Below, one piece after another: positions 1-64,000 of a stretch of DNA of 64,000 nt. How positions within the stretch are numbered: position 1 is the first letter of the stretch; each line of letters opens with the position of its first letter. The notes under the pieces are model-generated. The model searched no databases and had not been told where the DNA came from. It saw nothing but the letters and a program-made list of their open reading frames with translations. The stretch covers positions 285,759 through 349,758 of the forward strand of contig NZ_KK366018.1 of NCBI RefSeq assembly GCF_000686805.1. Direction: 5' to 3'. Both the position numbers and the translations under genes were made by a program. This stretch comes from Bacillus sp. UNC41MFS5 (GTDB taxonomy: Bacteria > Bacillota > Bacilli > Bacillales_B > DSM-18226).

Positions 1-1005
1 GGGCAGTAAATCCGTGAAATAGCTTAGTCCATTACCCATGACAATTGCCACAAACGTTGCCTGCAGAAGCTGAGCAACGATAATCTGCCATGATTGGGTC
101 GACACACTTAAGATCGTGAAATAGATAACAGCAATAAAACAGCCAATCATCATCAGAGATTTGTTTGAAATTTTTCTGCTCAGAGCGCCCAGCACAAGCA
201 TAATGGGAATTTCCAAACCAGCACAAATACTAACTACCAATCCGACATCAGTATGTGTACCATGGAGTTCATTCACAATAAATAACGGCGTGTTAATAAA
301 GTTAATCGCATTCACTGCAAACAGAAGGATAAAAGCGAGAAAAGAATGCCTGATCAGCTTACTTTTGATTATGGAAGTTCCTGTACTTTTACTTTCTCCA
401 GTATTGCTTAAAACCACTTTTCGTTTTTGCAAAAATAGGAATACAAGTGATGCAATGATAATAAAGATGGCAGTTGTCCCTAGAAAGAGTCCTTTGTATC
501 CATAGAGACCTATAATGAATGTCCCACCTAATGGACCGATTAGAAATCCAAGGGATACAAGTGATCGTAATGTAGACATTGCAAACGTCTTATCATCGGA
601 CTTGCTTTCATTTGCGGATTCCTGTGCACTAGCGTAGATTTGCGGCATGGCAGCAGCCCCTAATCCATTAAAAAATGTGACAGCAATCAGCAGAAAAATG
701 AAGTTATCAAACACTAAGTACGAAGCATAGCCCAAAGCAGATGAGACCATAGCTGAAATAATAATCCATCTTCGGTCCAGCCCGTGATCCGAACGTTTAG
801 CGATCAGCGAGTTTACTACCACGCCGCTTAATGAACTTACGGCCATAAACACGCCAAAGGCTCCCGTACTCATTCCAAACTCTTCTGTAGAATACAAGGA
901 TAAATACGGCATTGTAATAGAAATTCCGATACCGACCAGCAGCATACAAATGACGAATAAACTATATCCTTGGATTGTAAACAGGTTTTTTAACCGTAAA
1001 TACAA
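1..1005 (-). CDS. SetA-like sugar efflux MFS transporter (3' part, runs off window)
   Basis: The reading frame is open from a TTG start at 1005 down to base 1, so the C-terminus lies outside the window. The start is set by AAGGAGG placed 8 nt before TTG. The 335 visible residues form about ten hydrophobic helices. By eye they follow the E. coli SetA/SetB/SetC sugar efflux family: AKRSDHGLDRR in the first cytoplasmic loop, a GAAAMPQIYASAQE stretch, INTPLFIVNELHG and GLEIPIMLVLGA. The role inferred from the family is proton-driven export of sugars or sugar analogues. It lies 60 nt downstream of a HAD phosphatase on the same strand and probably shares its antiterminator-controlled transcript. 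No frameshift was found. Substrate unknown. Confidence 0.8.
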   Translation of the reverse strand, partial: MYLRLKNLFTIQGYSLFVICMLLVGIGISITMPYLSLYSTEEFGMSTGAFGVFMAVSSLSGVVVNSLIAKRSDHGLDRRWIIISAMVSSALGYASYLVFDNFIFLLIAVTFFNGLGAAAMPQIYASAQESANESKSDDKTFAMSTLRSLVSLGFLIGPLGGTFIIGLYGYKGLFLGTTAIFIIIASLVFLFLQKRKVVLSNTGESKSTGTSIIKSKLIRHSFLAFILLFAVNAINFINTPLFIVNELHGTHTDVGLVVSICAGLEIPIMLVLGALSRKISNKSLMMIGCFIAVIYFTILSVSTQSWQIIVAQLLQATFVAIVMGNGLSYFTDLLP

Positions 1006-1064
1006 CTGAAAATCCTCCTTTGACCTTACAAAATCATGCTCCGAAACAACAGATTCTAGTTAAC

Positions 1065-1916
1065 TTATAAAATATATTTTTCAATTGCGTATGCCACGCC
1101 ATGTTCATCATTGGTTAAAGTAACAAGATCACTATGTTTTTTGACTTCTTCCTCTGCATTTCCCATTGCGATAGATAACCCGGCTGCCTTAAACATCGGG
1201 ATATCATTGTTTTCATCTCCAATGGCCACTGTGTCTTCTAATGGTATTTGGAAATAGCGAGCCATTACTTTAAGACCGTTCCCTTTATTTCCATTAATGT
1301 GCATGACTTCAAGATTAAACGGGGATGAGGATGTAACATAGGTTTGTTCGATAGATTCCAAAACCATCTTCAGACGTAGTTTCTGCTCTGGATCAAGTCC
1401 TAATATCAAGAATTTTTGTATCGTGATTTCTTTATCATTAATTATATCTTCAAAATTTTCAAATAAGGTATGTCCGTATTCCCAAGGAGGTGTCGTGAAC
1501 ATTTTATAGTGTTTATTCTCGAAGTATTCTTCTGGTATTCGTCCTGATGATAAAACTTTTTCATAACGTTCGTTCCAATTTTTAAGTCCAAATGTTCCTT
1601 TATTAGTAGAGAAATTATAGGGCATAAATTCCTTCTCAAGCTCAAAGACAATTTTATTGCTTTGAGCTTGAGCCAAAGATGTTAACTCAATTAATTCCCC
1701 ATCAGCAAACAAAGCTGTTCCGTTATTCCCGCCAACGGGACAGTCTAAGTCGTATTTAGCCAATTCTGCATGAATCGATTTCAGTGGTCGTCCAGATAAT
1801 GCCATAACGATATGTCCTTGTTGTTGAGCTCTTTTAATAGCACGGATGTTTTCTTTACTAATTTCTTTATTTGAATTTAGGGTTGTTCCGTCCAAATCAA
1901 GTGCAATAAGTTTCAT
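1065..1916 (-). CDS. Cof-type HAD-IIB sugar-phosphate phosphatase
   Basis: This 283-residue protein has the HAD motifs in order: DLDGT near residues 7-11 (nucleophile and acid/base Asp), ALSGRP near 40, a Lys in GNKGNGLK near 215, and GDENNDIPMF near 235 binding Mg2+. Length and the large alpha/beta cap fit the Cof/YwpJ group, which dephosphorylates sugar phosphates and similar metabolites in the cytoplasm. The exact substrate cannot be read from sequence. It is the first gene after a leader with two RAT elements and a terminator, and is followed by a SetA-like exporter. A job in removing phosphate from accumulated sugar phosphates before export is therefore an inference worth testing. Confidence 0.88.
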   Translation of the reverse strand: MKLIALDLDGTTLNSNKEISKENIRAIKRAQQQGHIVMALSGRPLKSIHAELAKYDLDCPVGGNNGTALFADGELIELTSLAQAQSNKIVFELEKEFMPYNFSTNKGTFGLKNWNERYEKVLSSGRIPEEYFENKHYKMFTTPPWEYGHTLFENFEDIINDKEITIQKFLILGLDPEQKLRLKMVLESIEQTYVTSSSPFNLEVMHINGNKGNGLKVMARYFQIPLEDTVAIGDENNDIPMFKAAGLSIAMGNAEEEVKKHSDLVTLTNDEHGVAYAIEKYIL

Positions 1917-1957
1917 AAGTATTTTCTCTCCTCTGAAAAAAATTAATATTGAAATTA

Positions 1958-2027
1958 TAAAAAAAAGAAAAACCTAAACCACTAAAATTAAAGACGTAAA
2001 AAGTCAAATTTTAGCGATTTAGGTTTT
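1958..2027 (-). terminator. Rho-independent terminator in the HAD/efflux leader
   Basis: On the minus strand the arms 2027-2007 and 1989-1969 form a 21-bp stem (two G-U pairs) with a 17-nt loop, followed by a T-rich run. The 5' arm overlaps the end of the downstream RAT element, so the antiterminator and terminator folds are mutually exclusive, as in sacB and bglP leaders. Confidence 0.8.
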
Positions 2028-2083
2028 GCCTGAATAAACAGTAACAATCCATTTAGGTTTTGCCTGCATACCAGTAACAATCC
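2017..2083 (-). promoter_or_regulatory. Two tandem RAT (BglG/LicT-type antiterminator) elements
   Basis: Read on the minus strand, 2083-2051 and 2050-2017 each contain GGATTGTTACTG, a 6-10 nt centre, then CAGGCAAAACCTAAAT. This is the ribonucleic antiterminator sequence bound by PRD-type proteins such as LicT, SacT, SacY and BglG. The downstream copy overlaps the 5' arm of the terminator at 2027-1969 and is the likely functional switch. The upstream copy is a 33-bp near-identical duplicate. No PRD antiterminator gene is present in this window, so the protein must act from elsewhere. Confidence 0.8.
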
Positions 2084-2116
2084 TGTATCAAAAATCATTA
2101 TTTTCTTCTATACATA

Positions 2117-2144
2117 ATTATAAATATAAATTGGATGTTTACAA
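2117..2144 (-). promoter_or_regulatory. Promoter of the HAD/efflux operon
   Basis: Minus strand TTGTAA (2144-2139), 16 nt, TATAAT (2122-2117), placed about 30-40 nt before the first RAT element. It fits a SigA promoter. The rest of 2145-2248 shows no further element I can support. Confidence 0.55.
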
Positions 2145-2248
2145 TTGTTAAATGAACACGATTTGTTCATTATTAAACAAATTAATGATATTTGTTTATT
2201 ATCTTTAAGAATGATTGGTGGCCCTGTTCAAATTTTTCTTCAACTCGG

Positions 2249-3166
2249 TCAAAATCCTTTCCCTACAAAATGATTACAACGATTATGTTCATATTGGTCC
2301 AAATCGGCATTAACACTTTCCACTTGGATGGTTGCATGTTCCAAATCAAAAGTATCGTGTAATTCTCTTAATGCATTCTTTAAAATCGAGTCGTGGTTAT
2401 TATCTGAAATCACCAAGTGACAGCTGATCGATGGGAAATTTGATGTGATACTCCACACATGAAAATCATGCATACTTACCACACCTGGAATTTGAAGTAA
2501 TGTTTCTCGCACTTTTTCAATATCTAAGTTCGCTGGTTTACCTTCCATCAGCATGTGAATGGCATCGTTGGTAATCCCAATCCCGCTCTTTAAAATTAAT
2601 AAGGAAACAATTAAACTAGTTATTGGATCGGCAATGGTCCAGCCAAAATACATAATCAGTAAGGAAGCAATTATAGCACTAACGGAACCCAATAAATCAC
2701 CGATCACATGTAAAAAGGCAGCTCTCATGTTAATGTTTTCGCTAGTTTCTGATTGATGCATAATCCAAGCAACAATTATATTTACCAACGCGCCGATACT
2801 AGATATCAAAAGCATACCCGTACCGGAAATTACCTGTGGTTCAGTAAAACGTTGAAATGACTCCCACATGATTAAAATTGAAATAATAATTAATAGAACC
2901 CCATTAAATAAAGCTGATAAGATTTCCAATCGCTGATAACCAAATGTTTTACTCTCGCTCACTGCCCTTTTTCCTAAAATAAGAGCTAGTAATCCCACTC
3001 CCAAGGAAATGGAATCACTTAACATATGCCCAGCATCAGATAGAAGTGCTAGACTATTTGTCAAAGTCCCTCCAATGTACTCTAAAACCATAAAAACGGT
3101 AATAATGAGAAAAGCGATCATCAATGCTTTTTTATTTTGGTTGTGATGAGTGTGATTGTGCCCCAT
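2249..3166 (-). CDS. czcD: Cation diffusion facilitator (Zn/Cd/Co efflux)
   Basis: At 305 residues this is the usual length for bacterial CzcD-type CDF antiporters. A His-rich N-terminus (GHNHTHHNQ) precedes six membrane helices. The metal-site motifs are present: SDAGHMLSD in helix 2 and HVIGD in helix 5. A C-terminal cytoplasmic domain begins near residue 215 (PGVVSMHDFHVWSITS), typical of the metal-sensing dimerisation domain. The expected role is proton- or potassium-coupled export of Zn2+, Co2+ or Cd2+ from the cytoplasm. It is monocistronic. An inverted repeat over a possible -10 lies upstream at 3241-3272. It shares only the inter-terminator space with the downstream HAD operon. Confidence 0.9.
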   Translation of the reverse strand: MGHNHTHHNQNKKALMIAFLIITVFMVLEYIGGTLTNSLALLSDAGHMLSDSISLGVGLLALILGKRAVSESKTFGYQRLEILSALFNGVLLIIISILIMWESFQRFTEPQVISGTGMLLISSIGALVNIIVAWIMHQSETSENINMRAAFLHVIGDLLGSVSAIIASLLIMYFGWTIADPITSLIVSLLILKSGIGITNDAIHMLMEGKPANLDIEKVRETLLQIPGVVSMHDFHVWSITSNFPSISCHLVISDNNHDSILKNALRELHDTFDLEHATIQVESVNADLDQYEHNRCNHFVGKGF

Positions 3167-3240
3167 AGTATCTCCTTTGCCAGGGTTAAATTTTTATTCA
3201 AATCTATCATTCAATCTAATAAGAGAAATATATTCGAGTA

Positions 3241-3272
3241 AATCTAGTATTATACTTATAAATTTCTAGATT
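3241..3272 (-). promoter_or_regulatory. Candidate operator/promoter upstream of czcD
   Basis: AATCTAG (3241-3247) and CTAGATT (3266-3272) form an inverted repeat with an 18-nt spacer, and the spacer holds TATAAT on the minus strand. A metal-responsive ArsR-type repressor site is possible, but neither the -35 nor a known consensus is clear. Confidence 0.3.
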
Positions 3273-3403
3273 ATTTGTGTTTAGGAACTGCCATGCGTAC
3301 ACGACAGCTGCAAGGTAGCTCTATCTACTATTATTAATACATCCGTCTCTTCCGCATTTAATTGTGGTATGATTAGATAAGTTTATATTTAAGGAGTGAA
3401 ATC

Positions 3404-3658
3404 ATGAGTGTACATAAAGATTTAATTAAACATGCGGCAAATCAGCATGAAACCTATCAACAATTTTTAGCGCTCGATCAACAACGTGAAGAATATATCG
3501 AAGAAGCGATTGAGTTATGTAAACAAGGCCTAGCCTTTTCCACTGATAAAATAAACGCAGTAACAAATAGTATAAATAAAATCAACCTGCGCTTTATCCC
3601 GACACGAGAATTCGTTACGAGCGAAATGGTTCAAGAATTTGTGAAAAAAAGCAAATAA
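3404..3658 (+). CDS. ypbS: DUF2533-like small protein (YpbS-like)
   Basis: This 84-residue soluble, helical protein starts at ATG with AAGGAG 7 nt upstream. Its pattern (VHKDLIKHAANQHETYQQFLALDQQREEYIEEAIELCKQG, then RFIPTREFVTSEMVQEFV) resembles the Bacillus YpbS/DUF2533 family as I remember it. Function is unknown in the family. It is monocistronic and closed by a strong hairpin at 3668-3705 that also faces the convergent gene. The family assignment is by recall of sequence pattern only. Confidence 0.6.
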   Translation: MSVHKDLIKHAANQHETYQQFLALDQQREEYIEEAIELCKQGLAFSTDKINAVTNSINKINLRFIPTREFVTSEMVQEFVKKSK

Positions 3659-3667
3659 TATAACAAA

Positions 3668-3705
3668 ACGGACAGTATCTAATCATACTGTCCGTCTTTG
3701 TTTTA
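3668..3705 (+). terminator. Bidirectional terminator
   Basis: ACGGACAGTAT (3668-3678) pairs with ATACTGTCCGT (3685-3695) over a 6-nt loop, followed by CTTTGTTTT. The opposite strand also has a T-rich exit, so it can serve both convergent genes. Confidence 0.85.
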
Positions 3706-4200
3706 TTACTTTTTAAAAATGGTTGCGATAATTTGATCATAGGTCATTTCTGTATCAACCACGAATGTACCTGGGCGCAAATTTTTCTCGACACCTTTTT
3801 TCTCTACATCTTGTGAGAATTTAAAGGCATCAGGTACGATTTTTGATTTTACAAGCATTCTGCCGACATCGATGCTCGTCATCCCTTGTGTAACGGAAAT
3901 AACTGATCGGTAGGCAATCTTTTGGGAACCATTAGTAGCCGTGGAAGCGGTGGAAGCGGCTTTTTTTGCTGCTTCAAGCGTTTTATCATATTCTGCCTTT
4001 GGTTGTACAACATAACCAGCAGCAAGAAGTTTGTCCTTCATCTCAGTTTCAGTTGGTTGAGCGACTGTTTTCTGCTCAGTTTTGGTTGGTTTGGCGGCTG
4101 CTTTTGTGACCACAGGATCTTCAGTAAAGTAAACAGCACCACAAATGGTCGTAGCTAGAAGAATTCCGGCCGCAAAGCTGCTCACTACATTAAATTTCAT
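3706..4200 (-). CDS. Membrane-anchored protein with MltG/YceG-like N-terminal domain
   Basis: A 164-residue protein with one N-terminal membrane helix (about residues 5-25), a low-complexity Lys/Thr/Ala/Glu linker to about residue 95, and a final 60-residue domain (VTQGMTSIDVGRMLVKSKIVP ... RPGTFVVDTEMTYDQIIATI). That domain matches the LysM-like N-terminal part of YceG/MltG endolytic transglycosylases. The catalytic MltG domain, about 200 residues longer, is absent, so lytic activity is unlikely. A peptidoglycan-associated or regulatory role is an inference. Its ATG lies 11 bp inside the end of the upstream gene, implying translational coupling. Confidence 0.65.
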   Translation of the reverse strand: MKFNVVSSFAAGILLATTICGAVYFTEDPVVTKAAAKPTKTEQKTVAQPTETEMKDKLLAAGYVVQPKAEYDKTLEAAKKAASTASTATNGSQKIAYRSVISVTQGMTSIDVGRMLVKSKIVPDAFKFSQDVEKKGVEKNLRPGTFVVDTEMTYDQIIATIFKK

Positions 4201-4573
4201 GGACTAATTTGCTCCTTTCATCCTTTGCAGCTAGATACGGAGCTAGAAATTGTTGAATTTCATTCTCTGAAACTTGTTTTTTCTGTGCAATGGTCTCAAT
4301 TGAATATTTCCGTTTATATAAATCTAGTACTTCGCGTTTGAAAATAACTTCTTCCGGAGTCAGCTGAATGCCTGCTTCCTTGGTGACCACTTCAATATCT
4401 AGTTCAAGACTACGAATTTGCTCTTGTACGTTATTGATATCTTTCATTACAGCAACATGAACCAAATCAATTTCTTTTTGTTTTTGTTTTTCTACTTTAC
4501 GATTCGATGCCATTGAAACGATTAGCAATACAGCAGATATCGCAATTAACAGAATTATTGTCCATTCCATCAT
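4190..4573 (-). CDS. Single-pass membrane protein of unknown function
   Basis: The 127-residue form starting at 4573 is preferred because AAGGAGG sits 8 nt before this ATG. An upstream in-frame start (4609) has no such site. An N-terminal hydrophobic helix (WTIILLIAISAVLLIVSMA) precedes a charged, coiled-coil-prone cytoplasmic part. The end (YKRKYSIETIAQKKQVSENEIQQFLAPY) reads like a short helix-turn-helix but is too brief to call. It is coupled with the MltG-N-like gene downstream. No function recognised. Confidence 0.6.
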   Translation of the reverse strand: MMEWTIILLIAISAVLLIVSMASNRKVEKQKQKEIDLVHVAVMKDINNVQEQIRSLELDIEVVTKEAGIQLTPEEVIFKREVLDLYKRKYSIETIAQKKQVSENEIQQFLAPYLAAKDERSKLVHEI

Positions 4574-4767
4574 ATTAGTTTCCTCCTTAATTAACACACA
4601 GCAATCCACAATTACCTATTATACATCGTAAAGATAAATTTTTCGATAAAAACCGACTAAATGAGACACAAGTCGGACGGATTTTACAAATCGAACCTTT
4701 AATTCTATAAAATTACTTCATAGAAATGCACTTGGAGCTAATTGAAACACCAATGAAAATATAAATA

Positions 4768-4794
4768 AAAGCAATGCAGCTATTGCATTGCTTT
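4768..4794 (-). terminator. Terminator after the RDD gene
   Basis: AAAGCAATGCA pairs with TGCATTGCTTT over a 5-nt loop, and the minus strand continues with TTTTATTTAT. It lies about 20 nt beyond the RDD gene stop. Confidence 0.7.
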
Positions 4795-4815
4795 CTACCT
4801 GTTTAATACTCGTTC

Positions 4816-5619
4816 TTACAGTTCAAACTCCCATTCCTCGCGAAGTACTAAATAAAGCACTAGCAGGTTGTTTTCTAATTCAGCAGTCGTTTTCCCTGCT
4901 GAGTCCAATCCGACTTTCGGAAATAATAACTCTGCGATTTGTTCCGTCAGTTGATTTCTTTCGTCTATTGTGATTTGTAGAAACCGATTTGCATATGTTT
5001 TGACCAATTTCCATTCTTTTATCCCTAATGATTTCAATGTCCATTCATCAATCATAAGTTCATTTTTTGAAAGACCTCTGCTGTCTATTTCAATTTCTAA
5101 CCGAGATTGTTTCTTTTTCTGTTTTGCCCTACGCTCATGAACGACAATCGTTCCAGCAACAAGATCGCCAAGCCGTTTATGTTTCGAATGAAAAAAAATC
5201 ATAATAATTCCGAGAAAGTAAGCTGTCGGCAAGGAATCGATTATACGAATCAAATTACGGATAAAGCTGGAAAGCAATGTGATGCTGTGACCATTCTCTT
5301 GAATGACACGAATTCCCATTAACTTCTTCCCAAGTGTTCTTCCGCCAGAAAAAAACTCATACACAAAAAAGTAGCCTGTATTAACGAGAAACAACGCAAT
5401 AATCGTTATCGCAATAGGCAGTGAATTCCCAATGAAAATAAATTCCATTTTAGACATACCATCTAAAACGAAAAAAAGGAGAATCAACGACAAAATATTA
5501 AACGCCATTAAAAGCAACTGGTCGATAATAAAGGCAGCCGACCTGCTGCCTAAACCAGCAATCTGAAACTGAATGGAAACAAATTCAGGTGTTTTTATAT
5601 CTAAATGATCTTCATTCAT
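4816..5619 (-). CDS. RDD family membrane protein
   Basis: The 267-residue form begins at the ATG at 5619, preceded by GGGAG; an ATG 18 bp upstream is poorer. The RDD domain covers about residues 15-155: LGSRSAAFIIDQLLL gives the conserved Arg and Asp, GGRTLGKKLMGIRVI the central motif, and KHKRLGDLVAGTIVV the closing RLGD. There are about four membrane segments. The C-terminal 100 residues are soluble and charged. The biochemical role is unresolved, although some RDD proteins act as Na+(Li+,K+)/H+ antiporters. It is divergent from a SpoIIM-family gene, and RDD, SpoIIM, DUF58 and MoxR recur together in other Gram-positives. Confidence 0.82.
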   Translation of the reverse strand: MNEDHLDIKTPEFVSIQFQIAGLGSRSAAFIIDQLLLMAFNILSLILLFFVLDGMSKMEFIFIGNSLPIAITIIALFLVNTGYFFVYEFFSGGRTLGKKLMGIRVIQENGHSITLLSSFIRNLIRIIDSLPTAYFLGIIMIFFHSKHKRLGDLVAGTIVVHERRAKQKKKQSRLEIEIDSRGLSKNELMIDEWTLKSLGIKEWKLVKTYANRFLQITIDERNQLTEQIAELLFPKVGLDSAGKTTAELENNLLVLYLVLREEWEFEL

Positions 5620-5729
5620 ATGTTTCTCCCATCTCAAGATGATAATTTCTATTTCTATTTTTCTACAATATTACTATAATTAAGAAGAATAAAGACTTAT
5701 TTTCCTAGCCCCAAAAAGTAGGTGTCAAA

Positions 5730-6704
5730 ATGAATGTAAAACAATTTGTCAAAATGCATCGAGACGAATGGAAACAGCTAGAACAATTTGTGGCAACCAT
5801 GAGTAAGCGCAGACTTGCCATTACAGGAGAACAAATTACACACTACCATCGACTCTATCAAAAAGCAGCCCAGAATCTCTCCTACAGTCAGACCTATTTT
5901 CCTCATGATGAAGTCACCAATTATTTGAACGGACTTGTGGCGAAATCACATAATCTTTTGTACAAAGACCAAGTCTCTAGCTTCAAGCAAATTCGTTATT
6001 TTTTTAGCCAAAAATTTATTGGTCTATTGCTTGAACAATGGAAGTTTGTCATAGCTGCGATGATCTTATTTCTCATTGGCGGTTTTGGAAGCTTTTTATC
6101 CGTCATGAATGATCCATTACATATCTATTCTATTCTCCCCGCGGAAATAGCCAAAGGTGTGGACCCAGACCAACTCGGGAAGGGTCATGAAGCGGTAGAC
6201 TCCTCCCTCATGTCGGCGAGCATCATGACAAATAATATTAAAGTAGCCATCTTTGCTTTTGCTGGAGGCATCACCTTTGGGCTCGTAACGGTTTATTTAA
6301 TGGTCTACAATGGCATCATTATTGGAGCGCTTGCTGCCCTGTTTTGGCATCACGAAAAATCGTATGATTTTTGGGCGTACATCGTTCCCCATGGAATGAT
6401 TGAGCTGACGGCGATTTTTATTGCCGGTGGCGCAGGTCTTCTAATGGGCTATAAGCTGTTTGTTCCAGGACAATATTCAAGGAGTTATCAATTAAAGCAG
6501 CAAGCAATAAGATCCGTTCAACTCCTGCTCGGTACAATTCCTTTGTTTGTCATTGCCGGCATCATTGAAGGGTTTATTACTCCGGCAGATATTTCATTAG
6601 AAGCAAAGTACATCGTTGCTTTCTTAACCGTGATCGGACTGATTCTTTATGTAGCGATTGGCAAGATAAAACTCAAGAAAGCTATAATAGATTCTGATTC
6701 ATAA
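5730..6704 (+). CDS. SpoIIM-family (stage II sporulation protein M-like) membrane protein
   Basis: A 324-residue polytopic protein: about 100 soluble residues, then six hydrophobic segments with the DUF95/SpoIIM pattern (ASIMTNNIKVAIFAFAGGITFGL, PHGMIELTAIFIAGGAGLLMG). It is much longer than true SpoIIM (about 215 residues), so it is the SpoIIM-like paralogue found beside MoxR/DUF58/RDD genes rather than the DMP-complex engulfment protein. It is transcribed away from the RDD gene, and its 3' end overlaps the convergent DUF58 gene by 23 bp. Function unknown. Confidence 0.78.
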   Translation: MNVKQFVKMHRDEWKQLEQFVATMSKRRLAITGEQITHYHRLYQKAAQNLSYSQTYFPHDEVTNYLNGLVAKSHNLLYKDQVSSFKQIRYFFSQKFIGLLLEQWKFVIAAMILFLIGGFGSFLSVMNDPLHIYSILPAEIAKGVDPDQLGKGHEAVDSSLMSASIMTNNIKVAIFAFAGGITFGLVTVYLMVYNGIIIGALAALFWHHEKSYDFWAYIVPHGMIELTAIFIAGGAGLLMGYKLFVPGQYSRSYQLKQQAIRSVQLLLGTIPLFVIAGIIEGFITPADISLEAKYIVAFLTVIGLILYVAIGKIKLKKAIIDSDS

Positions 6705-8040
6705 GGTCAATATAATGTGAAACGGCGGTAATCGCTAATTTCTCCTCACGGGCCTCAATCATAACGAGGCCTTGTTTTTCCCACTTGTTCTTTTCCCTTT
6801 TCTTAAAAAGAATTTGCTGCTGGGCAATACTTTTTTGCATCGATGCTTGGACCGTATTCGGCTCCTTTTTCACTTTATTTAATAGTGTCTGATCTTCAAT
6901 ACCTATCATCAAAAATAAATGCCGTTGTCGGAGCCGTTTTAAGAGGATAAGAGCACTTTCCTCGTGCAGGAAGGTACGCACATCACTTAATAATAACAGC
7001 AGACTTCGTTTCTTTTGGACCGTTTCCAGGTAATGCAACACAGCAGCATAATTTGACTCAGCTGCATCCACATTTACTGAATAAATCGCTTGAAGAATGG
7101 TCTGCAGATGTGCCATCCCTTTCGCAGGCGGTACAAAGACTTTTATATCCTTTGAAAAGGCAAGAACAGACACATAATCCCCCTTTTGGAGAGCTGCGGC
7201 TGCTACAGTCAAGGCTGCTTCCAACGCTTTTTCTAAACGATTCCCCTTCGATAATTCTGCCCCCATCATTCTTCCGCAATCAATTAAGATGGTAATATAC
7301 TTTCCATGCTCTGGTTCATATTCATTCGTCATTACTTCACGGAGCTTTGCGGTTTGACGCCAGTTGATTTTACGGGGATCATCTCCCACCACATAATTTC
7401 TAATTTTGGCAAAATCACCAACTCCGCTGCGCTGTCTCCGTATCTTTAACCCTTCGTATGCCAAATACTTCTGTGCACTTTCTAAATACTGTTTGGTTTC
7501 CGTTAAATCTGGAATAACTTTTATTTCATCCCGTAATTCAACAGTCACTTGCTTTTCCCATAAACCAAGCAAACTCGAATAACGAAGATAAAACCTATTA
7601 ACCTCATACATGCCTCTATTAATTGCAATGGTTTCATAAGTAACATTCACGCTTGCTTCCCTCGGGATTGAGCCGAAAATTGGAAACGGCCTTACAAAAG
7701 ACTGTGGTAAGCCGTCCACCATACGGTATGAGAAAGGATAGGTAGAAGCATTCTGAACCTCAATCGTTACCGGATAGGTCATTCCTCTTTCTAATTCCGC
7801 AGGGATGGTTCGTTGAAAGGAAAGCTGTTTTTTTGAAGGTGAAAAAAACAAGTCTAGCAGACTTACCAAAAATAAAATGAGATCTACTGTAAAGACAAAC
7901 TCCCATGAGATTTTCCATAAGGTACTAATACCTAAAACTAGGGATAGAATGAGGAAAACCAGCAATAATCGTTTAGTTGGTAAAACTCCTCTATCTCGGA
8001 ACAGGAACCGAGCCCACCAGCTCTTCAATAATTTGGTCAA
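6682..8040 (-). CDS. DUF58 domain protein (MoxR partner)
   Basis: A 452-residue protein with two N-terminal membrane helices (about 25-70). It then has an immunoglobulin-like stretch and the DUF58 core around residues 195-260 (YLAYEGLKIRRQRSGVGDF, VGDDPRKINWRQTAK), followed by a vWA-like domain with ILIDCGRMMGAE. The start is TTG at 8040, set by GGAGGGAG 7 nt upstream, which makes a 50-bp overlap with the MoxR gene. DUF58/vWA proteins act with MoxR AAA+ ATPases, probably as metal-dependent chaperone or maturation modules at the membrane. It is the last gene of the operon, convergent with the SpoIIM-like gene. Confidence 0.85.
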   Translation of the reverse strand: MTKLLKSWWARFLFRDRGVLPTKRLLLVFLILSLVLGISTLWKISWEFVFTVDLILFLVSLLDLFFSPSKKQLSFQRTIPAELERGMTYPVTIEVQNASTYPFSYRMVDGLPQSFVRPFPIFGSIPREASVNVTYETIAINRGMYEVNRFYLRYSSLLGLWEKQVTVELRDEIKVIPDLTETKQYLESAQKYLAYEGLKIRRQRSGVGDFAKIRNYVVGDDPRKINWRQTAKLREVMTNEYEPEHGKYITILIDCGRMMGAELSKGNRLEKALEAALTVAAAALQKGDYVSVLAFSKDIKVFVPPAKGMAHLQTILQAIYSVNVDAAESNYAAVLHYLETVQKKRSLLLLLSDVRTFLHEESALILLKRLRQRHLFLMIGIEDQTLLNKVKKEPNTVQASMQKSIAQQQILFKKREKNKWEKQGLVMIEAREEKLAITAVSHYIDLMNQNLL

Positions 8041-8920
8041 CGGTTGCTCCCTCCAATTCTACATGCGGCGATATCTGAATACGGTGGCGTAGGGCTGGCT
8101 TGGCAACCATTTTGATATCGTCAGGTGTGACGTAATCCCTGCCTGAGAGGTAGGCCCACGCTTGCGCGGCCTTGCCAATCGAAATTCCTGCTCTTGTGCT
8201 AGCCCCGAACCGGATTGCTTCTGCTTTACGAGTTTGCCTGACAATTTTCAACATATAATCTAATACACTTTCACTCACCGTAACTTTTTCAATGTCTCTT
8301 CTAATTCTTAAAAACTCGTCCATATCTAGGATGGCTGAAACTAGGTATTCATCAAATCTGTTCTCAATGACTTGTTTTAAGATCATTTTTTCTTCCTCAA
8401 AGCTTGGAAATTCAATATTTAACTTAAAGAGAAAACGATCCTGCTGTGCTTCGGGAAGTGGGTAGGTCCCTTCAAATTCAATCGGGTTTTGGGTGGCTAC
8501 CACAAAAAACACATCGGGTAATAGATATGATTCCCCTTGGATGGTCACCTGTTTTTCTTCCATTGCTTCTAACAGGGCGGCCTGTGTCTTTGCAGGGGTC
8601 CGGTTAATTTCATCTGCTAATAGGATATTAGTAAAAATCGGCCCCTTTAGCGTTTGGAAGTTGCTCTCCTTCATATTGTAAATCGTGCTCCCTGTAATAT
8701 CACTTGGCAATAAGTCGGGGGTAAATTGGATTCTATTAAAGGTTCCTCCTAATAAATTTGCAAGTGTACGCACCATCTGTGTTTTCCCAGTGCCAGGCAC
8801 TCCTTCTAATAGAACATGCCCACCAGCTAATACAGCAGATAATAATAATTTAAGATTTAGACTTTGTCCTAAAATCCGCTCTTCATATTTATTCAAAAAG
8901 GATGTTAATTCTGTATTCAT
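7991..8920 (-). CDS. MoxR-family AAA+ ATPase
   Basis: 309 residues, full length. Walker A is EGVPGTGKTQM near 40-50, Walker B ILLADEINRTPAKTQAALLEAMEE near 105-130, sensor 1 ATQNPIEFEGTYPLPEAQQDRF near 145-165, and the C-terminal lid contains FGASTRAGISIGKAAQAWAYLSGRDYVTPDDIK. It is a cytoplasmic ATPase predicted to work with the neighbouring DUF58/vWA protein. Its ATGA start overlaps the DUF4350 gene stop, so translation is coupled. Confidence in the family is high; the cellular target is unknown. Confidence 0.93.
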   Translation of the reverse strand: MNTELTSFLNKYEERILGQSLNLKLLLSAVLAGGHVLLEGVPGTGKTQMVRTLANLLGGTFNRIQFTPDLLPSDITGSTIYNMKESNFQTLKGPIFTNILLADEINRTPAKTQAALLEAMEEKQVTIQGESYLLPDVFFVVATQNPIEFEGTYPLPEAQQDRFLFKLNIEFPSFEEEKMILKQVIENRFDEYLVSAILDMDEFLRIRRDIEKVTVSESVLDYMLKIVRQTRKAEAIRFGASTRAGISIGKAAQAWAYLSGRDYVTPDDIKMVAKPALRHRIQISPHVELEGATVDQIIEELVGSVPVPR

Positions 8921-10038
8921 TCTTCCATCTCTCTCCTTAATTGCTCAAGCTTTTTTGACCATAATAAGTATTCTTGTTTTGTGATTGTTTTTTTTTCTAG
9001 AATGTGGACCAAACCTAATATAAATGAGTGGATCTCACTAGCAGGCAATCGAGTCCACTTTTTCTCAATATTACTCATCAGTTCCTGCCATTCTCTATGA
9101 TAGGGAATCTGCCATCGTTCTTGAAGAAGCATCTTGACAAAGTCTGCTTGGATGCTGATGGAATCATGATACCGTTTCCCGCGAAGGTACCAAGCAGCAA
9201 GTGCTTTCAAACCTTCATCACTAAATCGAACCGACTCTTCCCTTGGGACGAAAATAGGTCCAAATCGCTTTCCTTTCGCCCAAAGCCAGAGAATGAGTAA
9301 TAGAATCATTTGTATAACAAGAACTAAAAACCACATTGGGTACACGTTCCAAACGGAAGAGGCATTCTCTTCTCCATGAATGTATTCGTCAAACAGAAGG
9401 GAATCTGATTTTTCTTGATTGAAAAGGTACAATAGCAGAGGTAAATGATCCTTCTTTAAGAGATTCCCATTCGTCATCCACTCAGGGGTAATTCCAACTA
9501 TTAATTGGCCTTTTCCAATCGATCGTTTAACCGCTATCGGACCATCCTGGTCAGAAAGTAATACCCTATCTCCCTTTCTAGATTGCAATCGTAGGTTTGT
9601 ATTTACTTGTGCACGAAAAGATGTTCCGTCCTGCGTGTTTACTCTCAATGACTCACTTGAATTCGTTGCAGTCGTTTTGATGTCAAACATACCTTGTGGA
9701 TTGGTTTGCAACAATAAAATGGTATTGCCGGCTTTCATATAATTGATGTAAGCCTTTATCTCTTCCTTTTCAAAACTAATAGACGGTTCGACCATAATAA
9801 GCAATTGCTGATCTAATCCGGATGACAGTAAATCTGGTGAATGCCTCCAGAGTTTTCCTTTATTTTCCTTTTTGGTATATGTATAAAATGCTTTCACTCC
9901 ATTAGGAGCAGGTGACTCGGACTCGTAATCTGGATAATACTGCGGCTTCGGGGTAGAACTTAAATAACTAAAGACCAAAAATAAACTAAGCAGGATGGAC
10001 AGCCCTATCCAGTTACGCATGTTGGAAAGAGATTTCAT
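8917..10038 (-). CDS. DUF4350 membrane protein
   Basis: About 373 residues, with an N-terminal membrane helix (IGLSILLSLFLVFSYLS) and an extracytoplasmic domain around residues 30-220 containing GVKAFYTYTKKE and SIGKGQLIVGITPEWMTN. A second helix near 235-255 precedes a cytoplasmic tail rich in Trp/Arg. This is the DUF4350 arrangement, a GATase-like extracellular domain of unknown function. The start is ATG at 10038, with AGGGAGGAG 8 nt before it; the codon overlaps the upstream TGA. It is located between DUF4129 and MoxR genes, the usual order for this cluster. Confidence 0.75.
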   Translation of the reverse strand: MKSLSNMRNWIGLSILLSLFLVFSYLSSTPKPQYYPDYESESPAPNGVKAFYTYTKKENKGKLWRHSPDLLSSGLDQQLLIMVEPSISFEKEEIKAYINYMKAGNTILLLQTNPQGMFDIKTTATNSSESLRVNTQDGTSFRAQVNTNLRLQSRKGDRVLLSDQDGPIAVKRSIGKGQLIVGITPEWMTNGNLLKKDHLPLLLYLFNQEKSDSLLFDEYIHGEENASSVWNVYPMWFLVLVIQMILLLILWLWAKGKRFGPIFVPREESVRFSDEGLKALAAWYLRGKRYHDSISIQADFVKMLLQERWQIPYHREWQELMSNIEKKWTRLPASEIHSFILGLVHILEKKTITKQEYLLWSKKLEQLRREMEE

Positions 10039-10673
10039 CAACTATTCTCCTCCCTTAAATCTCCTAGTACCTTCCATACTTCATGATGGAATTGCAAATA
10101 CTCCTCTTTCATCACAGTGCGTTCCCCGTAGGCCACTTCTTCAAAAAGTTGTGCAAACTGAAAAAATTGTTCTGCTATGACCTGATCTACTTTCCTTAGT
10201 TCATCATAATAGTCCCAATTTGTTTTCCAAATTCTTGCCTCAAGCAATCCTTTTTCATGAAGGGAAAGAAGCAATGCTAAAAACAAATGGCGGGTAGATA
10301 ACGTAAAGTCCTCTATCCTCACATGCTTTTCTGCCTCTTCCAAATGTCTTTGCGACGTCCAATTCATTTCCCTCCTCGATTGAAGCGGTTTTTGTTTGCG
10401 AAGGACCTGGTTGCGTCTCATATTTCGAATCACAAAAAAAGCAGCTATTACAAGTAAAAAAACAATTAATACTATGATCGCAATAAGAATGGTGCCTGAC
10501 ACCCTGCTAGCGGAATCGATGGCTGGAAACAATTTCTCCAGTTGCGTGGCAATCCATTCTTTTGCTTTATCCCACCAGGTGGCAAATAATCCTTTTGATT
10601 CGTAATAAACTGTATATTCTTTTCTTTTTAATATTTCTTCAAGGTCACCTCGTGCCTTGTCTGTATTGAACAT
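10038..10673 (-). CDS. DUF4129 membrane protein
   Basis: About 211 residues: a short extracytoplasmic N-terminus (NTDKARGDLEEILKRKEY), one membrane helix (TILIAIIVLIVFLLVIAAFFVI) and a cytoplasmic C-terminal DUF4129 segment (LFLALLLSLHEKGLLEARIWKTNWDYYDEL ... FEEVAYGERTVMKEEY). DUF4129 is commonly the C-terminal part of transglutaminase-like proteins linked to MoxR/DUF58; here it is separate. The start is uncertain among 10685 (TTG), 10679 and 10673 (ATG); the last is chosen for GGTGATG spacing. Its coding strand carries the 13-mer GGTGTCAGGCACC, discussed as a finding. Confidence 0.68.
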   Translation of the reverse strand: MFNTDKARGDLEEILKRKEYTVYYESKGLFATWWDKAKEWIATQLEKLFPAIDSASRVSGTILIAIIVLIVFLLVIAAFFVIRNMRRNQVLRKQKPLQSRREMNWTSQRHLEEAEKHVRIEDFTLSTRHLFLALLLSLHEKGLLEARIWKTNWDYYDELRKVDQVIAEQFFQFAQLFEEVAYGERTVMKEEYLQFHHEVWKVLGDLREENS

Positions 10674-10702
10674 AATCATCACCAAACATAATAGGTTATT
10701 TA

Positions 10703-11617
10703 TTAAATTGTTTTGAATTCTTCTATCATTTCTTTTAAATCGTCTGCATCATGTCGAGTCTTGGCATCCATATACATAACCCCATAGCCCACAGAGAAAA
10801 TCATAGTCGTCACTAAGGTGACAAAGTTTGAAATCAATGTTAGCAACACACTATTGCCCAAAACCATGCCCAAAGTCATTTGAACACCAAAACTAACACA
10901 AGAAATAATTAAATAAAAGACGATATAAAGTCCCAGCAATACCCATGTACGCTTCCTAGTTAATCTCCAACTTCTTCCCAAACCTGGGGAAACTTTATCA
11001 AGGACAACAGAACCAAAATAAAAGCTCCATCGGGTTAACAATAGTCCTACGAGAACGGTAAAGCAGAGAAACAGGACCACTCCTAGCAGAATTCCTCCAA
11101 CCGGATTTACTGAGGTCGCAACTACAGCCCCTGTGAATGCGACAATTGCGATTGGAAGAATGATAATCCCTACGGTAATTAGGCCAAATAAAATACTGCT
11201 GCCGATAATTGGCCAAAATCGGGAAAAGGCCTCTTTAATGACTGACCCCACCGTATATTCTTCATTTCGGCGGACATGATTGATGGTAAAGAGAATGGCT
11301 GCCTCGGCGACAGGTGCCAAGATCGCACTTACTATACCAATGATGATTAAGCCAATGTCTGCACCCAAGTTGCCGGTATCAAATGTTCCTGTCTCTTCAA
11401 AACTGGTAAGAATTTGCTCAAACCACTCCCCGCCGCTGCCAACTTCTCTAAAAAAACTAGTTCCAGAACTGAGTTGCAGGATTGCTTGAACTAAGTAAAC
11501 AGGACCCATAAAGATCAGTAATATCATGAAAAAGTCCTTAAAGCGGTTTTTTGTTAGGTGAAAGGTATGGTCAAGTATTTCTCCAAATCCTTTTGGTGTT
11601 GAAAACTTTTTATCCAA
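10703..11617 (-). CDS. Polytopic membrane protein, GlpQ-membrane-domain/DUF975-like
   Basis: About 304 residues with six hydrophobic segments. The N-terminus (KKFSTPKGFGEILDHTFHLTKNRFKDFF) and the long central helices resemble the membrane domain attached to some glycerophosphodiester phosphodiesterases and YciC-type proteins. No catalytic domain is present. The start is TTG at 11617: AGGAGG lies 9 nt before it, whereas an ATG at 11641 would put that same Shine-Dalgarno inside the coding region. It is the first gene of the five-gene MoxR operon, 29 nt upstream of the DUF4129 start. Confidence 0.65.
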   Translation of the reverse strand: MDKKFSTPKGFGEILDHTFHLTKNRFKDFFMILLIFMGPVYLVQAILQLSSGTSFFREVGSGGEWFEQILTSFEETGTFDTGNLGADIGLIIIGIVSAILAPVAEAAILFTINHVRRNEEYTVGSVIKEAFSRFWPIIGSSILFGLITVGIIILPIAIVAFTGAVVATSVNPVGGILLGVVLFLCFTVLVGLLLTRWSFYFGSVVLDKVSPGLGRSWRLTRKRTWVLLGLYIVFYLIISCVSFGVQMTLGMVLGNSVLLTLISNFVTLVTTMIFSVGYGVMYMDAKTRHDADDLKEMIEEFKTI

Positions 11618-11848
11618 CGTTGAAACCCTCCTAAATATCATTATGAATATGCCTATTTTATCATTATTCAGATATATTTAGTGTAAAAAGATGTAAATGA
11701 ACGGAAATTATGGATTACTTTACTAAGAGGTGAGTTAATTTTCGAATAAGATTCGATATTTTGTCCAAAGATAAATAATGGTTTGGAGTTTTTTACATAT
11801 TAATGAATGAAAGGTACTAGAATGGACAGAAGGTTGAGGTGAAAAAAC

Positions 11849-13369
11849 ATGGGGTGGATATGGAATAAAAACACAAAGGATTACTTTATCGTTGATCAAA
11901 AACTAACCATTGAAAGGAAACCGACAATGGTTTCTGTCATTACCCCCGTTTATAACGCGGAAAAATCACTAAGAAAAACCATCAATTCGGTTGTTAATCA
12001 ATCACTCGGCATGGATCAAATCGAGTATATATTAATCGATGATTGTTCCTCAGACTCCTCTAGAGAAATCCTATTAGAATACTCTGCGAAATACGCGAAC
12101 ATCATTGTTGTTTTCTTGAAAAAAAATTCGGGCACACCTGGCCGCCCCCGAAATATCGGAATCCAATTGGCGCGCTCTAATTATATTTCGTTCCTAGATG
12201 CTGATGATTGGCTTGAACCTAACGGCTTGGAAGTATTATCGTCCATCTTAACAGAAACCGGCGATGATTATGCAGTAGGGAAAACTATACAGGTTACACC
12301 AAAAGGGATGTCTATAGTCGGTGAACATGAATCTTGTAAAGAAAGACGAAGTGTATCACCCATATCAATTCCACATATATTTCATCATTTAGGACCACGA
12401 GCACGCATGATCAAAACGAGCATCATAAAAGACAAACAAATTTTATTTCCCGAAATGAAATTTGCAGAAGACAAGCAATTTTTTATTGATGTACTGACTC
12501 ATTGCCAAACAATTTCAACGACAGTGGAACCAATTTATTATTTAAATCGGTTAGATAACCAAGATACTCGACTAACAAATCAAACCAATATTATCCAAAA
12601 GACCAATTGTAATCTCAAAGTGATTAATCATATTATAAAAAAAGAATTGGATATAGAAAAACAGAAAATGGTTTTAAACCGACTCTATGAATTTGATTCG
12701 ATTACGAGATTTTTTAATACACCACATTTTCAAAAAACGAGGTTGAAGCGCGTCTATTATTATAAGTTCAACCAAGTGTTAAAGACAACAAAGAAATTAG
12801 ATTATGAGTTTTCAGAGGAATTTTTCCATCCAATGAACAAAGTCGTTTATCACTTATTTCGTGATAAGAATTATAAAGACCTTGAAACTCTTTTCGCCTG
12901 GGAAAAGCAGCAGAAAATAAAAGATGTCATGATCAAAGATCATCTCCCCTACGTGGTTGTTCCGTTCTTAGAGGACAAATATAAATATATGCGCATACCC
13001 ATGCATTCTGAGTTGAAGGAAGAATTCTTGGATAAGGATAAATATTATCTTAAATTTAAGGTGTTTGGAGATCATCTTGATACACTTACACACGGACTGA
13101 TTCGGGATTCAAAGAATGCCTTGCTTGAATCTTCCCTTCCCGTAAGCTTAGATGAAAGCGGGAATGGAACATTAGAACTGGATTTAGAGCTATTAAGCCA
13201 GTTGCCGGCAGAAAATTACTCCATTTTTTTACGCTTTAATGATTACTTGAAAATTAACATCAGAAAACCTAATCAAAGCAAGAATAAATATCAATATAAA
13301 AACCGGGAATATACTTTTTACGATACTATCTTCTCAAACATCGGCTTAAAAATTTCTTCTATAAAATAA
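11849..13369 (+). CDS. Family 2 glycosyltransferase (TarS-like architecture)
   Basis: 506 residues. The GT2/GT-A domain occupies about residues 27-260: VSVITPVYNAEKSLRKTINS, the nucleotide-binding IDDCSSDSS, GRPRNIGIQLA and the DxD-type LDADDW metal site. The remaining 240 residues form an alpha-rich then beta-rich region, like teichoic-acid glycosyltransferases such as TarS. Addition of a sugar to a wall polymer is the likely role; the acceptor is inferred. No signal peptide, so cytoplasmic. It is monocistronic, with GAGGTG 7 nt before ATG and a strong terminator. Confidence 0.8.
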   Translation: MGWIWNKNTKDYFIVDQKLTIERKPTMVSVITPVYNAEKSLRKTINSVVNQSLGMDQIEYILIDDCSSDSSREILLEYSAKYANIIVVFLKKNSGTPGRPRNIGIQLARSNYISFLDADDWLEPNGLEVLSSILTETGDDYAVGKTIQVTPKGMSIVGEHESCKERRSVSPISIPHIFHHLGPRARMIKTSIIKDKQILFPEMKFAEDKQFFIDVLTHCQTISTTVEPIYYLNRLDNQDTRLTNQTNIIQKTNCNLKVINHIIKKELDIEKQKMVLNRLYEFDSITRFFNTPHFQKTRLKRVYYYKFNQVLKTTKKLDYEFSEEFFHPMNKVVYHLFRDKNYKDLETLFAWEKQQKIKDVMIKDHLPYVVVPFLEDKYKYMRIPMHSELKEEFLDKDKYYLKFKVFGDHLDTLTHGLIRDSKNALLESSLPVSLDESGNGTLELDLELLSQLPAENYSIFLRFNDYLKINIRKPNQSKNKYQYKNREYTFYDTIFSNIGLKISSIK

Positions 13370-13398
13370 GGGACAGTGAGTGACTGTCCCTTTTTTTG
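13369..13398 (+). terminator. Bidirectional terminator
   Basis: AGGGACAGT pairs with ACTGTCCCT over a 5-nt loop, followed by a run of T on the plus strand. The minus strand also exits into TTATTTTAT, so it can serve capA too. Confidence 0.88.
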
Positions 13399-13403
13399 AA
13401 CAT

Positions 13404-14582
13404 TCAGTTTTCTGATTTTACAACCTGGTCATTATTTTCATATACCAACCAATCAGAGCCCTTGATTTTGTTGGAACCATCAATAATTTTTTGCTTAACT
13501 CTTTTCTTTTCTGAACCGGTTAATAATGTTGGTCGATAATCATTCCTTGAGGAAACCGAAGAAATTGAAAATGGAACAACATTGATTTCTTTCACATTAG
13601 ATAGAACTCCATCTTTCAAATGAAAGGTTTGCTGAAAAACAAAGGTATCCTTGTCACTTGGGTTGCTATTTCCACCAAACATAAAGTTGCCGAGACTATA
13701 TACAATAAATTTCCCTTTATATTCTTCAATTCCTTGGACCACATGTGGGTGGTGACCAAGAATAAGGTCTGCACCATGATCGATCGTAAACCGGGCCAAC
13801 GACTGTTGCGAACTGTCAGGGACATAATGGCGTTCACTGCCCCAATGATAATGTACGAGAATGATCTGCGCTCCTTGCGCTCGCAGCTCTTTAATATCTT
13901 TCTCCACTTGACTGCGTATTTCTTGTGTATCCGACCAACCCTCATACCCTAGGGCACCAATCTTCGTATCTTTTACGGTTGTAATAAATTTATGATCATA
14001 CCCAAAATAACCAATGTTCTCCTTGTCCAGAGATGTCATTGTATCCTGATAGCCTTTATCCAGGTAATCATGGATATGATTGTTGGCTAAATTAACAGCC
14101 TCAATTCCACCCAATTTTAGAATTTCCGCATAAGATGGATCTCCTTTAAAGCGAAATGTTTTCACTGCTTTTTGGGTCGCATTTGTTAATGTTGTTTCCA
14201 AATTGACCGTTGTAAAATCATCATTTACAAAAATATTATCCAAGCCTTTGACAAAATACCGCAGTCCATTGTCATCAGCTGCCTTGATGAATGAACTACT
14301 ATAATTAAACGATTCGTCTGACCCAAGTGTAAAATCCCCAGCTGCACTAATTTTAATCGCTGTTTCCTTGACGGGTTCTGGCTTAATTTCTTCCTTAATT
14401 ACCTCTTTTTTTACCTTTTCAACCGTTTTTTCATTATGCTTGGATATTTTCGCAGCAGAATTCTCTTTCTTCATACTGCTGTTCAAATAATAACCTCCAG
14501 CAATCAGCAACACGACTACAAGAATGAGAATGGGGAGAAATGATTTCTTCCGTCCTCGTTTTTTGTCTTTTCTACTCTCCAT
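13404..14582 (-). CDS. CapA/PgsA family metallophosphatase-fold protein
   Basis: 392 residues. A very basic N-terminus and one signal-anchor helix (SFLPILILVVVLLIAGGYYL) are followed by a Lys/Glu-rich linker and a CapA domain from about residue 90. Metal-fold motifs: SAAGDFTLGSDESF, NLETTLTN, NLANNHIHDYLDKG, ILVHYHWGSERHYVP and LILGHHPHVVQGIEEYKGKFIVYSLGNFMFGG. The family includes PgsA/CapA of poly-gamma-glutamate capsule export, but no pgsB, pgsC or pgsD lies here. This solitary version may act on another surface polymer. It would be exposed outside the membrane. Confidence 0.85.
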   Translation of the reverse strand: MESRKDKKRGRKKSFLPILILVVVLLIAGGYYLNSSMKKENSAAKISKHNEKTVEKVKKEVIKEEIKPEPVKETAIKISAAGDFTLGSDESFNYSSSFIKAADDNGLRYFVKGLDNIFVNDDFTTVNLETTLTNATQKAVKTFRFKGDPSYAEILKLGGIEAVNLANNHIHDYLDKGYQDTMTSLDKENIGYFGYDHKFITTVKDTKIGALGYEGWSDTQEIRSQVEKDIKELRAQGAQIILVHYHWGSERHYVPDSSQQSLARFTIDHGADLILGHHPHVVQGIEEYKGKFIVYSLGNFMFGGNSNPSDKDTFVFQQTFHLKDGVLSNVKEINVVPFSISSVSSRNDYRPTLLTGSEKKRVKQKIIDGSNKIKGSDWLVYENNDQVVKSEN

Positions 14583-14659
14583 AATCCAAATGACCCCTTT
14601 TATTTACTTAACTTTCCTTATTTTACAATGAGTTCATCTATTACACTATAAAAAAATAT

Positions 14660-14695
14660 ACCCACGGCCATCTTCAGAAGAAGAAAGTCATGGGT
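14660..14695 (-). terminator. Terminator after pepF
   Basis: On the minus strand ACCCATGACTTTCTTC pairs, with G-U wobbles, with GAAGATGGCCGTGGGT, then TATATTTTTTT follows. Confidence 0.7.
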
Positions 14696-14714
14696 CTTAA
14701 AGGGTGGATTATTT

Positions 14715-16502
14715 CTATATACGTGAGAATTCCTCTACTAATTCACCAAAACGTTTAAGTGAGTTTTCAATTGGGGATGGTGTCGTAAGATCGACGCCGG
14801 TCTTCTTTAACAATTCAAGTGGATAGTCCGAACTGCCGCTCTTTAAGAATTCTAAATAGGAAGATAATGTTTCTTGGTCCCCTTCAAGAATCTTCGTGGC
14901 CAAGTGAATCGCGGACGCAAATCCCGTTGCATACTTATAAACATAGAATGGGCGGTAAAAATGAGGGATTCTTGACCAGCCAAATTTTACTTCTTCATCG
15001 AAGACAACTTCCTCCCCATTATATTCTCGGAATAATGTCTCATAAGTTTGGTTAAATACTTCCACATTCAGCGGCATTCCTTTTTCAGCCATTTCATGGG
15101 TCTTCATCTCAAACTCAGAAAACATGACTTGGGTAAAAAAAGTCCCCTTAAATTGATCAATGAAATGATTCACTAAATGCTTCCGTACATCAGGGTTTTT
15201 CTCATTGTTTAATAAGTAGTTAATTAACAACACTTCATTTACCGTTGATGCCACTTCTGCCACAAAAATGCTGTACCTGGCAGTGATTTGCGGTTGATGC
15301 TGGGAACTTAATCGGCTGTGGACACCATGCCCGCATTCATGGACCAACGTGAATAAACTATCTAAATCATCTTGATGATTTAATAGGATATAGGGATGGA
15401 CACCGTACACTCCAAGATTATAGGCACCTGACCGCTTCCCTGGTGTTTCTCTAACATCTAGATACCGTGCTTCTTTAAACTCCTTCAGGATATTCACATA
15501 GTCCTCACCAAGTGGTGCTAAAGCTTTGCACATGGTATCATAAGCTTCCTCATAAGAAATGACTTGCTTCACGCCGCTAACAAGCGGGACACTCATATCA
15601 TATTGACGAAGTTCATCCAGATTCAATTTTTCCTTGCGAATCCGTGAATATTGATGAAGCGGCTGAATATTTTGTTTCGTTGTTTTGATTAAATTCTCAT
15701 AGACCTCTTTTGGTACGTTATCCCCAAACAGGGATTTTTCCAACGCGGAAGGGTATTGACGTATTTTAGCCGTAGTCACATTATTTTTAATGGCAGCTGA
15801 GAGTGTAGCTGCAATCGAATTTTTTAACTGCAAGTAGGGCTGATAATATGCCTTGTATGCTTCTCTTCGTTTTTCACGGTCTGTTTCTTCAATTAATTTG
15901 GAGTACATTCCCCTCGTTAATTCCACACGTTCCCCGTTTTCACTGGTTACTTCCCCGAATTTAATATCTGCGTTATTGATCATGCCAAAAATATTCCCTG
16001 GAGCCGAGAGGGCTTCCCCTAACTGGGAAAGGACAGCTTCTTGTTCTTTAGTTAATACATGTTGCTTGTAACGGAAGGACTCCCATAAGTCCTCTTCAAA
16101 GTAATCCAGCTTCTTTTCTGATTTTATGTATCCTGATAATGTTTCTTCATCTAGGCTTAATAAATAAGGCATAAAGAAAGAGGTCGAAGCACTGACTTTT
16201 ACACTTAGCTGTTTCGCTCGATCTAAGTGGGACTGTGCTTGGGTATCCCTTGTATTTTGATCCACACTCAACATCGCATAAGCATAAACCTTGTTAAAAA
16301 TAAAAGATAATTCTTCTCGTTGAATAAGGTATTGATACAATGAGTGGCCATCCTGAATCGTTCCATCATATTGTTTCAGGTTTTTTGCCATTTCTTCTAT
16401 ACTAAGAAGATCCTCTTCCCATTTACTCATATCGGAATAAATATCGTCTAAATTCCACTTTTCATGCGTGGGTACTTCATTTCTATTGGTATAGGTCACC
16501 AT
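14715..16502 (-). CDS. pepF: Oligoendopeptidase F (M3B)
   Basis: 595 residues, the family length. The zinc site is LVHECGHGVHSRL near residue 385, with the third ligand Glu downstream in ISIFVAEVASTVNEV. The N-terminal helical lobe (NLDDIYSDMSKWEEDLL) and the GVYGVHPYILLNHQDDLDSLF stretch are also typical. It is a cytoplasmic metallopeptidase cutting oligopeptides of about 6-18 residues. GAAGGGAG precedes the ATG. Monocistronic, with terminators at both ends of the unit. Confidence 0.95.
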   Translation of the reverse strand: MVTYTNRNEVPTHEKWNLDDIYSDMSKWEEDLLSIEEMAKNLKQYDGTIQDGHSLYQYLIQREELSFIFNKVYAYAMLSVDQNTRDTQAQSHLDRAKQLSVKVSASTSFFMPYLLSLDEETLSGYIKSEKKLDYFEEDLWESFRYKQHVLTKEQEAVLSQLGEALSAPGNIFGMINNADIKFGEVTSENGERVELTRGMYSKLIEETDREKRREAYKAYYQPYLQLKNSIAATLSAAIKNNVTTAKIRQYPSALEKSLFGDNVPKEVYENLIKTTKQNIQPLHQYSRIRKEKLNLDELRQYDMSVPLVSGVKQVISYEEAYDTMCKALAPLGEDYVNILKEFKEARYLDVRETPGKRSGAYNLGVYGVHPYILLNHQDDLDSLFTLVHECGHGVHSRLSSQHQPQITARYSIFVAEVASTVNEVLLINYLLNNEKNPDVRKHLVNHFIDQFKGTFFTQVMFSEFEMKTHEMAEKGMPLNVEVFNQTYETLFREYNGEEVVFDEEVKFGWSRIPHFYRPFYVYKYATGFASAIHLATKILEGDQETLSSYLEFLKSGSSDYPLELLKKTGVDLTTPSPIENSLKRFGELVEEFSRI

Positions 16503-16594
16503 TTATATATCCGCTCCCTTCTATGTAAACCGTATTTATACTCTTATCATAATCAATATATTCCAGAATTCCTATAACAAACCAAAAAACATAA

Positions 16595-16626
16595 GAAAAA
16601 CAGGCCACCGCAATGACCTGTTTTTC
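16595..16626 (-). terminator. Terminator after trhO
   Basis: GAAAAACAGG pairs with CCTGTTTTTC over a 12-nt loop; the minus strand exits through TTTTTC. Confidence 0.75.
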
Positions 16627-16636
16627 ATTAAAATAA

Positions 16637-17602
16637 TTATTTGATTAACTCTTTTTCTTTCTCAATGACAGCCAATCTTTGCGCTACCTCTTCTTCGCTT
16701 AAACCATGCTGTGCTACATAACGGTTGCGAGGATGAACACGGCATTCGTGTGAACAGCTTCGTAAGTGCTTATGTTCGTTCTCCTCAGAGCAAAGAATTT
16801 TACGATTACATTCTGGGTTGGCACAATTCACGTAGCGTTCACATGGTTCGCCACTGTAAAAATCTTTCCCAACAACCACATGCTCTTTTTGGTTAACAGG
16901 AACACTAATGCGCTCATCAAACACATAGAGTTGACCATCCCATAAGTCTCCCTGTACTTCGGGATCTTTACCATAAGTAACGATTCCACCCTCAAGCTGT
17001 GATACATCTTCAAAACCTTCTTGAAGCAGCCAACCGGAGAATTTTTCACAGCGAATCCCACCAGTACAATAAGTAAGAATCTTTTTTCCTTCAAACTCCT
17101 GTTTATTTTCTCGAATCCATTGTGGCAGATCACGGAAGTTAAGAATATCCGGACGGACAGCTCCTCGAAAATGACCTAGATCAAACTCATAATCATTTCG
17201 TGCATCAATAACAACTGTATCTTCATCTTGCATTGCCTCAAAAAATTCCTTTGGCTTCAAATGCTTGCCTGTTTGCACATTCGGATTGACGTCATCTTCC
17301 AAACGCAAAGTAACTAACTCTGGTCTGAACCGAACTTTCATCTTTTTGAAGGCATGCTCAGACGCTTCATCAATTTTAAAAATAGTACCTGCGAACAAAG
17401 GATGTTCATACATATATGCCATATACGCGTCAGTTTGTTCAATGGTGCCTGACACCGTACCATTAATTCCTTCAGCAGCAATGATAATTCGGCCTTTGAG
17501 GCCAAGTTCATTACAGAATTGAAGATGTTCCTGAGTCACTTCCTCAGGATTCTCTATGGTTACATATTTATAGTACAATAACACTCTAAAGTCTTGATTC
17601 AT
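16637..17602 (-). CDS. trhO: tRNA uridine(34) hydroxylase (rhodanese domain)
   Basis: About 321 residues from the ATG at 17602, chosen because AAGGTGG sits just upstream. The N-terminal acylphosphatase-like domain contains GINGTVSGT. The rhodanese domain contains [18 protein letters not shown] and the active-site loop [14 protein letters not shown]. The C-terminus is Cys-rich ([28 protein letters not shown]), a probable metal-binding part. TrhO (YceA in E. coli, YbfQ in B. subtilis) makes 5-hydroxyuridine at the tRNA wobble position using O2. The GTVSGT codons contain the repeated 13-mer described in the findings. Confidence 0.93.
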
Positions 17603-17809
17603 GGTTACCACCTTACAAATTTTTATATATAAAAAACACTAGGTTTTTAACATTAACCTTATGATTATAGCAAAAAGAAACATCTGAATTCAAATTTTTT
17701 CACTTCCCAATGGCGGCAATTCTTGCATAGGTGGATATTACCAACCTTCTTACATCGCTTTTTCTGTTACAATTTTTTAAGTGAGAAATAATAGGGAGGA
17801 CCAATAACT

Positions 17810-18982
17810 ATGAATAAACGTCGTCTCCTCCTTGGCCTGGTAATCGCGGTTACCTTTATTGGAGGAATATTAACAGGAGTCCTTTTCACCTCTAACCATA
17901 AAAAGCAAGTGCGTCCTAGTACGCTCATCATAGAAGATGCACCAAAATCAGCTATTAAGCCAAATGCAAAAGAGTTTCCTAAATTAAAAAAAGCAGCATC
18001 AAAGGTACTCATCGGTTATGTTCAGGATTATCGTGATCCAAACATGGTTGATTATTCGAAATTAACACATGTCATTTTCTCATTCGTCCATCCGACCAAG
18101 GATGGAACGGTGTTATTTAATGGCGACCAAGCTTTAAAAAATCTACGAACGGTTGTTAAAAAAGCAGACAGCCATGACACCAAAGTTATCCTTGCAATCG
18201 GTGGATGGTACCATATTAAGGGCGGAGAATCCTATAATTATTTTCAACCAGCAATCTCTAATTCTAAATCTAGAGCAAAGCTAGTGAAAGAGCTTACTAA
18301 TCTTGCAGTCCGCGAGAAGCTGGATGGTATTGATATCGATTTTGAACACCCTCGGACGACAGCTGATGCAAAAAATCTCGCTTCCTTTGCTAAAGAATTA
18401 AGCGCCCAGCTTCACCCGAAAAAGAAAGAGCTGTCTATTGCTGTTCATTCAAAAATTCATGCGGTCACGTTAACCGAGGCTGGCTTTATTAAATATGAAC
18501 CGTCCATGTTTCAATATGTCGACCATGTGAATATTATGGCCTATGATGGTCAATGGGACGGCGGATACAATGCAGCTAATTTATCGCCCTATCCGTTTAC
18601 TGAGAAAATCGTAAACTATTGGACAAATCTCTTTGATACTCATAAACTTTCAAAAGAGAAATTAGTATTGGGAGTCCCATCGTACGCCCAACCGGAAGAC
18701 CCTAAAATTAAACAGGTCTCATTTGCAGCAATTATTCAAAAAAACCCTGCGTTTGCCGGAAAGGACACCGTGAAAATGAATGGGACAACCTACCATTATA
18801 ACGGTGGTCCGACAATGAAAAAGAAAACAAGGCTAGCGCTTGATCACGGCTTTGGCGGGATGATGATGTGGGAAGTGGGTCTAGATGCGCAAGGGTCACA
18901 TAGTTTGACAGGGACAATCTTTTCAGAATTGAAAGCTTCTAATAAAGAACCAGTGAAATACTATACCGCAAAAGGCTATTAA
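17810..18982 (+). CDS. Membrane-anchored GH18 family glycosidase (chitinase-like)
   Basis: 390 residues. A signal-anchor (LLLGLVIAVTFIGGILTGVLF) has no obvious cleavage site. The TIM barrel spans about 65-375: VLIGYVQDYRDPN, HVIFSFVHP, VILAIGGW (conserved SxGG-like strand), catalytic DGIDIDFEHP (DxxDxDxE) and MAYDGQWDGGYN. All catalytic residues are present. The substrate may be chitin oligomers or GlcNAc-containing cell-wall glycans; the anchored form and the absence of chitin-binding modules favour a wall-related or spore-cortex role. GGGAGG precedes the ATG. Confidence 0.88.
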   Translation: MNKRRLLLGLVIAVTFIGGILTGVLFTSNHKKQVRPSTLIIEDAPKSAIKPNAKEFPKLKKAASKVLIGYVQDYRDPNMVDYSKLTHVIFSFVHPTKDGTVLFNGDQALKNLRTVVKKADSHDTKVILAIGGWYHIKGGESYNYFQPAISNSKSRAKLVKELTNLAVREKLDGIDIDFEHPRTTADAKNLASFAKELSAQLHPKKKELSIAVHSKIHAVTLTEAGFIKYEPSMFQYVDHVNIMAYDGQWDGGYNAANLSPYPFTEKIVNYWTNLFDTHKLSKEKLVLGVPSYAQPEDPKIKQVSFAAIIQKNPAFAGKDTVKMNGTTYHYNGGPTMKKKTRLALDHGFGGMMMWEVGLDAQGSHSLTGTIFSELKASNKEPVKYYTAKGY

Positions 18983-19000
18983 AGGCGAAGAAATCACCAA

Positions 19001-19038
19001 ACAACGCTCTGAGACTAATCGCTCTGAGCGTTGTTTTA
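19001..19038 (+). terminator. Terminator between GH18 and hmoA
   Basis: ACAACGCTC pairs with GAGCGTTGT, then TTTATT follows. The long loop has a second possible pairing (GCTCTGAG repeated). Confidence 0.65.
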
Positions 19039-19368
19039 TTATAATAACTGCTTGGCTGCAGTTTTAACCGCTTTTACTTGGTATAATCCACCTTCTGAAC
19101 TAACCATATATTCAGGCTTCGGCTTACCAAGATTTGCTTTATGGTTCGCTATATGTGCCTCACTCTTTTCCCACTGCTTCCAGTATTCCTCTGACTCCCA
19201 CCGAATCATAACAATGACTTCTTCATCCCCTCGCCTAACTTTTTTCACCATAACAGTTGAATCAATGAATCCTTCCTGTTTTTCAATCAAACCTTCTCCA
19301 CTGAATCGTTTTACGACTTGCTCTGCATTACCCTCTTTTACTGTCATTTTTCTTAACTGAACGAACAT
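19039..19368 (-). CDS. hmoA: Heme-degrading monooxygenase HmoA
   Basis: 109 residues of ABM-fold protein, almost collinear with B. subtilis HmoA (YetG): FVQLRKMTVKEGNAEQVV, RRGDEEVIVMIRWESEEYWKQWEKS and AHIANHKANLGKPKPEYM. HmoA cleaves heme to release iron in the cytoplasm. GGAGTTG precedes ATG. No Fur box was found by eye. Monocistronic, convergent with the GH18 gene. Confidence 0.9.
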   Translation of the reverse strand: MFVQLRKMTVKEGNAEQVVKRFSGEGLIEKQEGFIDSTVMVKKVRRGDEEVIVMIRWESEEYWKQWEKSEAHIANHKANLGKPKPEYMVSSEGGLYQVKAVKTAAKQLL

Positions 19369-19411
19369 AAAAACAACTCCAATCTTTTATTTAAGTTATG
19401 TCTTTTTTTGC

Positions 19412-19786
19412 TTAATCCATTTCATTCTGGTTGTTATCTAACGAATCTTTTGTAGCTATTGAAGAAATTTCCTCTTCTTCAGTTTTATTAATTGAATCGA
19501 TTGCATCCATTTCGTGAAGTTCAAATAATTGGACAAATTCGTTAATGATCATATCTATTGCTTTTAATTCACCGACTAGAACTTGATTAATCGATTGAAA
19601 CTCTGGCGCTTCTAACTGTTTCATTATGGTAGAACGTTTTACATTCATCATCTCTAAAAATGCAATGGCTCTTCCTCGACGGAATGTTTTTGCACCTCGG
19701 TGGTGAGAATCCTTGTCTTTTCGTTTATAACCTTCACCGCGGTGAAGTCTGCCTTTGTCATGGTTCTTATATTCTTCGTTTTTCAT
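19412..19786 (-). CDS. Unknown small protein, possibly a self-regulating DNA-binding protein
   Basis: 124 residues from the ATG at 19786 (AAAGGGG upstream; an in-frame start 27 nt earlier lies within an operator). The N-terminus is very basic (HRGEGYKRKDKDSHHRGAK). The middle part (FRRGRAIAFLEMMNVKRST ... INQVLVGELKAIDMIINEFVQLFEL) is a compact helical module I do not recognise; the tail is acidic. Two GTATAC-N4-GTATAC arrays lie between its promoter region and start, suggesting tight repression, perhaps by itself. Function not known. Confidence 0.6.
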   Translation of the reverse strand: MKNEEYKNHDKGRLHRGEGYKRKDKDSHHRGAKTFRRGRAIAFLEMMNVKRSTIMKQLEAPEFQSINQVLVGELKAIDMIINEFVQLFELHEMDAIDSINKTEEEEISSIATKDSLDNNQNEMD

Positions 19787-19805
19787 ATTAAAAACCCCTT
19801 TCTGT

Positions 19806-19858
19806 GTATACAAATGTATACAAAAATGGTTACATGTATAATGTATACGAATGTATAC
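19806..19858. promoter_or_regulatory. Operator array of GTATAC palindromes
   Basis: GTATAC-AAAT-GTATAC (19806-19821) and GTATAC-GAAT-GTATAC (19843-19858) have hexamers on a 10-bp period, with a TACATGTA palindrome between them (19831-19838). They fill the space between a minus-strand TTGACT (in 19863-19870) and the Shine-Dalgarno of the downstream gene. Confidence 0.55.
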
Positions 19859-20049
19859 AAGAAGTCAATGAATATTCAAAAAATTAACCCTAATTATGGT
19901 AGATTGAAACTACTAGGTGCCTGACACCCAATTAGACACGAAATTGTAATAAATATTGGCATTTGTCGAATATTTTCCCAATTTTTTAAAGGAGAATGTC
20001 GAAAAACAGAGAATGAAATAAAGGAGGTTATATAAAGGAGGAGAAATTC

Positions 20050-20424
20050 TTGAAGAAATTAATAACAGTATTATGTGGAATCATTATTGGATTATCGTTG
20101 TTTGTTAGTACTGGGAATACAGCAAAGGCTGCAGAGACAGATGAATGTGGTTGCATAGTTTCACCAGTATTAGGAGCTGAAAAGAATAAAATTGTAGCAA
20201 CTTTATTAAGTAGTCAAGAGTTTAAGAACGTAAAACACTCACTTAAAAGTGACGGATATAGCTACAATGGAGTAAAAAAAATCGAAGTATTTATTAATCA
20301 TTCACACGATGATATTGTTATGGTCGGAGTTCCTTTTTATAATACAAAGGGCACTTTAGAGATGGCTGTATTTTTTAATGGTATCTATATGGACCCGGAT
20401 CTCATTGAAAATGATTATAATTAA
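20050..20424 (+). CDS. Small secreted protein of unknown function
   Basis: 124 residues starting at TTG with AGGAGG upstream; a second AAAGGAGG lies 17 nt further 5'. A signal peptide (KKLITVLCGIIIGLSLFVS) ends at TAKA-AE, a good signal peptidase I site. The mature protein starts with an ECGC motif and has two short beta-rich repeats, including IEVFINHSHDDIVMVGVPF and MAVFFNGIYMD. It could be an extracellular peptide precursor or inhibitor, but I recognise no family. No immunity or export gene is adjacent. Confidence 0.6.
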   Translation: MKKLITVLCGIIIGLSLFVSTGNTAKAAETDECGCIVSPVLGAEKNKIVATLLSSQEFKNVKHSLKSDGYSYNGVKKIEVFINHSHDDIVMVGVPFYNTKGTLEMAVFFNGIYMDPDLIENDYN

Positions 20425-20466
20425 ATAACAAAATCCCTTTCCATAGCGGAAAGGATTTGTTATTTA
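20422..20466. terminator. Bidirectional terminator
   Basis: A long, nearly perfect inverted repeat, AAATAACAAAATCCCTTTCC against GGAAAGGATTTGTTATTT (two single-base bulges), lies between convergent genes. Both strands exit through A/T-rich arms. Confidence 0.8.
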
Positions 20467-20473
20467 ATCCAAT

Positions 20474-21250
20474 TCACCCAAATTGCCAAACACTATGACT
20501 CAAATTTCCGTAGCGGAAACTGCGATGCAGCAGCTTTGCTTTTTGACTATCGTCGGCAGCTCCCATTGCATAGAAAATTGGGATGAAGTGTTCATTGCCA
20601 TAACGTGGTACAGCATATTCAGCATTAGGTGCAAGGGAATCATATTTAAATAATGACGCCAGGTCCCAATTATTTAAGTGCTGAGCCAACCAATCGTCAA
20701 ATTCAAGAGCCCATTGATCAATTTCATTATCTGCCCATTTCACTGCTCTCAGGTTATGGACTGTCCCTCCACTTGCAATGATTAATATATCAATTGCTCT
20801 TAATGAGGCTAAGCTTTTTCCTACTTTATATTGATCTTCCGGTTTAAGATTCGGATTAACGGACATCGAAATGACAGGGATATCTGCATTCGGATACAAC
20901 ATTCGAAGTACTACCCATGCCCCATGATCAAGGCCGCGGTTCGTTTCTACTTCAAATGGGACTCCGTTTTTCGCGAACAAGTCTTTAATTTCTTGTGAAA
21001 CCTGGTGGTCCCCTTTAGCCGGATATTTAATTGTGTATAACTCCGGGTCGAAGCCACCAAAATCATAAATGGTGTCATATGTGTCGACTTCGCTTACTTT
21101 TTGCATCGATGATTCCCAGTGCGCTGAAAACAATATAATTGCTTTCGGCCTAGGCTGAGTTTGACCGAGCTGGCTTAGAAACTGAGTATACTCATTATTC
21201 TCAACTGCTAATAATGGTGCTCCATGCGCAATAAAAAAAGATGGCATCAT
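20474..21250 (-). CDS. Extradiol ring-cleavage dioxygenase, 4,5-DOPA dioxygenase (LigB) type
   Basis: 258 residues, resembling E. coli YgiD and plant DODA: PSFFIAHGAPLLAVENNEY carries the first metal His, then ILFSAHWES, GLDHGAWVVLRMLYPNADIPV and IIASGGTVHNLRAVKW provide the other ligands. The expected reaction is non-haem Fe(II) or Zn-dependent opening of a catechol ring. It is last of a three-gene unit with a DoxX protein and an esterase-like hydrolase, resembling Bacillus quinone/catechol resistance operons. The physiological substrate is inferred as catechol or hydroquinone. Confidence 0.85.
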   Translation of the reverse strand: MMPSFFIAHGAPLLAVENNEYTQFLSQLGQTQPRPKAIILFSAHWESSMQKVSEVDTYDTIYDFGGFDPELYTIKYPAKGDHQVSQEIKDLFAKNGVPFEVETNRGLDHGAWVVLRMLYPNADIPVISMSVNPNLKPEDQYKVGKSLASLRAIDILIIASGGTVHNLRAVKWADNEIDQWALEFDDWLAQHLNNWDLASLFKYDSLAPNAEYAVPRYGNEHFIPIFYAMGAADDSQKAKLLHRSFRYGNLSHSVWQFG

Positions 21251-21265
21251 ATTTACATCCCCCTT

Positions 21266-21706
21266 TTAATTATTATAGCTTTTTGATAAAGAAGTAGTTT
21301 CTTCCTTCTGACCTTTGAAAATGAGTTGATCAAGTGCAAACATTTTACTGCCATTAATCGCAATAAACAAAGCCATAGCTAGGAAAGCCAAATCTAATTC
21401 ATAACCAGCCATTTGTCCGTTTCCTAAAAATCCTACGGCTAGTTTTACTTTAACGATTGCACCAATCATTAGTAACGAAAATAGAGCTGAGACAATTCGA
21501 CTGCCTAAACCTATAACTAATGCGGCTCCGCCAATCATTTCTACTGTAGCCACTCCATAGGCTAAGAAACCTGGTAACCCAATACTGTCAAACCAGCCAA
21601 CGATATTTTCAATTCCACCTTGAAATTTAACTAACCCATGTACAAAGAATGTAATACCTAAAACGACTCTTAAAATTAATGTGCTAACTTCGAATTTTTT
21701 TAACAT
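21266..21706 (-). CDS. DoxX family membrane protein (MhqP/CatD-like)
   Basis: 146 residues with four membrane helices and the DoxX signature (LRVVLGITFFVHGLVKFQGG, GVATVEMIGGAALVIGLGSRI). DoxX-like proteins MhqP and CatD of Bacillus are co-expressed with thiol-dependent dioxygenases under quinone stress. This gene lies 15 nt upstream of an extradiol dioxygenase, which fits. AAGGGGAAA precedes ATG. Confidence 0.82.
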   Translation of the reverse strand: MLKKFEVSTLILRVVLGITFFVHGLVKFQGGIENIVGWFDSIGLPGFLAYGVATVEMIGGAALVIGLGSRIVSALFSLLMIGAIVKVKLAVGFLGNGQMAGYELDLAFLAMALFIAINGSKMFALDQLIFKGQKEETTSLSKSYNN

Positions 21707-21730
21707 GATTATTTTCCCCTTTTATTATCA

Positions 21731-22375
21731 TTATTTTTCTACTTTTTCCATTAACCAGTTCATGAAATCACGATGGTTATCCAATGAGATGGTGTGTCCT
21801 TCTTGGTAGGTTTTAAAGGTGACATTTGCCCCTAAACCACTAAAATACTCATTATTTGCCAATCCCCAATCAAATGGAAGAACCTGATCCATTTCACCAT
21901 GGGAAATAAACAAGGACAGATTATCAACTGAGTGGATTTCGTACTCTTCTTTTACAAAAGCAGGAATGTATCCACTTAGTGCAATAATTCCCTTTATTCG
22001 GCTGCCCAATGTTAATCCAAGCGTCATCGACAAAATTGCTCCCTGACTAAAGCCAAGTAAGAACAATTGGCTCTCATCCAATGGATATTCCTTGCAGGCA
22101 TAATCAATAAAACTTGTTAGTTTACGGATTCCTTCATCAAACACTTCCCGGTGCGGTTTTCCATATCCTTGAATCGTAAAAAACGAATAGCCTGGAGGTT
22201 GTGGAATATGACCACGGATACTAAAAATGTAAAAACGGTCTTCTAAGCCGTTTACTAATGACAGCATATTTTGTTCATTACTGCCAATCCCATGCATTAA
22301 AAACAACGCAGGATAAGTTTTTCCAGGTTCAGTCTGTGTTGGACGACGAAGCTCATAAATCATCGGTGAATTCAT
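21731..22375 (-). CDS. Alpha/beta hydrolase, carboxylesterase/phospholipase-like
   Basis: About 214 residues from ATG 22375 (AAAGGA 7 nt upstream; the ATG at 22399 has a poorer site). Fold markers: LFLMHGIGSNEQNM oxyanion region, GFSQGAILS nucleophile Ser, a late Asp in ISHGEMDQVLPF and His in YQEGHTISLD. It belongs to the same broad group as MhqD, an esterase of the quinone-stress regulon, but is a separate paralogue from the mhqD-like gene at 38107-38715. It is first of the three-gene detoxification-like unit. Confidence 0.82.
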   Translation of the reverse strand: MNSPMIYELRRPTQTEPGKTYPALFLMHGIGSNEQNMLSLVNGLEDRFYIFSIRGHIPQPPGYSFFTIQGYGKPHREVFDEGIRKLTSFIDYACKEYPLDESQLFLLGFSQGAILSMTLGLTLGSRIKGIIALSGYIPAFVKEEYEIHSVDNLSLFISHGEMDQVLPFDWGLANNEYFSGLGANVTFKTYQEGHTISLDNHRDFMNWLMEKVEK

Positions 22376-22404
22376 CCTATCATCCTTTCTTTTAAACATA
22401 TATT

Positions 22405-22461
22405 CCTAATATTATTAGGATGGCTGTTTATATGATTACTTACCCTTAATTCAAATTAAGG
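22405..22461 (-). promoter_or_regulatory. Promoter with two palindromic operators
   Basis: Minus strand TTGAAT (22454-22449), 16 nt, TATAAA (22432-22427). The -35 is inside the palindrome CCTTAATT-CA-AATTAAGG (22444-22461), and CCTAATA-T-TATTAGG (22405-22419) lies just downstream of the -10. This arrangement suggests repression of the esterase/DoxX/dioxygenase unit, possibly by a MarR-type regulator. It does not match the MhqR box. Confidence 0.55.
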
Positions 22462-22633
22462 AATTTGAATCGAAATAAATAAAAAAGATTCATATAAAGA
22501 AACTAATAGATAAAAAAGATATCCACATCGAAAGTTTTCTAATGTGAATCTTTGTTGTTTATAGAATAACAAGAGAATCGTTATAATGTCAATAATTATT
22601 TTCTAATATATAAACTTGTTTTATATTAGAATA

Positions 22634-22661
22634 CAAAAAATAGGAACCAAGTTGGTTCCTA
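22634..22661 (-). terminator. Terminator after alpha/beta hydrolase
   Basis: TAGGAACCAA and TTGGTTCCTA form a compact stem, and the minus strand exits through TTTTTT. Confidence 0.82.
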
Positions 22662-22670
22662 TAATCTACC

Positions 22671-23456
22671 TTATAGAGGTGCTAAAAATCCCTGTATCTC
22701 AGAAATAAGTTCCATCGGATTTTCAAACATACTCATATGACCAGAATCTTTAATTTTAGCTTGCTTTATATTCGCTTTACTTACAGAAAATGTTTTTTCT
22801 ACTGGAATGATTTGATCCTGTTCCCCTGCAACTAAGAGAATGGGCAATGTCGAGGATTCTAATACTCGATTCCGGTCTGGCCGGTCCTTCATCGCATTAA
22901 GCGCATCAATCGCCCCCTCTGCTGAAGTAGCATAGCCAATTTCCATTGCAGTACCAACATAATTCTCATCCTGATTTTCCTGCGAAAATAATTTTGGGAC
23001 CAATCCGTCAATGAGCGAGTAGATTCCCGACCGGTTTACTTTATCAATATTGACGACCCTGGCTTTTTTCGCTTCTTCCGAATCTGGAAAGGCGGTTGAA
23101 TGAATAAGCGAATATCCGTTTAATTGACCAGTGTACTTTTCTGCAAAAGCCAGCGTGATGTACCCGCCTAATGAGTGACCAAACATTGTTACTTCCGTTA
23201 AATTTAATGCATCCAAAAGATTTTTCACTTGATCAGCCATATTTTCAATCGTGCTGCTACCTTGAAGAGGATCTGACTGTCCATGTCCAGGAAGGTCCGG
23301 TGCTATCACCCTGTAATTAGCTGACAATGTAGGAATTACAAACTCCCAATAGCTAGAACTCCCACAAAAGCCATGCAGAAGCACGATTGGCTTCCCTTCT
23401 CCACTATCTATGTACGCTACCGTTGAATCTTTAGCTTTGAGTTTCTTAGTTTCCAT
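22671..23456 (-). CDS. Alpha/beta-fold hydrolase
   Basis: About 261 residues. LLHGFCGSSSYWEFVIP (oxyanion His-Gly), FGHSLGGYITLAFAEKY with nucleophile Ser, LVAGEQDQIIP with the acid, and KDSGHMSMFENP with the catalytic His form a full triad. The ATG at 23456 is preferred for GGGGTGA upstream, over a GTG nine bases earlier. Substrate unknown. The small gene upstream is 22 nt away and probably co-transcribed. Confidence 0.85.
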   Translation of the reverse strand: METKKLKAKDSTVAYIDSGEGKPIVLLHGFCGSSSYWEFVIPTLSANYRVIAPDLPGHGQSDPLQGSSTIENMADQVKNLLDALNLTEVTMFGHSLGGYITLAFAEKYTGQLNGYSLIHSTAFPDSEEAKKARVVNIDKVNRSGIYSLIDGLVPKLFSQENQDENYVGTAMEIGYATSAEGAIDALNAMKDRPDRNRVLESSTLPILLVAGEQDQIIPVEKTFSVSKANIKQAKIKDSGHMSMFENPMELISEIQGFLAPL

Positions 23457-23477
23457 AGGCTTCACCCCAGAGTTTGT

Positions 23478-23726
23478 TCAGCTAATTTGTTCTTCACTAT
23501 TATCGTTACTTAATAATATTCTTTTATTTGGGATTAATGTTAAGTTTGATTTTTTCAATAAATAGTCTAAATGCTCAATTGGCATGGAACCATGCCCCTT
23601 ACTATCTGCAAGTGTAAATTGAACAGTGACGCCATTATAACTCTTAACTGTAAAAGATTCTGCAGAATTGAAAAAACTTTTAATACCTTGAGATATTTGA
23701 TATTTAGTACCTTCTTCAATTAACAT
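23478..23726 (-). CDS. Small conserved-looking protein, unknown
   Basis: 82 residues, soluble, mixed alpha/beta (KYQISQGIKSFFNSAESFTVKSYNGVTVQFTLAD, then HLDYLLKKSNLTLIPNK). AAAGGAG 7 nt before ATG supports translation. It lies directly upstream of the alpha/beta hydrolase. No family recognised. Confidence 0.6.
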   Translation of the reverse strand: MLIEEGTKYQISQGIKSFFNSAESFTVKSYNGVTVQFTLADSKGHGSMPIEHLDYLLKKSNLTLIPNKRILLSNDNSEEQIS

Positions 23727-23819
23727 GATATTGCTCCTTTATAGATGTTCTTCATAAGTAGTATGCCTAGAAAGGTTATATACATACATATTTTTTCCAA
23801 TTGAAATTTATGAAGCAAA

Positions 23820-23850
23820 AAAGAGAGAGCTTCAAACATCCCTCTCCGAT
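23820..23850 (-). terminator. Probable terminator after DUF1292 gene
   Basis: On the minus strand GGAGAGGG and CTCTCTC can pair over about 10 nt, followed by TTTTTT. The stem is short and imperfect. Confidence 0.5.
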
Positions 23851-23857
23851 GGTTATA

Positions 23858-24139
23858 TTACTCTTCCATTCCCTCTTCTTCATCCATCATGGCATCAAAC
23901 GCCTCAGAAACCTTGTCGAACTCTTCATCACTTTCGATAGCGGCTAAATCACCTTCATCATCGACTTTCATAAAAAAGATATCAATATCTTCCTCAGATT
24001 CCTGCCTAATTTCGTCCGCAAACCCGACAGCAACATAGTCTGTACCCTCTATTGTCATGACCCCAAGCACTTCAACTTCTTGTTCTTCACCATTTTCATC
24101 CGTAATCGTAAAAATTTCTTGAACTTCAATTTTACTCAT
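23858..24139 (-). CDS. DUF1292 domain protein (YrzB-like)
   Basis: 93 residues, very acidic. The DUF1292 pattern is clear: FTITDENGEEQEVEVLGVMTIEGTDYVAVGFAD, then IDIFFMKVDDEGDLAAIESDEEFDKVSEAFDAMM. Small cytoplasmic proteins of this family are common in Firmicutes (B. subtilis YrzB); their role is unknown. Here it stands alone rather than beside the ruvX/alaS locus, so it is probably a paralogue. Confidence 0.8.
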   Translation of the reverse strand: MSKIEVQEIFTITDENGEEQEVEVLGVMTIEGTDYVAVGFADEIRQESEEDIDIFFMKVDDEGDLAAIESDEEFDKVSEAFDAMMDEEEGMEE

Positions 24140-24281
24140 TATACGTTCAACTTCCTTTAAAAGTATTTTCTTAACACAGTATCCCTAAAAAGTTGGAGTT
24201 TATTCGAAAACATGTATTTCCATTATATATTCGACAAAAATCTTATATAATTAGTTCATAACGCTTGCTAAGGAGAATCCT

Positions 24282-24581
24282 ATGAATCCAAAACAGTTAG
24301 AAGAAAAAATAATCGAAAACTATCGTGGCGAAGAGAAAATGATGATTCTCGTCTTTGCTCAATGGTGTGTGAATCATGACCTTGATCCAGAAGAGTTATA
24401 TTTACAAGCCTATCCTAATCAGGGTTCTAATCCAGCTTTACGAGAGGCCATTGAGTTAACTGTATCAAAAGAAGAAGCTGGAGAAGTCAGCGACCAAACG
24501 TTGCTTGGTGTGTTATCGTTGTTTGGCAATGATGATCTTGCGTTTGTGGTTACGGAAGAGATCAACAAACTGAAGAAATAA
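24282..24581 (+). CDS. Small conserved Bacillus protein (YxiS-like)
   Basis: 99 residues, helical and soluble. MMILVFAQWCVNHDLDPEELYLQAYPNQGSNPALREAIEL is a pattern I associate with B. subtilis YxiS, from memory only. AAGGAG precedes the ATG. Function unknown. It is followed by an AT-rich region with repeated TTTTGTACAA-like blocks. Confidence 0.6.
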   Translation: MNPKQLEEKIIENYRGEEKMMILVFAQWCVNHDLDPEELYLQAYPNQGSNPALREAIELTVSKEEAGEVSDQTLLGVLSLFGNDDLAFVVTEEINKLKK

Positions 24582-24584
24582 CAT

Positions 24585-24705
24585 TTTGTGCAATTTTTGA
24601 GTGGTTTTGTGCGGATTTCGGGTCATTTTGTACCAATTTATGAAGTTAAGTACAAATAACGATTAGTTTTGTACAAATTTTAAGGATTTTTGTACAATAA
24701 GACAT
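24585..24705. repeat. Degenerate TTTTGTACAA block repeats
   Basis: Six blocks of the form TTTTGTGCAA, TTTTGTGCGG, TTTTGTACCA, TTAAGTACAA, TTTTGTACAA and TTTTGTACAA are spaced 16-25 nt apart in the intergenic space. No coding potential seen. Confidence 0.5.
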
Positions 24706-24725
24706 TTTCTTCCAGTATTTTTTCC

Positions 24726-24765
24726 AATAAAGCAGACATAGTTCACTAGCTATGTCTGCTTTATT
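24726..24765. terminator. Bidirectional terminator
   Basis: The arms 24726-24741 and 24750-24765 pair perfectly over 16 bp with an 8-nt loop, between convergent genes. Confidence 0.85.
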
Positions 24766-24767
24766 AC

Positions 24768-25703
24768 TTAATAATGATACTCCCTGTTCACCGGTGAAGG
24801 CTTCATTAAGAAATCCTTTAATGCCTCTCGATTTTCCTCCAAATTGATTTCTAGAACAGCACCAGCATGAGGATAGGTTTTGTTAACATAGCTATTTTGG
24901 ACCGGGATACGTAAACTGTCGATATTTTTGATTGGATAAAAAACTAGTTTTGACAGTACTGCTAAAATCTCTCCTTTATCCATGTCTGACTCCACATGAT
25001 TTAAACTTTCCTCAACAAAATCCGGCAGGGCGGCTAACGACTCTATATGACTAAATTTGTTTTTCAACTGTTCCTTTACCTTGACGATAACTTCCTGTTG
25101 TCGTTTAACGCGACCAAAATCACTTTCGTCATCATGCCTAAACCGAACATATTTTAACAATTCTCTTCCTTTTAGCGCATTTTCTCCAGGGTTCACCTTC
25201 ATATTGAAATCATCAATCATCTTTTGACTAACATTTACAGTAATACCCTCTGGAGCAATCAAGTCAATAAAATTCGCAAACCCTTCAAAATCTATAGAAA
25301 TGGAATGGTCCACTTTTATACCGAAATTTTGATAAATGGTCTTTTTTAATAATTCATTTCCCCCGATAAAATAGGCCATATTAAGCTTGTCGTAGCCCTT
25401 TTTATGCCCGGGAATCTTGACATAACTGTCTCTCATCACACTAATTAACTTGATATTACCTTCTTTAGGAACATATTGAGCAATTATGATGGCATCTGAA
25501 AAGGATTGAGGTTCGCCTCTTGAATCACTACCAATTAAGAGAAAGTTCATCATTCCTTTTTTATCTTTATGATTGGTACTATCTTCAATTTTGGATGGTG
25601 AAGAGGGTTGAACTTGATTTTGGTCACTTAAATTTCCAGCTGAACAGCCTCCTAAAAAAATAGAAAGTAAAATTATCATAAATATTCTCAAGCTTTTCAC
25701 CAA
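24768..25703 (-). CDS. LytR-CpsA-Psr (LCP) family protein with a lipobox
   Basis: 311 residues. The LCP domain spans about 50-200: NFLLIGSDSRGEPQSFSDAIIIAQ (pyrophosphate-binding Asp/Arg), ISVMRDSYVKIPGHKKGYDKLNMAYFIGG, and RFRHDDESDFGRVKRQQEVI with its conserved Arg residues. LCP enzymes attach teichoic acids or other glycopolymers to peptidoglycan. The N-terminus ends in LGGC, a lipoprotein signal, whereas most LCP proteins keep a transmembrane anchor. Monocistronic. Confidence 0.88.
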   Translation of the reverse strand: MVKSLRIFMIILLSIFLGGCSAGNLSDQNQVQPSSPSKIEDSTNHKDKKGMMNFLLIGSDSRGEPQSFSDAIIIAQYVPKEGNIKLISVMRDSYVKIPGHKKGYDKLNMAYFIGGNELLKKTIYQNFGIKVDHSISIDFEGFANFIDLIAPEGITVNVSQKMIDDFNMKVNPGENALKGRELLKYVRFRHDDESDFGRVKRQQEVIVKVKEQLKNKFSHIESLAALPDFVEESLNHVESDMDKGEILAVLSKLVFYPIKNIDSLRIPVQNSYVNKTYPHAGAVLEINLEENREALKDFLMKPSPVNREYHY

Positions 25704-25881
25704 CTTTCACTAATATTCGATTCAAGATAAAAGTTGCTACTCTGTTAATTTCTCATCTTTTGCTTTTGTTTATTCTTCATTGCCATTATCTTTCCTTCCA
25801 TAAACCTTATAATCACAGGATGATTTGCATAAAATTCCCTTTATTACACATATTAAGAAAAAATTATTTTGAGGGATATCC

Positions 25882-27378
25882 ATGAAACCAAAGGCAGATC
25901 TTCCCAGCAAAGAAGCAAGCTCACAAAACGATGAGAATCAAAATTGGCTCCAACGATTATCAAAATCCAATGACTTTGTTCATGAGCACACTTCCATTAA
26001 AAAGGAGAATCCTTTTTGGCTTTCGTACTATCGGACACTGATTTCATCTGACATCCTTCACCAGGATGTTTTGCCCTTTTTGAATGAGCAACTATCATTA
26101 GAGGAATTAAAAAGTGTTATACCTGTACAAGAAATTCTTTGTACAAATGATCCTAAGGTAATCATTGAAAACCTAATGCGGGGATTCTTGGCACTTCAAA
26201 GGCATGAACAAGATGAAGAATGTTTATTAATAAATATTGCTAACAGTAAATTCCGTGATGTTAGTATAGCAATGATGGAATCGTCGACAGTTGGACCACA
26301 AGTTGGTTTTATTGAAGAATTAGACACCAATATTAATCTTATTCGAAAACGATTACCTGTCCCTGAATTGCTTATAATCGAAATGAAAGTCGGCGAACTT
26401 TCAAAAACCAATGTTGCCGTTATCTATATGGATGGGATTGCGGATCCGGAAAATGTGAACACGGTTGTTCAAAGAATAAACGATGTTCAATATGATCATA
26501 TCCAGGACAGTGCTTATCTTTCTTCAATGATTGAGGACAATACGAATTCCTTGTTCCCACAATCAATATCAACTGAGCGAGTCGATCGTGTGGCAGCAGG
26601 GCTAACAGAAGGAAAAATAATCATTGCAGTGGATGGTTCACCAAATCTAGTCCTTGTTCCAGTTACCTTAATTGAATCGTTTATTGCGATGGAAGATTAT
26701 AGTTATTCCTGGATTATTGGAAATTTCTTTCGACTCATACGCTTTTTTACTTTGTACATTTCTGGGCTAGCTACTCCCTTGTATGTAGCGATCATGACGT
26801 ATCATTATGAATTGATTCCTGCCCCATTGCTCGAAACTCTAGTTGGTTCAAGGGCAACTGTTCCCTTTCCTCCTTTTTTAGAGGCTTTAATGTTAGAAAT
26901 CATGATTGAAATGGTTAAAGAGGCAGGTATTCGTTTACCATTTAAAATCGGGCAATCTCTTGGGGTTGTGGGTGGGATTGTTATCGGACAGGCAGTCGTT
27001 GAAGCGGGGTTAACTAGTAATGTATTGCTTATTTTAGTAGGGCTCGGTACCCTAGCTTCCTATACGTCGCCGGTATATAAATTTAGCAACACTGTTCGGT
27101 TTATTAAGTTTCCAGTAATTATTCTTTCCCAATGGTTTGGATTGTTTGGGGTGTTTTTAGGATGGCAATTTACACAAATCCATTTATTACGGTTAACTTC
27201 TCTCGGGCGTCCTTATTTAAGCTTATACCCAATACGATCAACATCTTTTCAAGATCTTTGGTTTAGACTTCCTTTTTCCAAACAGCAAGAAAATCCGACC
27301 ACCCTTAGACCGCAAAAGAAAAGAAAAGCAACTGGGAATCGAGAAAACCCAGAGCCAGTGAACGATTTTTATGAATAA
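25882..27378 (+). CDS. Spore germination receptor subunit A (GerA family)
   Basis: 498 residues. The N-terminal cytoplasmic domain (WLQRLSKSNDFVHEH ... SSTVGPQVGFIEELDTNINLIRKRLP) leads to the GerA signature ERVDRVAAGLTEGKIIIAVDGSPNLVLVP near 235-262. Membrane helices then include VGSRATVPFPPFLEALMLEIMIEMVKEAGIRLP. It is the A subunit of a nutrient germinant receptor of the inner spore membrane. It forms a three-gene operon with B (20 nt downstream) and C (overlapping by 8 bp). The ligand cannot be predicted. Confidence 0.95.
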   Translation: MKPKADLPSKEASSQNDENQNWLQRLSKSNDFVHEHTSIKKENPFWLSYYRTLISSDILHQDVLPFLNEQLSLEELKSVIPVQEILCTNDPKVIIENLMRGFLALQRHEQDEECLLINIANSKFRDVSIAMMESSTVGPQVGFIEELDTNINLIRKRLPVPELLIIEMKVGELSKTNVAVIYMDGIADPENVNTVVQRINDVQYDHIQDSAYLSSMIEDNTNSLFPQSISTERVDRVAAGLTEGKIIIAVDGSPNLVLVPVTLIESFIAMEDYSYSWIIGNFFRLIRFFTLYISGLATPLYVAIMTYHYELIPAPLLETLVGSRATVPFPPFLEALMLEIMIEMVKEAGIRLPFKIGQSLGVVGGIVIGQAVVEAGLTSNVLLILVGLGTLASYTSPVYKFSNTVRFIKFPVIILSQWFGLFGVFLGWQFTQIHLLRLTSLGRPYLSLYPIRSTSFQDLWFRLPFSKQQENPTTLRPQKKRKATGNRENPEPVNDFYE

Positions 27379-27397
27379 ATCGTAAAGGGGTATTCCA

Positions 27398-28483
27398 GTG
27401 CAAGTGAATAAAAGGCATCAAGTTTCTCCCTATTTAGTTTTCTTTATTATTTATAATTCACAAGTTGGGGTTGGCATATTAGGATTCCAAAGAACCATTG
27501 CTGCGAAAGCAGGATATGATGCTTGGATTGGTGTACTCTTGGCAGGGTGTTTAGTTCAACTATTCATATGGATGATGTATAAACTGCTCGAAAAAGCCGA
27601 TGGAGATATCGTTGATGTCCATTCAAAAGTGTTTGGGAATATTCTTGGTAATTTTTTTAGTTTTATCATTATGATTTATTATTGGTTGGCAAGTGTCTCG
27701 GTCTTACTTGGATTTATTGAGATTATTCAAGTTTGGATGTTCCCTACATTACCCTCATGGATACTTTGTTCATTAATCTTAGTTGTAGTTTATTATTGTG
27801 TATCTGGAGGATTTCGGGTTATTGTTGGTGTTTCTTTTTTGTCATTTATTTTTCCACAAATCACCCTAATCGTCCTTTATATTTTTCCATTGAAAGCTGC
27901 TCATTTTTCCAATTTACTGCCAATCATGAATCATTCTTTTTTGGATATGCTAGATGCAGTCAAAAGTTCTATGTATACGTTAGCAGGAACAGAAACGTTA
28001 CTCATGTTCTATCCATTTATAAGAGATCCTAAATCGTCAAAAAAGTTCGCTCATTTAGCTGTATTGTTTACTACCTTACTATATACGCTTTCTGCGATTG
28101 TATCATTTACCTATTATAGTGAAAGACAGTTAAAAGAAATCATTTGGCCAGAATTAACTTTAATAAAAATTATCCGGCTATCTTTTTTAGAACGCTTTGA
28201 ATACCTATATATCTCCATGTATTTAATTATCGTTTCAGCATTGATCACTTTACTGTTATGGTGTACTACCAGAGGTCTAAAGAGAATTTTTAAAAAGAAA
28301 CAAAAGAACTTTTTAATCATTTTAAGCCTACTCAGTGTCGTTATATCTCAATTAATAAACGAACAATGGAAAGAAACACTGGGTAAATACGTAACCCAAC
28401 TAAATTTATGGATCTTTTACGGCTACATCCCAATCCTCCTAATAATTTTCACAATACTAAGAAGGAGAAAACAAAATGGCTAA
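27398..28483 (+). CDS. Spore germination receptor subunit B (GerAB permease family)
   Basis: 361 residues with ten membrane helices. It starts at GTG with AAAGGGG upstream. GerAB/ArcD family features: QVGVGILGFQRTIAAKAGYDAWIGVLLAG near the N-terminus and SSMYTLAGTETLLMFYPFI in the middle. The family binds amino-acid or sugar germinants within an APC-type fold. Middle gene of the ger operon. Confidence 0.93.
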   Translation: MQVNKRHQVSPYLVFFIIYNSQVGVGILGFQRTIAAKAGYDAWIGVLLAGCLVQLFIWMMYKLLEKADGDIVDVHSKVFGNILGNFFSFIIMIYYWLASVSVLLGFIEIIQVWMFPTLPSWILCSLILVVVYYCVSGGFRVIVGVSFLSFIFPQITLIVLYIFPLKAAHFSNLLPIMNHSFLDMLDAVKSSMYTLAGTETLLMFYPFIRDPKSSKKFAHLAVLFTTLLYTLSAIVSFTYYSERQLKEIIWPELTLIKIIRLSFLERFEYLYISMYLIIVSALITLLLWCTTRGLKRIFKKKQKNFLIILSLLSVVISQLINEQWKETLGKYVTQLNLWIFYGYIPILLIIFTILRRRKQNG

Positions 28484-29561
28484 TCGAACCTTAATAGTAA
28501 TATGGGTTACTATTTTCTTATTATCCGGTTGTTCTCTGATACCCACCAACATTGTCAATCAAATAAATATGACGCAGGGGGTAGGATATGATTGGGCCGG
28601 AAAAAAAATGATAAAAGGATCCATTACCTATCCAATTTATAAGAAGGATCAGCCCTCTACCACTGAAGTCAAAATATCCTTGGGTGAAACGAGTAAAGAA
28701 ATTCGGAGCAACATAAATAATGAGTCACGGTATCCATTAGTCAGCGGTCAATTACGGGTTGCACTTTTTGGAAAATCACTAGCAAAAAAAGGGATTACTG
28801 ATGTGGTTGACACCCTAAACCGTGACCCAGCCATAGGCAGTGTTATTCAAATGGCTGTCGTCGATGGGGATGCCAGTGAACTACTTAAAATGGAGAAATT
28901 CAAAACAGAAAATGTTTCGTTGTTTGTACAAGAAATGCTGGATCAATCCATGAAATCAGATAATCTTCCTGAATCAAATTTACAAACATATTCATTTCAA
29001 TTTAACCAAAATGGACAGGATCCCTATTTGCCATTAATCAAACAGATAGAAGATAATATTAAAATTATTGGCCTGGCGATATTAAAAGATGATCGATATG
29101 TCTTTCCTATTTTTATGGAGGATGCATTCACATTTAAATGTTTAGTTGATAAATATATACAAGGCTTACAGCGTTTCACTTTAGAAAATGGTGAAAAGGT
29201 CGTTCTAGATAATCTTCATTCAAAAGCACACTATCAAGTAAAAATAAAAAAAGGCCGACCGGAATTTACGATTAATCTTAAGTTGAAAACAAGGCTTCAG
29301 GAATTCACATCTCCCAAGAAAAAAAGGGTAGCATTGGATAAAAAACATATCCAAAAGGAAATTGCCGAGCAATTAGAAGAGCACTCATTAAAACTCATCA
29401 AAAAGTTTCAAAAGCATGAAGTGGACCCTTTAGGTCTAGGTGCAAAATATAGAGAACAAAATCGCGATTTTAATGAAAAAAAATGGAAGAGATTCTATCC
29501 AACAGCAAAAGTTCATGTACATGTAAAGGTAGATATCAAACAAACTGGGACTGTAGATTAA
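28476..29561 (+). CDS. Spore germination receptor subunit C (Ger(x)C lipoprotein)
   Basis: 361 residues. A signal peptide ends at the lipobox LSGC (residues 16-19), followed by the Ger(x)C three-domain protein: TQGVGYDWAGKKMIKGSITYP, RYPLVSGQLRVALFGKSLAKKGI, and the C-terminal LKKFQKHEVDPLGLGAKYREQNRDF region with KVHVHVKVDIKQTGTV. It is anchored by lipid outside the inner spore membrane. It overlaps the B gene by 8 bp. The tRNA-like gene lies 51 nt after its stop with no terminator between. Confidence 0.93.
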   Translation: MANRTLIVIWVTIFLLSGCSLIPTNIVNQINMTQGVGYDWAGKKMIKGSITYPIYKKDQPSTTEVKISLGETSKEIRSNINNESRYPLVSGQLRVALFGKSLAKKGITDVVDTLNRDPAIGSVIQMAVVDGDASELLKMEKFKTENVSLFVQEMLDQSMKSDNLPESNLQTYSFQFNQNGQDPYLPLIKQIEDNIKIIGLAILKDDRYVFPIFMEDAFTFKCLVDKYIQGLQRFTLENGEKVVLDNLHSKAHYQVKIKKGRPEFTINLKLKTRLQEFTSPKKKRVALDKKHIQKEIAEQLEEHSLKLIKKFQKHEVDPLGLGAKYREQNRDFNEKKWKRFYPTAKVHVHVKVDIKQTGTVD

Positions 29562-29612
29562 TTTTTAAAAATGGAGCGGATATTTTTAAGGTAAATGGTC
29601 AAAATAAAAACA

Positions 29613-29697
29613 GGGCTTGTAGCTCAAGTGGTAGAGCAACCTGTAGTCCTTCTTGTTGACTGCAGTGTGTCTTGTGGGTTCAAGTCCCACCAAGCCC
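29613..29697 (+). tRNA. tRNA-like gene with an abnormal anticodon arm (isotype unclear)
   Basis: 85 nt. The acceptor stem GGGCTTG/CAAGCCC (7 bp), T8-A9, D arm GCTC/GAGC with AAGTGGTA loop, and T arm GTGGG/CCCAC with loop TTCAAGT are all canonical. The segment between D and T arms is 36 nt instead of about 22. It holds an 8-bp stem (29641-29648 with 29658-29665) and a 9-nt loop CTTCTTGTT. If read with T33-CTT-G37, the anticodon would be CTT (Lys), but the stem is too long and displaced. No CCA is encoded. It could be a pseudo-tRNA, a decoy or regulatory RNA, or an unusual true tRNA. Confidence 0.6.
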
Positions 29698-29716
29698 TTT
29701 TCTATATTAGCCAACG

Positions 29717-29757
29717 AAAAAAGGTAAGTCAGTAATAACACTGACTTACCTTTTTTT
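29717..29757 (+). terminator. Terminator after tRNA-like gene
   Basis: GGTAAGTCAGT pairs with ACTGACTTACC over AATAAC, flanked by A and T runs (seven T at the plus 3' end). Confidence 0.88.
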
Positions 29758-29773
29758 ATTAACCCTCAAAAGT

Positions 29774-29801
29774 AAAGGGACCACAAAGTGTCAGTCCCTT
29801 T
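29774..29801. terminator. Hairpin downstream of feoB-C
   Basis: AAAGGGAC pairs with GTCCCTTT, with a possible inner CAC/GTG. The minus-strand T run is weak, and the plus strand has TTTTTT, so it may serve either direction. Confidence 0.55.
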
Positions 29802-29810
29802 TTTCAATCT

Positions 29811-31184
29811 TTATAGTAAGCCAAAATATCTAACCGTTTGTGTAATAATGAGGGGAACAAAGATTGCGATAACAGTCGGAATCAAGAAAGCGAGAAATGT
29901 CCATTTCTTACTCTTCGTTTCTTTATAAATATTTAGCAAGGTCGTTCCGCATGGATAATGAAGAAGCGAAAATAACATCATATTTAGTGCAGTGAGCCAC
30001 GTCCAACCGTGATCAAGAAAGATTTTCTTCAAATCTACCATGCTATCAACTTCGGTTAAAGATCCTGTTGATAAATAACCCATCAATAGGATTGGAAGAA
30101 CAATTTCGTTTGCCGGTAACCCTAAAATAAACGCCATCATGATGTAACCGTCAAGGCCAAGCATTTTTCCAAATGGGTCCAAAAACTCAACAGCATACAT
30201 CAAAATGCTGGTATCACCAATGTAAATATTCGCAAACACCCAAGTTAAAATCGCTGCTGGAGCAGCCACTTTAACGGCGCGAACTAATACAGACCAAGAC
30301 TTTGTTAAAGATGATCGAATCACGGTATCAAATATCTTCGGTTTACGGTAAGGCGGTAATTCTAATGTGTAATGAGTTGGTACTCCTTTTAGGGCCGTTT
30401 TCGACAGAACCCAAGAAACAAAAAAGGTTACCACTATACCAAATAAAACAATACCGACAACGACCCCTGTGGTAACTAGTGATGCTGCCCCACCTGTAAA
30501 ATTGGCAGCCATGAATAACGATGCTAAAACAATTAAAGTTCCCCATCGGCCATTACATGGAACAAAGTTGTTTGTAAGGATGGCCAGCATCCGCTCTCTT
30601 GGTGATTCAATAATCCTTGTTGAAATAACCGCTGCCGCATTACAGCCAAATCCCATCGCCATTGTTAATGATTGCTTCCCATGGGCACCTACTCTTTTAA
30701 AGAGCCGATCCATGTTAAAGGCTACCCTTGGAAGATAACCATAATTTTCTAATAATGCAAATGTTGGAAAAAAGATCGCCATCGGCGGTAGCATAACACT
30801 AATCACCCATGTCGTTCCTCGGTATAAACCGAGAACAAGGACTCCGTGCAACCAATCGGGTGCATGCAGGAAGGTAAAAAATGATGTAATATACCCCTCT
30901 AAGAATCCAAAAAACTCAGCTATCATGGAGGATGGGATATTTGCTCCTGCGATTGTTAAATAAAATAGAACTCCTAACATAGCAATCATGATGGGAAAAC
31001 CAAAAATTGGTGAAGTAAAAACTGCATCCAGTTTTTCGGTTCGAGTATCCCTTTTTGATTGTGTGTAGGTAATTCCTTCATGACATAATTTATGACTGCG
31101 ATCGTAAAGGTTTTGAACAATGTCATCTCTCAGCTTTGGTGTCGACAGCTCCTGAGCTTCAGCATAAAGCTTTTGAATACTCAT
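29811..31184 (-). CDS. feoB: FeoB permease domain as a separate protein (split FeoB)
   Basis: 457 residues with about 8-9 membrane helices and two Gate (nucleoside-recognition) domains. Iron-path motifs of FeoB are present: MGFGCNAAAVISTRII (GCN motif) and NNFVPCNGRWGTLIVLAS (PCNGR). No G domain is present; that is encoded by the upstream gene, which this ORF overlaps by 26 bp. It has its own AGGAGGTGG Shine-Dalgarno inside the GTPase gene, so two polypeptides are made. Ferrous iron uptake across the membrane is the expected role. Confidence 0.9.
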   Translation of the reverse strand: MSIQKLYAEAQELSTPKLRDDIVQNLYDRSHKLCHEGITYTQSKRDTRTEKLDAVFTSPIFGFPIMIAMLGVLFYLTIAGANIPSSMIAEFFGFLEGYITSFFTFLHAPDWLHGVLVLGLYRGTTWVISVMLPPMAIFFPTFALLENYGYLPRVAFNMDRLFKRVGAHGKQSLTMAMGFGCNAAAVISTRIIESPRERMLAILTNNFVPCNGRWGTLIVLASLFMAANFTGGAASLVTTGVVVGIVLFGIVVTFFVSWVLSKTALKGVPTHYTLELPPYRKPKIFDTVIRSSLTKSWSVLVRAVKVAAPAAILTWVFANIYIGDTSILMYAVEFLDPFGKMLGLDGYIMMAFILGLPANEIVLPILLMGYLSTGSLTEVDSMVDLKKIFLDHGWTWLTALNMMLFSLLHYPCGTTLLNIYKETKSKKWTFLAFLIPTVIAIFVPLIITQTVRYFGLL

Positions 31185-31878
31185 TCTCTACACCACCTCC
31201 TGCAACCAATCGGTTACTAATTTCATTCAGTAATGATTCATCTCCATCTAGCAATCTCAAAGAAACCCAACGAGAGGATAATTGATCTCCAATAAATTCA
31301 CGTACTTTAGGTTCAATTTTTTTAATCTTAGCTTCGATCTCCGCAGGATAGGACACCTGTACCGGGTTGCATTCAATCACCCCAGTCACAATCCGATCAA
31401 TGGTATCTAAAAGCATAGGAAATCCCTTTTTGTTCCTGGCAGAAATCTTGATGACGGGAACCCCCAATCGATTGGTCAACAATCGCTCATTAATCTGAAT
31501 TCCTTGTTCTTCCGCAACATCAATTAAATTGATACAAATGACAACATTTGTTGTCATCTCTAATACCTGCAACGCTAGATTTAAATTACGCTCTAATGAA
31601 GTCGCATCTAATACCACAACCGTCACATCTGGTTTTTCGAAAACGATATAATTTCGCGCAACTTCTTCATCCGTTGAATTCGAGAAAAGTGAGTAGGTAC
31701 CAGGAAGATCAATAAGATTAAACGTTTTATCTTTATGCTGAACAGTCCCGTGTGCCAGTGAAACGGTTTTTCCTGCCCAATTCCCTGTATGTTGTCTGAG
31801 GCCGGTTAAGGCATTGAACAAGGTACTTTTCCCAGTATTCGGATTTCCAGCTAAGGCAATTCGATATTCATTACTCAT
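31159..31878 (-). CDS. feoB: FeoB small GTPase domain as a separate protein
   Basis: 239 residues. G1 ALAGNPNTGKSTLFNALTG, switch I region HTGNWAGKTV, G3 LIDLPGTYSL, G4 in CINLIDVAEEQG (NLID) and G5-like ISARNKKGF. A helical GDI-like segment follows (IEAKIKKIEPKVREFIGDQLSSRWVSLRLLDGD). This is the N-terminal half of FeoB, ending at a true stop before the membrane domain. It overlaps feoA by 8 bp and the permease ORF by 26 bp, so the three are translationally coupled. Confidence 0.92.
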   Translation of the reverse strand: MSNEYRIALAGNPNTGKSTLFNALTGLRQHTGNWAGKTVSLAHGTVQHKDKTFNLIDLPGTYSLFSNSTDEEVARNYIVFEKPDVTVVVLDATSLERNLNLALQVLEMTTNVVICINLIDVAEEQGIQINERLLTNRLGVPVIKISARNKKGFPMLLDTIDRIVTGVIECNPVQVSYPAEIEAKIKKIEPKVREFIGDQLSSRWVSLRLLDGDESLLNEISNRLVAGGGVENEYSKALC

Positions 31879-32122
31879 AAGACACCAGCTCCCCCTCTAT
31901 TCTTGAACTTTCCTCTCTTCGTAGTGCGATGGTTGTTTGACTGACACGAAAAGCAATTGGATCTCCTAACGGACTTTTTCGGATAACCTCTACGAGCGCT
32001 CCATTCACAAATCCTAAATCTAATAATCTTCTTCTCATGACACCCTCTAGATTTATATCAGTTATTTTTATTAAATTTCCTTTTTGACCATTCACAAGTT
32101 TGATAATTTTAGGGTTATCCAT
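31871..32122 (-). CDS. feoA: FeoA ferrous iron transport protein
   Basis: 83 residues with an SH3-like FeoA domain: GQKGNLIKITDINLEGVMRRRLLDLGFVNGALVEVIRKSPLGDPIAFRVSQTTIALRREES. It regulates or assembles FeoB. It overlaps the GTPase gene by 8 bp. I could not find a Fur box in the 240 nt upstream; a weak hairpin with a T run (minus strand, 32244-32272) lies in the presumed leader. Confidence 0.93.
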   Translation of the reverse strand: MDNPKIIKLVNGQKGNLIKITDINLEGVMRRRLLDLGFVNGALVEVIRKSPLGDPIAFRVSQTTIALRREESSRIEGELVSYE

Positions 32123-32243
32123 CTCTCTTTCCCCACCTTCAAAGTTTTTACCGTGTGCAACTTTTCTTTAATTATATGTAATAATTCTAAAAATGTCTCC
32201 TATTTAGCAAAAAAAATTATTATTTATGTGTGGACCTTTATCT

Positions 32244-32272
32244 AAAAAAAGGAATAAAAGCCATTTTTATTC
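32244..32272 (-). terminator. AT-rich hairpin with T run upstream of feoA
   Basis: Minus strand GAATAAAA-ATGGC-TTTTATTC is followed by CTTTTTTTAG, about 120 nt before the feoA start. It could be an attenuator or a weak terminator of antisense transcription. Confidence 0.35.
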
Positions 32273-32374
32273 AAGGAAGTAATCTATATCACTTGAATTT
32301 TTAACAAGTTATGGTAATCTAAAGTTAATTTTTAAAATATTCAGTTTTTTTAAAAATACGAAGGGGTGAGTAAA

Positions 32375-32695
32375 ATGTTTGATTCTTCAGGAGGCTCCTA
32401 CGAGGTAGTCAACTCAAATATTTGTCAAAGTTGTGGGAGTGTAACCTTCCAACCGGATGTATCTTCTACTAGAAATAAGAAAGGATTGACTTATGTAATT
32501 TTGGGATGGTTGTTCTTCGCCGTATCGCTTGTCTTCATGCCGCTCTTGTTCGGAGTTGGGGCTGTATTTATGGGCATCATGACTTTTTGTGAACGCAGTC
32601 AGATCCACGGTGCGATCCTTACTTTTTTTGCAGCCACAGGTTTAATCCTTGGGACACTGTTTAGCTTTATGGTATCAGGAACATTTTTTATTTAA
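32375..32695 (+). CDS. Small membrane protein with a CxxC motif
   Basis: 106 residues from ATG 32375 (AGGGG 8 nt upstream; an in-frame GTG at 32366 overlaps that site). Single CQSCG near residue 17, then two long hydrophobic segments (YVILGWLFFAVSLVFMPLLFGVGAVFMGIM and AILTFFAATGLILGTLFSFMV). Resembles small zinc-ribbon-leading membrane proteins but has only one Cys pair. Function unknown. Lies between feoA and a helicase on the opposite strand. Confidence 0.6.
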   Translation: MFDSSGGSYEVVNSNICQSCGSVTFQPDVSSTRNKKGLTYVILGWLFFAVSLVFMPLLFGVGAVFMGIMTFCERSQIHGAILTFFAATGLILGTLFSFMVSGTFFI

Positions 32696-32703
32696 GAACT
32701 ACA

Positions 32704-32737
32704 AAACCCCTTATGGAAAAGACTCCATTAGGGGTTT
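32704..32737. terminator. Bidirectional terminator
   Basis: AAACCCCTTATGGA pairs with TCCATTAGGGGTTT with a short loop, between convergent genes. Confidence 0.75.
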
Positions 32738-32751
32738 ATCTTCTAAAGCAT

Positions 32752-35046
32752 TTATAGTGTACCAACCGTAAACATCTGCCATTCTGGCGGCAGGAGTTGT
32801 TGATATTGACGTTGTAAGAATCGATCATCAATCAACACGATCGTTCCAAGGTCCTCTTCTGAACGAATTAACCTTCCCCCAGCTTGTAGTACCTTGTTCA
32901 TGCCAGGATATACATAGGCATAGTCATAACCATTTTTGTTTTGTTGATTAAAATGTTCTTTAATGAGATTCCGTTCAAAACATAGTTGCGGCAAACCTAC
33001 ACCGATAACCACAACCCCATTTAGGCGATCACCAATCAAATCGACACCCTCCGAAAAAATTCCTCCAAGGACCGCGAATCCCAGTAATGTTTCCGTTTGA
33101 TTCGGTTTAAAAGCATCCAAAAAGGCTTCTCTTTCCGGTTCAGTCATCCCAGGTGCTTGAATAATTGTTTTCGTTTCTTCATCCTGCTGCTTGAATTGTT
33201 CATAAACAGCTAATAAATACTGATAGGATGGGAAAAAGATAAAATAATTCCCAGGCCGCTTTTTTATCAATGATTGAATTCCTGCTGCGATTGATTCCTT
33301 CGTCTGTTCGCGATCACGGTAACGAGTGGACAATGGATGAATATAGACATCGACCTGATCACTTGAAAATGGCGAAGGGATGGATAGCACATAATCATCC
33401 TCCTGCCCGCCAAGTAGATCTTGATAAAAGTTTAAAGGCGAAAGAGTTGCTGAAAAGAAGATTTTGGATCGATATCCCTTTCCCATTTGATGAAGAAGCT
33501 TAGAAGGATCAATGCAAAAAAGCTTTACAATGAAATCATTTTTCACTTTTTCTACGTAAATGACATAATGTTCATCTAGAAACTCATTGATTTTCAAAAA
33601 ATTATTGACGATAAAGTACGCTTCCAAAAGAGTTGGTGAAGCTTCTATAGAGAGCACTTGTTCGGTAGCTTCTAGAAATTGTATAAGGGAGTCAAGCAAT
33701 TCTTCATTCAGATGATTAAGCGTGAACTCATGCTTATCTAGATTTTCTTTTTTTAGTGATAGAAACCAGGCATTAAGCTTATTAGCTGCGTCAAACAGGG
33801 ATTTATTGACACCTTTAAATTCCTTTTTCAATTGTAGAAATACCTCTTTGTTTATGGAGGATGAAAACATCTCCCGGCCGCGGTCTACAAGATTGTGGGC
33901 CTCGTCAACCAATAGAGCAGTAGATTTTTTTTGATCTTCCAACAACCGCTTTAAGGAGACGCGCGGATTAAATACATAATTGTAATCGCAGATGATGCTA
34001 TCGACGACATAGGCAAGGTCAATCGAAAATTCAAAGGGACAGACGGTGTGTTTCTTAGCGTAAATTTCGATTACTTCTCGAGTCATGCCGTTTTCATTAG
34101 ATATGATATCAAGTATCGCATCATTAATCCGGTCATAATATCCATTAGCAAATTCACAATAATCCTTTTGACAATTGGTTTCGTCCTTAAAGCAAACCTT
34201 GTCTTTTGCCGTAATTGTTACGGTATTTATGCAAAGACCGCAAGATCGCATTTTCTTAAAAGCCTCTTCGGCCGCTGTACGGGTGATCGTTTTAGCCGTA
34301 AGATAGAAAACTTTGTCCAAATGCCCCTCACCAATAGCTTTTACGGATGGAAAGAGTGTCGAGATTGTTTTTCCAATGCCGGTTGGCGCTTTTGCAAACA
34401 GATTTTTCTTATCTAAAATCGACTTATAGACCGCCCCAGCTAATTTCCGTTGCCCCTCACGGTAGGTTTCAAATGGGAAGGTTAGCTCTCTACAGCTCTC
34501 ATTTCGCTTTTTTCGATGATTAGAGAGAAGGTTTGCATAAGGGGAATAGTCCTCCATTACATTTTCTAGAAAGACTTCAAGTTCGGTGATGTAGTATCTT
34601 TTTTGGAAAAATGTCTTCTCAAGTGTATCAACATGGACATAGGTAAGCTGTACAGTGATAACCTGTAAATCATTATCCTTGGCATACATAAAGGCATACA
34701 GTTTCGCTTGTGCCCAGTGCACGGGATAGCCGCCTTGCTGAATCTGCTCCGAAGCGTGCGAAAAGGATTTGATTTCATCGATAATCACCTCTTCATCACG
34801 AAACAACAACCCATCACACCTGCCATCTACAGTGAAAGAAAGGTCTCCTGCCTTGACCTCTGCACGGAGGTATACTTCTTTCTGATCAGATTCTCCATAC
34901 GTTTTCTGGATCATTTGATGAATTCTTGTTCCATCTAACATCGTTGATGGTGAACGGAAACGTGAATCGATACTTCCGCTCCGAAATACATGTTCAACGA
35001 GAGTTCTTACTGATATAGAAATAGTATCTAACACTAGAACCACCAT
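32752..35046 (-). CDS. PD-(D/E)XK nuclease fused to an XPD/DinG-type Fe-S helicase
   Basis: 764 residues. The N-terminal 190 residues look like a Cas4/AddB-type PD-(D/E)XK nuclease: GRCDGLLFRDEEVIIDEIKS gives the D ... ExK pair, with a later VHWAQAKLYAFMYA (Q-A-x-Y) motif. An SF2 helicase follows: Walker A APTGIGKTISTLFP, DEAH box LLVDEAHNLVDRG, and motif VI QAGGRLIRSEEDLGTIVLIDDRF. Four Cys (CFKDETNCQKDYCEF and later HTVCPFE) fit an XPD-like 4Fe-4S cluster. Probable role in DNA repair. It is downstream of proBA but separated by a terminator. ATG 35046 or GTG 35034 may be the start. Confidence 0.85.
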   Translation of the reverse strand: MVVLVLDTISISVRTLVEHVFRSGSIDSRFRSPSTMLDGTRIHQMIQKTYGESDQKEVYLRAEVKAGDLSFTVDGRCDGLLFRDEEVIIDEIKSFSHASEQIQQGGYPVHWAQAKLYAFMYAKDNDLQVITVQLTYVHVDTLEKTFFQKRYYITELEVFLENVMEDYSPYANLLSNHRKKRNESCRELTFPFETYREGQRKLAGAVYKSILDKKNLFAKAPTGIGKTISTLFPSVKAIGEGHLDKVFYLTAKTITRTAAEEAFKKMRSCGLCINTVTITAKDKVCFKDETNCQKDYCEFANGYYDRINDAILDIISNENGMTREVIEIYAKKHTVCPFEFSIDLAYVVDSIICDYNYVFNPRVSLKRLLEDQKKSTALLVDEAHNLVDRGREMFSSSINKEVFLQLKKEFKGVNKSLFDAANKLNAWFLSLKKENLDKHEFTLNHLNEELLDSLIQFLEATEQVLSIEASPTLLEAYFIVNNFLKINEFLDEHYVIYVEKVKNDFIVKLFCIDPSKLLHQMGKGYRSKIFFSATLSPLNFYQDLLGGQEDDYVLSIPSPFSSDQVDVYIHPLSTRYRDREQTKESIAAGIQSLIKKRPGNYFIFFPSYQYLLAVYEQFKQQDEETKTIIQAPGMTEPEREAFLDAFKPNQTETLLGFAVLGGIFSEGVDLIGDRLNGVVVIGVGLPQLCFERNLIKEHFNQQNKNGYDYAYVYPGMNKVLQAGGRLIRSEEDLGTIVLIDDRFLQRQYQQLLPPEWQMFTVGTL

Positions 35047-35135
35047 CTTACTAAAAAATAATTATAGGAATATACGTTCGCTTTTATTATACCAGTTTTT
35101 CCTCTTTTTTGGATAGTTTCCAACTCATTAATAAA

Positions 35136-35171
35136 AAACAGGTAAGGACGAACCAACATCCTTACCTGTTT
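35136..35171 (-). terminator. Terminator after proA
   Basis: AAACAGGTAAGGA pairs with TCCTTACCTGTTT, and the minus strand exits through TTTTTTAT. Confidence 0.88.
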
Positions 35172-35184
35172 ACTATGTGAATCA

Positions 35185-36426
35185 TTATGATCGAATTTGT
35201 CCAGTTCCACGGACAATCGCTTTCGTTGTTGTTAACGCTCGGAGGCCCATTGGTCCGCGGGCATGAAGCTTTTGTGTACTAATTCCAATTTCTGCCCCAT
35301 AACCAAACTGCTCGCCATCGGTAAATCGGGTGGATGCATTATGATAGAGGACCGCTGCATCGACTGCCTGGAAGAAGCAACGAACATTGTCAAGATTTTC
35401 ACTGATGATGGCCTCGGAATGTTTCGTTCCATACTGATCAATATGATCAATCGCTTCCTTCACATCATTTACCAGTTTTACGGCCAAAACCGGTGCTAAA
35501 AATTCACTTTTCCAATCCTCTTCCGTGGCCTGCTTTACAAAAGGATAGTCAGCTGTTAAAACTTCATCCCCACGCAGTTCCACTCCCCGGTCATGAAGCG
35601 AATGTAATAATTTTTCTACATAAGGCCATTTTTCGTGAATTAGCACGGTTTCCGCTGCATTACAAACGGATGGCCGATGTAATTTTGCATTAATCGCAAT
35701 GTCGATAGCCATGTTTTCTTTAGCGGTTTCATCAATGAAAACATGACAATTGCCTACGCCTGTCTCCAAAACTGGAACTGTTGCATTTTGAACAACTGAT
35801 TGAATTAACCCTGCTCCACCGCGAGGAATAAGCACATCGAGGTATTCATTCAATTTAAACATTTCAGCCGCTGTTTCACGGCTCGTGTCCTCTAAGAGTT
35901 GAACGGCATCTGCTGGAATAGCAGTTTCATTGAGTGCCTTCTGCATGACATGAACAAGCGCTTTATTAGAATGGATCGCCGAAGTGCTCCCTCTTAAAAG
36001 AACAGCGTTTCCAGCCTTTAAGCACAGACTACCTGCATCAACGGTAACATTGGGACGCGCTTCATACACCATTCCAATGACCCCCAGCGGAACCCGAATC
36101 GTTTCGATTTGTAACCCATTCGGACGCTCCCATGCTTCAATTGTTTCGCCAATTGGATCCTTTAAATCTACCAGCTGTCTTACTCCATCGACAATCTGTT
36201 CAATTCTTTCATCTGTTAAAAGAAGCCGATCCAAAAGTGATTCGGAAAATCCATTTTCTTTTCCTGCTTCTATATCCTTTGCGTTTTCAGCGATTAACCA
36301 TTCTTTCTCTCTCAATAAATGGTCCGCCATCGTTAACAACGCTGCATTTTTGTCTTCAGTTGACAGCATCCCCAATTGTTTAGATGCTTTTTTCAATTTG
36401 CTGGCTTTTTCTAATAATTCACTCAT
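35185..36426 (-). CDS. proA: Gamma-glutamyl phosphate reductase
   Basis: 413 residues, normal length. NADPH and substrate motifs: [41 protein letters not shown], the catalytic Cys in [15 protein letters not shown] and [28 protein letters not shown] near the end. Reduces gamma-glutamyl phosphate to glutamate semialdehyde, second step of proline synthesis. It starts 6 nt after the proB stop, GGAGTG upstream. Regulated with proB by the T-box. Confidence 0.96.
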
Positions 36427-36432
36427 TTATTT

Positions 36433-37545
36433 TCACTCCTTTGGCATGGTGACCCAATTATCACGATGAATCACTTCTGCTTTTTTGTTAATCGAATAAT
36501 CTTTGGATTGTTCACTTGGCAAGCCTTTTACTTTTTGTAGATTCTTAGATGAATAGTAGCTTTGTCCTTTCCCGACGATTCTCCCTTTTTGATTGCGGAC
36601 CACGACAACATCTAAGGCATTAAACTCTCCTATTACATTGGTCACTCCTACTGGCAGTAGACTTTTACCTTGAAACAACACTGCATTCACTGCCCCATCA
36701 TCAATTTCAATTACTCCACCGACCTGTGAGTGGTAGGCGATCCATTGCTTTCTCATTTGCATTTGCGTTTGGAAGGGCCCTCCAATATACGTCCCATCCC
36801 CTTTACCAGCTAAAATATCCACCAGTTTTCCCTTTCCCTTACCTGTGCCGACAAAGACACTGACACCAAGGGAAAGAGCTTTTTTTGAGGCTAGTAATTT
36901 TGACTTCATTCCACCCGTTCCTACCGAAGAACCAGCCTCCCCTGCAACTCCTAGGAGGTTTTCAGATATTTCGGGAATAAAATGATATTTCTTGGCTTCC
37001 TTAGACGTTTTTGGATTGCCATCATATAAACCATTCACATCGGTTAAGATCATCAGTGCATTGGCATGTAAAAAGCCACTCACGAGAGCAGACAACATAT
37101 CATTATCACCGAAAGTCAATTCCTCAATTGCCACCGAATCATTTTCATTTATTATCGGTAATACACCTTTTTGGAGTAACTTCTGAATCGTATTAAAGAG
37201 GTTATGAAACCGGACCTGGCTATAAAAGTCTTCACGCGTTAATAGGATTTGGGCCGGTACGATACTAAACTCGTTAAACAACTGAATATACTTTTGCATC
37301 AGAAGCCCTTGACCAACAGCAGCCGCTGCCTGTTTCCCAGATACAGTTTTGGGACGAGTGGGATAACCAAGAGAACCAAAACCCGCGGCTACAGCTCCAG
37401 ATGAAATAAGTAAAACATCATGCCCTTGTTCTTTCAAAAAAGCAAGTGCCTCAACATGGTCACGTATTTTTTCTTCAGAAATTGTCCCTGAGGCATTCGT
37501 GAGTGAACTGCTCCCAATCTTTACAACCACCAACTGTTTTTTCAT
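36433..37545 (-). CDS. proB: Glutamate 5-kinase with PUA domain
   Basis: 370 residues. Amino-acid kinase domain to about 260 ([76 protein letters not shown]) followed by a PUA domain ([25 protein letters not shown]). First step of proline synthesis. The start codon is only about 25 nt downstream of a 184-bp MITE that separates it from the T-box leader, so proB is still expected to be read from the T-box promoter through the element. Confidence 0.95.
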
Positions 37546-37571
37546 ATCCCTCTAACCCTTCTTTTAAAATA

Positions 37572-37755
37572 GGCTGTGTTAATTTTGTCTGTTGATTTCC
37601 GTTCCAGGCACTTCGCTTTCCGCGGGCGTGCCGGGGAGCCTCCTCGTCGCTTTGCTCCTGCGGGGTCTCCCCTGCCCCGTACTCCCGCAGGAGTCTTCGT
37701 GCCTTCCACTCCAATCAACAGAGTGCAAAAATCAACATTACCCTTTAACACAGCC
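37572..37755. mobile_element. MITE copy A, inserted between T-box and proB
   Basis: 184 bp with terminal inverted repeats GGCTGTGTTAA / TTAACACAGCC, flanked on both sides by the 8-bp direct repeat TTAAAATA (37564-37571 and 37756-37763), a perfect target-site duplication. The interior is GC-rich, with CTCCTGCGGGGTCTCC and GTACTCCCGCAGGAG able to pair. Nothing in it is a credible gene. A second copy (about 85-90% identical by eye) is at 57676-57863. Confidence 0.85.
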
Positions 37756-37763
37756 TTAAAATA

Positions 37764-38005
37764 AAAAAAACGACTCTTCTGTCCTTATAAAAAGGACGGA
37801 AAGTCGTTTCCGCGGTACCACCTTTATTGATGCCATGCACCCACTTTGGACCCGTAACGAGGGTGACGGCTTATGTTTGCATAAGCAGTGTATGTGAGGG
37901 CAGGTTCAAACTTTTTTCCGTGAGAAACCTTTCAGCCGGTGGGTTTCACTCTCTAACACGTTCCAAAGATTTACTAATCCCAAACTGTTTTTCGATTTAT
38001 AATTT
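37764..38005 (-). promoter_or_regulatory. Proline T-box riboswitch upstream of proBA
   Basis: Minus strand. The T-box sequence AAGGTGGTACCGCGG lies at 37824-37810, followed by the terminator stem 37809-37764 (AAACGACT... with AGTCGTTT and eight T). In Stem I, GAACCTG at 37907-37901 gives specifier codon CCT (37904-37902), proline. UGGU in the T-box pairs with the ACCA end expected for tRNA-Pro. Uncharged tRNA-Pro should favour the antiterminator and switch on proBA. Confidence 0.9.
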
Positions 38006-38010
38006 CTTTG

Positions 38011-38039
38011 ATTATCCTCAGAAAATGATAAAAAGTCAA
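38011..38039 (-). promoter_or_regulatory. Promoter of the T-box/proBA transcript
   Basis: Minus strand TTGACT (38039-38034), 17 nt, GATAAT (38016-38011), at the correct distance before Stem I of the T-box. Confidence 0.7.
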
Positions 38040-38066
38040 TAGAATAGTTTAAATTTTTAAAATAAA

Positions 38067-38095
38067 ATGCTAACCGATTGCTGTTCGGTTAGCAT
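38067..38095 (-). terminator. Terminator after mhqD
   Basis: ATGCTAACCGA pairs with TCGGTTAGCAT; the minus strand continues TTTTATTTT. Confidence 0.85.
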
Positions 38096-38106
38096 AAAGG
38101 AAGTAT

Positions 38107-38715
38107 CTATTTATTACTTTGTTTATACCAGACCGCAGCTGCTTCCACTTCATCATAGGTTAATTGGTGGCCATTATGCTCCCAGTGAAGATGGACTTTT
38201 GCCTGCGCATTTTCCAACATTTTTTCCAGGTCCCCTGATTCCAGAGGCGAACAAATCGGATCGTTCGTTCCTGCGCCAATAAAGACACTTACCCCCGTTA
38301 AATCTGGCAATTCAATTCCTCTTAATGGAACCATTGGATGATGGAGAATGGCCCCTTTTAAGGCATCCTGGTAATGGAACAACAAACTCGCTGCGATATT
38401 CGCACCATTGGAATATCCAATCGCAATGATATTCTTTCGATCAAATTCATAGGTTTGTGAGGCTTCGTCTAGGAATTCATACAATTCTTTTGTACGAAAA
38501 ATAAGATCCTCCTCATCAAAAATCCCTTCAGCTAATCTCCGGAAAAAACGCGGCATCCCATTTTCAAGGACATTTCCGCGTACACTTAAAAAAGAAGCAT
38601 CCTCATCAATTTTACCTGCAAGTGGAATCAAATCTAACTCCGTTCCGCCCGTCCCATGTAGCAATAAAAATGTTGGCTTCGTTGCATCTTTTCCTTTTTG
38701 AAATATATGTTTCAT
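38107..38715 (-). CDS. mhqD: MhqD-type carboxylesterase (quinone-stress hydrolase)
   Basis: 202 residues, close to B. subtilis MhqD (YodD): FLLLHGTGGTELDLIPLA, VRGNVLENGMPRFFRRLAEGIFDEEDL, IAIGYSNGANIAASLLFHYQDALKGAILHHPMVPLRGIELPDL. The catalytic Ser is in GYSNGA; His is in WEHNGHQLT. In B. subtilis mhqD belongs to the MhqR regulon induced by methylhydroquinone and catechol. Here a matching MhqR box overlaps the start of transcription at 38814-38835. The usual partner mhqE is absent. Confidence 0.92.
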   Translation of the reverse strand: MKHIFQKGKDATKPTFLLLHGTGGTELDLIPLAGKIDEDASFLSVRGNVLENGMPRFFRRLAEGIFDEEDLIFRTKELYEFLDEASQTYEFDRKNIIAIGYSNGANIAASLLFHYQDALKGAILHHPMVPLRGIELPDLTGVSVFIGAGTNDPICSPLESGDLEKMLENAQAKVHLHWEHNGHQLTYDEVEAAAVWYKQSNK

Positions 38716-38813
38716 CGTGTCCTTCCCCTTTCAAATTTAAAAGTTCCTTGCAATTATTGTTAGAAATTTGGTCATTTCCTAACCGTCCAAATTGATTAAA
38801 TCTCTTAATTTCA

Positions 38814-38862
38814 ATTATCTCGAATATGAGATAATAGTAATACTTAACGATGGTTTCGTCAA
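38814..38862 (-). promoter_or_regulatory. mhqD promoter with MhqR-type operator
   Basis: TTGACG (38862-38857), 17 nt, TACTAT (38839-38834), then the palindrome ATTATCTC-GAATAT-GAGATAAT (38814-38835), overlapping the -10 and +1. It fits the Bacillus MhqR box TATCTCGAATTCGAGATA. Confidence 0.75.
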
Positions 38863-38880
38863 CTCTTTTGAATCACTCTA

Positions 38881-38911
38881 AAAAAAGCAAAAGCACCCAC
38901 AGGATGCTTTT
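38881..38911 (-). terminator. Terminator after DUF3307 gene
   Basis: AAAAGCA pairs with TGCTTTT, with inner CC/GG; the minus strand exits through GCTTTTTT. Confidence 0.65.
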
Positions 38912-38925
38912 CAATCTATAACTTC

Positions 38926-39774
38926 TTATGTTATGACTACTTTTAATAAAATTCCAAGGGTAATACCAAGAAACATAGAAGTTAGTGTTCCCAATAAAAA
39001 ATATTCTGCCCAGTCCCTGTCATCCATTTGTTTAAAGCGGGCAATCGATTTGGCAGCCACAATAAATCCAATGGCTGGGTAGGCACTATAAAATGTTAAC
39101 AATAATACTAGTAATCTCTCAATATAGCCGATTAATTTCCCACGCGAAAGATCATGCTTACTGAAAACTGTAAAATTGTATTCTTCTGTTAATCCTTTTT
39201 TACCCCTACGAATAAATTCAGCTTCATTTTGTTCATTTTTAAAAGAATATTTCCCCTCAAAGGTCAAAAGTTGATTTGGCAGGGAACCGAGGAGGATCTT
39301 GATCATATGTCCGCTTACAGTTGTTGTGAGGATAACAATGATAATAAAAAACAGAACAGAATCAATAAAGCTTAACCCCCCATTCTGTTGAACGAATCCT
39401 ACAATGTTAAACTGAAAGCAGAACATACATGCTAGTAGAATCGTACCTAGATGCAGGACCTGATCTAAAACAAAGTAACCTAGCCGCTTCATATTTTCCT
39501 CATTCGTCATTTTCAATTTATTAAGCAGGATAATCTTAAACCAATCCACAATAAGATGCGACGCCACAATACAAATCAAAGGGATGAACAGGTGTTTAAG
39601 GATATTCTCAAAATTATAGTCGAGAATCCAGAATCCAATTAATACTAAAGCAGTCGTGAAAAGATGGTGGCTGACATGTTTCCATAAATTCTTTCTTTTT
39701 GCAATGACCATGTCATCTGTTTGTAAATAAAAATCAGCAATGAAGTGGGCAAGAACTAGACTGAAAAATAACAT
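38926..39774 (-). CDS. DUF3307 membrane protein
   Basis: 282 residues with about seven membrane helices. The DUF3307 start LVLAHFIADFYLQTDDMVIAKRKN is clear, followed by HLIVDWFKIILL and a long C-terminal membrane part. Function unknown; DUF3307 genes are often paired with satD-like genes, as here, where the SatD gene ends 27 nt upstream. The pair probably forms one transcript from the promoter near 40640. Confidence 0.82.
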   Translation of the reverse strand: MLFFSLVLAHFIADFYLQTDDMVIAKRKNLWKHVSHHLFTTALVLIGFWILDYNFENILKHLFIPLICIVASHLIVDWFKIILLNKLKMTNEENMKRLGYFVLDQVLHLGTILLACMFCFQFNIVGFVQQNGGLSFIDSVLFFIIIVILTTTVSGHMIKILLGSLPNQLLTFEGKYSFKNEQNEAEFIRRGKKGLTEEYNFTVFSKHDLSRGKLIGYIERLLVLLLTFYSAYPAIGFIVAAKSIARFKQMDDRDWAEYFLLGTLTSMFLGITLGILLKVVIT

Positions 39775-39801
39775 GGTTTCTCCTCTCTCTATAGCTGAAT
39801 C

Positions 39802-40590
39802 TTAAGAATCAATAAGTGTGTTTACAATCGATTGCAAGTGAGTCCTGATGCTTGTTGTAAGATTTTCATTTGTAGTTTCTGGATGAATGACACTTTCCGG
39901 ATACGCTTTTTCTTGTAATGAATGCAATATACTAATAATCTTTAAAAATGTATCTAGGATTTCTTCACTATTTCCCTTTTTAAAATGGCTCGATATCGTC
40001 GGGGCCGTTCTGCCAAGAATCTTTGCAATCCCTTTTTGCTGTTTTAAAATAAGGAAGAGGGTACAAACGATCTCTTGAATATCCGTTTGACTCTGAATGA
40101 ATTTCAACTGCAGATGTAATAATGCATTGATTAGAGTCTCAAATTCATTTCTGAACTGATGGTAAGGTAATGAATCATTTGAATAGAACTGATCCAATTC
40201 GAACTTAAAGAGCATTCTGTTTTTTTCTTGTTTAATTAAATCATTTGCATACCTAGCTTGTTTGACCAATGGATGAATCCATTTCTCAAGGTCCACATTC
40301 TTCACTTCTTTGTCAATATCCCCAAAGGCCAAGCCGAAATAAGGCATATGCTCCTTGTATTTCCACACCCTGCTTACAAAAAATGCAATCGTATACGCAG
40401 TTGAGTATCCAGGGCCAACAAAAATAATTTCATCTCCCGCACGATGCTTTATTTGGATCGGACCAAGATTCTTTGTCCAACAAGTAATCCAGTCCACCAC
40501 ATCATCCAAATAAACAGTAAGTTTCTCCCCCATTTCTGGGGTGGAAGAATTACTTACATCTAAAATAAAAATCGATATCGGAACATTCAT
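39802..40590 (-). CDS. satD: SatD family protein
   Basis: 262 residues. The N-terminal SatD domain (ISIFILDVSNSSTPEMGEKLTVYLDDVVDWI, IKHRAGDEIIFVGPGYSTAYTIAFF, YFGLAFGDIDKEV) resembles a nucleotide-cyclase-like fold. A C-terminal helix-turn-helix (QQKGIAKILGRTAPTISSHFKKGNSEEILDTF) suggests DNA binding. The name comes from a Streptococcus mutans acid-tolerance locus. A perfect 18-bp palindrome downstream of its own -10 suggests autoregulation, an inference. Confidence 0.78.
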   Translation of the reverse strand: MNVPISIFILDVSNSSTPEMGEKLTVYLDDVVDWITCWTKNLGPIQIKHRAGDEIIFVGPGYSTAYTIAFFVSRVWKYKEHMPYFGLAFGDIDKEVKNVDLEKWIHPLVKQARYANDLIKQEKNRMLFKFELDQFYSNDSLPYHQFRNEFETLINALLHLQLKFIQSQTDIQEIVCTLFLILKQQKGIAKILGRTAPTISSHFKKGNSEEILDTFLKIISILHSLQEKAYPESVIHPETTNENLTTSIRTHLQSIVNTLIDS

Positions 40591-40615
40591 TTAGTATCCC
40601 CTTCAATCAAAATAG

Positions 40616-40662
40616 TTAGATTATATAATCTAATTCTAATTATGTTAGATTATATTGTCAAA
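40616..40662 (-). promoter_or_regulatory. satD promoter with palindromic operator
   Basis: TTGACA (40662-40657), 17 nt, TAGAAT; the perfect palindrome TTAGATTATATAATCTAA (40616-40633) follows the -10 and a half site TTAGATTATAT (40645-40655) lies between -35 and -10. Confidence 0.65.
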
Positions 40663-40717
40663 CTGCTTTCTGATTAGTTCATTTAGCGAAACTATACCTT
40701 GCATTCCCACTAAACGA

Positions 40718-42961
40718 TTACTCCAGTGTCTGGAACTGTCCTAGTAAATACTCACATATTCTCTCCGAATGGAGCCTAACCGCAATATAAGGGGGGCGGA
40801 CTCCTCTTGCAGCCTCTAATGGCAAACCAAGCCATAACAGCTGCTCATCGATCATAATGAATGGAAACGGCAGGCTGATGTTCAATAACTGATTGGGTTG
40901 CAGCTCTTCCCACGGCCCCCCCGCCAAAACCGTTAATTTTACAGACGGGCTCCTTTTTTGCAGCTGTTCCTTCCATTGTTCAGAAAGAACTGTTTGGTCC
41001 GGTAAAGAAAGAATGATTGATTTTTTTGCTGTTTGAAAGTCACTGAATACTTTCTCTAACTTTCGTGCATGGCTCCACTGTAATCTTGACTGCTGATTCT
41101 TTATCCATTTACCAATATCCTTTGTTCCGATTGTTTGCTGCTTACGTCCTTGATGTTCCACTAGCTGTCGAAGTGTTTTCCCATTATACACATGTTTTCG
41201 AATAAACGATTGATCGCTGACATGAATGAACTTTCCTTTTGTCCTGGTGATGGCCACATTGATCAATCGTTCACTATCCTTTCCAGTGAGAAGCATCCCT
41301 GCCCGTGTTTGTGGTTCACTATCCACCGTGTCAAAAATCATGACATCCCGTTCACTGCCTTGAAATCTGTGCACGGTCGCAGAAATAATGTCAGCGGTTG
41401 AACGTTCCTTTTCATATAAGTCAGTAAGCAGTAACTCCATTAAATTTGCTTGCGCGCGGTAGGGTGTCACATAACCAATTGAACGAGCCCCTGCCACGTA
41501 CGACTCATGAATTAATTGAAAGGACAATAATACATGCCATATATTCATGCGTGAATTCGATGCCTTTTCTGTCATGCCATATATCCCTGAGTGACTTGTA
41601 TCAAGGAGAACAGAGGCCATACCTTGAAAGGGTGTCCGATCGACGATTGATTTTCTACTTTTTAAAACACTTTCATGATCACCGACAAGCGAGTGGTAAA
41701 TATACTGATTCGTGAAAGAAGAGATATCCGGATGCATTCTCCGTTGCTCTCTTAATAAAAAAAGATGCGGATGCAGCATTCCATCTCGAACCCAGTCGAC
41801 CACACCAGCGCGATGGAAGATATCTTCTTTTAACCACATGGTGACTAAGGGATCCCGGGAGGAGGCAATCGGTGGTAACTGTTTAAAATCCCCACAAATA
41901 ATCACTCGCTTTCCTAGCGTCGCAGCAAGAGCGGCTTGAGGGACATATGCCATACTAGCTTCATCCAGGATGACAAGGTCAAATTCTTTTTCATAAATTG
42001 CTGCATCACCCGCCGCTTTGGCCAGTGTTGTCCCCACGATAAACGCATCCTTAATAAATTCAAGCTCTTTTTGGCGGATTTTTTCAAGGACTCTGGCAAT
42101 TTTCGTTTCTAGTTCCAGCAACTGATTCGTGTCCCTTTTGCTAAAAGAACGGGCGATGTCTTGCTTTAGATTCCGTCTTTCCGCTAGTAACATTTCCTTC
42201 TCTTCCGCTAGCCGAGGATCTTCTTTCTGAAGAAGTTGACTAGTGGTAACTGCTTTGTGATCGGCAAACTGCTCGCTTGAATTGAATCCATAGCGGAGTA
42301 CATCCCCCTCACGAAAACGGCCTTTCTTTTGAATAAAGGTTGATATCTCATGAATGAGTACATCAACCGCTTGATTACTATGTGATAAAATTAACACTTT
42401 CTTTTCCTGGAAATACTTATTAGCGGCTACTCGGGCCAAAGTATAGGTTTTCCCTGTTCCAGGAGGGCCCCAAACGAAGGTAACAGGGTTGTATTTGGAT
42501 CGTAAAACGAGTTCATGAACATTGCTTTTACTTTTTTCAACGGGATGCTTAGCAGGCATGGAGGGGTCCATCAATCTTTTCACTCGGATTCGTTTTTGCT
42601 TATTTTTTTTCATTTCATCCAGCCGTTCAATGAGCTGTTCGAGTAATTCCCATGGATCATGAAAAAGCTGTGCTTCGTGAATTAAATCTCCAAATGATTG
42701 TTCCATGGCAAGCATAACCCCCTTCCCTTCAGAAGAAAGTACTCGACCGCTCTGTTTTATACTTCCCCACTCGAGTCGAACCTGAGAACCAATGGGTATA
42801 CGGATCGATAAAGCGGTATCGAAGTAGTATGTATAGGATCCCTCTGTGGATAGCAGCCTTCCATTGGAAACAAGAAATTTGTTACTGCCATATTTTTTTA
42901 AATGGAGGATTTCATTCTGTAACGCTTGCTGCCATTCTTTAATAAAATTTATTACCTTCAT
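40718..42961 (-). CDS. SF1 helicase of the UPF1/IGHMBP2 type with C-terminal PLD-like region
   Basis: 747 residues from ATG 42961, which has GAAGGGA 8 nt upstream; a longer form from 43033 has no such site. Helicase motifs: WGPPGTGKTYTLARVAA (Walker A), LVILDEASMAYVPQAALAA, GDFKQLPPIAS, LREQRRMHPDISSFTN, GYVTPYRAQANLM, ATVHRFQGSERDVMIFDTVDS and VAITRTKGK. An accessory beta domain at the N-terminus (QVRLEWGSIKQSGRVLS) and a C-terminal part with paired hydrophobic strands are as in bacterial UPF1-like helicases. Probable role in nucleic-acid repair or surveillance. Monocistronic. Confidence 0.88.
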   Translation of the reverse strand: MKVINFIKEWQQALQNEILHLKKYGSNKFLVSNGRLLSTEGSYTYYFDTALSIRIPIGSQVRLEWGSIKQSGRVLSSEGKGVMLAMEQSFGDLIHEAQLFHDPWELLEQLIERLDEMKKNKQKRIRVKRLMDPSMPAKHPVEKSKSNVHELVLRSKYNPVTFVWGPPGTGKTYTLARVAANKYFQEKKVLILSHSNQAVDVLIHEISTFIQKKGRFREGDVLRYGFNSSEQFADHKAVTTSQLLQKEDPRLAEEKEMLLAERRNLKQDIARSFSKRDTNQLLELETKIARVLEKIRQKELEFIKDAFIVGTTLAKAAGDAAIYEKEFDLVILDEASMAYVPQAALAATLGKRVIICGDFKQLPPIASSRDPLVTMWLKEDIFHRAGVVDWVRDGMLHPHLFLLREQRRMHPDISSFTNQYIYHSLVGDHESVLKSRKSIVDRTPFQGMASVLLDTSHSGIYGMTEKASNSRMNIWHVLLSFQLIHESYVAGARSIGYVTPYRAQANLMELLLTDLYEKERSTADIISATVHRFQGSERDVMIFDTVDSEPQTRAGMLLTGKDSERLINVAITRTKGKFIHVSDQSFIRKHVYNGKTLRQLVEHQGRKQQTIGTKDIGKWIKNQQSRLQWSHARKLEKVFSDFQTAKKSIILSLPDQTVLSEQWKEQLQKRSPSVKLTVLAGGPWEELQPNQLLNISLPFPFIMIDEQLLWLGLPLEAARGVRPPYIAVRLHSERICEYLLGQFQTLE

Positions 42962-43059
42962 TAGAATATTCCCTTCTATATGCATATCCTTAATAAAAAA
43001 GGAAAATTTGTGCTGATTGCAAATATTATACATTAATTAGATATGGAGGGATATTTCTA

Positions 43060-44067
43060 ATGAGTAATTTAGATTTCTTAGAAATAAGCCGGAATTTTAA
43101 GAGTTATTATCGAGCCTTACGTGATGCCCATTATTATTTAAGGAATGATTCTGAATTAAGCCAAGAGGAATTACAAGCAGTTACAAAGGTATTAAGTAAA
43201 TTAATTTATGGATTTATTCGGATTAAAGGGATATCTTTCCGAGAAATGGACCGCGAGCAATTCGAACAAGAATTTAATCTATTTCATCAGGATTTTCTAA
43301 ATGTCATTCAAAACAGCGGAGAAAATAATGTAGATTTCGATCAATTCACTGCACTAATGGATGAAATAATTGGGATTGCCATAATGAGAACAATTGCTCT
43401 GGGAAAAATAGCGAAAGTAAAACAACAATCTTTATTTGAAGATGTTGAAGTAGATGAAGTACTTGAAGATGTTGAAGTAGATGAAGTACTTGATGATGTT
43501 GAAGTTGATGAAGTACTTGATGATGTTGAAGTTGATGAAGTACTTGATGATGTTGAAGTTGATGAAGTACTTGATGATGTTGAATTAGAATTAAGTAATG
43601 AAGATGAAAATAATGATGCTGTTGAGGAAATGGTTGATGATATGATTGAAGAAATTGAGGTAATTGATAAAACACAAGAGACAGTAGCTGAAGTTAAACC
43701 AATAAATAATACTTTGAGAACTTTTAGTACTGATTTTGGGGCTCTAAATAATGAAGTTGAAGATGAAACTATTACTTATGCAGGTAAAACTTTTAGTACT
43801 GAAGTTGAACCTCTAAATAATGAAGTTGAAGCTATCTTATATGAAATTGAATATGTGGAGGACGAACTGCCAGAACAGGTGAATGAAGTTCGAGTGGTCG
43901 ATGTGATAAATGAGGTTGAAAAGGTTAAAGAGGTTGAAAAGGCGGCTTTCACGCCTAAAAAAGTGAAAAATAATTTTATTTATGCGGCTCCAGTTGTGAA
44001 TCATTATTTTGAACCCGAAAGTAGTGACGAATTCCGTTTTAGACCTCGGAGGAGAAGAGATAGATAA
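43060..44067 (+). CDS. Acidic repeat-containing protein of unknown function
   Basis: 335 residues. The first 125 form a helical domain (LDFLEISRNFKSYYRALRDAHYYLRNDSELSQEELQAV). Five tandem copies of DVEVDEVLD then follow (residues about 128-172). After more Glu/Asp-rich sequence there is a second two-copy repeat (TFSTDFGALNNEVE / TFSTEVEPLNNEVE). The tail is basic (FRFRPRRRRDR). No signal peptide or membrane helix. Domain-plus-repeat-plus-RR tail is seen in some spore coat or envelope proteins, but I cannot assign it. The perfect DNA repeats predict length variation between strains. Confidence 0.75.
   Translation: MSNLDFLEISRNFKSYYRALRDAHYYLRNDSELSQEELQAVTKVLSKLIYGFIRIKGISFREMDREQFEQEFNLFHQDFLNVIQNSGENNVDFDQFTALMDEIIGIAIMRTIALGKIAKVKQQSLFEDVEVDEVLEDVEVDEVLDDVEVDEVLDDVEVDEVLDDVEVDEVLDDVELELSNEDENNDAVEEMVDDMIEEIEVIDKTQETVAEVKPINNTLRTFSTDFGALNNEVEDETITYAGKTFSTEVEPLNNEVEAILYEIEYVEDELPEQVNEVRVVDVINEVEKVKEVEKAAFTPKKVKNNFIYAAPVVNHYFEPESSDEFRFRPRRRRDR
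43441..43587 (+). repeat. 27-bp tandem repeat inside a coding region
   Basis: Five units of GATGTTGAAGTnGATGAAGTACTTGAn (43441-43575) plus a partial sixth. The 27-bp period keeps the frame and encodes nine residues. Confidence 0.9.
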
Positions 44068-44073
44068 CCCCTG

Positions 44074-44100
44074 AAAAGACCAACTTGGTCTTTTTTTTTA
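44074..44100 (+). terminator. Terminator after the acidic repeat gene
   Basis: AAAAGACCAA pairs with TTGGTCTTTT, followed by a run of T. Confidence 0.85.
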
Positions 44101-44107
44101 TAATAAA

Positions 44108-44131
44108 AAAATCGCCCAAAAAGGCGATTTT
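44108..44131 (-). terminator. Terminator after the XRE-like gene
   Basis: AAAATCGCC pairs with GGCGATTTT over CAAAAA; the minus strand exits into TTTTTTATTA. Confidence 0.82.
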
Positions 44132-44139
44132 GATTAGTA

Positions 44140-44340
44140 TTAGATTGATACGTCACCAATTGAGAAGGAGCAATTCAAGACATCAGAAATCTTCGCTAAC
44201 ATAGAAACCTGAACATCGAGTTCGCCTTCTTCTATCGCTTCAATCGTTCCGGCAGTTAATCCTGAAAGTAAAGCTAGTTTTTCTATATCAATTTCACGAT
44301 TTAATCTCATTTTTTTTAGTTGATGTCCAATATGGTTCAT
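44140..44340 (-). CDS. Small XRE-type helix-turn-helix protein
   Basis: 66 residues from ATG 44340, with GAGGAGG 8 nt upstream. The whole protein is an XRE HTH: IGHQLKKMRLNREIDIEKLALLSGLTAGTIEAIEEGELDVQVSMLAKISDVLN. It is downstream of the BMC operon on the same strand with no strong terminator between, so it may be read through from deoC. Its target is unknown. Confidence 0.82.
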   Translation of the reverse strand: MNHIGHQLKKMRLNREIDIEKLALLSGLTAGTIEAIEEGELDVQVSMLAKISDVLNCSFSIGDVSI

Positions 44341-44418
44341 AGTAAGCCTCCTCATTATGTAAGCGATTTCATTTTGCTGATTTTATTATATTAAACTATT
44401 TAAATATTTTCAACACTT

Positions 44419-45234
44419 TTAATAACCAGTACCTTGGCCGCCCGTTATAATCGCAATACTAGAACTTGCACCAATTCTTGTTGCTCCGGCTTGGATTAGC
44501 TTTCTTGCAGTATCTAAATCTCTCACACAGGCAGAAGCTTTAACACCCATTTCTGGACCGACCGCTTCACGCATAAGTTTAATGTCTTCAGCAGTAGCAC
44601 AGCCAGGGCCAAATCCTGTCGACGTTTTCACGAAGGCGGCTCCAGCCATTTTTGCTAGAATACAAGCTTTTTTCTTTTCTTCGATTTCAAGAAGGCCTGT
44701 TTCAATAATGACTTTTACTGGTGCATGACCATTCGCCGCTAATACAACACCTTCAATGTCTTTTTTCACTGTCTCAAAGTCGCCAGATTTTAGGGCACCA
44801 ATATTTATAACCATGTCGATTTCAGTGGCGCCATTTGCAATTGCGTCACGCGTTTCTGCACTCTTAACAAATGTGCTCGTTGCTCCAAGTGGAAAACCAA
44901 CAACGGTGGTAATCCCTACTCCAGAACCTTTTAATTCTTGGGCTGCTGTTGCAACCCAGTAAGGATTCACACAGACAGTGGCAAATTTATGTTCTTTAGC
45001 TTCTTCACAAAGCTTTACAATTTGGTCTTTGGATGCTTCAGGCTTTAAAAGTGTATGGTCAATCATCCGAGCCACAGAGGGCCCGGTAATAATCGATGAT
45101 GATGTTCCTTCTTTATATGTCACATTTCCAGAAGTTGAAGGCTTCACTTCTTTCAACGCTTCTTTATTCGTCAATTGCTGCATAATTTGATTCGTAATTT
45201 GTTCTACCAATGCTTCAATTTGCATCGTGCTCAC
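44419..45234 (-). CDS. deoC: BMC-associated deoxyribose-phosphate aldolase
   Basis: 271 residues, about 50 longer than ordinary DeoC. The extra N-terminus is an amphipathic helix ([18 protein letters not shown]) and a Ser/Thr/Gly linker, the architecture of a BMC encapsulation peptide. The aldolase domain starts near residue 52: [39 protein letters not shown], the Schiff-base Lys in [13 protein letters not shown] and [10 protein letters not shown] with the second Lys. Splits 2-deoxyribose-5-P into glyceraldehyde-3-P and acetaldehyde. Last gene of the shell operon; signature enzyme of the locus. Confidence 0.95.
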
Positions 45235-45243
45235 CCCACAATA

Positions 45244-45504
45244 TTATAATCGATCAACAATTCCGGCAATGACAGCATCGAAAGAACCATTAGGGTCTTC
45301 TAATATGTCTCTTGCCGATCCACCTTCTTCTAGAATCAGGACATAATCGCCAACACCTGCTGATAAACGATCGAAGGCAATCATCGCATCCCCACAATCC
45401 TTACCAGATGCGTCCACAGGGATGACAACCATAAGCTTTTTATTTTGATGACTTGGTGTTTTAATCGTTGATACGACATTTCCAACCACTTTTGCTAGTT
45501 TCAT
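45244..45504 (-). CDS. EutN/CcmL-type BMC pentamer (BMC-P)
   Basis: 86 residues: KLAKVVGNVVSTIKTPSHQNKKLMVVIPVDASGKD, FDRLSAGVGDYVLILEEGGSARDIL, and the AVIAGIVDRL end. This is the vertex-capping pentamer fold of bacterial microcompartments. One of three in this operon, located between a BMC-H gene and deoC; shares one base with the upstream gene. Confidence 0.93.
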   Translation of the reverse strand: MKLAKVVGNVVSTIKTPSHQNKKLMVVIPVDASGKDCGDAMIAFDRLSAGVGDYVLILEEGGSARDILEDPNGSFDAVIAGIVDRL

Positions 45505-45779
45505 TATTTTGCAACAGGAAGAATTTTCTCGATGTCTGAATGCGGTCTTGGAATCACGTGAACAGATAAGAATTCGCCGACACGCTGTGCTGCATCCGCA
45601 CCTGCTTCAGTTGCTGCCTTAACCGCACCAACATCACCGCGAACCATGACACAAACTAATCCGCCGCCTACATTTACTTTGCCTAGTAAAGTAACATTTG
45701 CTGCTTTTGTCATGGCGTCCGCTGCTTCAATTGCCCCTACTAAACCTTTAGTTTCGATCATTCCTAATGCGTTACTCAT
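45504..45779 (-). CDS. BMC-H shell hexamer protein
   Basis: 91 residues, one BMC domain: [77 protein letters not shown]. The pore loop region is VNVGGGL. Forms shell facets. Closely similar to the second BMC-H at 47466-47744, suggesting a duplication. It starts one base after the preceding BMC-P stop. Confidence 0.95.
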
Positions 45780-46067
45780 TTATTTTTCCTCCATTCGATT
45801 GGTCACATTATAGTAGTCGATGATTCCTAAGATTCCAGCATCTGATGGAACCAAATCTTTATTTAGCGGTAAGGATGATTCCTTGCTTTTTGCTAAGTAA
45901 ACAAGATCTCCTTCTCCTGATTGTCCAATCGTATCTATAGCCACAAGTGGTTTGCCTTTATCCTTCAATTGCTCATCTACTGGTTGGACAATCAGGAGCT
46001 TTAAACCTATTAAATTGTCATTTTTATGTGTACAGACCATATTTCCTATCACTTTGGCTACAAACAT
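45780..46067 (-). CDS. EutN/CcmL-type BMC pentamer (BMC-P)
   Basis: 95 residues: FVAKVIGNMVCTHKNDNLIGLKLLIVQPVDEQLKD, VAIDTIGQSGEGDLVYLAKSKESSLPL, DAGILGIIDYYNV. Second of three pentamer genes. It follows the RpiB-like gene after a 92-nt gap, the longest inside the operon, in which I see no hairpin. Confidence 0.92.
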   Translation of the reverse strand: MFVAKVIGNMVCTHKNDNLIGLKLLIVQPVDEQLKDKGKPLVAIDTIGQSGEGDLVYLAKSKESSLPLNKDLVPSDAGILGIIDYYNVTNRMEEK

Positions 46068-46159
46068 TTTTCAAACCTGCCTTTTTTTCTATATAACTCT
46101 GAGTTAAACTCTCCTATTTTTCTCTCTAAACTGTTTACGAGCGAATCTCTGATTTAGAC

Positions 46160-46618
46160 CTAATTCCGCCCCAGAAAACGGCTTTCGATTTCCATAATTT
46201 TCGTCACACGGCGATCATGACGGCCGCCTGCAAACTCTGTTTCCAACCAAGTCTTTACTAATAGTTTGGCAAGGCCTTCACCGATAAATTGACCGCCGAT
46301 AGATAATACGTTCGCATTATTATGCTCCTTACTGTTAATCACAGAGGATAGGTCCCAACATACCGCACCACGGACACCAGGTATTTTATTTAATACCATC
46401 CCGCTGCCAATGCCGACTCCATCAATCATAATGCCTACATAGTTATCATTCGTTGCTACCGTCTCGCCAACAAGAAAAGCGATATCTGGATAATCAACAG
46501 ATTCATTTGCTTTACAGCCATAATCTAAATATTCGTACCCTAATTCCGTTAAATAGGCCTTTAGCTTTTCTTTAAGTTCGTATCCACCATGGTCGCAACC
46601 TATCGCAACTTTTTTCAT
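46160..46618 (-). CDS. rpiB: RpiB/LacAB-family sugar-phosphate isomerase (Cys66 replaced by Asp)
   Basis: 152 residues of the RpiB/LacA/LacB fold: KKVAIGCDHGGYELKEKLK, CWDLSSVINSKEHNNANVLSIGG, FAGGRHDRRVTKI. In E. coli RpiB the catalytic Cys66 lies in ICGTGVG; here the same position reads IDGVGIG, so residue 66 is Asp. The Glu75-type base of mycobacterial RpiB is also not seen. Activity on ribose-5-P is therefore uncertain and another substrate is possible. No N-terminal helix for encapsulation. The ATG overlaps the TPI stop by 4 bp. Confidence 0.85.
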   Translation of the reverse strand: MKKVAIGCDHGGYELKEKLKAYLTELGYEYLDYGCKANESVDYPDIAFLVGETVATNDNYVGIMIDGVGIGSGMVLNKIPGVRGAVCWDLSSVINSKEHNNANVLSIGGQFIGEGLAKLLVKTWLETEFAGGRHDRRVTKIMEIESRFLGRN

Positions 46619-47454
46619 GATTTTTGTTCTCCTTTGGCAAATACATTGATAATTGCATCGAAGACGAGAGCATTTAAGCTCGCACCGCCAACCAGTACAC
46701 CATCAATATCTGGCATCGCACTGTATTCTGCAGCGTTCCTTTCATTCGCGGACCCGCCATATAAAATCGAAATACTTTCCGCTTTTTGACCTATTATTTG
46801 TTTTAAAACAGAACGAATGTAGGCATGTGTTTCTTGAGCCAGTTCTGCAGTAGCCGACTGCCCTGTTCCAATCGCCCAGACCGGTTCATAAGCAAGAATA
46901 AAATGGGCTGTATCAATATCCTTCAACGCACCGAAAAGCTGCTTAGATAAAACTTGTTCTGTTTGCAAAGCATTCTTTTGTCCTAACGTTTCACCGATAC
47001 AGATGATTGGAGTAAGCCTGGACTTGAGTGCTTGCTGAACCTTTTTGTTCACTAACTCGTCATCTTCAAAAGAATATTGTCTTCTTTCTGAGTGGCCAAT
47101 AATGACATATTCACAGCCCACATCCATCAGCATACTGCCAGATGTTTCCCCTGTATAAGCCCCTTTGTCGGCCCAGTGAACATTTTGACCGCCCAATCCA
47201 ATCGGTTTTCCAGATTGTTTGATCAATAAATGAGCCGGGTATAGCAGCTGGGTTGGTGGACAAATAACCACAGATACGTCATGACTGCTGTTTATTTTTT
47301 GAAAAAATTCAGCGGTCTCATTTAGGTTTTTGTTCATTTTCCAATTAGCAATCACATAGGTTTGCCGATCACTTTGGAGCTGCAAGCCGCCTAGATTTTG
47401 ACCAATGGCATCTCTGACAAGATTTTTAATATAGCTTTCAATGGATTGTTCCAT
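46615..47454 (-). CDS. tpiA: Triose-phosphate isomerase with BMC-type N-terminal extension
   Basis: 279 residues against about 250 for ordinary TPI. The extra ~30 N-terminal residues form an amphipathic helix (MEQSIESYIKNLVRDAIGQNL) like BMC cargo tags. The enzyme is intact: VIANWKMNKN (Lys), IIGHSERR (His), LAYEPVWAIGTGQSA (Glu and the flexible loop) and LYGGSANERNA. It interconverts glyceraldehyde-3-P and DHAP. Flanked by a BMC-H gene and the RpiB-like gene. In this context it would draw off the glyceraldehyde-3-P made by DeoC (inference). Confidence 0.93.
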   Translation of the reverse strand: MEQSIESYIKNLVRDAIGQNLGGLQLQSDRQTYVIANWKMNKNLNETAEFFQKINSSHDVSVVICPPTQLLYPAHLLIKQSGKPIGLGGQNVHWADKGAYTGETSGSMLMDVGCEYVIIGHSERRQYSFEDDELVNKKVQQALKSRLTPIICIGETLGQKNALQTEQVLSKQLFGALKDIDTAHFILAYEPVWAIGTGQSATAELAQETHAYIRSVLKQIIGQKAESISILYGGSANERNAAEYSAMPDIDGVLVGGASLNALVFDAIINVFAKGEQKS

Positions 47455-47465
47455 TTACATTCACC

Positions 47466-47744
47466 TTATTCTGCTTTTGGTAAAATACCTTCTACATCGC
47501 CGTTAGGACGTGGAATCACGTGTACTGATAGAAGATTTCCTACGCGCTGTGCTGCTTCCGCACCTGCTTCAGTAGCCGCTTTTACTGCACCTACATCCCC
47601 ACGGACCATAACAGTCACGATGCCTGCGCCTACTAATTCTCTGCCAACTAATGTAACGTTTGCTGCTTTAACCATCGCATCTGCTGCTTCAATGGCACCT
47701 ACCAAACCTTTTGTTTCAATCATACCTAAAGCTTCTTGACCCAT
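47466..47744 (-). CDS. BMC-H shell hexamer protein (possible longer form to 47843)
   Basis: 92 residues from ATG 47744, preceded by GAGGAGG at 7 nt. BMC domain: [68 protein letters not shown]. The frame remains open upstream to an ATG at 47843 with its own AGGTG site. That would add 33 charged residues ([20 protein letters not shown]). Both starts may be used, giving a tagged and an untagged shell protein. Confidence 0.93.
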
Positions 47745-47857
47745 TTTATTTCCTCCTCTAGTAATCTCTAATTTTGGTTTTTCTTGATTTTTCAGTTGCT
47801 CTTCTTGTGAAGTGACTGTTTTTTCTTCTTTTGCTTTCGACATATCCTAACACCTCA

Positions 47858-49291
47858 CTATATGATTCTTAATCCATCTACTAAAACGCAGCGGCGCTGA
47901 CGTGTAAATGTTTTCGCACTGGTTAATCCTTCACCAGTCGGTCCCGCAATGGTCAGCGTGGTAAATCCTTCACTTTCAAAGCCTAATCCGGATACAGATG
48001 GACCATTTTTCACAAAAATCGTTGCTTGAATTTCTTGTGCCATCTTGGTTAGATTTGTAATATTTTGCGAGTGCATAATCGCTGTGTGCCGGTTGCCTTT
48101 TTCCGCAATAACAGCAAGTTCGATTGCTCGATCTACGTCAGGCACTCTGACGATTGGTAAGATCGGCATTAACATTTCTGTCATTACCAATGGGTGTTCC
48201 TTTGTGGTTTCAGCGATAATTAATTTTACATTTGGACTTGCCTGAATACCCGCTGCTTGTAAAATCACCGATGCGTCTTTACCAATGAAGTCTCTGTTTG
48301 GATAAAACTTATCGTTCTTCTTTACAAGTACTTTCTCAAGCAGTTTTTCGAATTGAAAGCCTTTAAGTTCGATTGCTCCGTTTTTGACCATTTCTGCTTT
48401 CAGAGAATTGGCTACCTTGTCAACAACAAATATTTCTTTTTCAGCGGTGCATAATACGTTGTTATCAAAGCTGGCACCCTTGACAATATCAGCAGCGGCC
48501 TTTGAGATAATGGCTGTCTCATCCACGACAACTGGTGGATTTCCCGGTCCAGCGGCAATGACTTTTTTACCAACTGCCATCGCTGCTTTTACAACAGGTC
48601 CTCCTCCAGTTACCACGAGCGCGTCCACCTGCGGATGATTCATGACTTGTGTTGAAGTTTCAAGATTAGGTGCTGCCACAGTTGTGAGTGTGTTTTCAGG
48701 TCCACCCGCAGCGACAATTGCTTGGTTTAAAAGCTGAAGCGTTTGAATCGAAACACGTTTCGCACTTGGATGTGGATTGTAAACAACCGTATTGCCAGCG
48801 GCTAGTAACGAAATGGAATTATTGATGACCGTCGCGGCTGGATTGGTTGAAGGCGTGATGGATCCAAATAAGCCAATCGGTGCATACTCAACAAGTGTCA
48901 AACCATCATCACCCGAATAAGCAGTGCTGACTAAGTCTTCAATACCAGGTGTTTTATTCGTTGCCAAAAGAATTTTCGCAATCTTATCTTCCACTCTGCC
49001 TAAACCTGTTTCCTCGACAGCAAGCTTTGCTAGCTCTTCGGCATGCTCACGGCTAACCGCTCGCATGTTCTCAATCATTTTTTCTCTGATCGATACTGGA
49101 AGTTTACGAAGCTTTTCCCAGGCCAGTCTAGCTGCGGCAGCTGCTTCATCAACCGTTGTATACACGCCATCTCCTAACTTGACATCATCCTGTGGAATGA
49201 CAGCGTCGGTATTGTTAGCTATTTGGTTTTGGCCAAGTTGACTAAGAACCTGTTCAACCATTTTTTTGATATCGCTTTCATTCAGTTGCAA
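47858..49291 (-). CDS. CoA-acylating aldehyde dehydrogenase of the PduP/EutE type
   Basis: 477 residues. The N-terminal helix (MQLNESDIKKMVEQVLSQL) matches a BMC encapsulation peptide, followed by a linker. Catalytic core: EYAPIGLFGSITPSTNPAATVINN, VVTGGGPVVKAAMAVGKKVIAAGPGNPP, and the nucleophile in ASFDNNVLCTAEKEIFVV. Converts acetaldehyde (or propionaldehyde) with CoA and NAD+ to the acyl-CoA. Sits between a BMC-P and a BMC-H gene. No alcohol dehydrogenase gene is present for NADH recycling. Confidence 0.94.
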   Translation of the reverse strand: MQLNESDIKKMVEQVLSQLGQNQIANNTDAVIPQDDVKLGDGVYTTVDEAAAAARLAWEKLRKLPVSIREKMIENMRAVSREHAEELAKLAVEETGLGRVEDKIAKILLATNKTPGIEDLVSTAYSGDDGLTLVEYAPIGLFGSITPSTNPAATVINNSISLLAAGNTVVYNPHPSAKRVSIQTLQLLNQAIVAAGGPENTLTTVAAPNLETSTQVMNHPQVDALVVTGGGPVVKAAMAVGKKVIAAGPGNPPVVVDETAIISKAAADIVKGASFDNNVLCTAEKEIFVVDKVANSLKAEMVKNGAIELKGFQFEKLLEKVLVKKNDKFYPNRDFIGKDASVILQAAGIQASPNVKLIIAETTKEHPLVMTEMLMPILPIVRVPDVDRAIELAVIAEKGNRHTAIMHSQNITNLTKMAQEIQATIFVKNGPSVSGLGFESEGFTTLTIAGPTGEGLTSAKTFTRQRRCVLVDGLRII

Positions 49292-49293
49292 GG

Positions 49294-49593
49294 TCAGTTC
49301 CCTCCTTTATTAAAGGTTAAGGTCCCTTGGATTTCAATTTGATCAACAATCCCTACAATTGCTGCGTCAACGGGGACACCGTTTGTTATTTCTGTTTGTC
49401 TTGCCGAACTTCCGCTGACAAGTAAAACCACTTCGCCTACACCTGAGCCAACTGTATCTATGGCAACGATCGGTTTTCCGTCCTCTTCGATGCTCTGCAT
49501 ATCAAGCGGCTGAACAATCATCAGTTTTTTCCCTTTTAATTTTTCTGCTTTAGTGGTGGAAACAATCGAACCTACCACTTTACAAATGATCAT
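49294..49593 (-). CDS. EutN/CcmL-type BMC pentamer (BMC-P)
   Basis: 99 residues: IICKVVGSIVSTTKAEKLKGKKLMIVQPLD, VAIDTVGSGVGEVVLLVSGSSARQTE, DAAIVGIVDQIEI. Third pentamer gene, following the flavoprotein gene with a 4-bp overlap and 2 nt before the aldehyde dehydrogenase. Confidence 0.93.
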   Translation of the reverse strand: MIICKVVGSIVSTTKAEKLKGKKLMIVQPLDMQSIEEDGKPIVAIDTVGSGVGEVVLLVSGSSARQTEITNGVPVDAAIVGIVDQIEIQGTLTFNKGGN

Positions 49594-50342
49594 AACGTCC
49601 CTCCTTTCGAGGAATCGGTCGATTTAATTTGAATCTTTAGTTCTCTTGCCAGATCTTTTGCTGAAGGAGTGACCTGGCTTTTTTCAGGAACCTCAATTTC
49701 ATTAAGTCCTTCCTGATAAGCTCTTTCTATATGTTTTGCTAGAATGAGAGATTGCTTATCAAGGTAGGCTGCATATTGCTCATCGACTGTTTTAATCAAT
49801 TTACTGAGCGGTACCCACTTGACCTGATCCGTTTGGATCCTCCTAATGTAGGACTGGATCCGTTCCTGGACAGTATGCGGGGCATGGATTTGTTGGTACA
49901 CATTTGGTTCAACACCGTTATTGGCGATGACAATCGGTTTACCAAGTAATTGATATTGGATAGCCACCCACACTGCTATCTCATCATCCACCGTTAATGC
50001 TAGTTTTGAAAGCAATCCATACGATGCTTGAGGAATAACGAGAACAGATGATTGATCAATAAGAGCTCTCATATCCTGATGCGACAAATCCTCTATCAAC
50101 AAGCATGAAAGCCCTTTCATTTGTTCCTTTAGAGGAAGCCATTCTTTTGTTATTAGCCACGTTACGTTATATGTATCCAACAGCGGGGTAACCGCTTCCA
50201 AAATAGTCGTTGGATTGGAAGAATGATAACCTAATAGGATCGCAATCGGAGCATCCGTCTTCGTGTCCATATTCTCTTTTAGGTAGGCTTCCACTACCTG
50301 CTGGACAAGCAGTTTAACCTGCGTTTTAACATCCACCAGCAT
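49590..50342 (-). CDS. BMC-associated flavoprotein-like protein (PF02441-like)
   Basis: 250 residues. The N-terminus (VDVKTQVKLLVQQVVEAYLKEN) is an amphipathic helix. The middle looks like a flavodoxin-type/HFCD fold: IAILLGYHSSNPTTILEAVTPLLD, SSVLVIPQASYGLLSKLALTVDDEIAVWVAIQYQLLGKPIVIANNGVEP. The C-terminus is helical. Homologous flavoproteins occur in several BMC loci with unknown redox or cofactor roles. The family call is by pattern and moderately sure. Overlaps PduL and BMC-P genes by 1 and 4 bp. Confidence 0.65.
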   Translation of the reverse strand: MLVDVKTQVKLLVQQVVEAYLKENMDTKTDAPIAILLGYHSSNPTTILEAVTPLLDTYNVTWLITKEWLPLKEQMKGLSCLLIEDLSHQDMRALIDQSSVLVIPQASYGLLSKLALTVDDEIAVWVAIQYQLLGKPIVIANNGVEPNVYQQIHAPHTVQERIQSYIRRIQTDQVKWVPLSKLIKTVDEQYAAYLDKQSLILAKHIERAYQEGLNEIEVPEKSQVTPSAKDLARELKIQIKSTDSSKGGTL

Positions 50343-51001
50343 TACTCCCCACCCACTTGATTTGGACTTATGGCGGCAATAATTTCACCCAATTGTCCAT
50401 TTTTGATTCCAGCTGCATTGGCTTCATCCAGGTCAATATGCATTTCAAGCTTGTATTTAGGAGAAATACGGATTAAGACATTTGAGAAAATGATTCCGCG
50501 GACTCCATCCACTTTTACTTGAACAAGGTCCCCGTCCTGAACGCCAAATGTTTCACCATCACTCGTGTGCATATGAATATGGCGAGCAGCACAGATCAAG
50601 CCTTCATGAATGGAAATTTGCCCCCGTGGTCCTTGGATGGTTATCGGTTCTGACCCCTTAATATCCCCAGAATTACGAATTGGCGGCTTGACTCCTAGGG
50701 TAAAACCATCAAATAATGATACCTCTGCCTGTGTAATGCCTCTAGCAGGTCCGAGGACACGAACATTTTGTATTCTCCCTTTCGGACCGATAAGTGTGAC
50801 TGTTTCCTTTGCTGCAAATTGGTTGGGCTGTGACAAGTCTTTTAACTTAGTTAAATCGTAGCCGCGTCCAAACAACCGTTCAACATGTTCAGGGGATAAA
50901 TGAATATGCCGGTTAGATGCTGCAATGGGAACTGTCATAGATTTCTTAAGAGAGTTTTTGACAACCTCTTCGACGAGCTCTCTAATTTTATCTTTATTCA
51001 T
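50342..51001 (-). CDS. pduL: PduL-type phosphotransacylase
   Basis: 219 residues from ATG 51001, which overlaps the regulator's end by 8 bp. An N-terminal helix (NKDKIRELVEEVVKNSLKK) fits an encapsulation peptide. Two PF06130 domains follow with paired metal-binding His: ASNRHIHLSPEHVERLF and CAARHIHMHTSDGE, then GVRGIIFSNVLIRISPKYKLEMHIDLDEANA. Converts acyl-CoA and phosphate to acyl phosphate and CoA inside the BMC, recycling CoA for the aldehyde dehydrogenase. Acetate kinase would make ATP outside. Confidence 0.95.
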   Translation of the reverse strand: MNKDKIRELVEEVVKNSLKKSMTVPIAASNRHIHLSPEHVERLFGRGYDLTKLKDLSQPNQFAAKETVTLIGPKGRIQNVRVLGPARGITQAEVSLFDGFTLGVKPPIRNSGDIKGSEPITIQGPRGQISIHEGLICAARHIHMHTSDGETFGVQDGDLVQVKVDGVRGIIFSNVLIRISPKYKLEMHIDLDEANAAGIKNGQLGEIIAAISPNQVGGE

Positions 51002-51956
51002 TAAGGTGCTCACCCCCAAAATCGAGTAATGCCCTGGCAGTATACTGATCGGTAATAAGGACATTGGCATGAAGCCCCTTTAACGCTCCATAGATTCCTT
51101 CGACTTTTTTGTTACCTCCTGCAATGAGGATGCCGTATTCTTTTTCCGCTAAATGTGAGAGTTCGATTCCAATTGTCCGATCATTTAATGTTTGATGACT
51201 AATATGCCCATTGATATCAATAAATCTAGAACAAATATCACCGACAGTATAATTTTCCCTTAGTATTTCAATGTCGCTGTCTAAAAAATATCCCGCATGC
51301 ATGAGTGTTGATTGTTCGCCAGGATCCCCAACTGTAAAAATGGCAATATTGGCCTGTTTGCCCAGTTCCAATATTCTTTTTACATGTCGGTCTGCTATGA
51401 TTGCCTGCTTGACAACAATGTGGTCTACGACGGCAGGTACCTGCAGAAAATGTGGGATTGTCTGAAATGCATGAGCAAGACCATTAACGATTTCTGATGC
51501 ATACGTATTTGATTCTGAGTAACTCACCCCACCATTTAGCTGGACAATTGTTACATCCTTTACATTCTTAGGTTGAATTTGTTTCACTAGTTGATATAAA
51601 GTTGTCCCCCAGGTAATCCCAATCGTATCGCCGCTATTGACAATCTTATATAAATAATCTGCGGAAACCTCCCCCAGTTTCACCTTGATAAGTTCATCCT
51701 TATATTCGGGAATCGATGCGACAATGCAATCCTTTAATTGAAACTTTTCCTTGATTTGCAAAGCCAATTCCTGAACGTCTTCGGCGGGATCGCATATTTT
51801 TATATGGACTACTCCTTCTTCAACGGCTTGAACCAGAAGCCTGGAGACGGTGGGGCGGGAAATACCTAACTTCTTCGCGATTTCCTGTTGGCTGTAGTCT
51901 AATTGATAATACATTTTAGCTACTTCCACCAAGCGCGAAATCCTTTCATCCGCCAT
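50994..51956 (-). CDS. deoR: SorC-family regulator, DeoR of the Bacillus type
   Basis: 320 residues. N-terminal HTH: LDYSQQEIAKKLGISRPTVSRLLVQAVEEGVVHI. Sugar-phosphate-binding domain: GDTIGITWGTTLYQLVKQI, VTIVQLNGGVSYSESNTYASEIVNGLAHAFQTIPHFLQVPAVVD, FTVGDPGEQSTLMHAGYF and ILIAGGNKKVEGIYGALKGL. This follows B. subtilis DeoR, which represses dra-nupC-pdp and responds to deoxyribose-5-P. It is the first gene of the BMC operon, so autoregulation and induction by deoxyribose-5-P are expected. Confidence 0.92.
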   Translation of the reverse strand: MADERISRLVEVAKMYYQLDYSQQEIAKKLGISRPTVSRLLVQAVEEGVVHIKICDPAEDVQELALQIKEKFQLKDCIVASIPEYKDELIKVKLGEVSADYLYKIVNSGDTIGITWGTTLYQLVKQIQPKNVKDVTIVQLNGGVSYSESNTYASEIVNGLAHAFQTIPHFLQVPAVVDHIVVKQAIIADRHVKRILELGKQANIAIFTVGDPGEQSTLMHAGYFLDSDIEILRENYTVGDICSRFIDINGHISHQTLNDRTIGIELSHLAEKEYGILIAGGNKKVEGIYGALKGLHANVLITDQYTARALLDFGGEHLNE

Positions 51957-52003
51957 CTTTTATTCACCTAATTTTCAATGTTATTAAACTCATTTTCACA
52001 AAA

Positions 52004-52105
52004 AGTAAACGGTTACAACAATTTGTAAAAACAAAAGTTAACATTTGTTCAATCGGCATCTCGATGTCATGAAATTATGTAAAGTCGAATTGAACATTTG
52101 CTAAT
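52004..52105 (-). promoter_or_regulatory. Control region of the BMC operon: cre-like site and DeoR-like boxes
   Basis: AGTAAACGGTTACA (52004-52017) fits the CcpA cre consensus with one mismatch. TTACAA-CAAT-TTGTAA (52013-52028) is an inverted repeat overlapping it. TTAACATTTGTTCAAT (52038-52053) and ATTGAACATTTGCTAAT (52089-52105) are related, inversely oriented boxes about 50 bp apart that share ATTGAAC with the B. subtilis DeoR operator. This suggests looping or paired binding by DeoR and catabolite repression. The promoter hexamers are not clear. Confidence 0.5.
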
Positions 52106-52209
52106 TTAATTATAACCGACGTAAATCATCTGTCAATCATTCTATCAAAAGATTTCGACATTTCTGTGCTAAATTTGCCGAACTATTAAATCGTCTCATT
52201 TTTCCCCAT

Positions 52210-52258
52210 AAAAAAGAACCCATGTATATACAATTGTATATACACGGGTTCTCTATTT
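52210..52258 (-). terminator. Terminator separating pyrimidine and BMC operons
   Basis: Arms 52215-52231 and 52236-52252 (17 bp, one G-U on the minus strand, AATT loop), with a minus-strand TTTTT exit. Stops the aminotransferase transcript before the BMC operon. The interval 52106-52209 shows no further feature. Confidence 0.88.
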
Positions 52259-52263
52259 TTTAG

Positions 52264-53619
52264 TTATTGTATCTTCTGGAGGGATTCGGTAAGTGTTTTT
52301 ACAAGGAAGTTTAGATCCACCTGTTTGATTGTTAATGGTGGGGCCAGGGTTAACACATTATTGTATCCAGCTACGGTAGCCCCGTTTTTTCCAATAATAA
52401 TCCCTTCCTGCTTACAGTTGGCGATGACTTGATTGACAAGGTCATTAGAAAGTGGTTCCTTGGTACGCTTATCCTTTACTAATTCAATTCCTATCAGTAA
52501 CCCTTTCCCACGAACATCGCCAACATATGGGTGGTCTTGCAAAAGGTTCCTCAAATCATTTAAAAGCTTTGCACCTAAATCACGAGAACGGTCAAATAAA
52601 TTTTCGGTTTCCATAATCTCAAGATTTTTTAAAGCGAGCGCACATGCTGCTGGATTCCCGCCAAATGTATTGACATGACGGAAGTAATCATATTCTTCTG
52701 AGCCTTTAAATGCTTCGTATATGTCTTTGCGGACGGCCGTTGCGGAAAGCGGCAGATAGGCACTGGTAATTCCTTTTGCCATGGTAATGATGTCGGGCTT
52801 CACGCCATAGTTCATATAACCGAACGGCTTACCGGTACGGCCAAACCCGCAAATAACCTCATCAACGATGAGCAGTGCCCCGTGTTTTTCACATACCTCT
52901 TTTGCGGCTTTCATATAACCATCCGGCGGAATGAGGACACCGCCGCCCGTAATAATCGGTTCCATAATCATGGCGGCAATCGTTTCACTTAACTCCCATG
53001 TCATCGTCCGATCGATTTCTTTTACCGAGGATAGTTCCTTGGGATCGTTGACATTTATATCATCCCGGTAGGAATCAGGTGGTGAGACATGGATAAAACC
53101 TGGTGCAAGCGGTTCGTACTTGTACTTTCGTTGTGCCTGGCCGGTCGCGGCGAGTGCCCCCATCGAATTACCGTGATAAGCACGATAGCGGGAGACGATT
53201 TTGTAACGGTTAGGTTCACCCTTTTGCTGGTGGTACTGCCTAACGATTTTAAAGGCGGTTTCATTAGCCTCAGAACCGCTGTTAGAGAAAAAGATAACAT
53301 AGTCATCGCCTAACATTTTGTTCAACTTTTCTGCGAGTTTTATGGCTGGAACATGGCTTTGTGATAGTGGAAAATAGGCCATTTCCTTCAGTTGTTCATA
53401 GGCTGCTTCAGCTAATTCGGTCCTTCCATAACCAATATTCACACACCAAAGGCCGGCCATCGCATCTAAATACCGGTTTCCATCAGCATCAGTTACCCAA
53501 GAACCCTCTGCCTTTGAAGCAACTAACGTCGCGTTTGGATTATACGGCTTCATCGAGTGCCATACATACCTATCATCCTGTTCCAACAAAGTTTCCTGCG
53601 ATCGACTTGTTTGAACCAT
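52264..53619 (-). CDS. Class III omega-aminotransferase (beta-alanine/beta-aminoisobutyrate type)
   Basis: 451 residues, PLP fold type I: WVTDADGNRYLDAMAGLWCVNIGYG, FFSNSGSEANETAFKI, YRAYHGNSMGALAATG, LLIVDEVICGFGRTGKPFGYMNYGVKPDIITMAKGITSAYLPLSA with the PLP Lys in MAKGIT, and RHVNTFGGNPAACALALKNLEI. In this operon the likely job is transamination of beta-alanine and beta-aminoisobutyrate, giving malonate and methylmalonate semialdehyde for the MmsA-like enzyme. GGAGGGA precedes the ATG. Substrate assignment rests on context. Confidence 0.9.
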   Translation of the reverse strand: MVQTSRSQETLLEQDDRYVWHSMKPYNPNATLVASKAEGSWVTDADGNRYLDAMAGLWCVNIGYGRTELAEAAYEQLKEMAYFPLSQSHVPAIKLAEKLNKMLGDDYVIFFSNSGSEANETAFKIVRQYHQQKGEPNRYKIVSRYRAYHGNSMGALAATGQAQRKYKYEPLAPGFIHVSPPDSYRDDINVNDPKELSSVKEIDRTMTWELSETIAAMIMEPIITGGGVLIPPDGYMKAAKEVCEKHGALLIVDEVICGFGRTGKPFGYMNYGVKPDIITMAKGITSAYLPLSATAVRKDIYEAFKGSEEYDYFRHVNTFGGNPAACALALKNLEIMETENLFDRSRDLGAKLLNDLRNLLQDHPYVGDVRGKGLLIGIELVKDKRTKEPLSNDLVNQVIANCKQEGIIIGKNGATVAGYNNVLTLAPPLTIKQVDLNFLVKTLTESLQKIQ

Positions 53620-53673
53620 CTTCTTCCCTCCATTACTTATACTTATTAGTGCATCTACCTAATTAGATAACTA

Positions 53674-53817
53674 TCTAGCTCCAGCACCCAGCGGCTAGTG
53701 GACTTCGCTCTTCGCCCTACGATAAGTCAACATCGAATCGCTTTCGCTCTTCGTGTTTCCTTTATCTCGGTTGAAGCGCTCCAGTCCCTACGCCGCTAAA
53801 CGGGTGCTTCCGCTTTT
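53674..53817. repeat. Interspersed hairpin-forming repeat abutting the mmsA stop
   Basis: TCTAGCTCCAGCACCC at one end and CGGGTGCTTCCGCTTTT at the other pair through AGCACCC/GGGTGCT. The middle is GC-richer than the surroundings and contains TCGCTCTTCG-like blocks twice. This matches a class of non-coding repeats often seen in Bacillus intergenic regions. It lies inside the operon between mmsA and the aminotransferase and reaches the mmsA stop codon. Confidence 0.6.
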
Positions 53818-55282
53818 ATAATTCAAACCGTGAGGTAATCATTTTCTTTCGTGTATAGAAATTTACTCCGTCTTTTCCGTTTACATGCATATCACCATAG
53901 AAGGAATCCTTCCAGCCCGAGAATGGGAAGAATGCCATAGTTGCTGGCACGCCAACATTAATACCGAGCATTCCTGCTTCTGCTTCTTCGCGGAATTGAC
54001 GGATGGCTTTAGCATTGTTGGTATAAATGGTTGCACCATTGCCAAACTTTGATTTTCGGATATATTCCAATCCTTCATCTAAATTATTAGCACGAAGTAA
54101 GCTTAATACCGGTGCAAAGAGTTCTTCTTTCGCGATGAACATTTCCGGTGTAACATGATCAAAAATAGTAGGACCTAAGAAATTTCCTTCAGGCAGTTCA
54201 TCCATCTCTCTGCGTCCATCCCTAATTAAGTCAGCACCTTCTTCAAGCCCTTTTTCGATATATCCAAGAACTTTTTCACGATGTTCCTTGCGGATAATTG
54301 GTGTTAATAGCACCTCATCATCCATACCGTTTCCAATGATTAATTCATCCGCTTTTTTCTTTAGCGCAACTACGAATGGTTCGTTATCACCGACAACTAC
54401 GACCGCACTACAAGCCATACAGCGTTGCCCCGCACTTCCAAACGTGGAACTGATAATATGCTGGACAGCCTTATCCATATCGGCGTCTGGCATAACAATA
54501 TGATGATTTTTTGCACCAGATAATGCTTGAACCCTTTTACCTTCCGAAGCAGCTCGTTGATAAACATACTTGGCAACTGGCTGTGATCCTACAAATGAAA
54601 TCGCCGCAATATCCTTATGCTCAAGTAAGCCATTGACGACATCATGGGCACCGTGGACCACATTTAACACGCCTTTAGGTGCACCAGTTTCCGCAAACAA
54701 CTCTGCTAAACGATTAGCTAATATTGGCGTACGTTCTGATGGTTTGAGCACAAATGTGTTTCCACAGGCAATCGCAAGCGGGAACATCCAAAGAGGGACC
54801 ATCATCGGAAAGTTAAAGGGTGTGATCCCGCCGACAACTCCTACAGGGTAACGGAACATTTCAGAATCAATATCCTCGGCAATTCCCGATAACGATTCCC
54901 CCATCATTAACGTTGGCGCACCAGAAGCAAATTCAACACACTCGATTCCGCGCTGTACCTCCCCGTACGCTTCTTTAAACGCCTTTCCATTTTCTAAAAC
55001 AATTAATTTTGCTAATTCTTCATGGTTTTCAGTTAACAAATGGTGATACTTAAAAAGAATTCTTGCTCTTTTTGGAACAGGGACTTTTTTCCACTCTTTT
55101 AACGCCGCTTTTGCTGCTGTCACCGCAAGATCTACATCTTCCTTCGTTGACACTGGGACCTTGGTTAGGAGTTCATTTGTGGCTGGATTTGGAACATCCA
55201 GGGTTTGGATGCTACCTGCGCTAACCCATTCACCATTAATAAAATTTTTTAAAACAGACGTATCCTTTTTTGTTGCAGTCAT
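53816..55282 (-). CDS. mmsA: CoA-acylating methylmalonate-semialdehyde dehydrogenase (MmsA/IolA)
   Basis: 488 residues. [69 protein letters not shown] and the active-site Cys in [15 protein letters not shown] are specific to the MmsA/IolA group. It oxidises malonate semialdehyde to acetyl-CoA and methylmalonate semialdehyde to propionyl-CoA with CO2 release. It is the last step of beta-alanine or beta-aminoisobutyrate breakdown here, downstream of a PucR regulator gene. AGGAGG precedes ATG. Confidence 0.94.
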
Positions 55283-55437
55283 ATATATTAACCTCCTAAT
55301 TTATATCTCTTTTTATGAAATTTTCTAATAATATAAACCTTCTAAACTCATTTTCTCGTATCCAAAGCATGCTTTCATTAGACACTTTGTGAAATGAGGC
55401 AGGGCATTTCTTTGACGATATGAGCAACTATCAGCCA

Positions 55438-57069
55438 TTATTCTAGTATTCGGTATTTATTATGGTTCATACTGGATTGGGATGATGTTAAATAATCTTG
55501 TACTAGCAGCATAAATTCGATGGCAACTCGTTTTTCATGTTCCATAAAGTCTTCACCGAGAATGCTTTCCAGTTTTTGCAAGCGATGATACAGTGTTTGC
55601 CTGACAATAAAAAGTTTGCTTGCTGCCTCCTGTTTTGAGCCATTGCACTCTAAATAAACCTTTAACGTCTCTAACAACTTGCCATTATATTTCTGATCAT
55701 ATTGAATCACTGGCTGTAAATATTCTGCAGCAAATTCTTGCAGATTGATATGTTTACTCATTTGCGAGATCAGCCGATATAAATGCAAATCTTCATAAAA
55801 ATAATAGTCATCTTTATTGGACATCTTTTGCTGAATTCGCTGAGTTTCTTTTGCTGTTTGATAACTTTTATGTATTTCATTTAAATTCCCGCTAAAACTT
55901 CCAGCAGCAATCATGATTTTCGCGGAACATTGTTTTCTAATAAACTCTGATTCAAGTATGGATTCAATTGCTGTTTTCATTCGTTCCTTTACATTCTTTT
56001 TCGCCCGGTTGTTTACAAGAATGAACGTTATTTCATTTCTTTTTTCAACAGAAAACACTGTAAAACCATTCTGTTCAAGGACCGAACGAAATAATAGTTT
56101 TAGATACGTTACATCTTGTGTGATTTTCTCTTTGAGGGGGATAAGCCTTGTAATTAAGACTACAGCTTCATTGGATTTTGTTTTGACCCGATTCTGCGCA
56201 AAATATTCACTAATACTTTCGGGGGAATGTTCACCTTCAAGCCAGCCATACAACCACTCAAACTCCTCGACACGCTTTTTTTCTTCGACATACATATCCC
56301 GTAATAAGTGCTGGGCTAACGCAGTAGCAGTTCGATCTAAAATCAATACATCGTATTCACTGATGGGTAGATTTTTAGAATAGATGAATAACTCCGCACA
56401 TTCTTGCCCAAATAAGAAAATAGGTTGGGAGGCAATGTATTCACATGAGTCTGTTTTACATGCTTTGATCTGGTGAATGATTGTTTCTTGTTCGAGTAGG
56501 TTGATGTTTGGAATAAATTCAAAGTCCTTATTTTTCAAACGGAAAATAATTTGTAAATCCAGAGAAGAATACATACATTTTAGTATATCTTCATAACTTT
56601 CAATCGTTAACAGTCGCTTATTCAGGCTTTGGGAGTAATTTTCTAAATCAGATATCTTCTGGTATTGCTGATTAATAATTATTGAGTGGATGTCTTGGGT
56701 GATTTGTACAAACGGAACTTCCTTTGAAAAAACGATGATGGGAAATTGATGCTCATTAGCAACTTCTATGACTTCGACAGGAATCTCTGTCATGTATGTT
56801 CCCATTTCAATACATAAGCCTGCAGCCTGGTTATCAAGAAATTCTTTTACCATCGAAACAAATAAGTCCGTATTCTCCCTCCAAGCAACCCCTGTTGAAA
56901 GTATAAGTTCATTTCCGTTAAGAAGATTACGGATACTCGTGGCTTCGACAACATGAACCCATTTGACAAATCGTTGAATACCTTTTTCCCCAGCAATAAC
57001 ATGTGCTTGTTCAAAATTCTTTCGCTTTAAGATATCTGCCACTGTTAAATGAAAATGGTCTTTGATCAT
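55438..57069 (-). CDS. PucR-family transcriptional regulator
   Basis: 543 residues from ATG 57069, preceded by AAGGAG; an upstream in-frame start has no site. N-terminal PucR domain (HLTVADILKRKNFEQAHVIAGEKGIQRFVKWVHVVEATSIRNLLNGNELILSTGVAWRE), a GGDEF-like middle region, and a C-terminal PucR HTH (LLETLKVYLECNGSKQEAASKLFIVRQTLYHRLQKLESILGEDF). Members activate purine, pyrimidine or amino-acid catabolic operons. Position between dihydropyrimidinase and MmsA genes points to a pyrimidine-responsive activator; the effector is inferred. Confidence 0.88.
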   Translation of the reverse strand: MIKDHFHLTVADILKRKNFEQAHVIAGEKGIQRFVKWVHVVEATSIRNLLNGNELILSTGVAWRENTDLFVSMVKEFLDNQAAGLCIEMGTYMTEIPVEVIEVANEHQFPIIVFSKEVPFVQITQDIHSIIINQQYQKISDLENYSQSLNKRLLTIESYEDILKCMYSSLDLQIIFRLKNKDFEFIPNINLLEQETIIHQIKACKTDSCEYIASQPIFLFGQECAELFIYSKNLPISEYDVLILDRTATALAQHLLRDMYVEEKKRVEEFEWLYGWLEGEHSPESISEYFAQNRVKTKSNEAVVLITRLIPLKEKITQDVTYLKLLFRSVLEQNGFTVFSVEKRNEITFILVNNRAKKNVKERMKTAIESILESEFIRKQCSAKIMIAAGSFSGNLNEIHKSYQTAKETQRIQQKMSNKDDYYFYEDLHLYRLISQMSKHINLQEFAAEYLQPVIQYDQKYNGKLLETLKVYLECNGSKQEAASKLFIVRQTLYHRLQKLESILGEDFMEHEKRVAIEFMLLVQDYLTSSQSSMNHNKYRILE

Positions 57070-57147
57070 TTGGCTCTCCTTAGAAAAATATGAACAGAAT
57101 ATTGCTTGAAAAAGGATTGGCCTTGCAACCAATCCTTTCATTTATTT

Positions 57148-57381
57148 CTAATGGATAATCGGGAAGTATACCTTTATTTCTCTAAGCATGGACTCAAATT
57201 CCTCACAATCAAGAAAATCTTCAGAGTGCCAATTCTCGATAATCCAAGCCACCAATTCTTTTGCAGAGTTAAAGTACTCACCACTCGAATCTGATTTTCT
57301 GATCGTATAACGGCCATTATCTTCATCAATTGTGACTTCACAAGGATAGGCATTGTCTTTTGATCTTAAATAAAACTCCAT
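57148..57381 (-). CDS. Small protein, unknown
   Basis: 77 residues from ATG 57381 (AAGGGG 8 nt upstream). MEFYLRSKDNAYPCEVTIDEDNGRYTIRKSD ... FNSAKELVAWIIENWHSEDFLDCEEFESMLREI suggests a small alpha/beta domain. Located between the pyrimidine genes and pucR together with a second small gene; no family recognised. Translation is plausible from the ribosome binding site and clean start. Confidence 0.6.
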   Translation of the reverse strand: MEFYLRSKDNAYPCEVTIDEDNGRYTIRKSDSSGEYFNSAKELVAWIIENWHSEDFLDCEEFESMLREIKVYFPIIH

Positions 57382-57417
57382 CCTTCCCACCCCTTTTTTA
57401 CTTTTTCCTCACATGGT

Positions 57418-57633
57418 CTAGCTGGTGTGGTTTTGCTTAAATAATAGACTAGTAAAATACTTACGGGCATTAGCTGTTCCAATCTTAAGTATTTCGGTTA
57501 CATTTCCGTTTGGATGGACAAATTCAACAGTTGCCCCGTTTAGATGTTCATTCACACCGCTGATCTGAAACCCCTTTTGGATAAGAAAATCAATTTTATC
57601 TCTTTCATCTAAAAATTGCTGATAATCTGACAT
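57418..57633 (-). CDS. Small protein, unknown
   Basis: 71 residues: YQQFLDERDKIDFLIQKGFQISGVNEHLNGATVEFVHPNGNVTEILKIGTANARKYFTSLLF. An N-terminal helix and a beta-rich middle; soluble. GGGGGAG lies upstream of the ATG. Not recognised. Lies 42 nt from MITE copy B. Confidence 0.6.
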   Translation of the reverse strand: MSDYQQFLDERDKIDFLIQKGFQISGVNEHLNGATVEFVHPNGNVTEILKIGTANARKYFTSLLFKQNHTS

Positions 57634-57675
57634 CCAAGCTCCCCCTTTATTTCATATATTTCATTTCTAATTTTT

Positions 57676-57863
57676 GGCTGTGTTAAATTGGTCTGTTGAT
57701 TTCCTCTCCAGGCGCTTTGCTTTCCGCGGGCGTTGCGGGGAGCCTCCTCGGCGCTTTTAGGGCCTGCGGGGTCTCCCCTGCCCCGTACTCCCGCAGGAGT
57801 CTTCGCGCCTTCCGTTCCAATCAACAGTGTGCCAAAATCAACAATATCCCCTTTAACACAGCC
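57676..57863. mobile_element. MITE copy B in the pyrimidine operon
   Basis: 188 bp with the same ends (GGCTGTGTTAA / TTAACACAGCC) and the same GC-rich core as copy A at 37572-37755. Flanks TAATTTTT (57668-57675) and TAACCTTT (57864-57871) match at 6 of 8 positions, a decayed target duplication. It separates dihydropyrimidinase from the two small genes. Its GC-rich hairpin could interfere with readthrough in the operon. Confidence 0.82.
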
Positions 57864-57891
57864 TAACCTTTAAGAATCTATTCTATTAATA

Positions 57892-59310
57892 TTAGATTGA
57901 TAGTGTTTCGCTTTGGTTGACAAGCGCACTTTTATTATATTTTTCACGCTTCAAATATTTACCCGAACCTGGCTTACCAACAAACTGCTTGTCACGGACT
58001 ACAAATTCTCCACGGGACAACACGGAAACTGGCTCCCCAGTAATTTTCATTCCTTCAAAGGCGTTATAATCCACAGCCATATGGTGGGTTTCAGCCGAAA
58101 TTACGCGCTCAATATTCGGATCAAAAATGACAAGGTCTGCATCTGCACCAACAGCGATTGTCCCTTTTTTCGGGAATAGACCAAATAGCTTTGCGCTCCT
58201 TGTTGAGGTAATATCAACAAATTGATTTAAACTAATCCGGCCCTTCTTCACCCCTTCAGAGAATAAAACCGACAAACGATCCTCAATAATTGGGCCTCCA
58301 TTCGGAATTTTAGTAAAATCATCCCTTCCTAAATCCTTTTGCCCTTTAAAATCAAAGGAGCACTGATCGGAGCCGATGGTTTGCAGTTGACCGCTCTTTA
58401 AAGCATTCCATAAAACATCCTGATTCCACTTTTCTCGAAGCGGCGGTGACCAAACATATTTTGCCCCTTCGAAATTCGGTTTTTCTAAATAGCTTTGGTC
58501 AAGGACTAAATATTGAGGGCACGTTTCCCCCCAGACTTCAAAACCCTTACTGCGTGCTTTAGCAATTTGTTCCACTGCATCCGCACAGGAGACATGGACC
58601 ACATATAACTGTGAATTAGCAAGCCCCGTGAAATTTGCCGCACGTCCAGTCGCTTCTCCCTCTAGTTCTGGAGGTCTTGTTAATGCATGGTATATGGGAG
58701 CAGTATTCCCTTCGTCGAGGGCTTTCTTCGTTAAGTAATCAATGACATCGCCGTTTTCTGCATGGACCATTACCAGGGCACCGTGTTCTTTTGCGGAAAT
58801 TAAGGTCTTAAACAAGGTTTCATCATCCGCTTGAAATACATTTTTGTATGCCATAAATACCTTAAAGGAGGTAATACCTTCTTCATTAATAACCTGTGGA
58901 AGTTCGCCCAGGACATCTTCATTGATTTCTGAGATCATTAAATGGAACCCATAATCAATGACCGCTTTTTCTTTCGATTTATCATGCCAGGTTTGAATGG
59001 AATTTTTCAGTGGCTCACCCTTGTTGGTTAAGCAAAAATCAATAACCGTTGTCGTACCGCCGAAGGCAGCTGCAATCGTACCTGATTCAAAATCATCCTT
59101 TGTTACTGTTCCGCCAAAGGGCATATCGAGGTGAGTGTGTGGATCAATCCCGCCTGGAAAAACAAAACAGCCTTTTGCGTCGATAACTTCCGCACCGATC
59201 GCTGATAAATTTGAGCCGATTTGTGTGATCTTACCATCCTCAATCAATATTTCTCCTTGATACGTGTCAGCAGCGGTAACAATGATGCCATTTTTGATTA
59301 TTTTTTTCAT
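57892..59310 (-). CDS. hydA: Dihydropyrimidinase (hydantoinase family)
   Basis: 472 residues, full length. DPHTHLDMPFGGTVTKDDF carries the first metal-site His pair; GITSFKVFMAYKNVFQ has the Lys that becomes carboxylated; MVHAENGD and YVVHVSCADAVEQI provide the other His, and IGSDQCSFDFKGQKDLGRDDF the Asp. Opens dihydrouracil and dihydrothymine to N-carbamoyl-beta-amino acids. Directly follows preA (21 nt) with GGAGGG upstream of ATG. Confidence 0.95.
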   Translation of the reverse strand: MKKIIKNGIIVTAADTYQGEILIEDGKITQIGSNLSAIGAEVIDAKGCFVFPGGIDPHTHLDMPFGGTVTKDDFESGTIAAAFGGTTTVIDFCLTNKGEPLKNSIQTWHDKSKEKAVIDYGFHLMISEINEDVLGELPQVINEEGITSFKVFMAYKNVFQADDETLFKTLISAKEHGALVMVHAENGDVIDYLTKKALDEGNTAPIYHALTRPPELEGEATGRAANFTGLANSQLYVVHVSCADAVEQIAKARSKGFEVWGETCPQYLVLDQSYLEKPNFEGAKYVWSPPLREKWNQDVLWNALKSGQLQTIGSDQCSFDFKGQKDLGRDDFTKIPNGGPIIEDRLSVLFSEGVKKGRISLNQFVDITSTRSAKLFGLFPKKGTIAVGADADLVIFDPNIERVISAETHHMAVDYNAFEGMKITGEPVSVLSRGEFVVRDKQFVGKPGSGKYLKREKYNKSALVNQSETLSI

Positions 59311-59331
59311 CGGTAATTCCCTCCGTATAAT

Positions 59332-60618
59332 TTATTTGATAATATCTGCTTTACATTCGGCAACGCCGCTTAAGGCACCTTGACGTTCATTCCAAGTCAT
59401 TGGCGCTAATTCCCTCGTGGCTTCCACCATGTCAATGGCTCCATCGACCGGACAAACAATCGAGCATAAGTTACAGCCGACGCAATCTTCTTCACGTACC
59501 TTGAGGTAACTCTTCCCATTTTCGTCTTTCAACATATCGATACATTGGTGCGAAGTATCTTCACAGGCAATGTGGCATTTATTACAATTAATACAAACAT
59601 CCGTATTGATTTGTGCAACGATATTGTAATTTAAATCCAAATTGCCCCAATCCGAGTATCTAGGAACGGATTTCCCAATGATTTCAGAAACCGAAGCAAT
59701 CCCTTTGCTATCGAGGTAATGGCTAAGACCTTCAATCATGTCCTCGACAATGCGGAAACCATGGTGCATAGCGGCTGTACAAACTTGTACACCAGTGGCA
59801 CCCATCAACATAAACTCAACGGCATCCTTCCAGTTAGAAATCCCGCCAATCCCTGAAATTGGGACGTTAATACGTGGATGCCTTGCACATTCTGCAACCA
59901 TATTCAAAGCAATAGGCTTTACTGCAGGTCCACAATAACCGCCGTGTGCTCCTTTTCCGGCAACATGGGGAATGGTATTCCATGAATCAAGGTCGACCCC
60001 CATCAAGCTATTAATCGTATTAATCATAGAAATCGCATCAGCACCACCATTACATGCCGCTTCGGCCGTCGCCGTAATATCGGTAATATTTGGCGTTAAT
60101 TTTACAATAACAGGTGTCTTGGCCACTTCCTTCGCCCAATAGGTCTGGCGTTCAACTAGGGCTGGTACCTGCCCTGAAGCCGCACCCATCCCACGCTCGG
60201 CCATCCCGTGAGGACATCCGAAATTTAACTCAAGTCCATCCACCCCGACATCCTCGACACGTTTAACAATCTCATGCCACTTTTCTTGCTTTGGTTCAAC
60301 CATGAGCGAAGCAATGATAGCATGGTTTGGGAAGCGCTTCTTCGTTTCATAAATTTCTTTTAAATTAACATCTAAAGGTCTGTCAGTTATGAGTTCAATA
60401 TTATTGAAACCTGCCACCCTTTGTCCGTTAAAACTTACAGCTGCAAACCTTGATGATACATTCAGAATCGGATCGCCCAGCGTTTTCCAAACGGCCCCAC
60501 CCCATCCTGCATCAAAGGCTCTCTGTACTTGATAGCCAGAGTTGGTCGGCGGTGCTGAAGCCAGCCAGAACGGGTTAGGAGATTTAATCCCTGCAAGATT
60601 GATACGTAAATCAGCCAT
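59332..60618 (-). CDS. preA: NAD-dependent dihydropyrimidine dehydrogenase subunit PreA
   Basis: 428 residues: an FMN-binding TIM barrel to about 330 (LAGIKSPNPFWLASAPPTNS, ELNFGCPHGMAERGMGAASGQVP, AHGGYCGPAVKPIALN) then two 4Fe-4S motifs, CINCNKCHIAC and CVGCNLCSIVCPVDGA. Together with PreT reduces uracil and thymine to the dihydro forms or the reverse. The loop holding the mammalian DPD active-site Cys (LACGQ) reads AASGQ here. GGGGAG precedes ATG; 33 nt after preT. Confidence 0.94.
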   Translation of the reverse strand: MADLRINLAGIKSPNPFWLASAPPTNSGYQVQRAFDAGWGGAVWKTLGDPILNVSSRFAAVSFNGQRVAGFNNIELITDRPLDVNLKEIYETKKRFPNHAIIASLMVEPKQEKWHEIVKRVEDVGVDGLELNFGCPHGMAERGMGAASGQVPALVERQTYWAKEVAKTPVIVKLTPNITDITATAEAACNGGADAISMINTINSLMGVDLDSWNTIPHVAGKGAHGGYCGPAVKPIALNMVAECARHPRINVPISGIGGISNWKDAVEFMLMGATGVQVCTAAMHHGFRIVEDMIEGLSHYLDSKGIASVSEIIGKSVPRYSDWGNLDLNYNIVAQINTDVCINCNKCHIACEDTSHQCIDMLKDENGKSYLKVREEDCVGCNLCSIVCPVDGAIDMVEATRELAPMTWNERQGALSGVAECKADIIK

Positions 60619-60651
60619 CTATTTTTCTCCCCTTTATTTTCATTTGAGATA

Positions 60652-62022
60652 TTATTTTGCCGTCCCGACGAAGGAAGATTGCTTATGAATCGCATAAGCC
60701 ACATCTTTCCCCTGTTGTGCAGCGGTAACGACCATGGCGTCTCCATTTCCTTTTCCAAACACAACATCTCCGCATGCAAATACTTTTGGGTTGGAGGTTT
60801 GTAAGGTTTCAGAATCGACCTTGACAACCCCGCCATTATGCTCTATGCCGAACTCTTCAATCAGGTTAAGATGTCTAGTTTGACCAATCGCTTTCACCAC
60901 GGCATCGACCGGAAGGATATGCTCTGACCCTTCAATGGCTGTTGGACGTCGTCGACCATCTTTTTCAGGCTCACCAAGTTCCATTTTGATACACTCAATG
61001 CCAATCACCTTACCAGTTTCATCACCAATAATCCGTTTTGGAGCCGTTAACCAGCGGAATTCCACACCGTCCTGTTTGGCAAATTCATATTCAAAGTCAT
61101 AAGCGGTCATTTCTTCTTCCGTTCTTCGATATAGGATTTTGACGTTTTCTGCTCCTAACCGGACAGAACAGGTTGCCCCATCAATCGCGGTATTTCCCGC
61201 CCCAATGACAACAACGCGTTTTCCTACAAAGTCTTCAGATAACTGACCGCTTTTGGTTGCTTTGACAAATTCAATTGCATCATAAACTCCCGCTAGGTTT
61301 TCACCTTCCACACCAAGGTTTGGTACATGTGCCATACCTACTGCCAGGATGATATAATCAAACTTTCCAGTGATTTCTTCTACAGATATATCCTTACCGA
61401 CCACCGTGTTAGTTCGAATATCGACATTCAATTTCTCAACTTGTTCAACTTCCCAGAAAGAAATTCTTTGCGGTAACCGGAAAGAAACAATTCCGTACGT
61501 ATTTAAACCGCCCGCTTTCTCGGAACCTTCGAAAATCGTAACCTCGTATCCTAACCTTGCCAGTTCTCTTGCTGCGGATAGTCCGGCCGGCCCCCCGCCG
61601 ATGACAGCCACTTTTCTTCCATTGGCTTGACCCGGTTGAAAAAGTGTCTGATTATTTACCATTGCCCAATCAGTGGCATATCTTTGTAAATTACCAATCA
61701 TAATTGGTTTAGTAGAGTGATTTAGGACGCAAGCCCCTTCACATAATTCTTCAGTAGGACATACCCGCGAACAACTTGCGCCGACAGGATTGGATGACAT
61801 AATTGTTTTGGCAGATCCTAATAAGTTTCCTGAAGCAATTTTTTTAATAAAGGTAGGAATATCAATACCTGTCGGACAGGCTTTAATACACGGAGCATCA
61901 TAGCAATAGAGGCAGCGATTGGATTCTTCAACAGCCTCTCGGTTTGTCAGCCCACTTTCCACTTCTAGAAAGTTCTTTTCAAGATTAGATAAGGAAATGC
62001 GCTGCATTTTATCATTCGCCAT
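60652..62022 (-). CDS. preT: NAD-dependent dihydropyrimidine dehydrogenase subunit PreT
   Basis: 456 residues from ATG 62022 (AAGGAGG 7 nt upstream). N-terminal Fe-S domain (CLYCYDAPCIKACPTGIDIPTFIKKI, CSRVCPTEELCEGACVLNH) and GltD-like FAD/NAD(P) domains (KVAVIGGGPAGLSAARELARLGYEVTIFE, VVVIGAGNTAIDGATCSVRLGAENVKILYRR, VFACGDVVFGKGNGDAMVVTAAQQGKDVA). Passes electrons from NAD(P)H to PreA. First gene of the pyrimidine operon; a cre-like site lies 84 nt upstream. Confidence 0.94.
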   Translation of the reverse strand: MANDKMQRISLSNLEKNFLEVESGLTNREAVEESNRCLYCYDAPCIKACPTGIDIPTFIKKIASGNLLGSAKTIMSSNPVGASCSRVCPTEELCEGACVLNHSTKPIMIGNLQRYATDWAMVNNQTLFQPGQANGRKVAVIGGGPAGLSAARELARLGYEVTIFEGSEKAGGLNTYGIVSFRLPQRISFWEVEQVEKLNVDIRTNTVVGKDISVEEITGKFDYIILAVGMAHVPNLGVEGENLAGVYDAIEFVKATKSGQLSEDFVGKRVVVIGAGNTAIDGATCSVRLGAENVKILYRRTEEEMTAYDFEYEFAKQDGVEFRWLTAPKRIIGDETGKVIGIECIKMELGEPEKDGRRRPTAIEGSEHILPVDAVVKAIGQTRHLNLIEEFGIEHNGGVVKVDSETLQTSNPKVFACGDVVFGKGNGDAMVVTAAQQGKDVAYAIHKQSSFVGTAK

Positions 62023-62105
62023 AGAGAAACCTCCTTCATTTATATATCGATTTTTCAAAACTTTTTGAAGGCAGAAAGTTGTCCTGTTTTTTTACTGGAA
62101 TCGGA

Positions 62106-62120
62106 ATGTAAGCGCTTTAA
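62106..62120 (-). promoter_or_regulatory. cre-like (CcpA) site upstream of preT
   Basis: ATGTAAGCGCTTTAA matches the cre consensus WTGNAANCGNWWNCW with one mismatch. Remaining non-coding sequence to 62621 is AT-rich with no gene or clear promoter that I can support. Confidence 0.55.
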
Positions 62121-62621
62121 TAATTGAATACTACCAAAAAGGGACCAACTCCTTTTGTGCATATATGTATTTTGCAGAAAATTCTGCATCTTATTTTAAT
62201 TTTACAGACTGTTTATAGGCATTTCACCTGACAATCTGTAAAATAATGCATGCAATAAATTAACCATTATGTAAAAAAGTAAGATGTCTCCTAAGTATGT
62301 AGAATCAGAGAGGGAGCATTGATGTATGTTAGCGTTAAAAGGGAATATTAGATAAAGTTTTAACAGAGGGCAAGCTTTTTTGTATTCTTTTCTGAATACT
62401 TTTTCAATTTAACATAATGATACCAAAAAAATTGTAATAATATATCGAATTGTCAATTTTTCTTACATACTTTATTTGGTGGCTCCGGAAGGTTTGATTA
62501 TTTGAATTTTACTTGTTTAATTGGACTTCTTTTCTCTTAAAAAAATAAAATCCTTGATACAGCTCGAGTAAAAACTTCTCGACATTTTCTACTATTCTTG
62601 CATCCCTGTCCTTTCGAAAAA

Positions 62622-62651
62622 AAGTGTACCAACCGTAAAGGAGGTACACTT
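62622..62651 (-). terminator. Terminator after hemD-like gene
   Basis: AAGTGTACC pairs with GGTACACTT, and the minus strand exits through TTTTTTT. Confidence 0.85.
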
Positions 62652-62659
62652 AAAGCTGT

Positions 62660-63469
62660 TTAATTCAGAAAATATTTAGCTAACTCGACCACCATTGCCC
62701 CCATTCTTTCCTTTTCAGGAACCACAATTCTTTCGATTCCCTCATCTTTTAAAGCTGCTTCGGTTACTTTCCCAACCGCTCCGGCAACGACCTTTTCATT
62801 GAAAGCGGCAACGATATCTGCATAGGTATTATGTTCTCTTGCATATTCAAAAAGCGAGTGTACCTGGGTTGCTGTGGTAAAGCAAACTGCGTCACACTTA
62901 TCAAACTGCAGTTCATGTATCAACCGATCTACTGTCTCATTTTCAGGTGCAATATGCTGATAAGGAAGGATCTTTTTTACAGTTGCCCCGCGCTCTTCTA
63001 AGAATTTTGTTAATGCAGGTGCTGTTTCACCATGGAGTTGGACCATAACTCTCGTTCCAGAGAAATCTACGTTATCGAGTGCAAGTGCTAATCCTTTCGT
63101 TGTTCCATCCACATCGACCACAAGTGGTTTCAAATCATATTTTTTCAGAGCAGAGAGTGTTTTGTATCCTCTCGAGGCGATCTTAGCTTCACGAATATTC
63201 TTTAAAAATGAATCACTTAATCCAAGTTTTGTTGCTAAATCCACAAGTGTCTCAAAGCCAATCCCAGTGGTGAAAATCACCCAATCAGCCCCATTTTCCA
63301 CGAATTCACGTAAATCTGATTCTACTTCTTTCTCGGCTAAAAATACTGTCCCTTGAAGGGGTCGAATGAGAGGAACACCTCCCTGTTTTTCAATTAGTGT
63401 ACTTATTTCTTCTATTTTTCGCGATCCACAGATAACAACTTGCTTTCCGGTCAAACCCTTTTCCATCAT
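62660..63469 (-). CDS. hemD: Uroporphyrinogen-III synthase (HemD family)
   Basis: 269 residues with the two-domain HemD fold: VVICGSRKIEEISTLIEKQGGVPLIRPL, GADWVIFTTGIGFETLV, IASRGYKTLSALKKYDL, KCDAVCFTTATQVHSLFEYA, VAGAVGKVTEAALKDEGI. Cyclises hydroxymethylbilane in tetrapyrrole synthesis. It stands alone here, away from a hemAXCDBL operon, so may be a second copy linked to another tetrapyrrole route. It lies 14 nt downstream of an NAD(P)-binding protein gene. Confidence 0.85.
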   Translation of the reverse strand: MMEKGLTGKQVVICGSRKIEEISTLIEKQGGVPLIRPLQGTVFLAEKEVESDLREFVENGADWVIFTTGIGFETLVDLATKLGLSDSFLKNIREAKIASRGYKTLSALKKYDLKPLVVDVDGTTKGLALALDNVDFSGTRVMVQLHGETAPALTKFLEERGATVKKILPYQHIAPENETVDRLIHELQFDKCDAVCFTTATQVHSLFEYAREHNTYADIVAAFNEKVVAGAVGKVTEAALKDEGIERIVVPEKERMGAMVVELAKYFLN

Positions 63470-63483
63470 ACTTACCTCTCAGA

Positions 63484-64000
63484 CTAAATAATAATATTTT
63501 TTTCTTTTGCGATTTGATCAATCTTATGCGATGGATAAATATTCATCCCACTCTTCCCAACTATGGCTACTGCTGCCATTGCCGTTGCAACGTTTTTAGC
63601 TTCAATGGCTTTATAAGGTCCTAATGGACCAACCATGAGTACATTGATAAGAGCACTTGTTTTTGCGGCAATTTTTTCGCCGAAACGAAATTCTGTTCTT
63701 TCCCCTAATAAAAGTGATGGCCTAAAAATATGTACAGATGGTAAACTTAAATTATCTAAAGATTCTTCAACTTCACCCTTCACTCGATTATAAAAAATAC
63801 TTGATTTAGCATTTGCTCCCATTGCGGTAATAATAAGAAATTTCTCTACCTCGCTTACATTCGCTATTTTAGCTGCTTCGACTGGATATTCATAATCTAC
63901 TTTTCTAAAGGCTTCTTTACTTTTTGCTTTTTTAATGGTTGTTCCTAAACAGCAAAAGACGTCCGTTACCTGAAATAATTCTCGGTATGTATGAAGTTGC
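63484..64000 (-). CDS. NAD(P)H-binding atypical SDR (HTATIP2/TIP30-like), 5' end outside window
   Basis: 172 visible residues; the frame is open through base 63999, so the N-terminal Rossmann glycine motif lies beyond the window. Visible motifs: DVFCCLGTTIKKAKSKEAFRKVDYEYPVEAAKIA, FLIITAMGANAKSSIFYNRVKGEVEESL (the YxxxK-like NRVKGE), VHIFRPSLLLGERTEFRFGE, VATAMAAVAIVGKSG. An internal ATG at 63822 is not the start. Probably co-transcribed with hemD. Function unknown. Confidence 0.8.
   Translation of the reverse strand, partial: QLHTYRELFQVTDVFCCLGTTIKKAKSKEAFRKVDYEYPVEAAKIANVSEVEKFLIITAMGANAKSSIFYNRVKGEVEESLDNLSLPSVHIFRPSLLLGERTEFRFGEKIAAKTSALINVLMVGPLGPYKAIEAKNVATAMAAVAIVGKSGMNIYPSHKIDQIAKEKNIII

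What the first reader, a model, noticed from the sequence alone, without database searches (positions are those of the whole stretch)
44419..51956. Deoxyribose-phosphate microcompartment with an apparently targeted triose-phosphate isomerase
The operon holds two BMC-H, three BMC-P, DeoC, an acylating aldehyde dehydrogenase, PduL, TPI, an RpiB-like protein, a flavoprotein and a DeoR-type regulator. It fits the known sugar-phosphate-utilising BMC class. Five proteins (DeoC, TPI, AldDH, PduL, flavoprotein) begin with an amphipathic helix. TPI is about 30 residues longer than normal with an intact active site. I infer that TPI pulls the unfavourable DeoC reaction by removing glyceraldehyde-3-P as DHAP inside or at the shell.
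Basis: partly seen in the sequence, partly recalled or inferred. Interest (0 to 1): 0.72.

Follow-up and report, generated by a model that had tools for sequence, protein, structure and literature searches.

The report
Deoxyribose microcompartment with targeted triosephosphate isomerase
A soil Bacillus relative carries genes for a tiny protein-walled compartment that probably breaks down DNA sugar, in which a common sugar enzyme (triosephosphate isomerase) has gained a probable address tag and another enzyme has lost its usual catalytic residue, hinting at a different job.

Summary
Confirmed. Window 44419-51956 (- strand) is a sugar-phosphate-utilising (SPU) microcompartment operon under a B. 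subtilis-type DeoR. Its TPI is a dedicated paralogue with intact catalytic motifs and an N-terminal helix plus linker resembling an encapsulation peptide. TPI in an SPU locus was noted once before (Axen 2014); here it recurs in three other lineages (25 loci) without the extension. The 'pull on DeoC' is plausible but untested.

More surprising, the RpiB-like protein belongs to one clade of 68 sequences from SPU and SPU-like loci, with Asp where RpiB has catalytic Cys66, mostly without Thr68, but keeping His99. All 44 canonical RpiBs checked keep Cys and Thr. Deoxyribose-5-phosphate has no 2-hydroxyl, so aldose-ketose isomerisation is impossible; I propose that this protein opens its ring for DeoC. 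New variant of a known kind.

The parts
50994..51956 (-). DeoR, SorC/DeoR-family regulator (B. subtilis DeoR type)
   Evidence: NF053881 431.9 bits against cut-off 420; PF04198
52037..52100 (-). Putative DeoR operator: CAAATGTTCAATT and ATTGAACAAATGTTAAC upstream of deoR
   Evidence: ATGTTCA or its reverse complement in 20 of 21 upstream regions against a shuffled mean of 1.15, maximum 6 (pattern chosen); B. subtilis operator ends CATATGTTCAA (PMC11229326, passages)
50342..51001 (-). PduL phosphotransacylase, N-terminal helix MNKDKIRELVEEVVKNSLKK
   Evidence: PF06130 2.5e-76; start chosen by reading the sequence
49590..50342 (-). Flavoprotein-fold protein with N-terminal helix 5-25
   Evidence: AF2 model and Foldseek to DmrB, PPCDC, UbiX, EpiD; TIGR02536 below its cut-off
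49294..49593 (-). BMC-P shell pentamer 1
   Evidence: PF03319
47858..49291 (-). Acylating aldehyde dehydrogenase (TTG start), N-terminal helix
   Evidence: NF011927 657.8 bits
47466..47843 (-). BMC-H1, long form with a 33-residue, Lys-rich N-terminal tail
   Evidence: PF00936 from residue 38; an in-frame open tail in all 21 Bacillales-type loci
47466..47744 (-). BMC-H1, proposed short form from an internal ATG; AGGAGG at 47752-47757
   Evidence: AGGAGG before the internal ATG in 21 of 21 Bacillales-type SPU loci (17, 4)
46615..47454 (-). TPI with EP-like N-terminal extension (helix residues 3-20 = 47395-47448)
   Evidence: PF00121 from residue 33; AF2; conservation
46160..46618 (-). RpiB-like protein with Asp66 and Val68 in place of catalytic Cys and Thr (Asp66 codon 46421-46423)
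45780..46067 (-). BMC-P shell pentamer 2
   Evidence: PF03319
45504..45779 (-). BMC-H2 shell hexamer
   Evidence: PF00936
45244..45504 (-). BMC-P shell pentamer 3
   Evidence: PF03319
44419..45225 (-). DeoC deoxyribose-phosphate aldolase, N-terminal helix (GTG alternative start at 45234)
   Evidence: TIGR00126 265.3 bits

Best explanation
The operon builds an SPU metabolosome that burns deoxyribose-5-phosphate from DNA or deoxynucleosides, and is induced through DeoR by dR5P. DeoC, AldDH, PduL, the flavin-fold protein and a dedicated TPI paralogue are drawn to the lumen by N-terminal encapsulation-peptide-like helices. DeoC yields glyceraldehyde-3-phosphate and acetaldehyde; AldDH and PduL turn acetaldehyde into acetyl-phosphate and recycle CoA; the luminal TPI turns G3P into DHAP, which leaves. 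At steady state luminal G3P is then about flux/(23 x exit rate) instead of flux/(exit rate) (equilibrium constant near 22, recalled), so DeoC is less back-driven and a reactive aldehyde is removed. Shown here: gene content, conservation, extension, intact TPI motifs, operator-like element. Inferred: luminal location, pull, export of DHAP.
For: Extended TPI only in this operon: 17 of 17; 20 of 20 genomes with three or more BMC-P matches have it; 0 of 17 other BMC loci have TPI. Same-genome canonical TPI, 16 of 16, starts 8 residues before NWKM. The 21 BMC TPIs form one group (support 92/80, 93% of 200 bootstrap trees) outside the canonical Bacillales-type TPIs. NWKM, YEPVW, YGGS and the His/Glu of GHSE are present in 21 of 21 (L126 reads GHSEVR). 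Helix plus linker in the model. TPI is also found in SPU loci of three other lineages. DeoR-operator element in 20 of 21.
Against: None of 25 SPU TPIs from other lineages has the extension at its best-supported start, so luminal targeting is not general to SPU. None of 11 SPU loci in the phylum of L020 has TPI, so TPI is dispensable there. BMC TPI diverges faster than canonical TPI (67% against 85% mean identity, 120 of 120 pairs of 16 genomes), which could mean relaxed constraint. Amphipathicity statistics are weak and the model's helix has pLDDT 63-65. A canonical TPI is present anyway (61 of 61 relatives), so an inner one helps only if G3P exit is slow.
Confidence: 0.62

Rival explanations
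1. The extension is not a lumen address. TPI stays in the cytosol or at the shell's outside, and the helix serves oligomerisation or core assembly.
For: PduE has an aligning extension that does not target cargo (PMC12108088, passages); hydrophobic moments barely exceed shuffles, not at all in L130 and L131; 25 of 25 SPU TPIs of other lineages lack it.
Against: The same kind of helix precedes four other proteins of the operon; an extension is kept down to TPIs 36-45% identical to the window's; absent from 16 of 16 same-genome canonical TPIs.
Confidence: 0.2
2. TPI is in the operon only for dosage: extra cytosolic capacity to burn triose phosphate from DNA sugar, without a compartment role.
For: TPI recurs without an extension in other SPU lineages, where a cytosolic place is the simplest reading.
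Against: Relatives keep a canonical TPI (61 of 61), and the operon copy is a separate lineage with an extension.
Confidence: 0.15
3. The RpiB-like protein is still an isomerase, using Asp66 as base on another sugar phosphate, so the compartment handles more than dR5P.
For: Asp can act as a base; M. tuberculosis RpiB uses a carboxylate, Glu75 (PMC4783025, passages). Six Asp-type proteins keep Thr68, and a Cys-type RpiB sits beside the Asp type in 7 loci, so pentose phosphates may be handled there.
Against: In 62 of 68 Asp-type sequences Thr68, which moves the proton from O2 to O1, is also lost; operator element and DeoC point to dR5P, which has no O2.
Confidence: 0.27
4. The RpiB-like protein is a non-catalytic structural or regulatory part, for example a dR5P-binding scaffold.
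For: Catalytic base lost in all 68 Asp-type sequences; His134, probable counterpart of a proposed ring-opening base, is Tyr in 9 of them.
Against: Asp9, His10, His99 and Arg137 are kept in all 68, and it is well conserved in the Bacillales-type loci (72-91% to the window).
Confidence: 0.2

Closest known systems
SPU (sugar phosphate utilisation) metabolosomes, SPU1-7 (Axen 2014 PMC4207490; Sutter 2021 PMC8217296; passages of both)
   Same: DeoC-type pfam01791, pfam02502 RpiB type, AldDH, PduL and shell genes; incomplete core, no alcohol dehydrogenase
   Different: Bacillales-type form with two BMC-H, three BMC-P, no BMC-T among the operon genes; TPI with EP-like extension in 21 of 21 loci. Axen reported TIM in one Atribacteria locus and no extension in the passages I saw; the Sutter text has 0 occurrences of 'triose' and 'pfam00121'.
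Ribose-5-phosphate isomerase B (E. coli RpiB, PDB 1nn4; best PDB match 3he8)
   Same: Same family by sequence; Asp9, His10, Tyr43, His99, Arg133, His134, Arg137 kept in the window protein
   Different: Cys66 is Asp and Thr68 is Val; belongs to an SPU-specific clade
B. subtilis DeoR with dra-nupC-pdp operon (PMC11229326, passages)
   Same: Regulator above the equivalog cut-off and an ATGTTCA operator element
   Different: Stands at the head of a compartment operon with its own DeoC
PduB of the Pdu compartment (PMC12108088, passages)
   Same: Shell protein with a functional N-terminal extension; that PduB is also made in a short form is recalled
   Different: BMC-H1 here is a single-domain hexamer protein with a Lys-rich tail and an embedded AGGAGG site

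Membership tests
SPU metabolosome | BMC-H and BMC-P shell genes | tested here: met
   PF00936 twice, PF03319 three times
SPU metabolosome | pfam01791 DeoC-type aldolase and pfam02502 RpiB type (shared by all seven subtypes) | tested here: met
SPU metabolosome | AldDH and PduL in the locus | tested here: met
SPU metabolosome | Assignment to one of subtypes SPU1-7 by shell-protein clades | not tested
SPU metabolosome | Forms a closed shell with enzymes inside | not testable with these tools
   needs microscopy or purification
Triosephosphate isomerase | Catalytic motifs NWKM, GHSE, YEPVW, YGGS | tested here: met
   21 of 21 BMC TPIs of the Bacillales type; 20 of 21 match all five patterns used, L126 reads GHSEVR for GHSERR
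Encapsulation peptide | 15-20 residue amphipathic helix joined by a flexible linker (definition from PMC8217296) | tested here: met
   Predicted helix 3-20 (pLDDT 63-65) and linker 22-27; amphipathicity only modest
Encapsulation peptide | Sufficient to bring cargo into a shell | not testable with these tools
   needs a fusion experiment
Ribose-5-phosphate isomerase B (as an active isomerase) | Catalytic base Cys66 and Thr68 (E. coli numbering) | tested here: not met
   Asp66 and Val68 in the window; Asp66 in the whole SPU clade, Thr68 lost in 62 of 68. The Glu75 position of the M. tuberculosis type was not aligned.
B. subtilis-type DeoR regulator | NCBIfam equivalog cut-off and operator element | tested here: met
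   431.9 against 420 bits; ATGTTCA in 20 of 21 upstream regions
HFCD/UbiX-like flavoprotein | Fold | tested here: met
   Foldseek to DmrB, PPCDC, UbiX, EpiD, E 3e-6 to 1e-4
HFCD/UbiX-like flavoprotein | Pfam flavoprotein family or proven FMN binding | tested here: inconclusive
   No Pfam family above cut-off; FMN binding untested

The most novel reading that the evidence does not exclude
The SPU RpiB-like protein is a compartment-specific ring-opening catalyst for deoxyribose-5-phosphate. It keeps His99, needed for full rate in RpiB and in M. tuberculosis proposed to protonate the ring oxygen, plus other active-site residues, and has dropped the Cys66 base and (in 62 of 68 sequences) Thr68, which serve the enediol step that a 2-deoxy sugar cannot undergo. 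It would hand open-chain dR5P to DeoC inside the small lumen, where spontaneous opening of few molecules would limit flux, while luminal TPI drains the other end.
Probability: 0.35. Interest if true: 0.8.

Novelty: new variant of a known kind. Interest (0 to 1): 0.62.

Why it matters
SPU is one of the commonest microcompartment types (over 280 loci in 26 phyla, PMC8217296), and no title listed in my ten paper searches was an experimental study of one. A luminal TPI would be a glycolytic enzyme recruited into an organelle by a small tag, and the Asp-type RpiB questions the published reading that this protein is of the type that isomerises ribose-5-phosphate. Both are testable with single purified proteins.

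Tried and rejected
It still gave 3 loci of 80 with BMC genes (L012, L020, L056).

Hydrophobic moment as a test of EPs: too weak to carry the claim. A first operator pattern (ATTGAAC or GTTCAAT) was not clearly enriched (4 against 1.1 expected, shuffled maximum 6). The ATGTTCA element was counted only after I had looked at upstream sequences, so its enrichment is partly post hoc, though it equals the end of the published operator.

Idea that TPI arose by duplication of the canonical Bacillales-type TPI: not supported by the tree. Idea that TPI solves NAD+ recycling: rejected, TPI uses no NAD; recycling remains unexplained. Idea that all SPU TPIs are targeted: not supported (0 of 25 outside the Bacillales type).

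Literature: ten searches, of which I saw the listings, and passages of five papers (PMC4207490, PMC8217296, PMC4783025, PMC11229326, PMC12108088). None of these showed text on an extended TPI in SPU or on loss of Cys66 in SPU RpiB. Searches listed only part of their matches; subscription papers and preprints are not in that library.

Limits: the window's own genome is not held. Many of the 20 loci are close relatives (nine TPIs in one shallow clade), so counts are not independent events. I fetched 17 non-SPU BMC loci from 15 of the 45 other BMC-P genomes, and 60 regions chosen by me; 6 of these 60 are under 8 kb (L161, L164, L170, L173, L181, L208), so absences there are weak.
Full report
1. 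What is there. On the - strand, 51956 to 44419, lie twelve genes in one direction with short or no gaps: deoR, pduL, a 250-aa protein, BMC-P, AldDH, BMC-H, TPI, RpiB-like, BMC-P, BMC-H, BMC-P, deoC. The closest named proteins to this TPI come from Neobacillus and Bacillus. The regulator passes the NCBIfam cut-off for the Bacillus DeoR. Upstream of deoR, ATGTTCA or its reverse complement occurs in 20 of 21 loci (L126 lacks it) against a shuffled mean of 1.15 and maximum of 6; it equals the end of the B. subtilis DeoR operator, whose reported effector is deoxyribose-5-phosphate (PMC11229326, passages). The pattern was picked after a first pattern had failed.

2. The TPI. The match to Pfam TIM starts at residue 33. 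AlphaFold2 on 24 sequences gives helix 3-20 (pLDDT 63-65), linker 22-27 under pLDDT 50, then a confident barrel. Among 397 genomes drawn from one order (unnamed in the output; Bacillales-type by my reading), 17 have a TPI matching from residue 1 or 2 at E <= 1e-67. All 17 lie between BMC-H and the RpiB-like gene of the same operon, and 0 of 14 canonical TPI loci (1.5 kb flanks) have BMC genes beside them. Searching the same 397 genomes for BMC-P instead gave 65 genomes, 20 with three or more matches. All 20 carry this operon with TPI, and all 20 plus the window have an extension, the shortest (L131) of 25 residues by the count. Three of these 20 were found through BMC-P and not through TPI, so the two searches check one another. 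Seventeen other BMC loci from 15 genomes have no TPI, DeoC or RpiB-like match.

3. Controls for the extension. In 16 of the 17 genomes the canonical TPI was fetched; it starts 8 residues before NWKM in 16 of 16, and a third TPI copy in one genome (L255) has no extension either. The tree puts the 21 BMC TPIs in one group (92/80, so under the tool's own 95/80 mark; 93% of 200 bootstraps) outside the canonical ones. Mean pairwise identity is 67% for BMC TPI cores and 85% for canonical ones, lower in 120 of 120 pairs. Catalytic motifs are kept in 21 of 21 (L126 reads GHSEVR). Amphipathicity by itself is modest: window TPI 0.47 against a shuffled mean of 0.31, fraction 0.054; 6 of 21 TPIs fall under 0.05; L130 and L131 are no better than shuffles.

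4. TPI in other SPU loci. Of 60 further BMC regions, TPI occurs in 17 of 20 from the phylum of L056, 5 of 20 from the phylum of L012 (Atribacterota) and 1 of 20 from the phylum of L020 (Oscillospiraceae record); 0 of 11 regions with both DeoC and RpiB-like matches in that last set have it. With L012 and L056 this makes 25 TPIs (L164 repeats L020). None has a helix-length extension at the start that a ribosome-binding site supports; in a few (for example L020, L056, L191, L194) the frame stays open further upstream without such a site. Four catalytic patterns match in 25 of 25; a fifth, for the loop VGGASL, fails in 9. The tree needs at least two changes for these outside TPIs on its starred branches, so TPI was probably recruited more than once, but deep support is limited. 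Axen 2014 had noted TIM in one Atribacteria SPU locus and used it in naming the class (PMC4207490, passages).

5. The RpiB-like protein. By the mechanism summarised in PMC4783025 (passages), Cys66 (E. coli numbering) is the base at C2, Thr68 moves a proton from O2 to O1, and His99 is needed for full rate; its counterpart is proposed to protonate ring oxygen O4, with another histidine (His138 there, probably His134 here) taking the O1 proton. In the window protein Cys66 is Asp and Thr68 is Val; Asp9, His10, Tyr43, His99, Arg133, His134 and Arg137 stay. Of 90 sequences long enough to score, 68 have Asp66, all in BMC loci, and 22 have Cys66: 14 canonical copies from genomes with the operon, and 8 in BMC loci, 7 of these beside an Asp copy (L197 is the exception). 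The Asp type is one group (97/75; 98% of bootstraps; the tool warns of few columns). Thr68 is lost in 62 of the 68 and kept in six, all from loci with a second, Cys-type copy. His99 is kept in all 68, but His134 is Tyr in 9, all from the phylum of L056, which speaks against a uniform ring-opening site. Controls: 14 of 14 canonical RpiBs in genomes with the operon have Cys and Thr (loci were held for 14 of 18 non-SPU matches), and 30 of 30 from genomes without BMC-P matches (loci for 30 of 53 matches).

6. What this suggests. Deoxyribose-5-phosphate has no hydroxyl at C2, so an aldose-ketose step on it is chemically impossible. DeoC works on the open-chain aldehyde (recalled). A protein that keeps ring-opening residues and drops enediol residues would fit a ring-opening role. 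A fusion of aldolase and isomerase in Marinimicrobia was reported by Axen, which fits consecutive steps. In Atribacterota the RpiB-like protein itself carries a 33-40 residue N-terminal extension in 14 of 17 sequences at the start I picked, while TPI there has none; in the Bacillales type it is the reverse. That the Bacillales-type RpiB-like protein has no tag is a point against its being luminal there.

7. TPI mechanism. With an equilibrium constant near 22 for DHAP over G3P (recalled), TPI lowers luminal G3P about 23-fold at equal flux and equal exit rates. This matters only if triose phosphates leave the shell slowly. The step from 'tag and active site' to 'pull on DeoC' is inference.

8. 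Other parts. The 250-aa protein models as a flavoprotein of the DmrB/UbiX/PPCDC/EpiD fold; no match to it was found in L131. No alcohol dehydrogenase is in the operon; Axen 2014 says that loci lacking it regenerate or acquire cofactors in unknown ways (passages). Whether the flavoprotein is that missing part is open. BMC-H1 has an in-frame N-terminal tail and an AGGAGG site before an internal ATG in 21 of 21 Bacillales-type loci (17, 4). Of five outside loci printed (L056, L151, L156, L169, L192) only L192 shows something alike: AGGAGG before the ATG with about 22 open codons upstream but no ATG of its own in them. This looks like two translation products in the Bacillales type.

9. Verdict. 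The extended TPI is a Bacillales-type variant of a known compartment kind; the Asp-type RpiB across SPU loci is, as far as my searches show, undescribed and may be the more important finding.

Noticed in passing
46160-46618 and BMC loci L112-L208, L012, L056: SPU RpiB-like proteins carry Asp at the catalytic Cys66 position in one group of 68 sequences; 44 of 44 canonical RpiBs checked do not.
   Followed up: yes
47744-47843: BMC-H1 has a Lys-rich tail and a strong internal ribosome-binding site before a second ATG, conserved in 21 Bacillales-type loci; probably two shell-protein forms.
   Followed up: partly
P0122, P0134, P0146: TPIs of 293-295 aa labelled Promethearchaeota, Heimdallarchaeota and Hodarchaeales begin with EP-like helices (read by eye), which would hint at SPU compartments in Asgard archaea; no genome context was available.
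   Followed up: partly
L012, L169, L171-L173, L176, L178, L180, L182-L186, L188: In Atribacterota the RpiB-like protein, not TPI, has an N-terminal extension (14 of 17 sequences) with a short hydrophobic pattern; the tag seems to differ in its carrier between lineages.
   Followed up: partly
L189, L190, L191, L194, L208: BMC loci with two RpiB-family genes, one Cys and one Asp type, and no DeoC match in the stretch fetched.
   Followed up: no
43060-44067: ORF with tandem acidic repeats (DDVEVDEVL) beside the operon.
   Followed up: no
52264-57141: Aminotransferase, CoA-acylating methylmalonate-semialdehyde dehydrogenase and a 567-aa ORF not scanned; the first two had no match in the 20 relatives' regions L112-L131, so they are probably not part of the compartment system.
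   Followed up: partly
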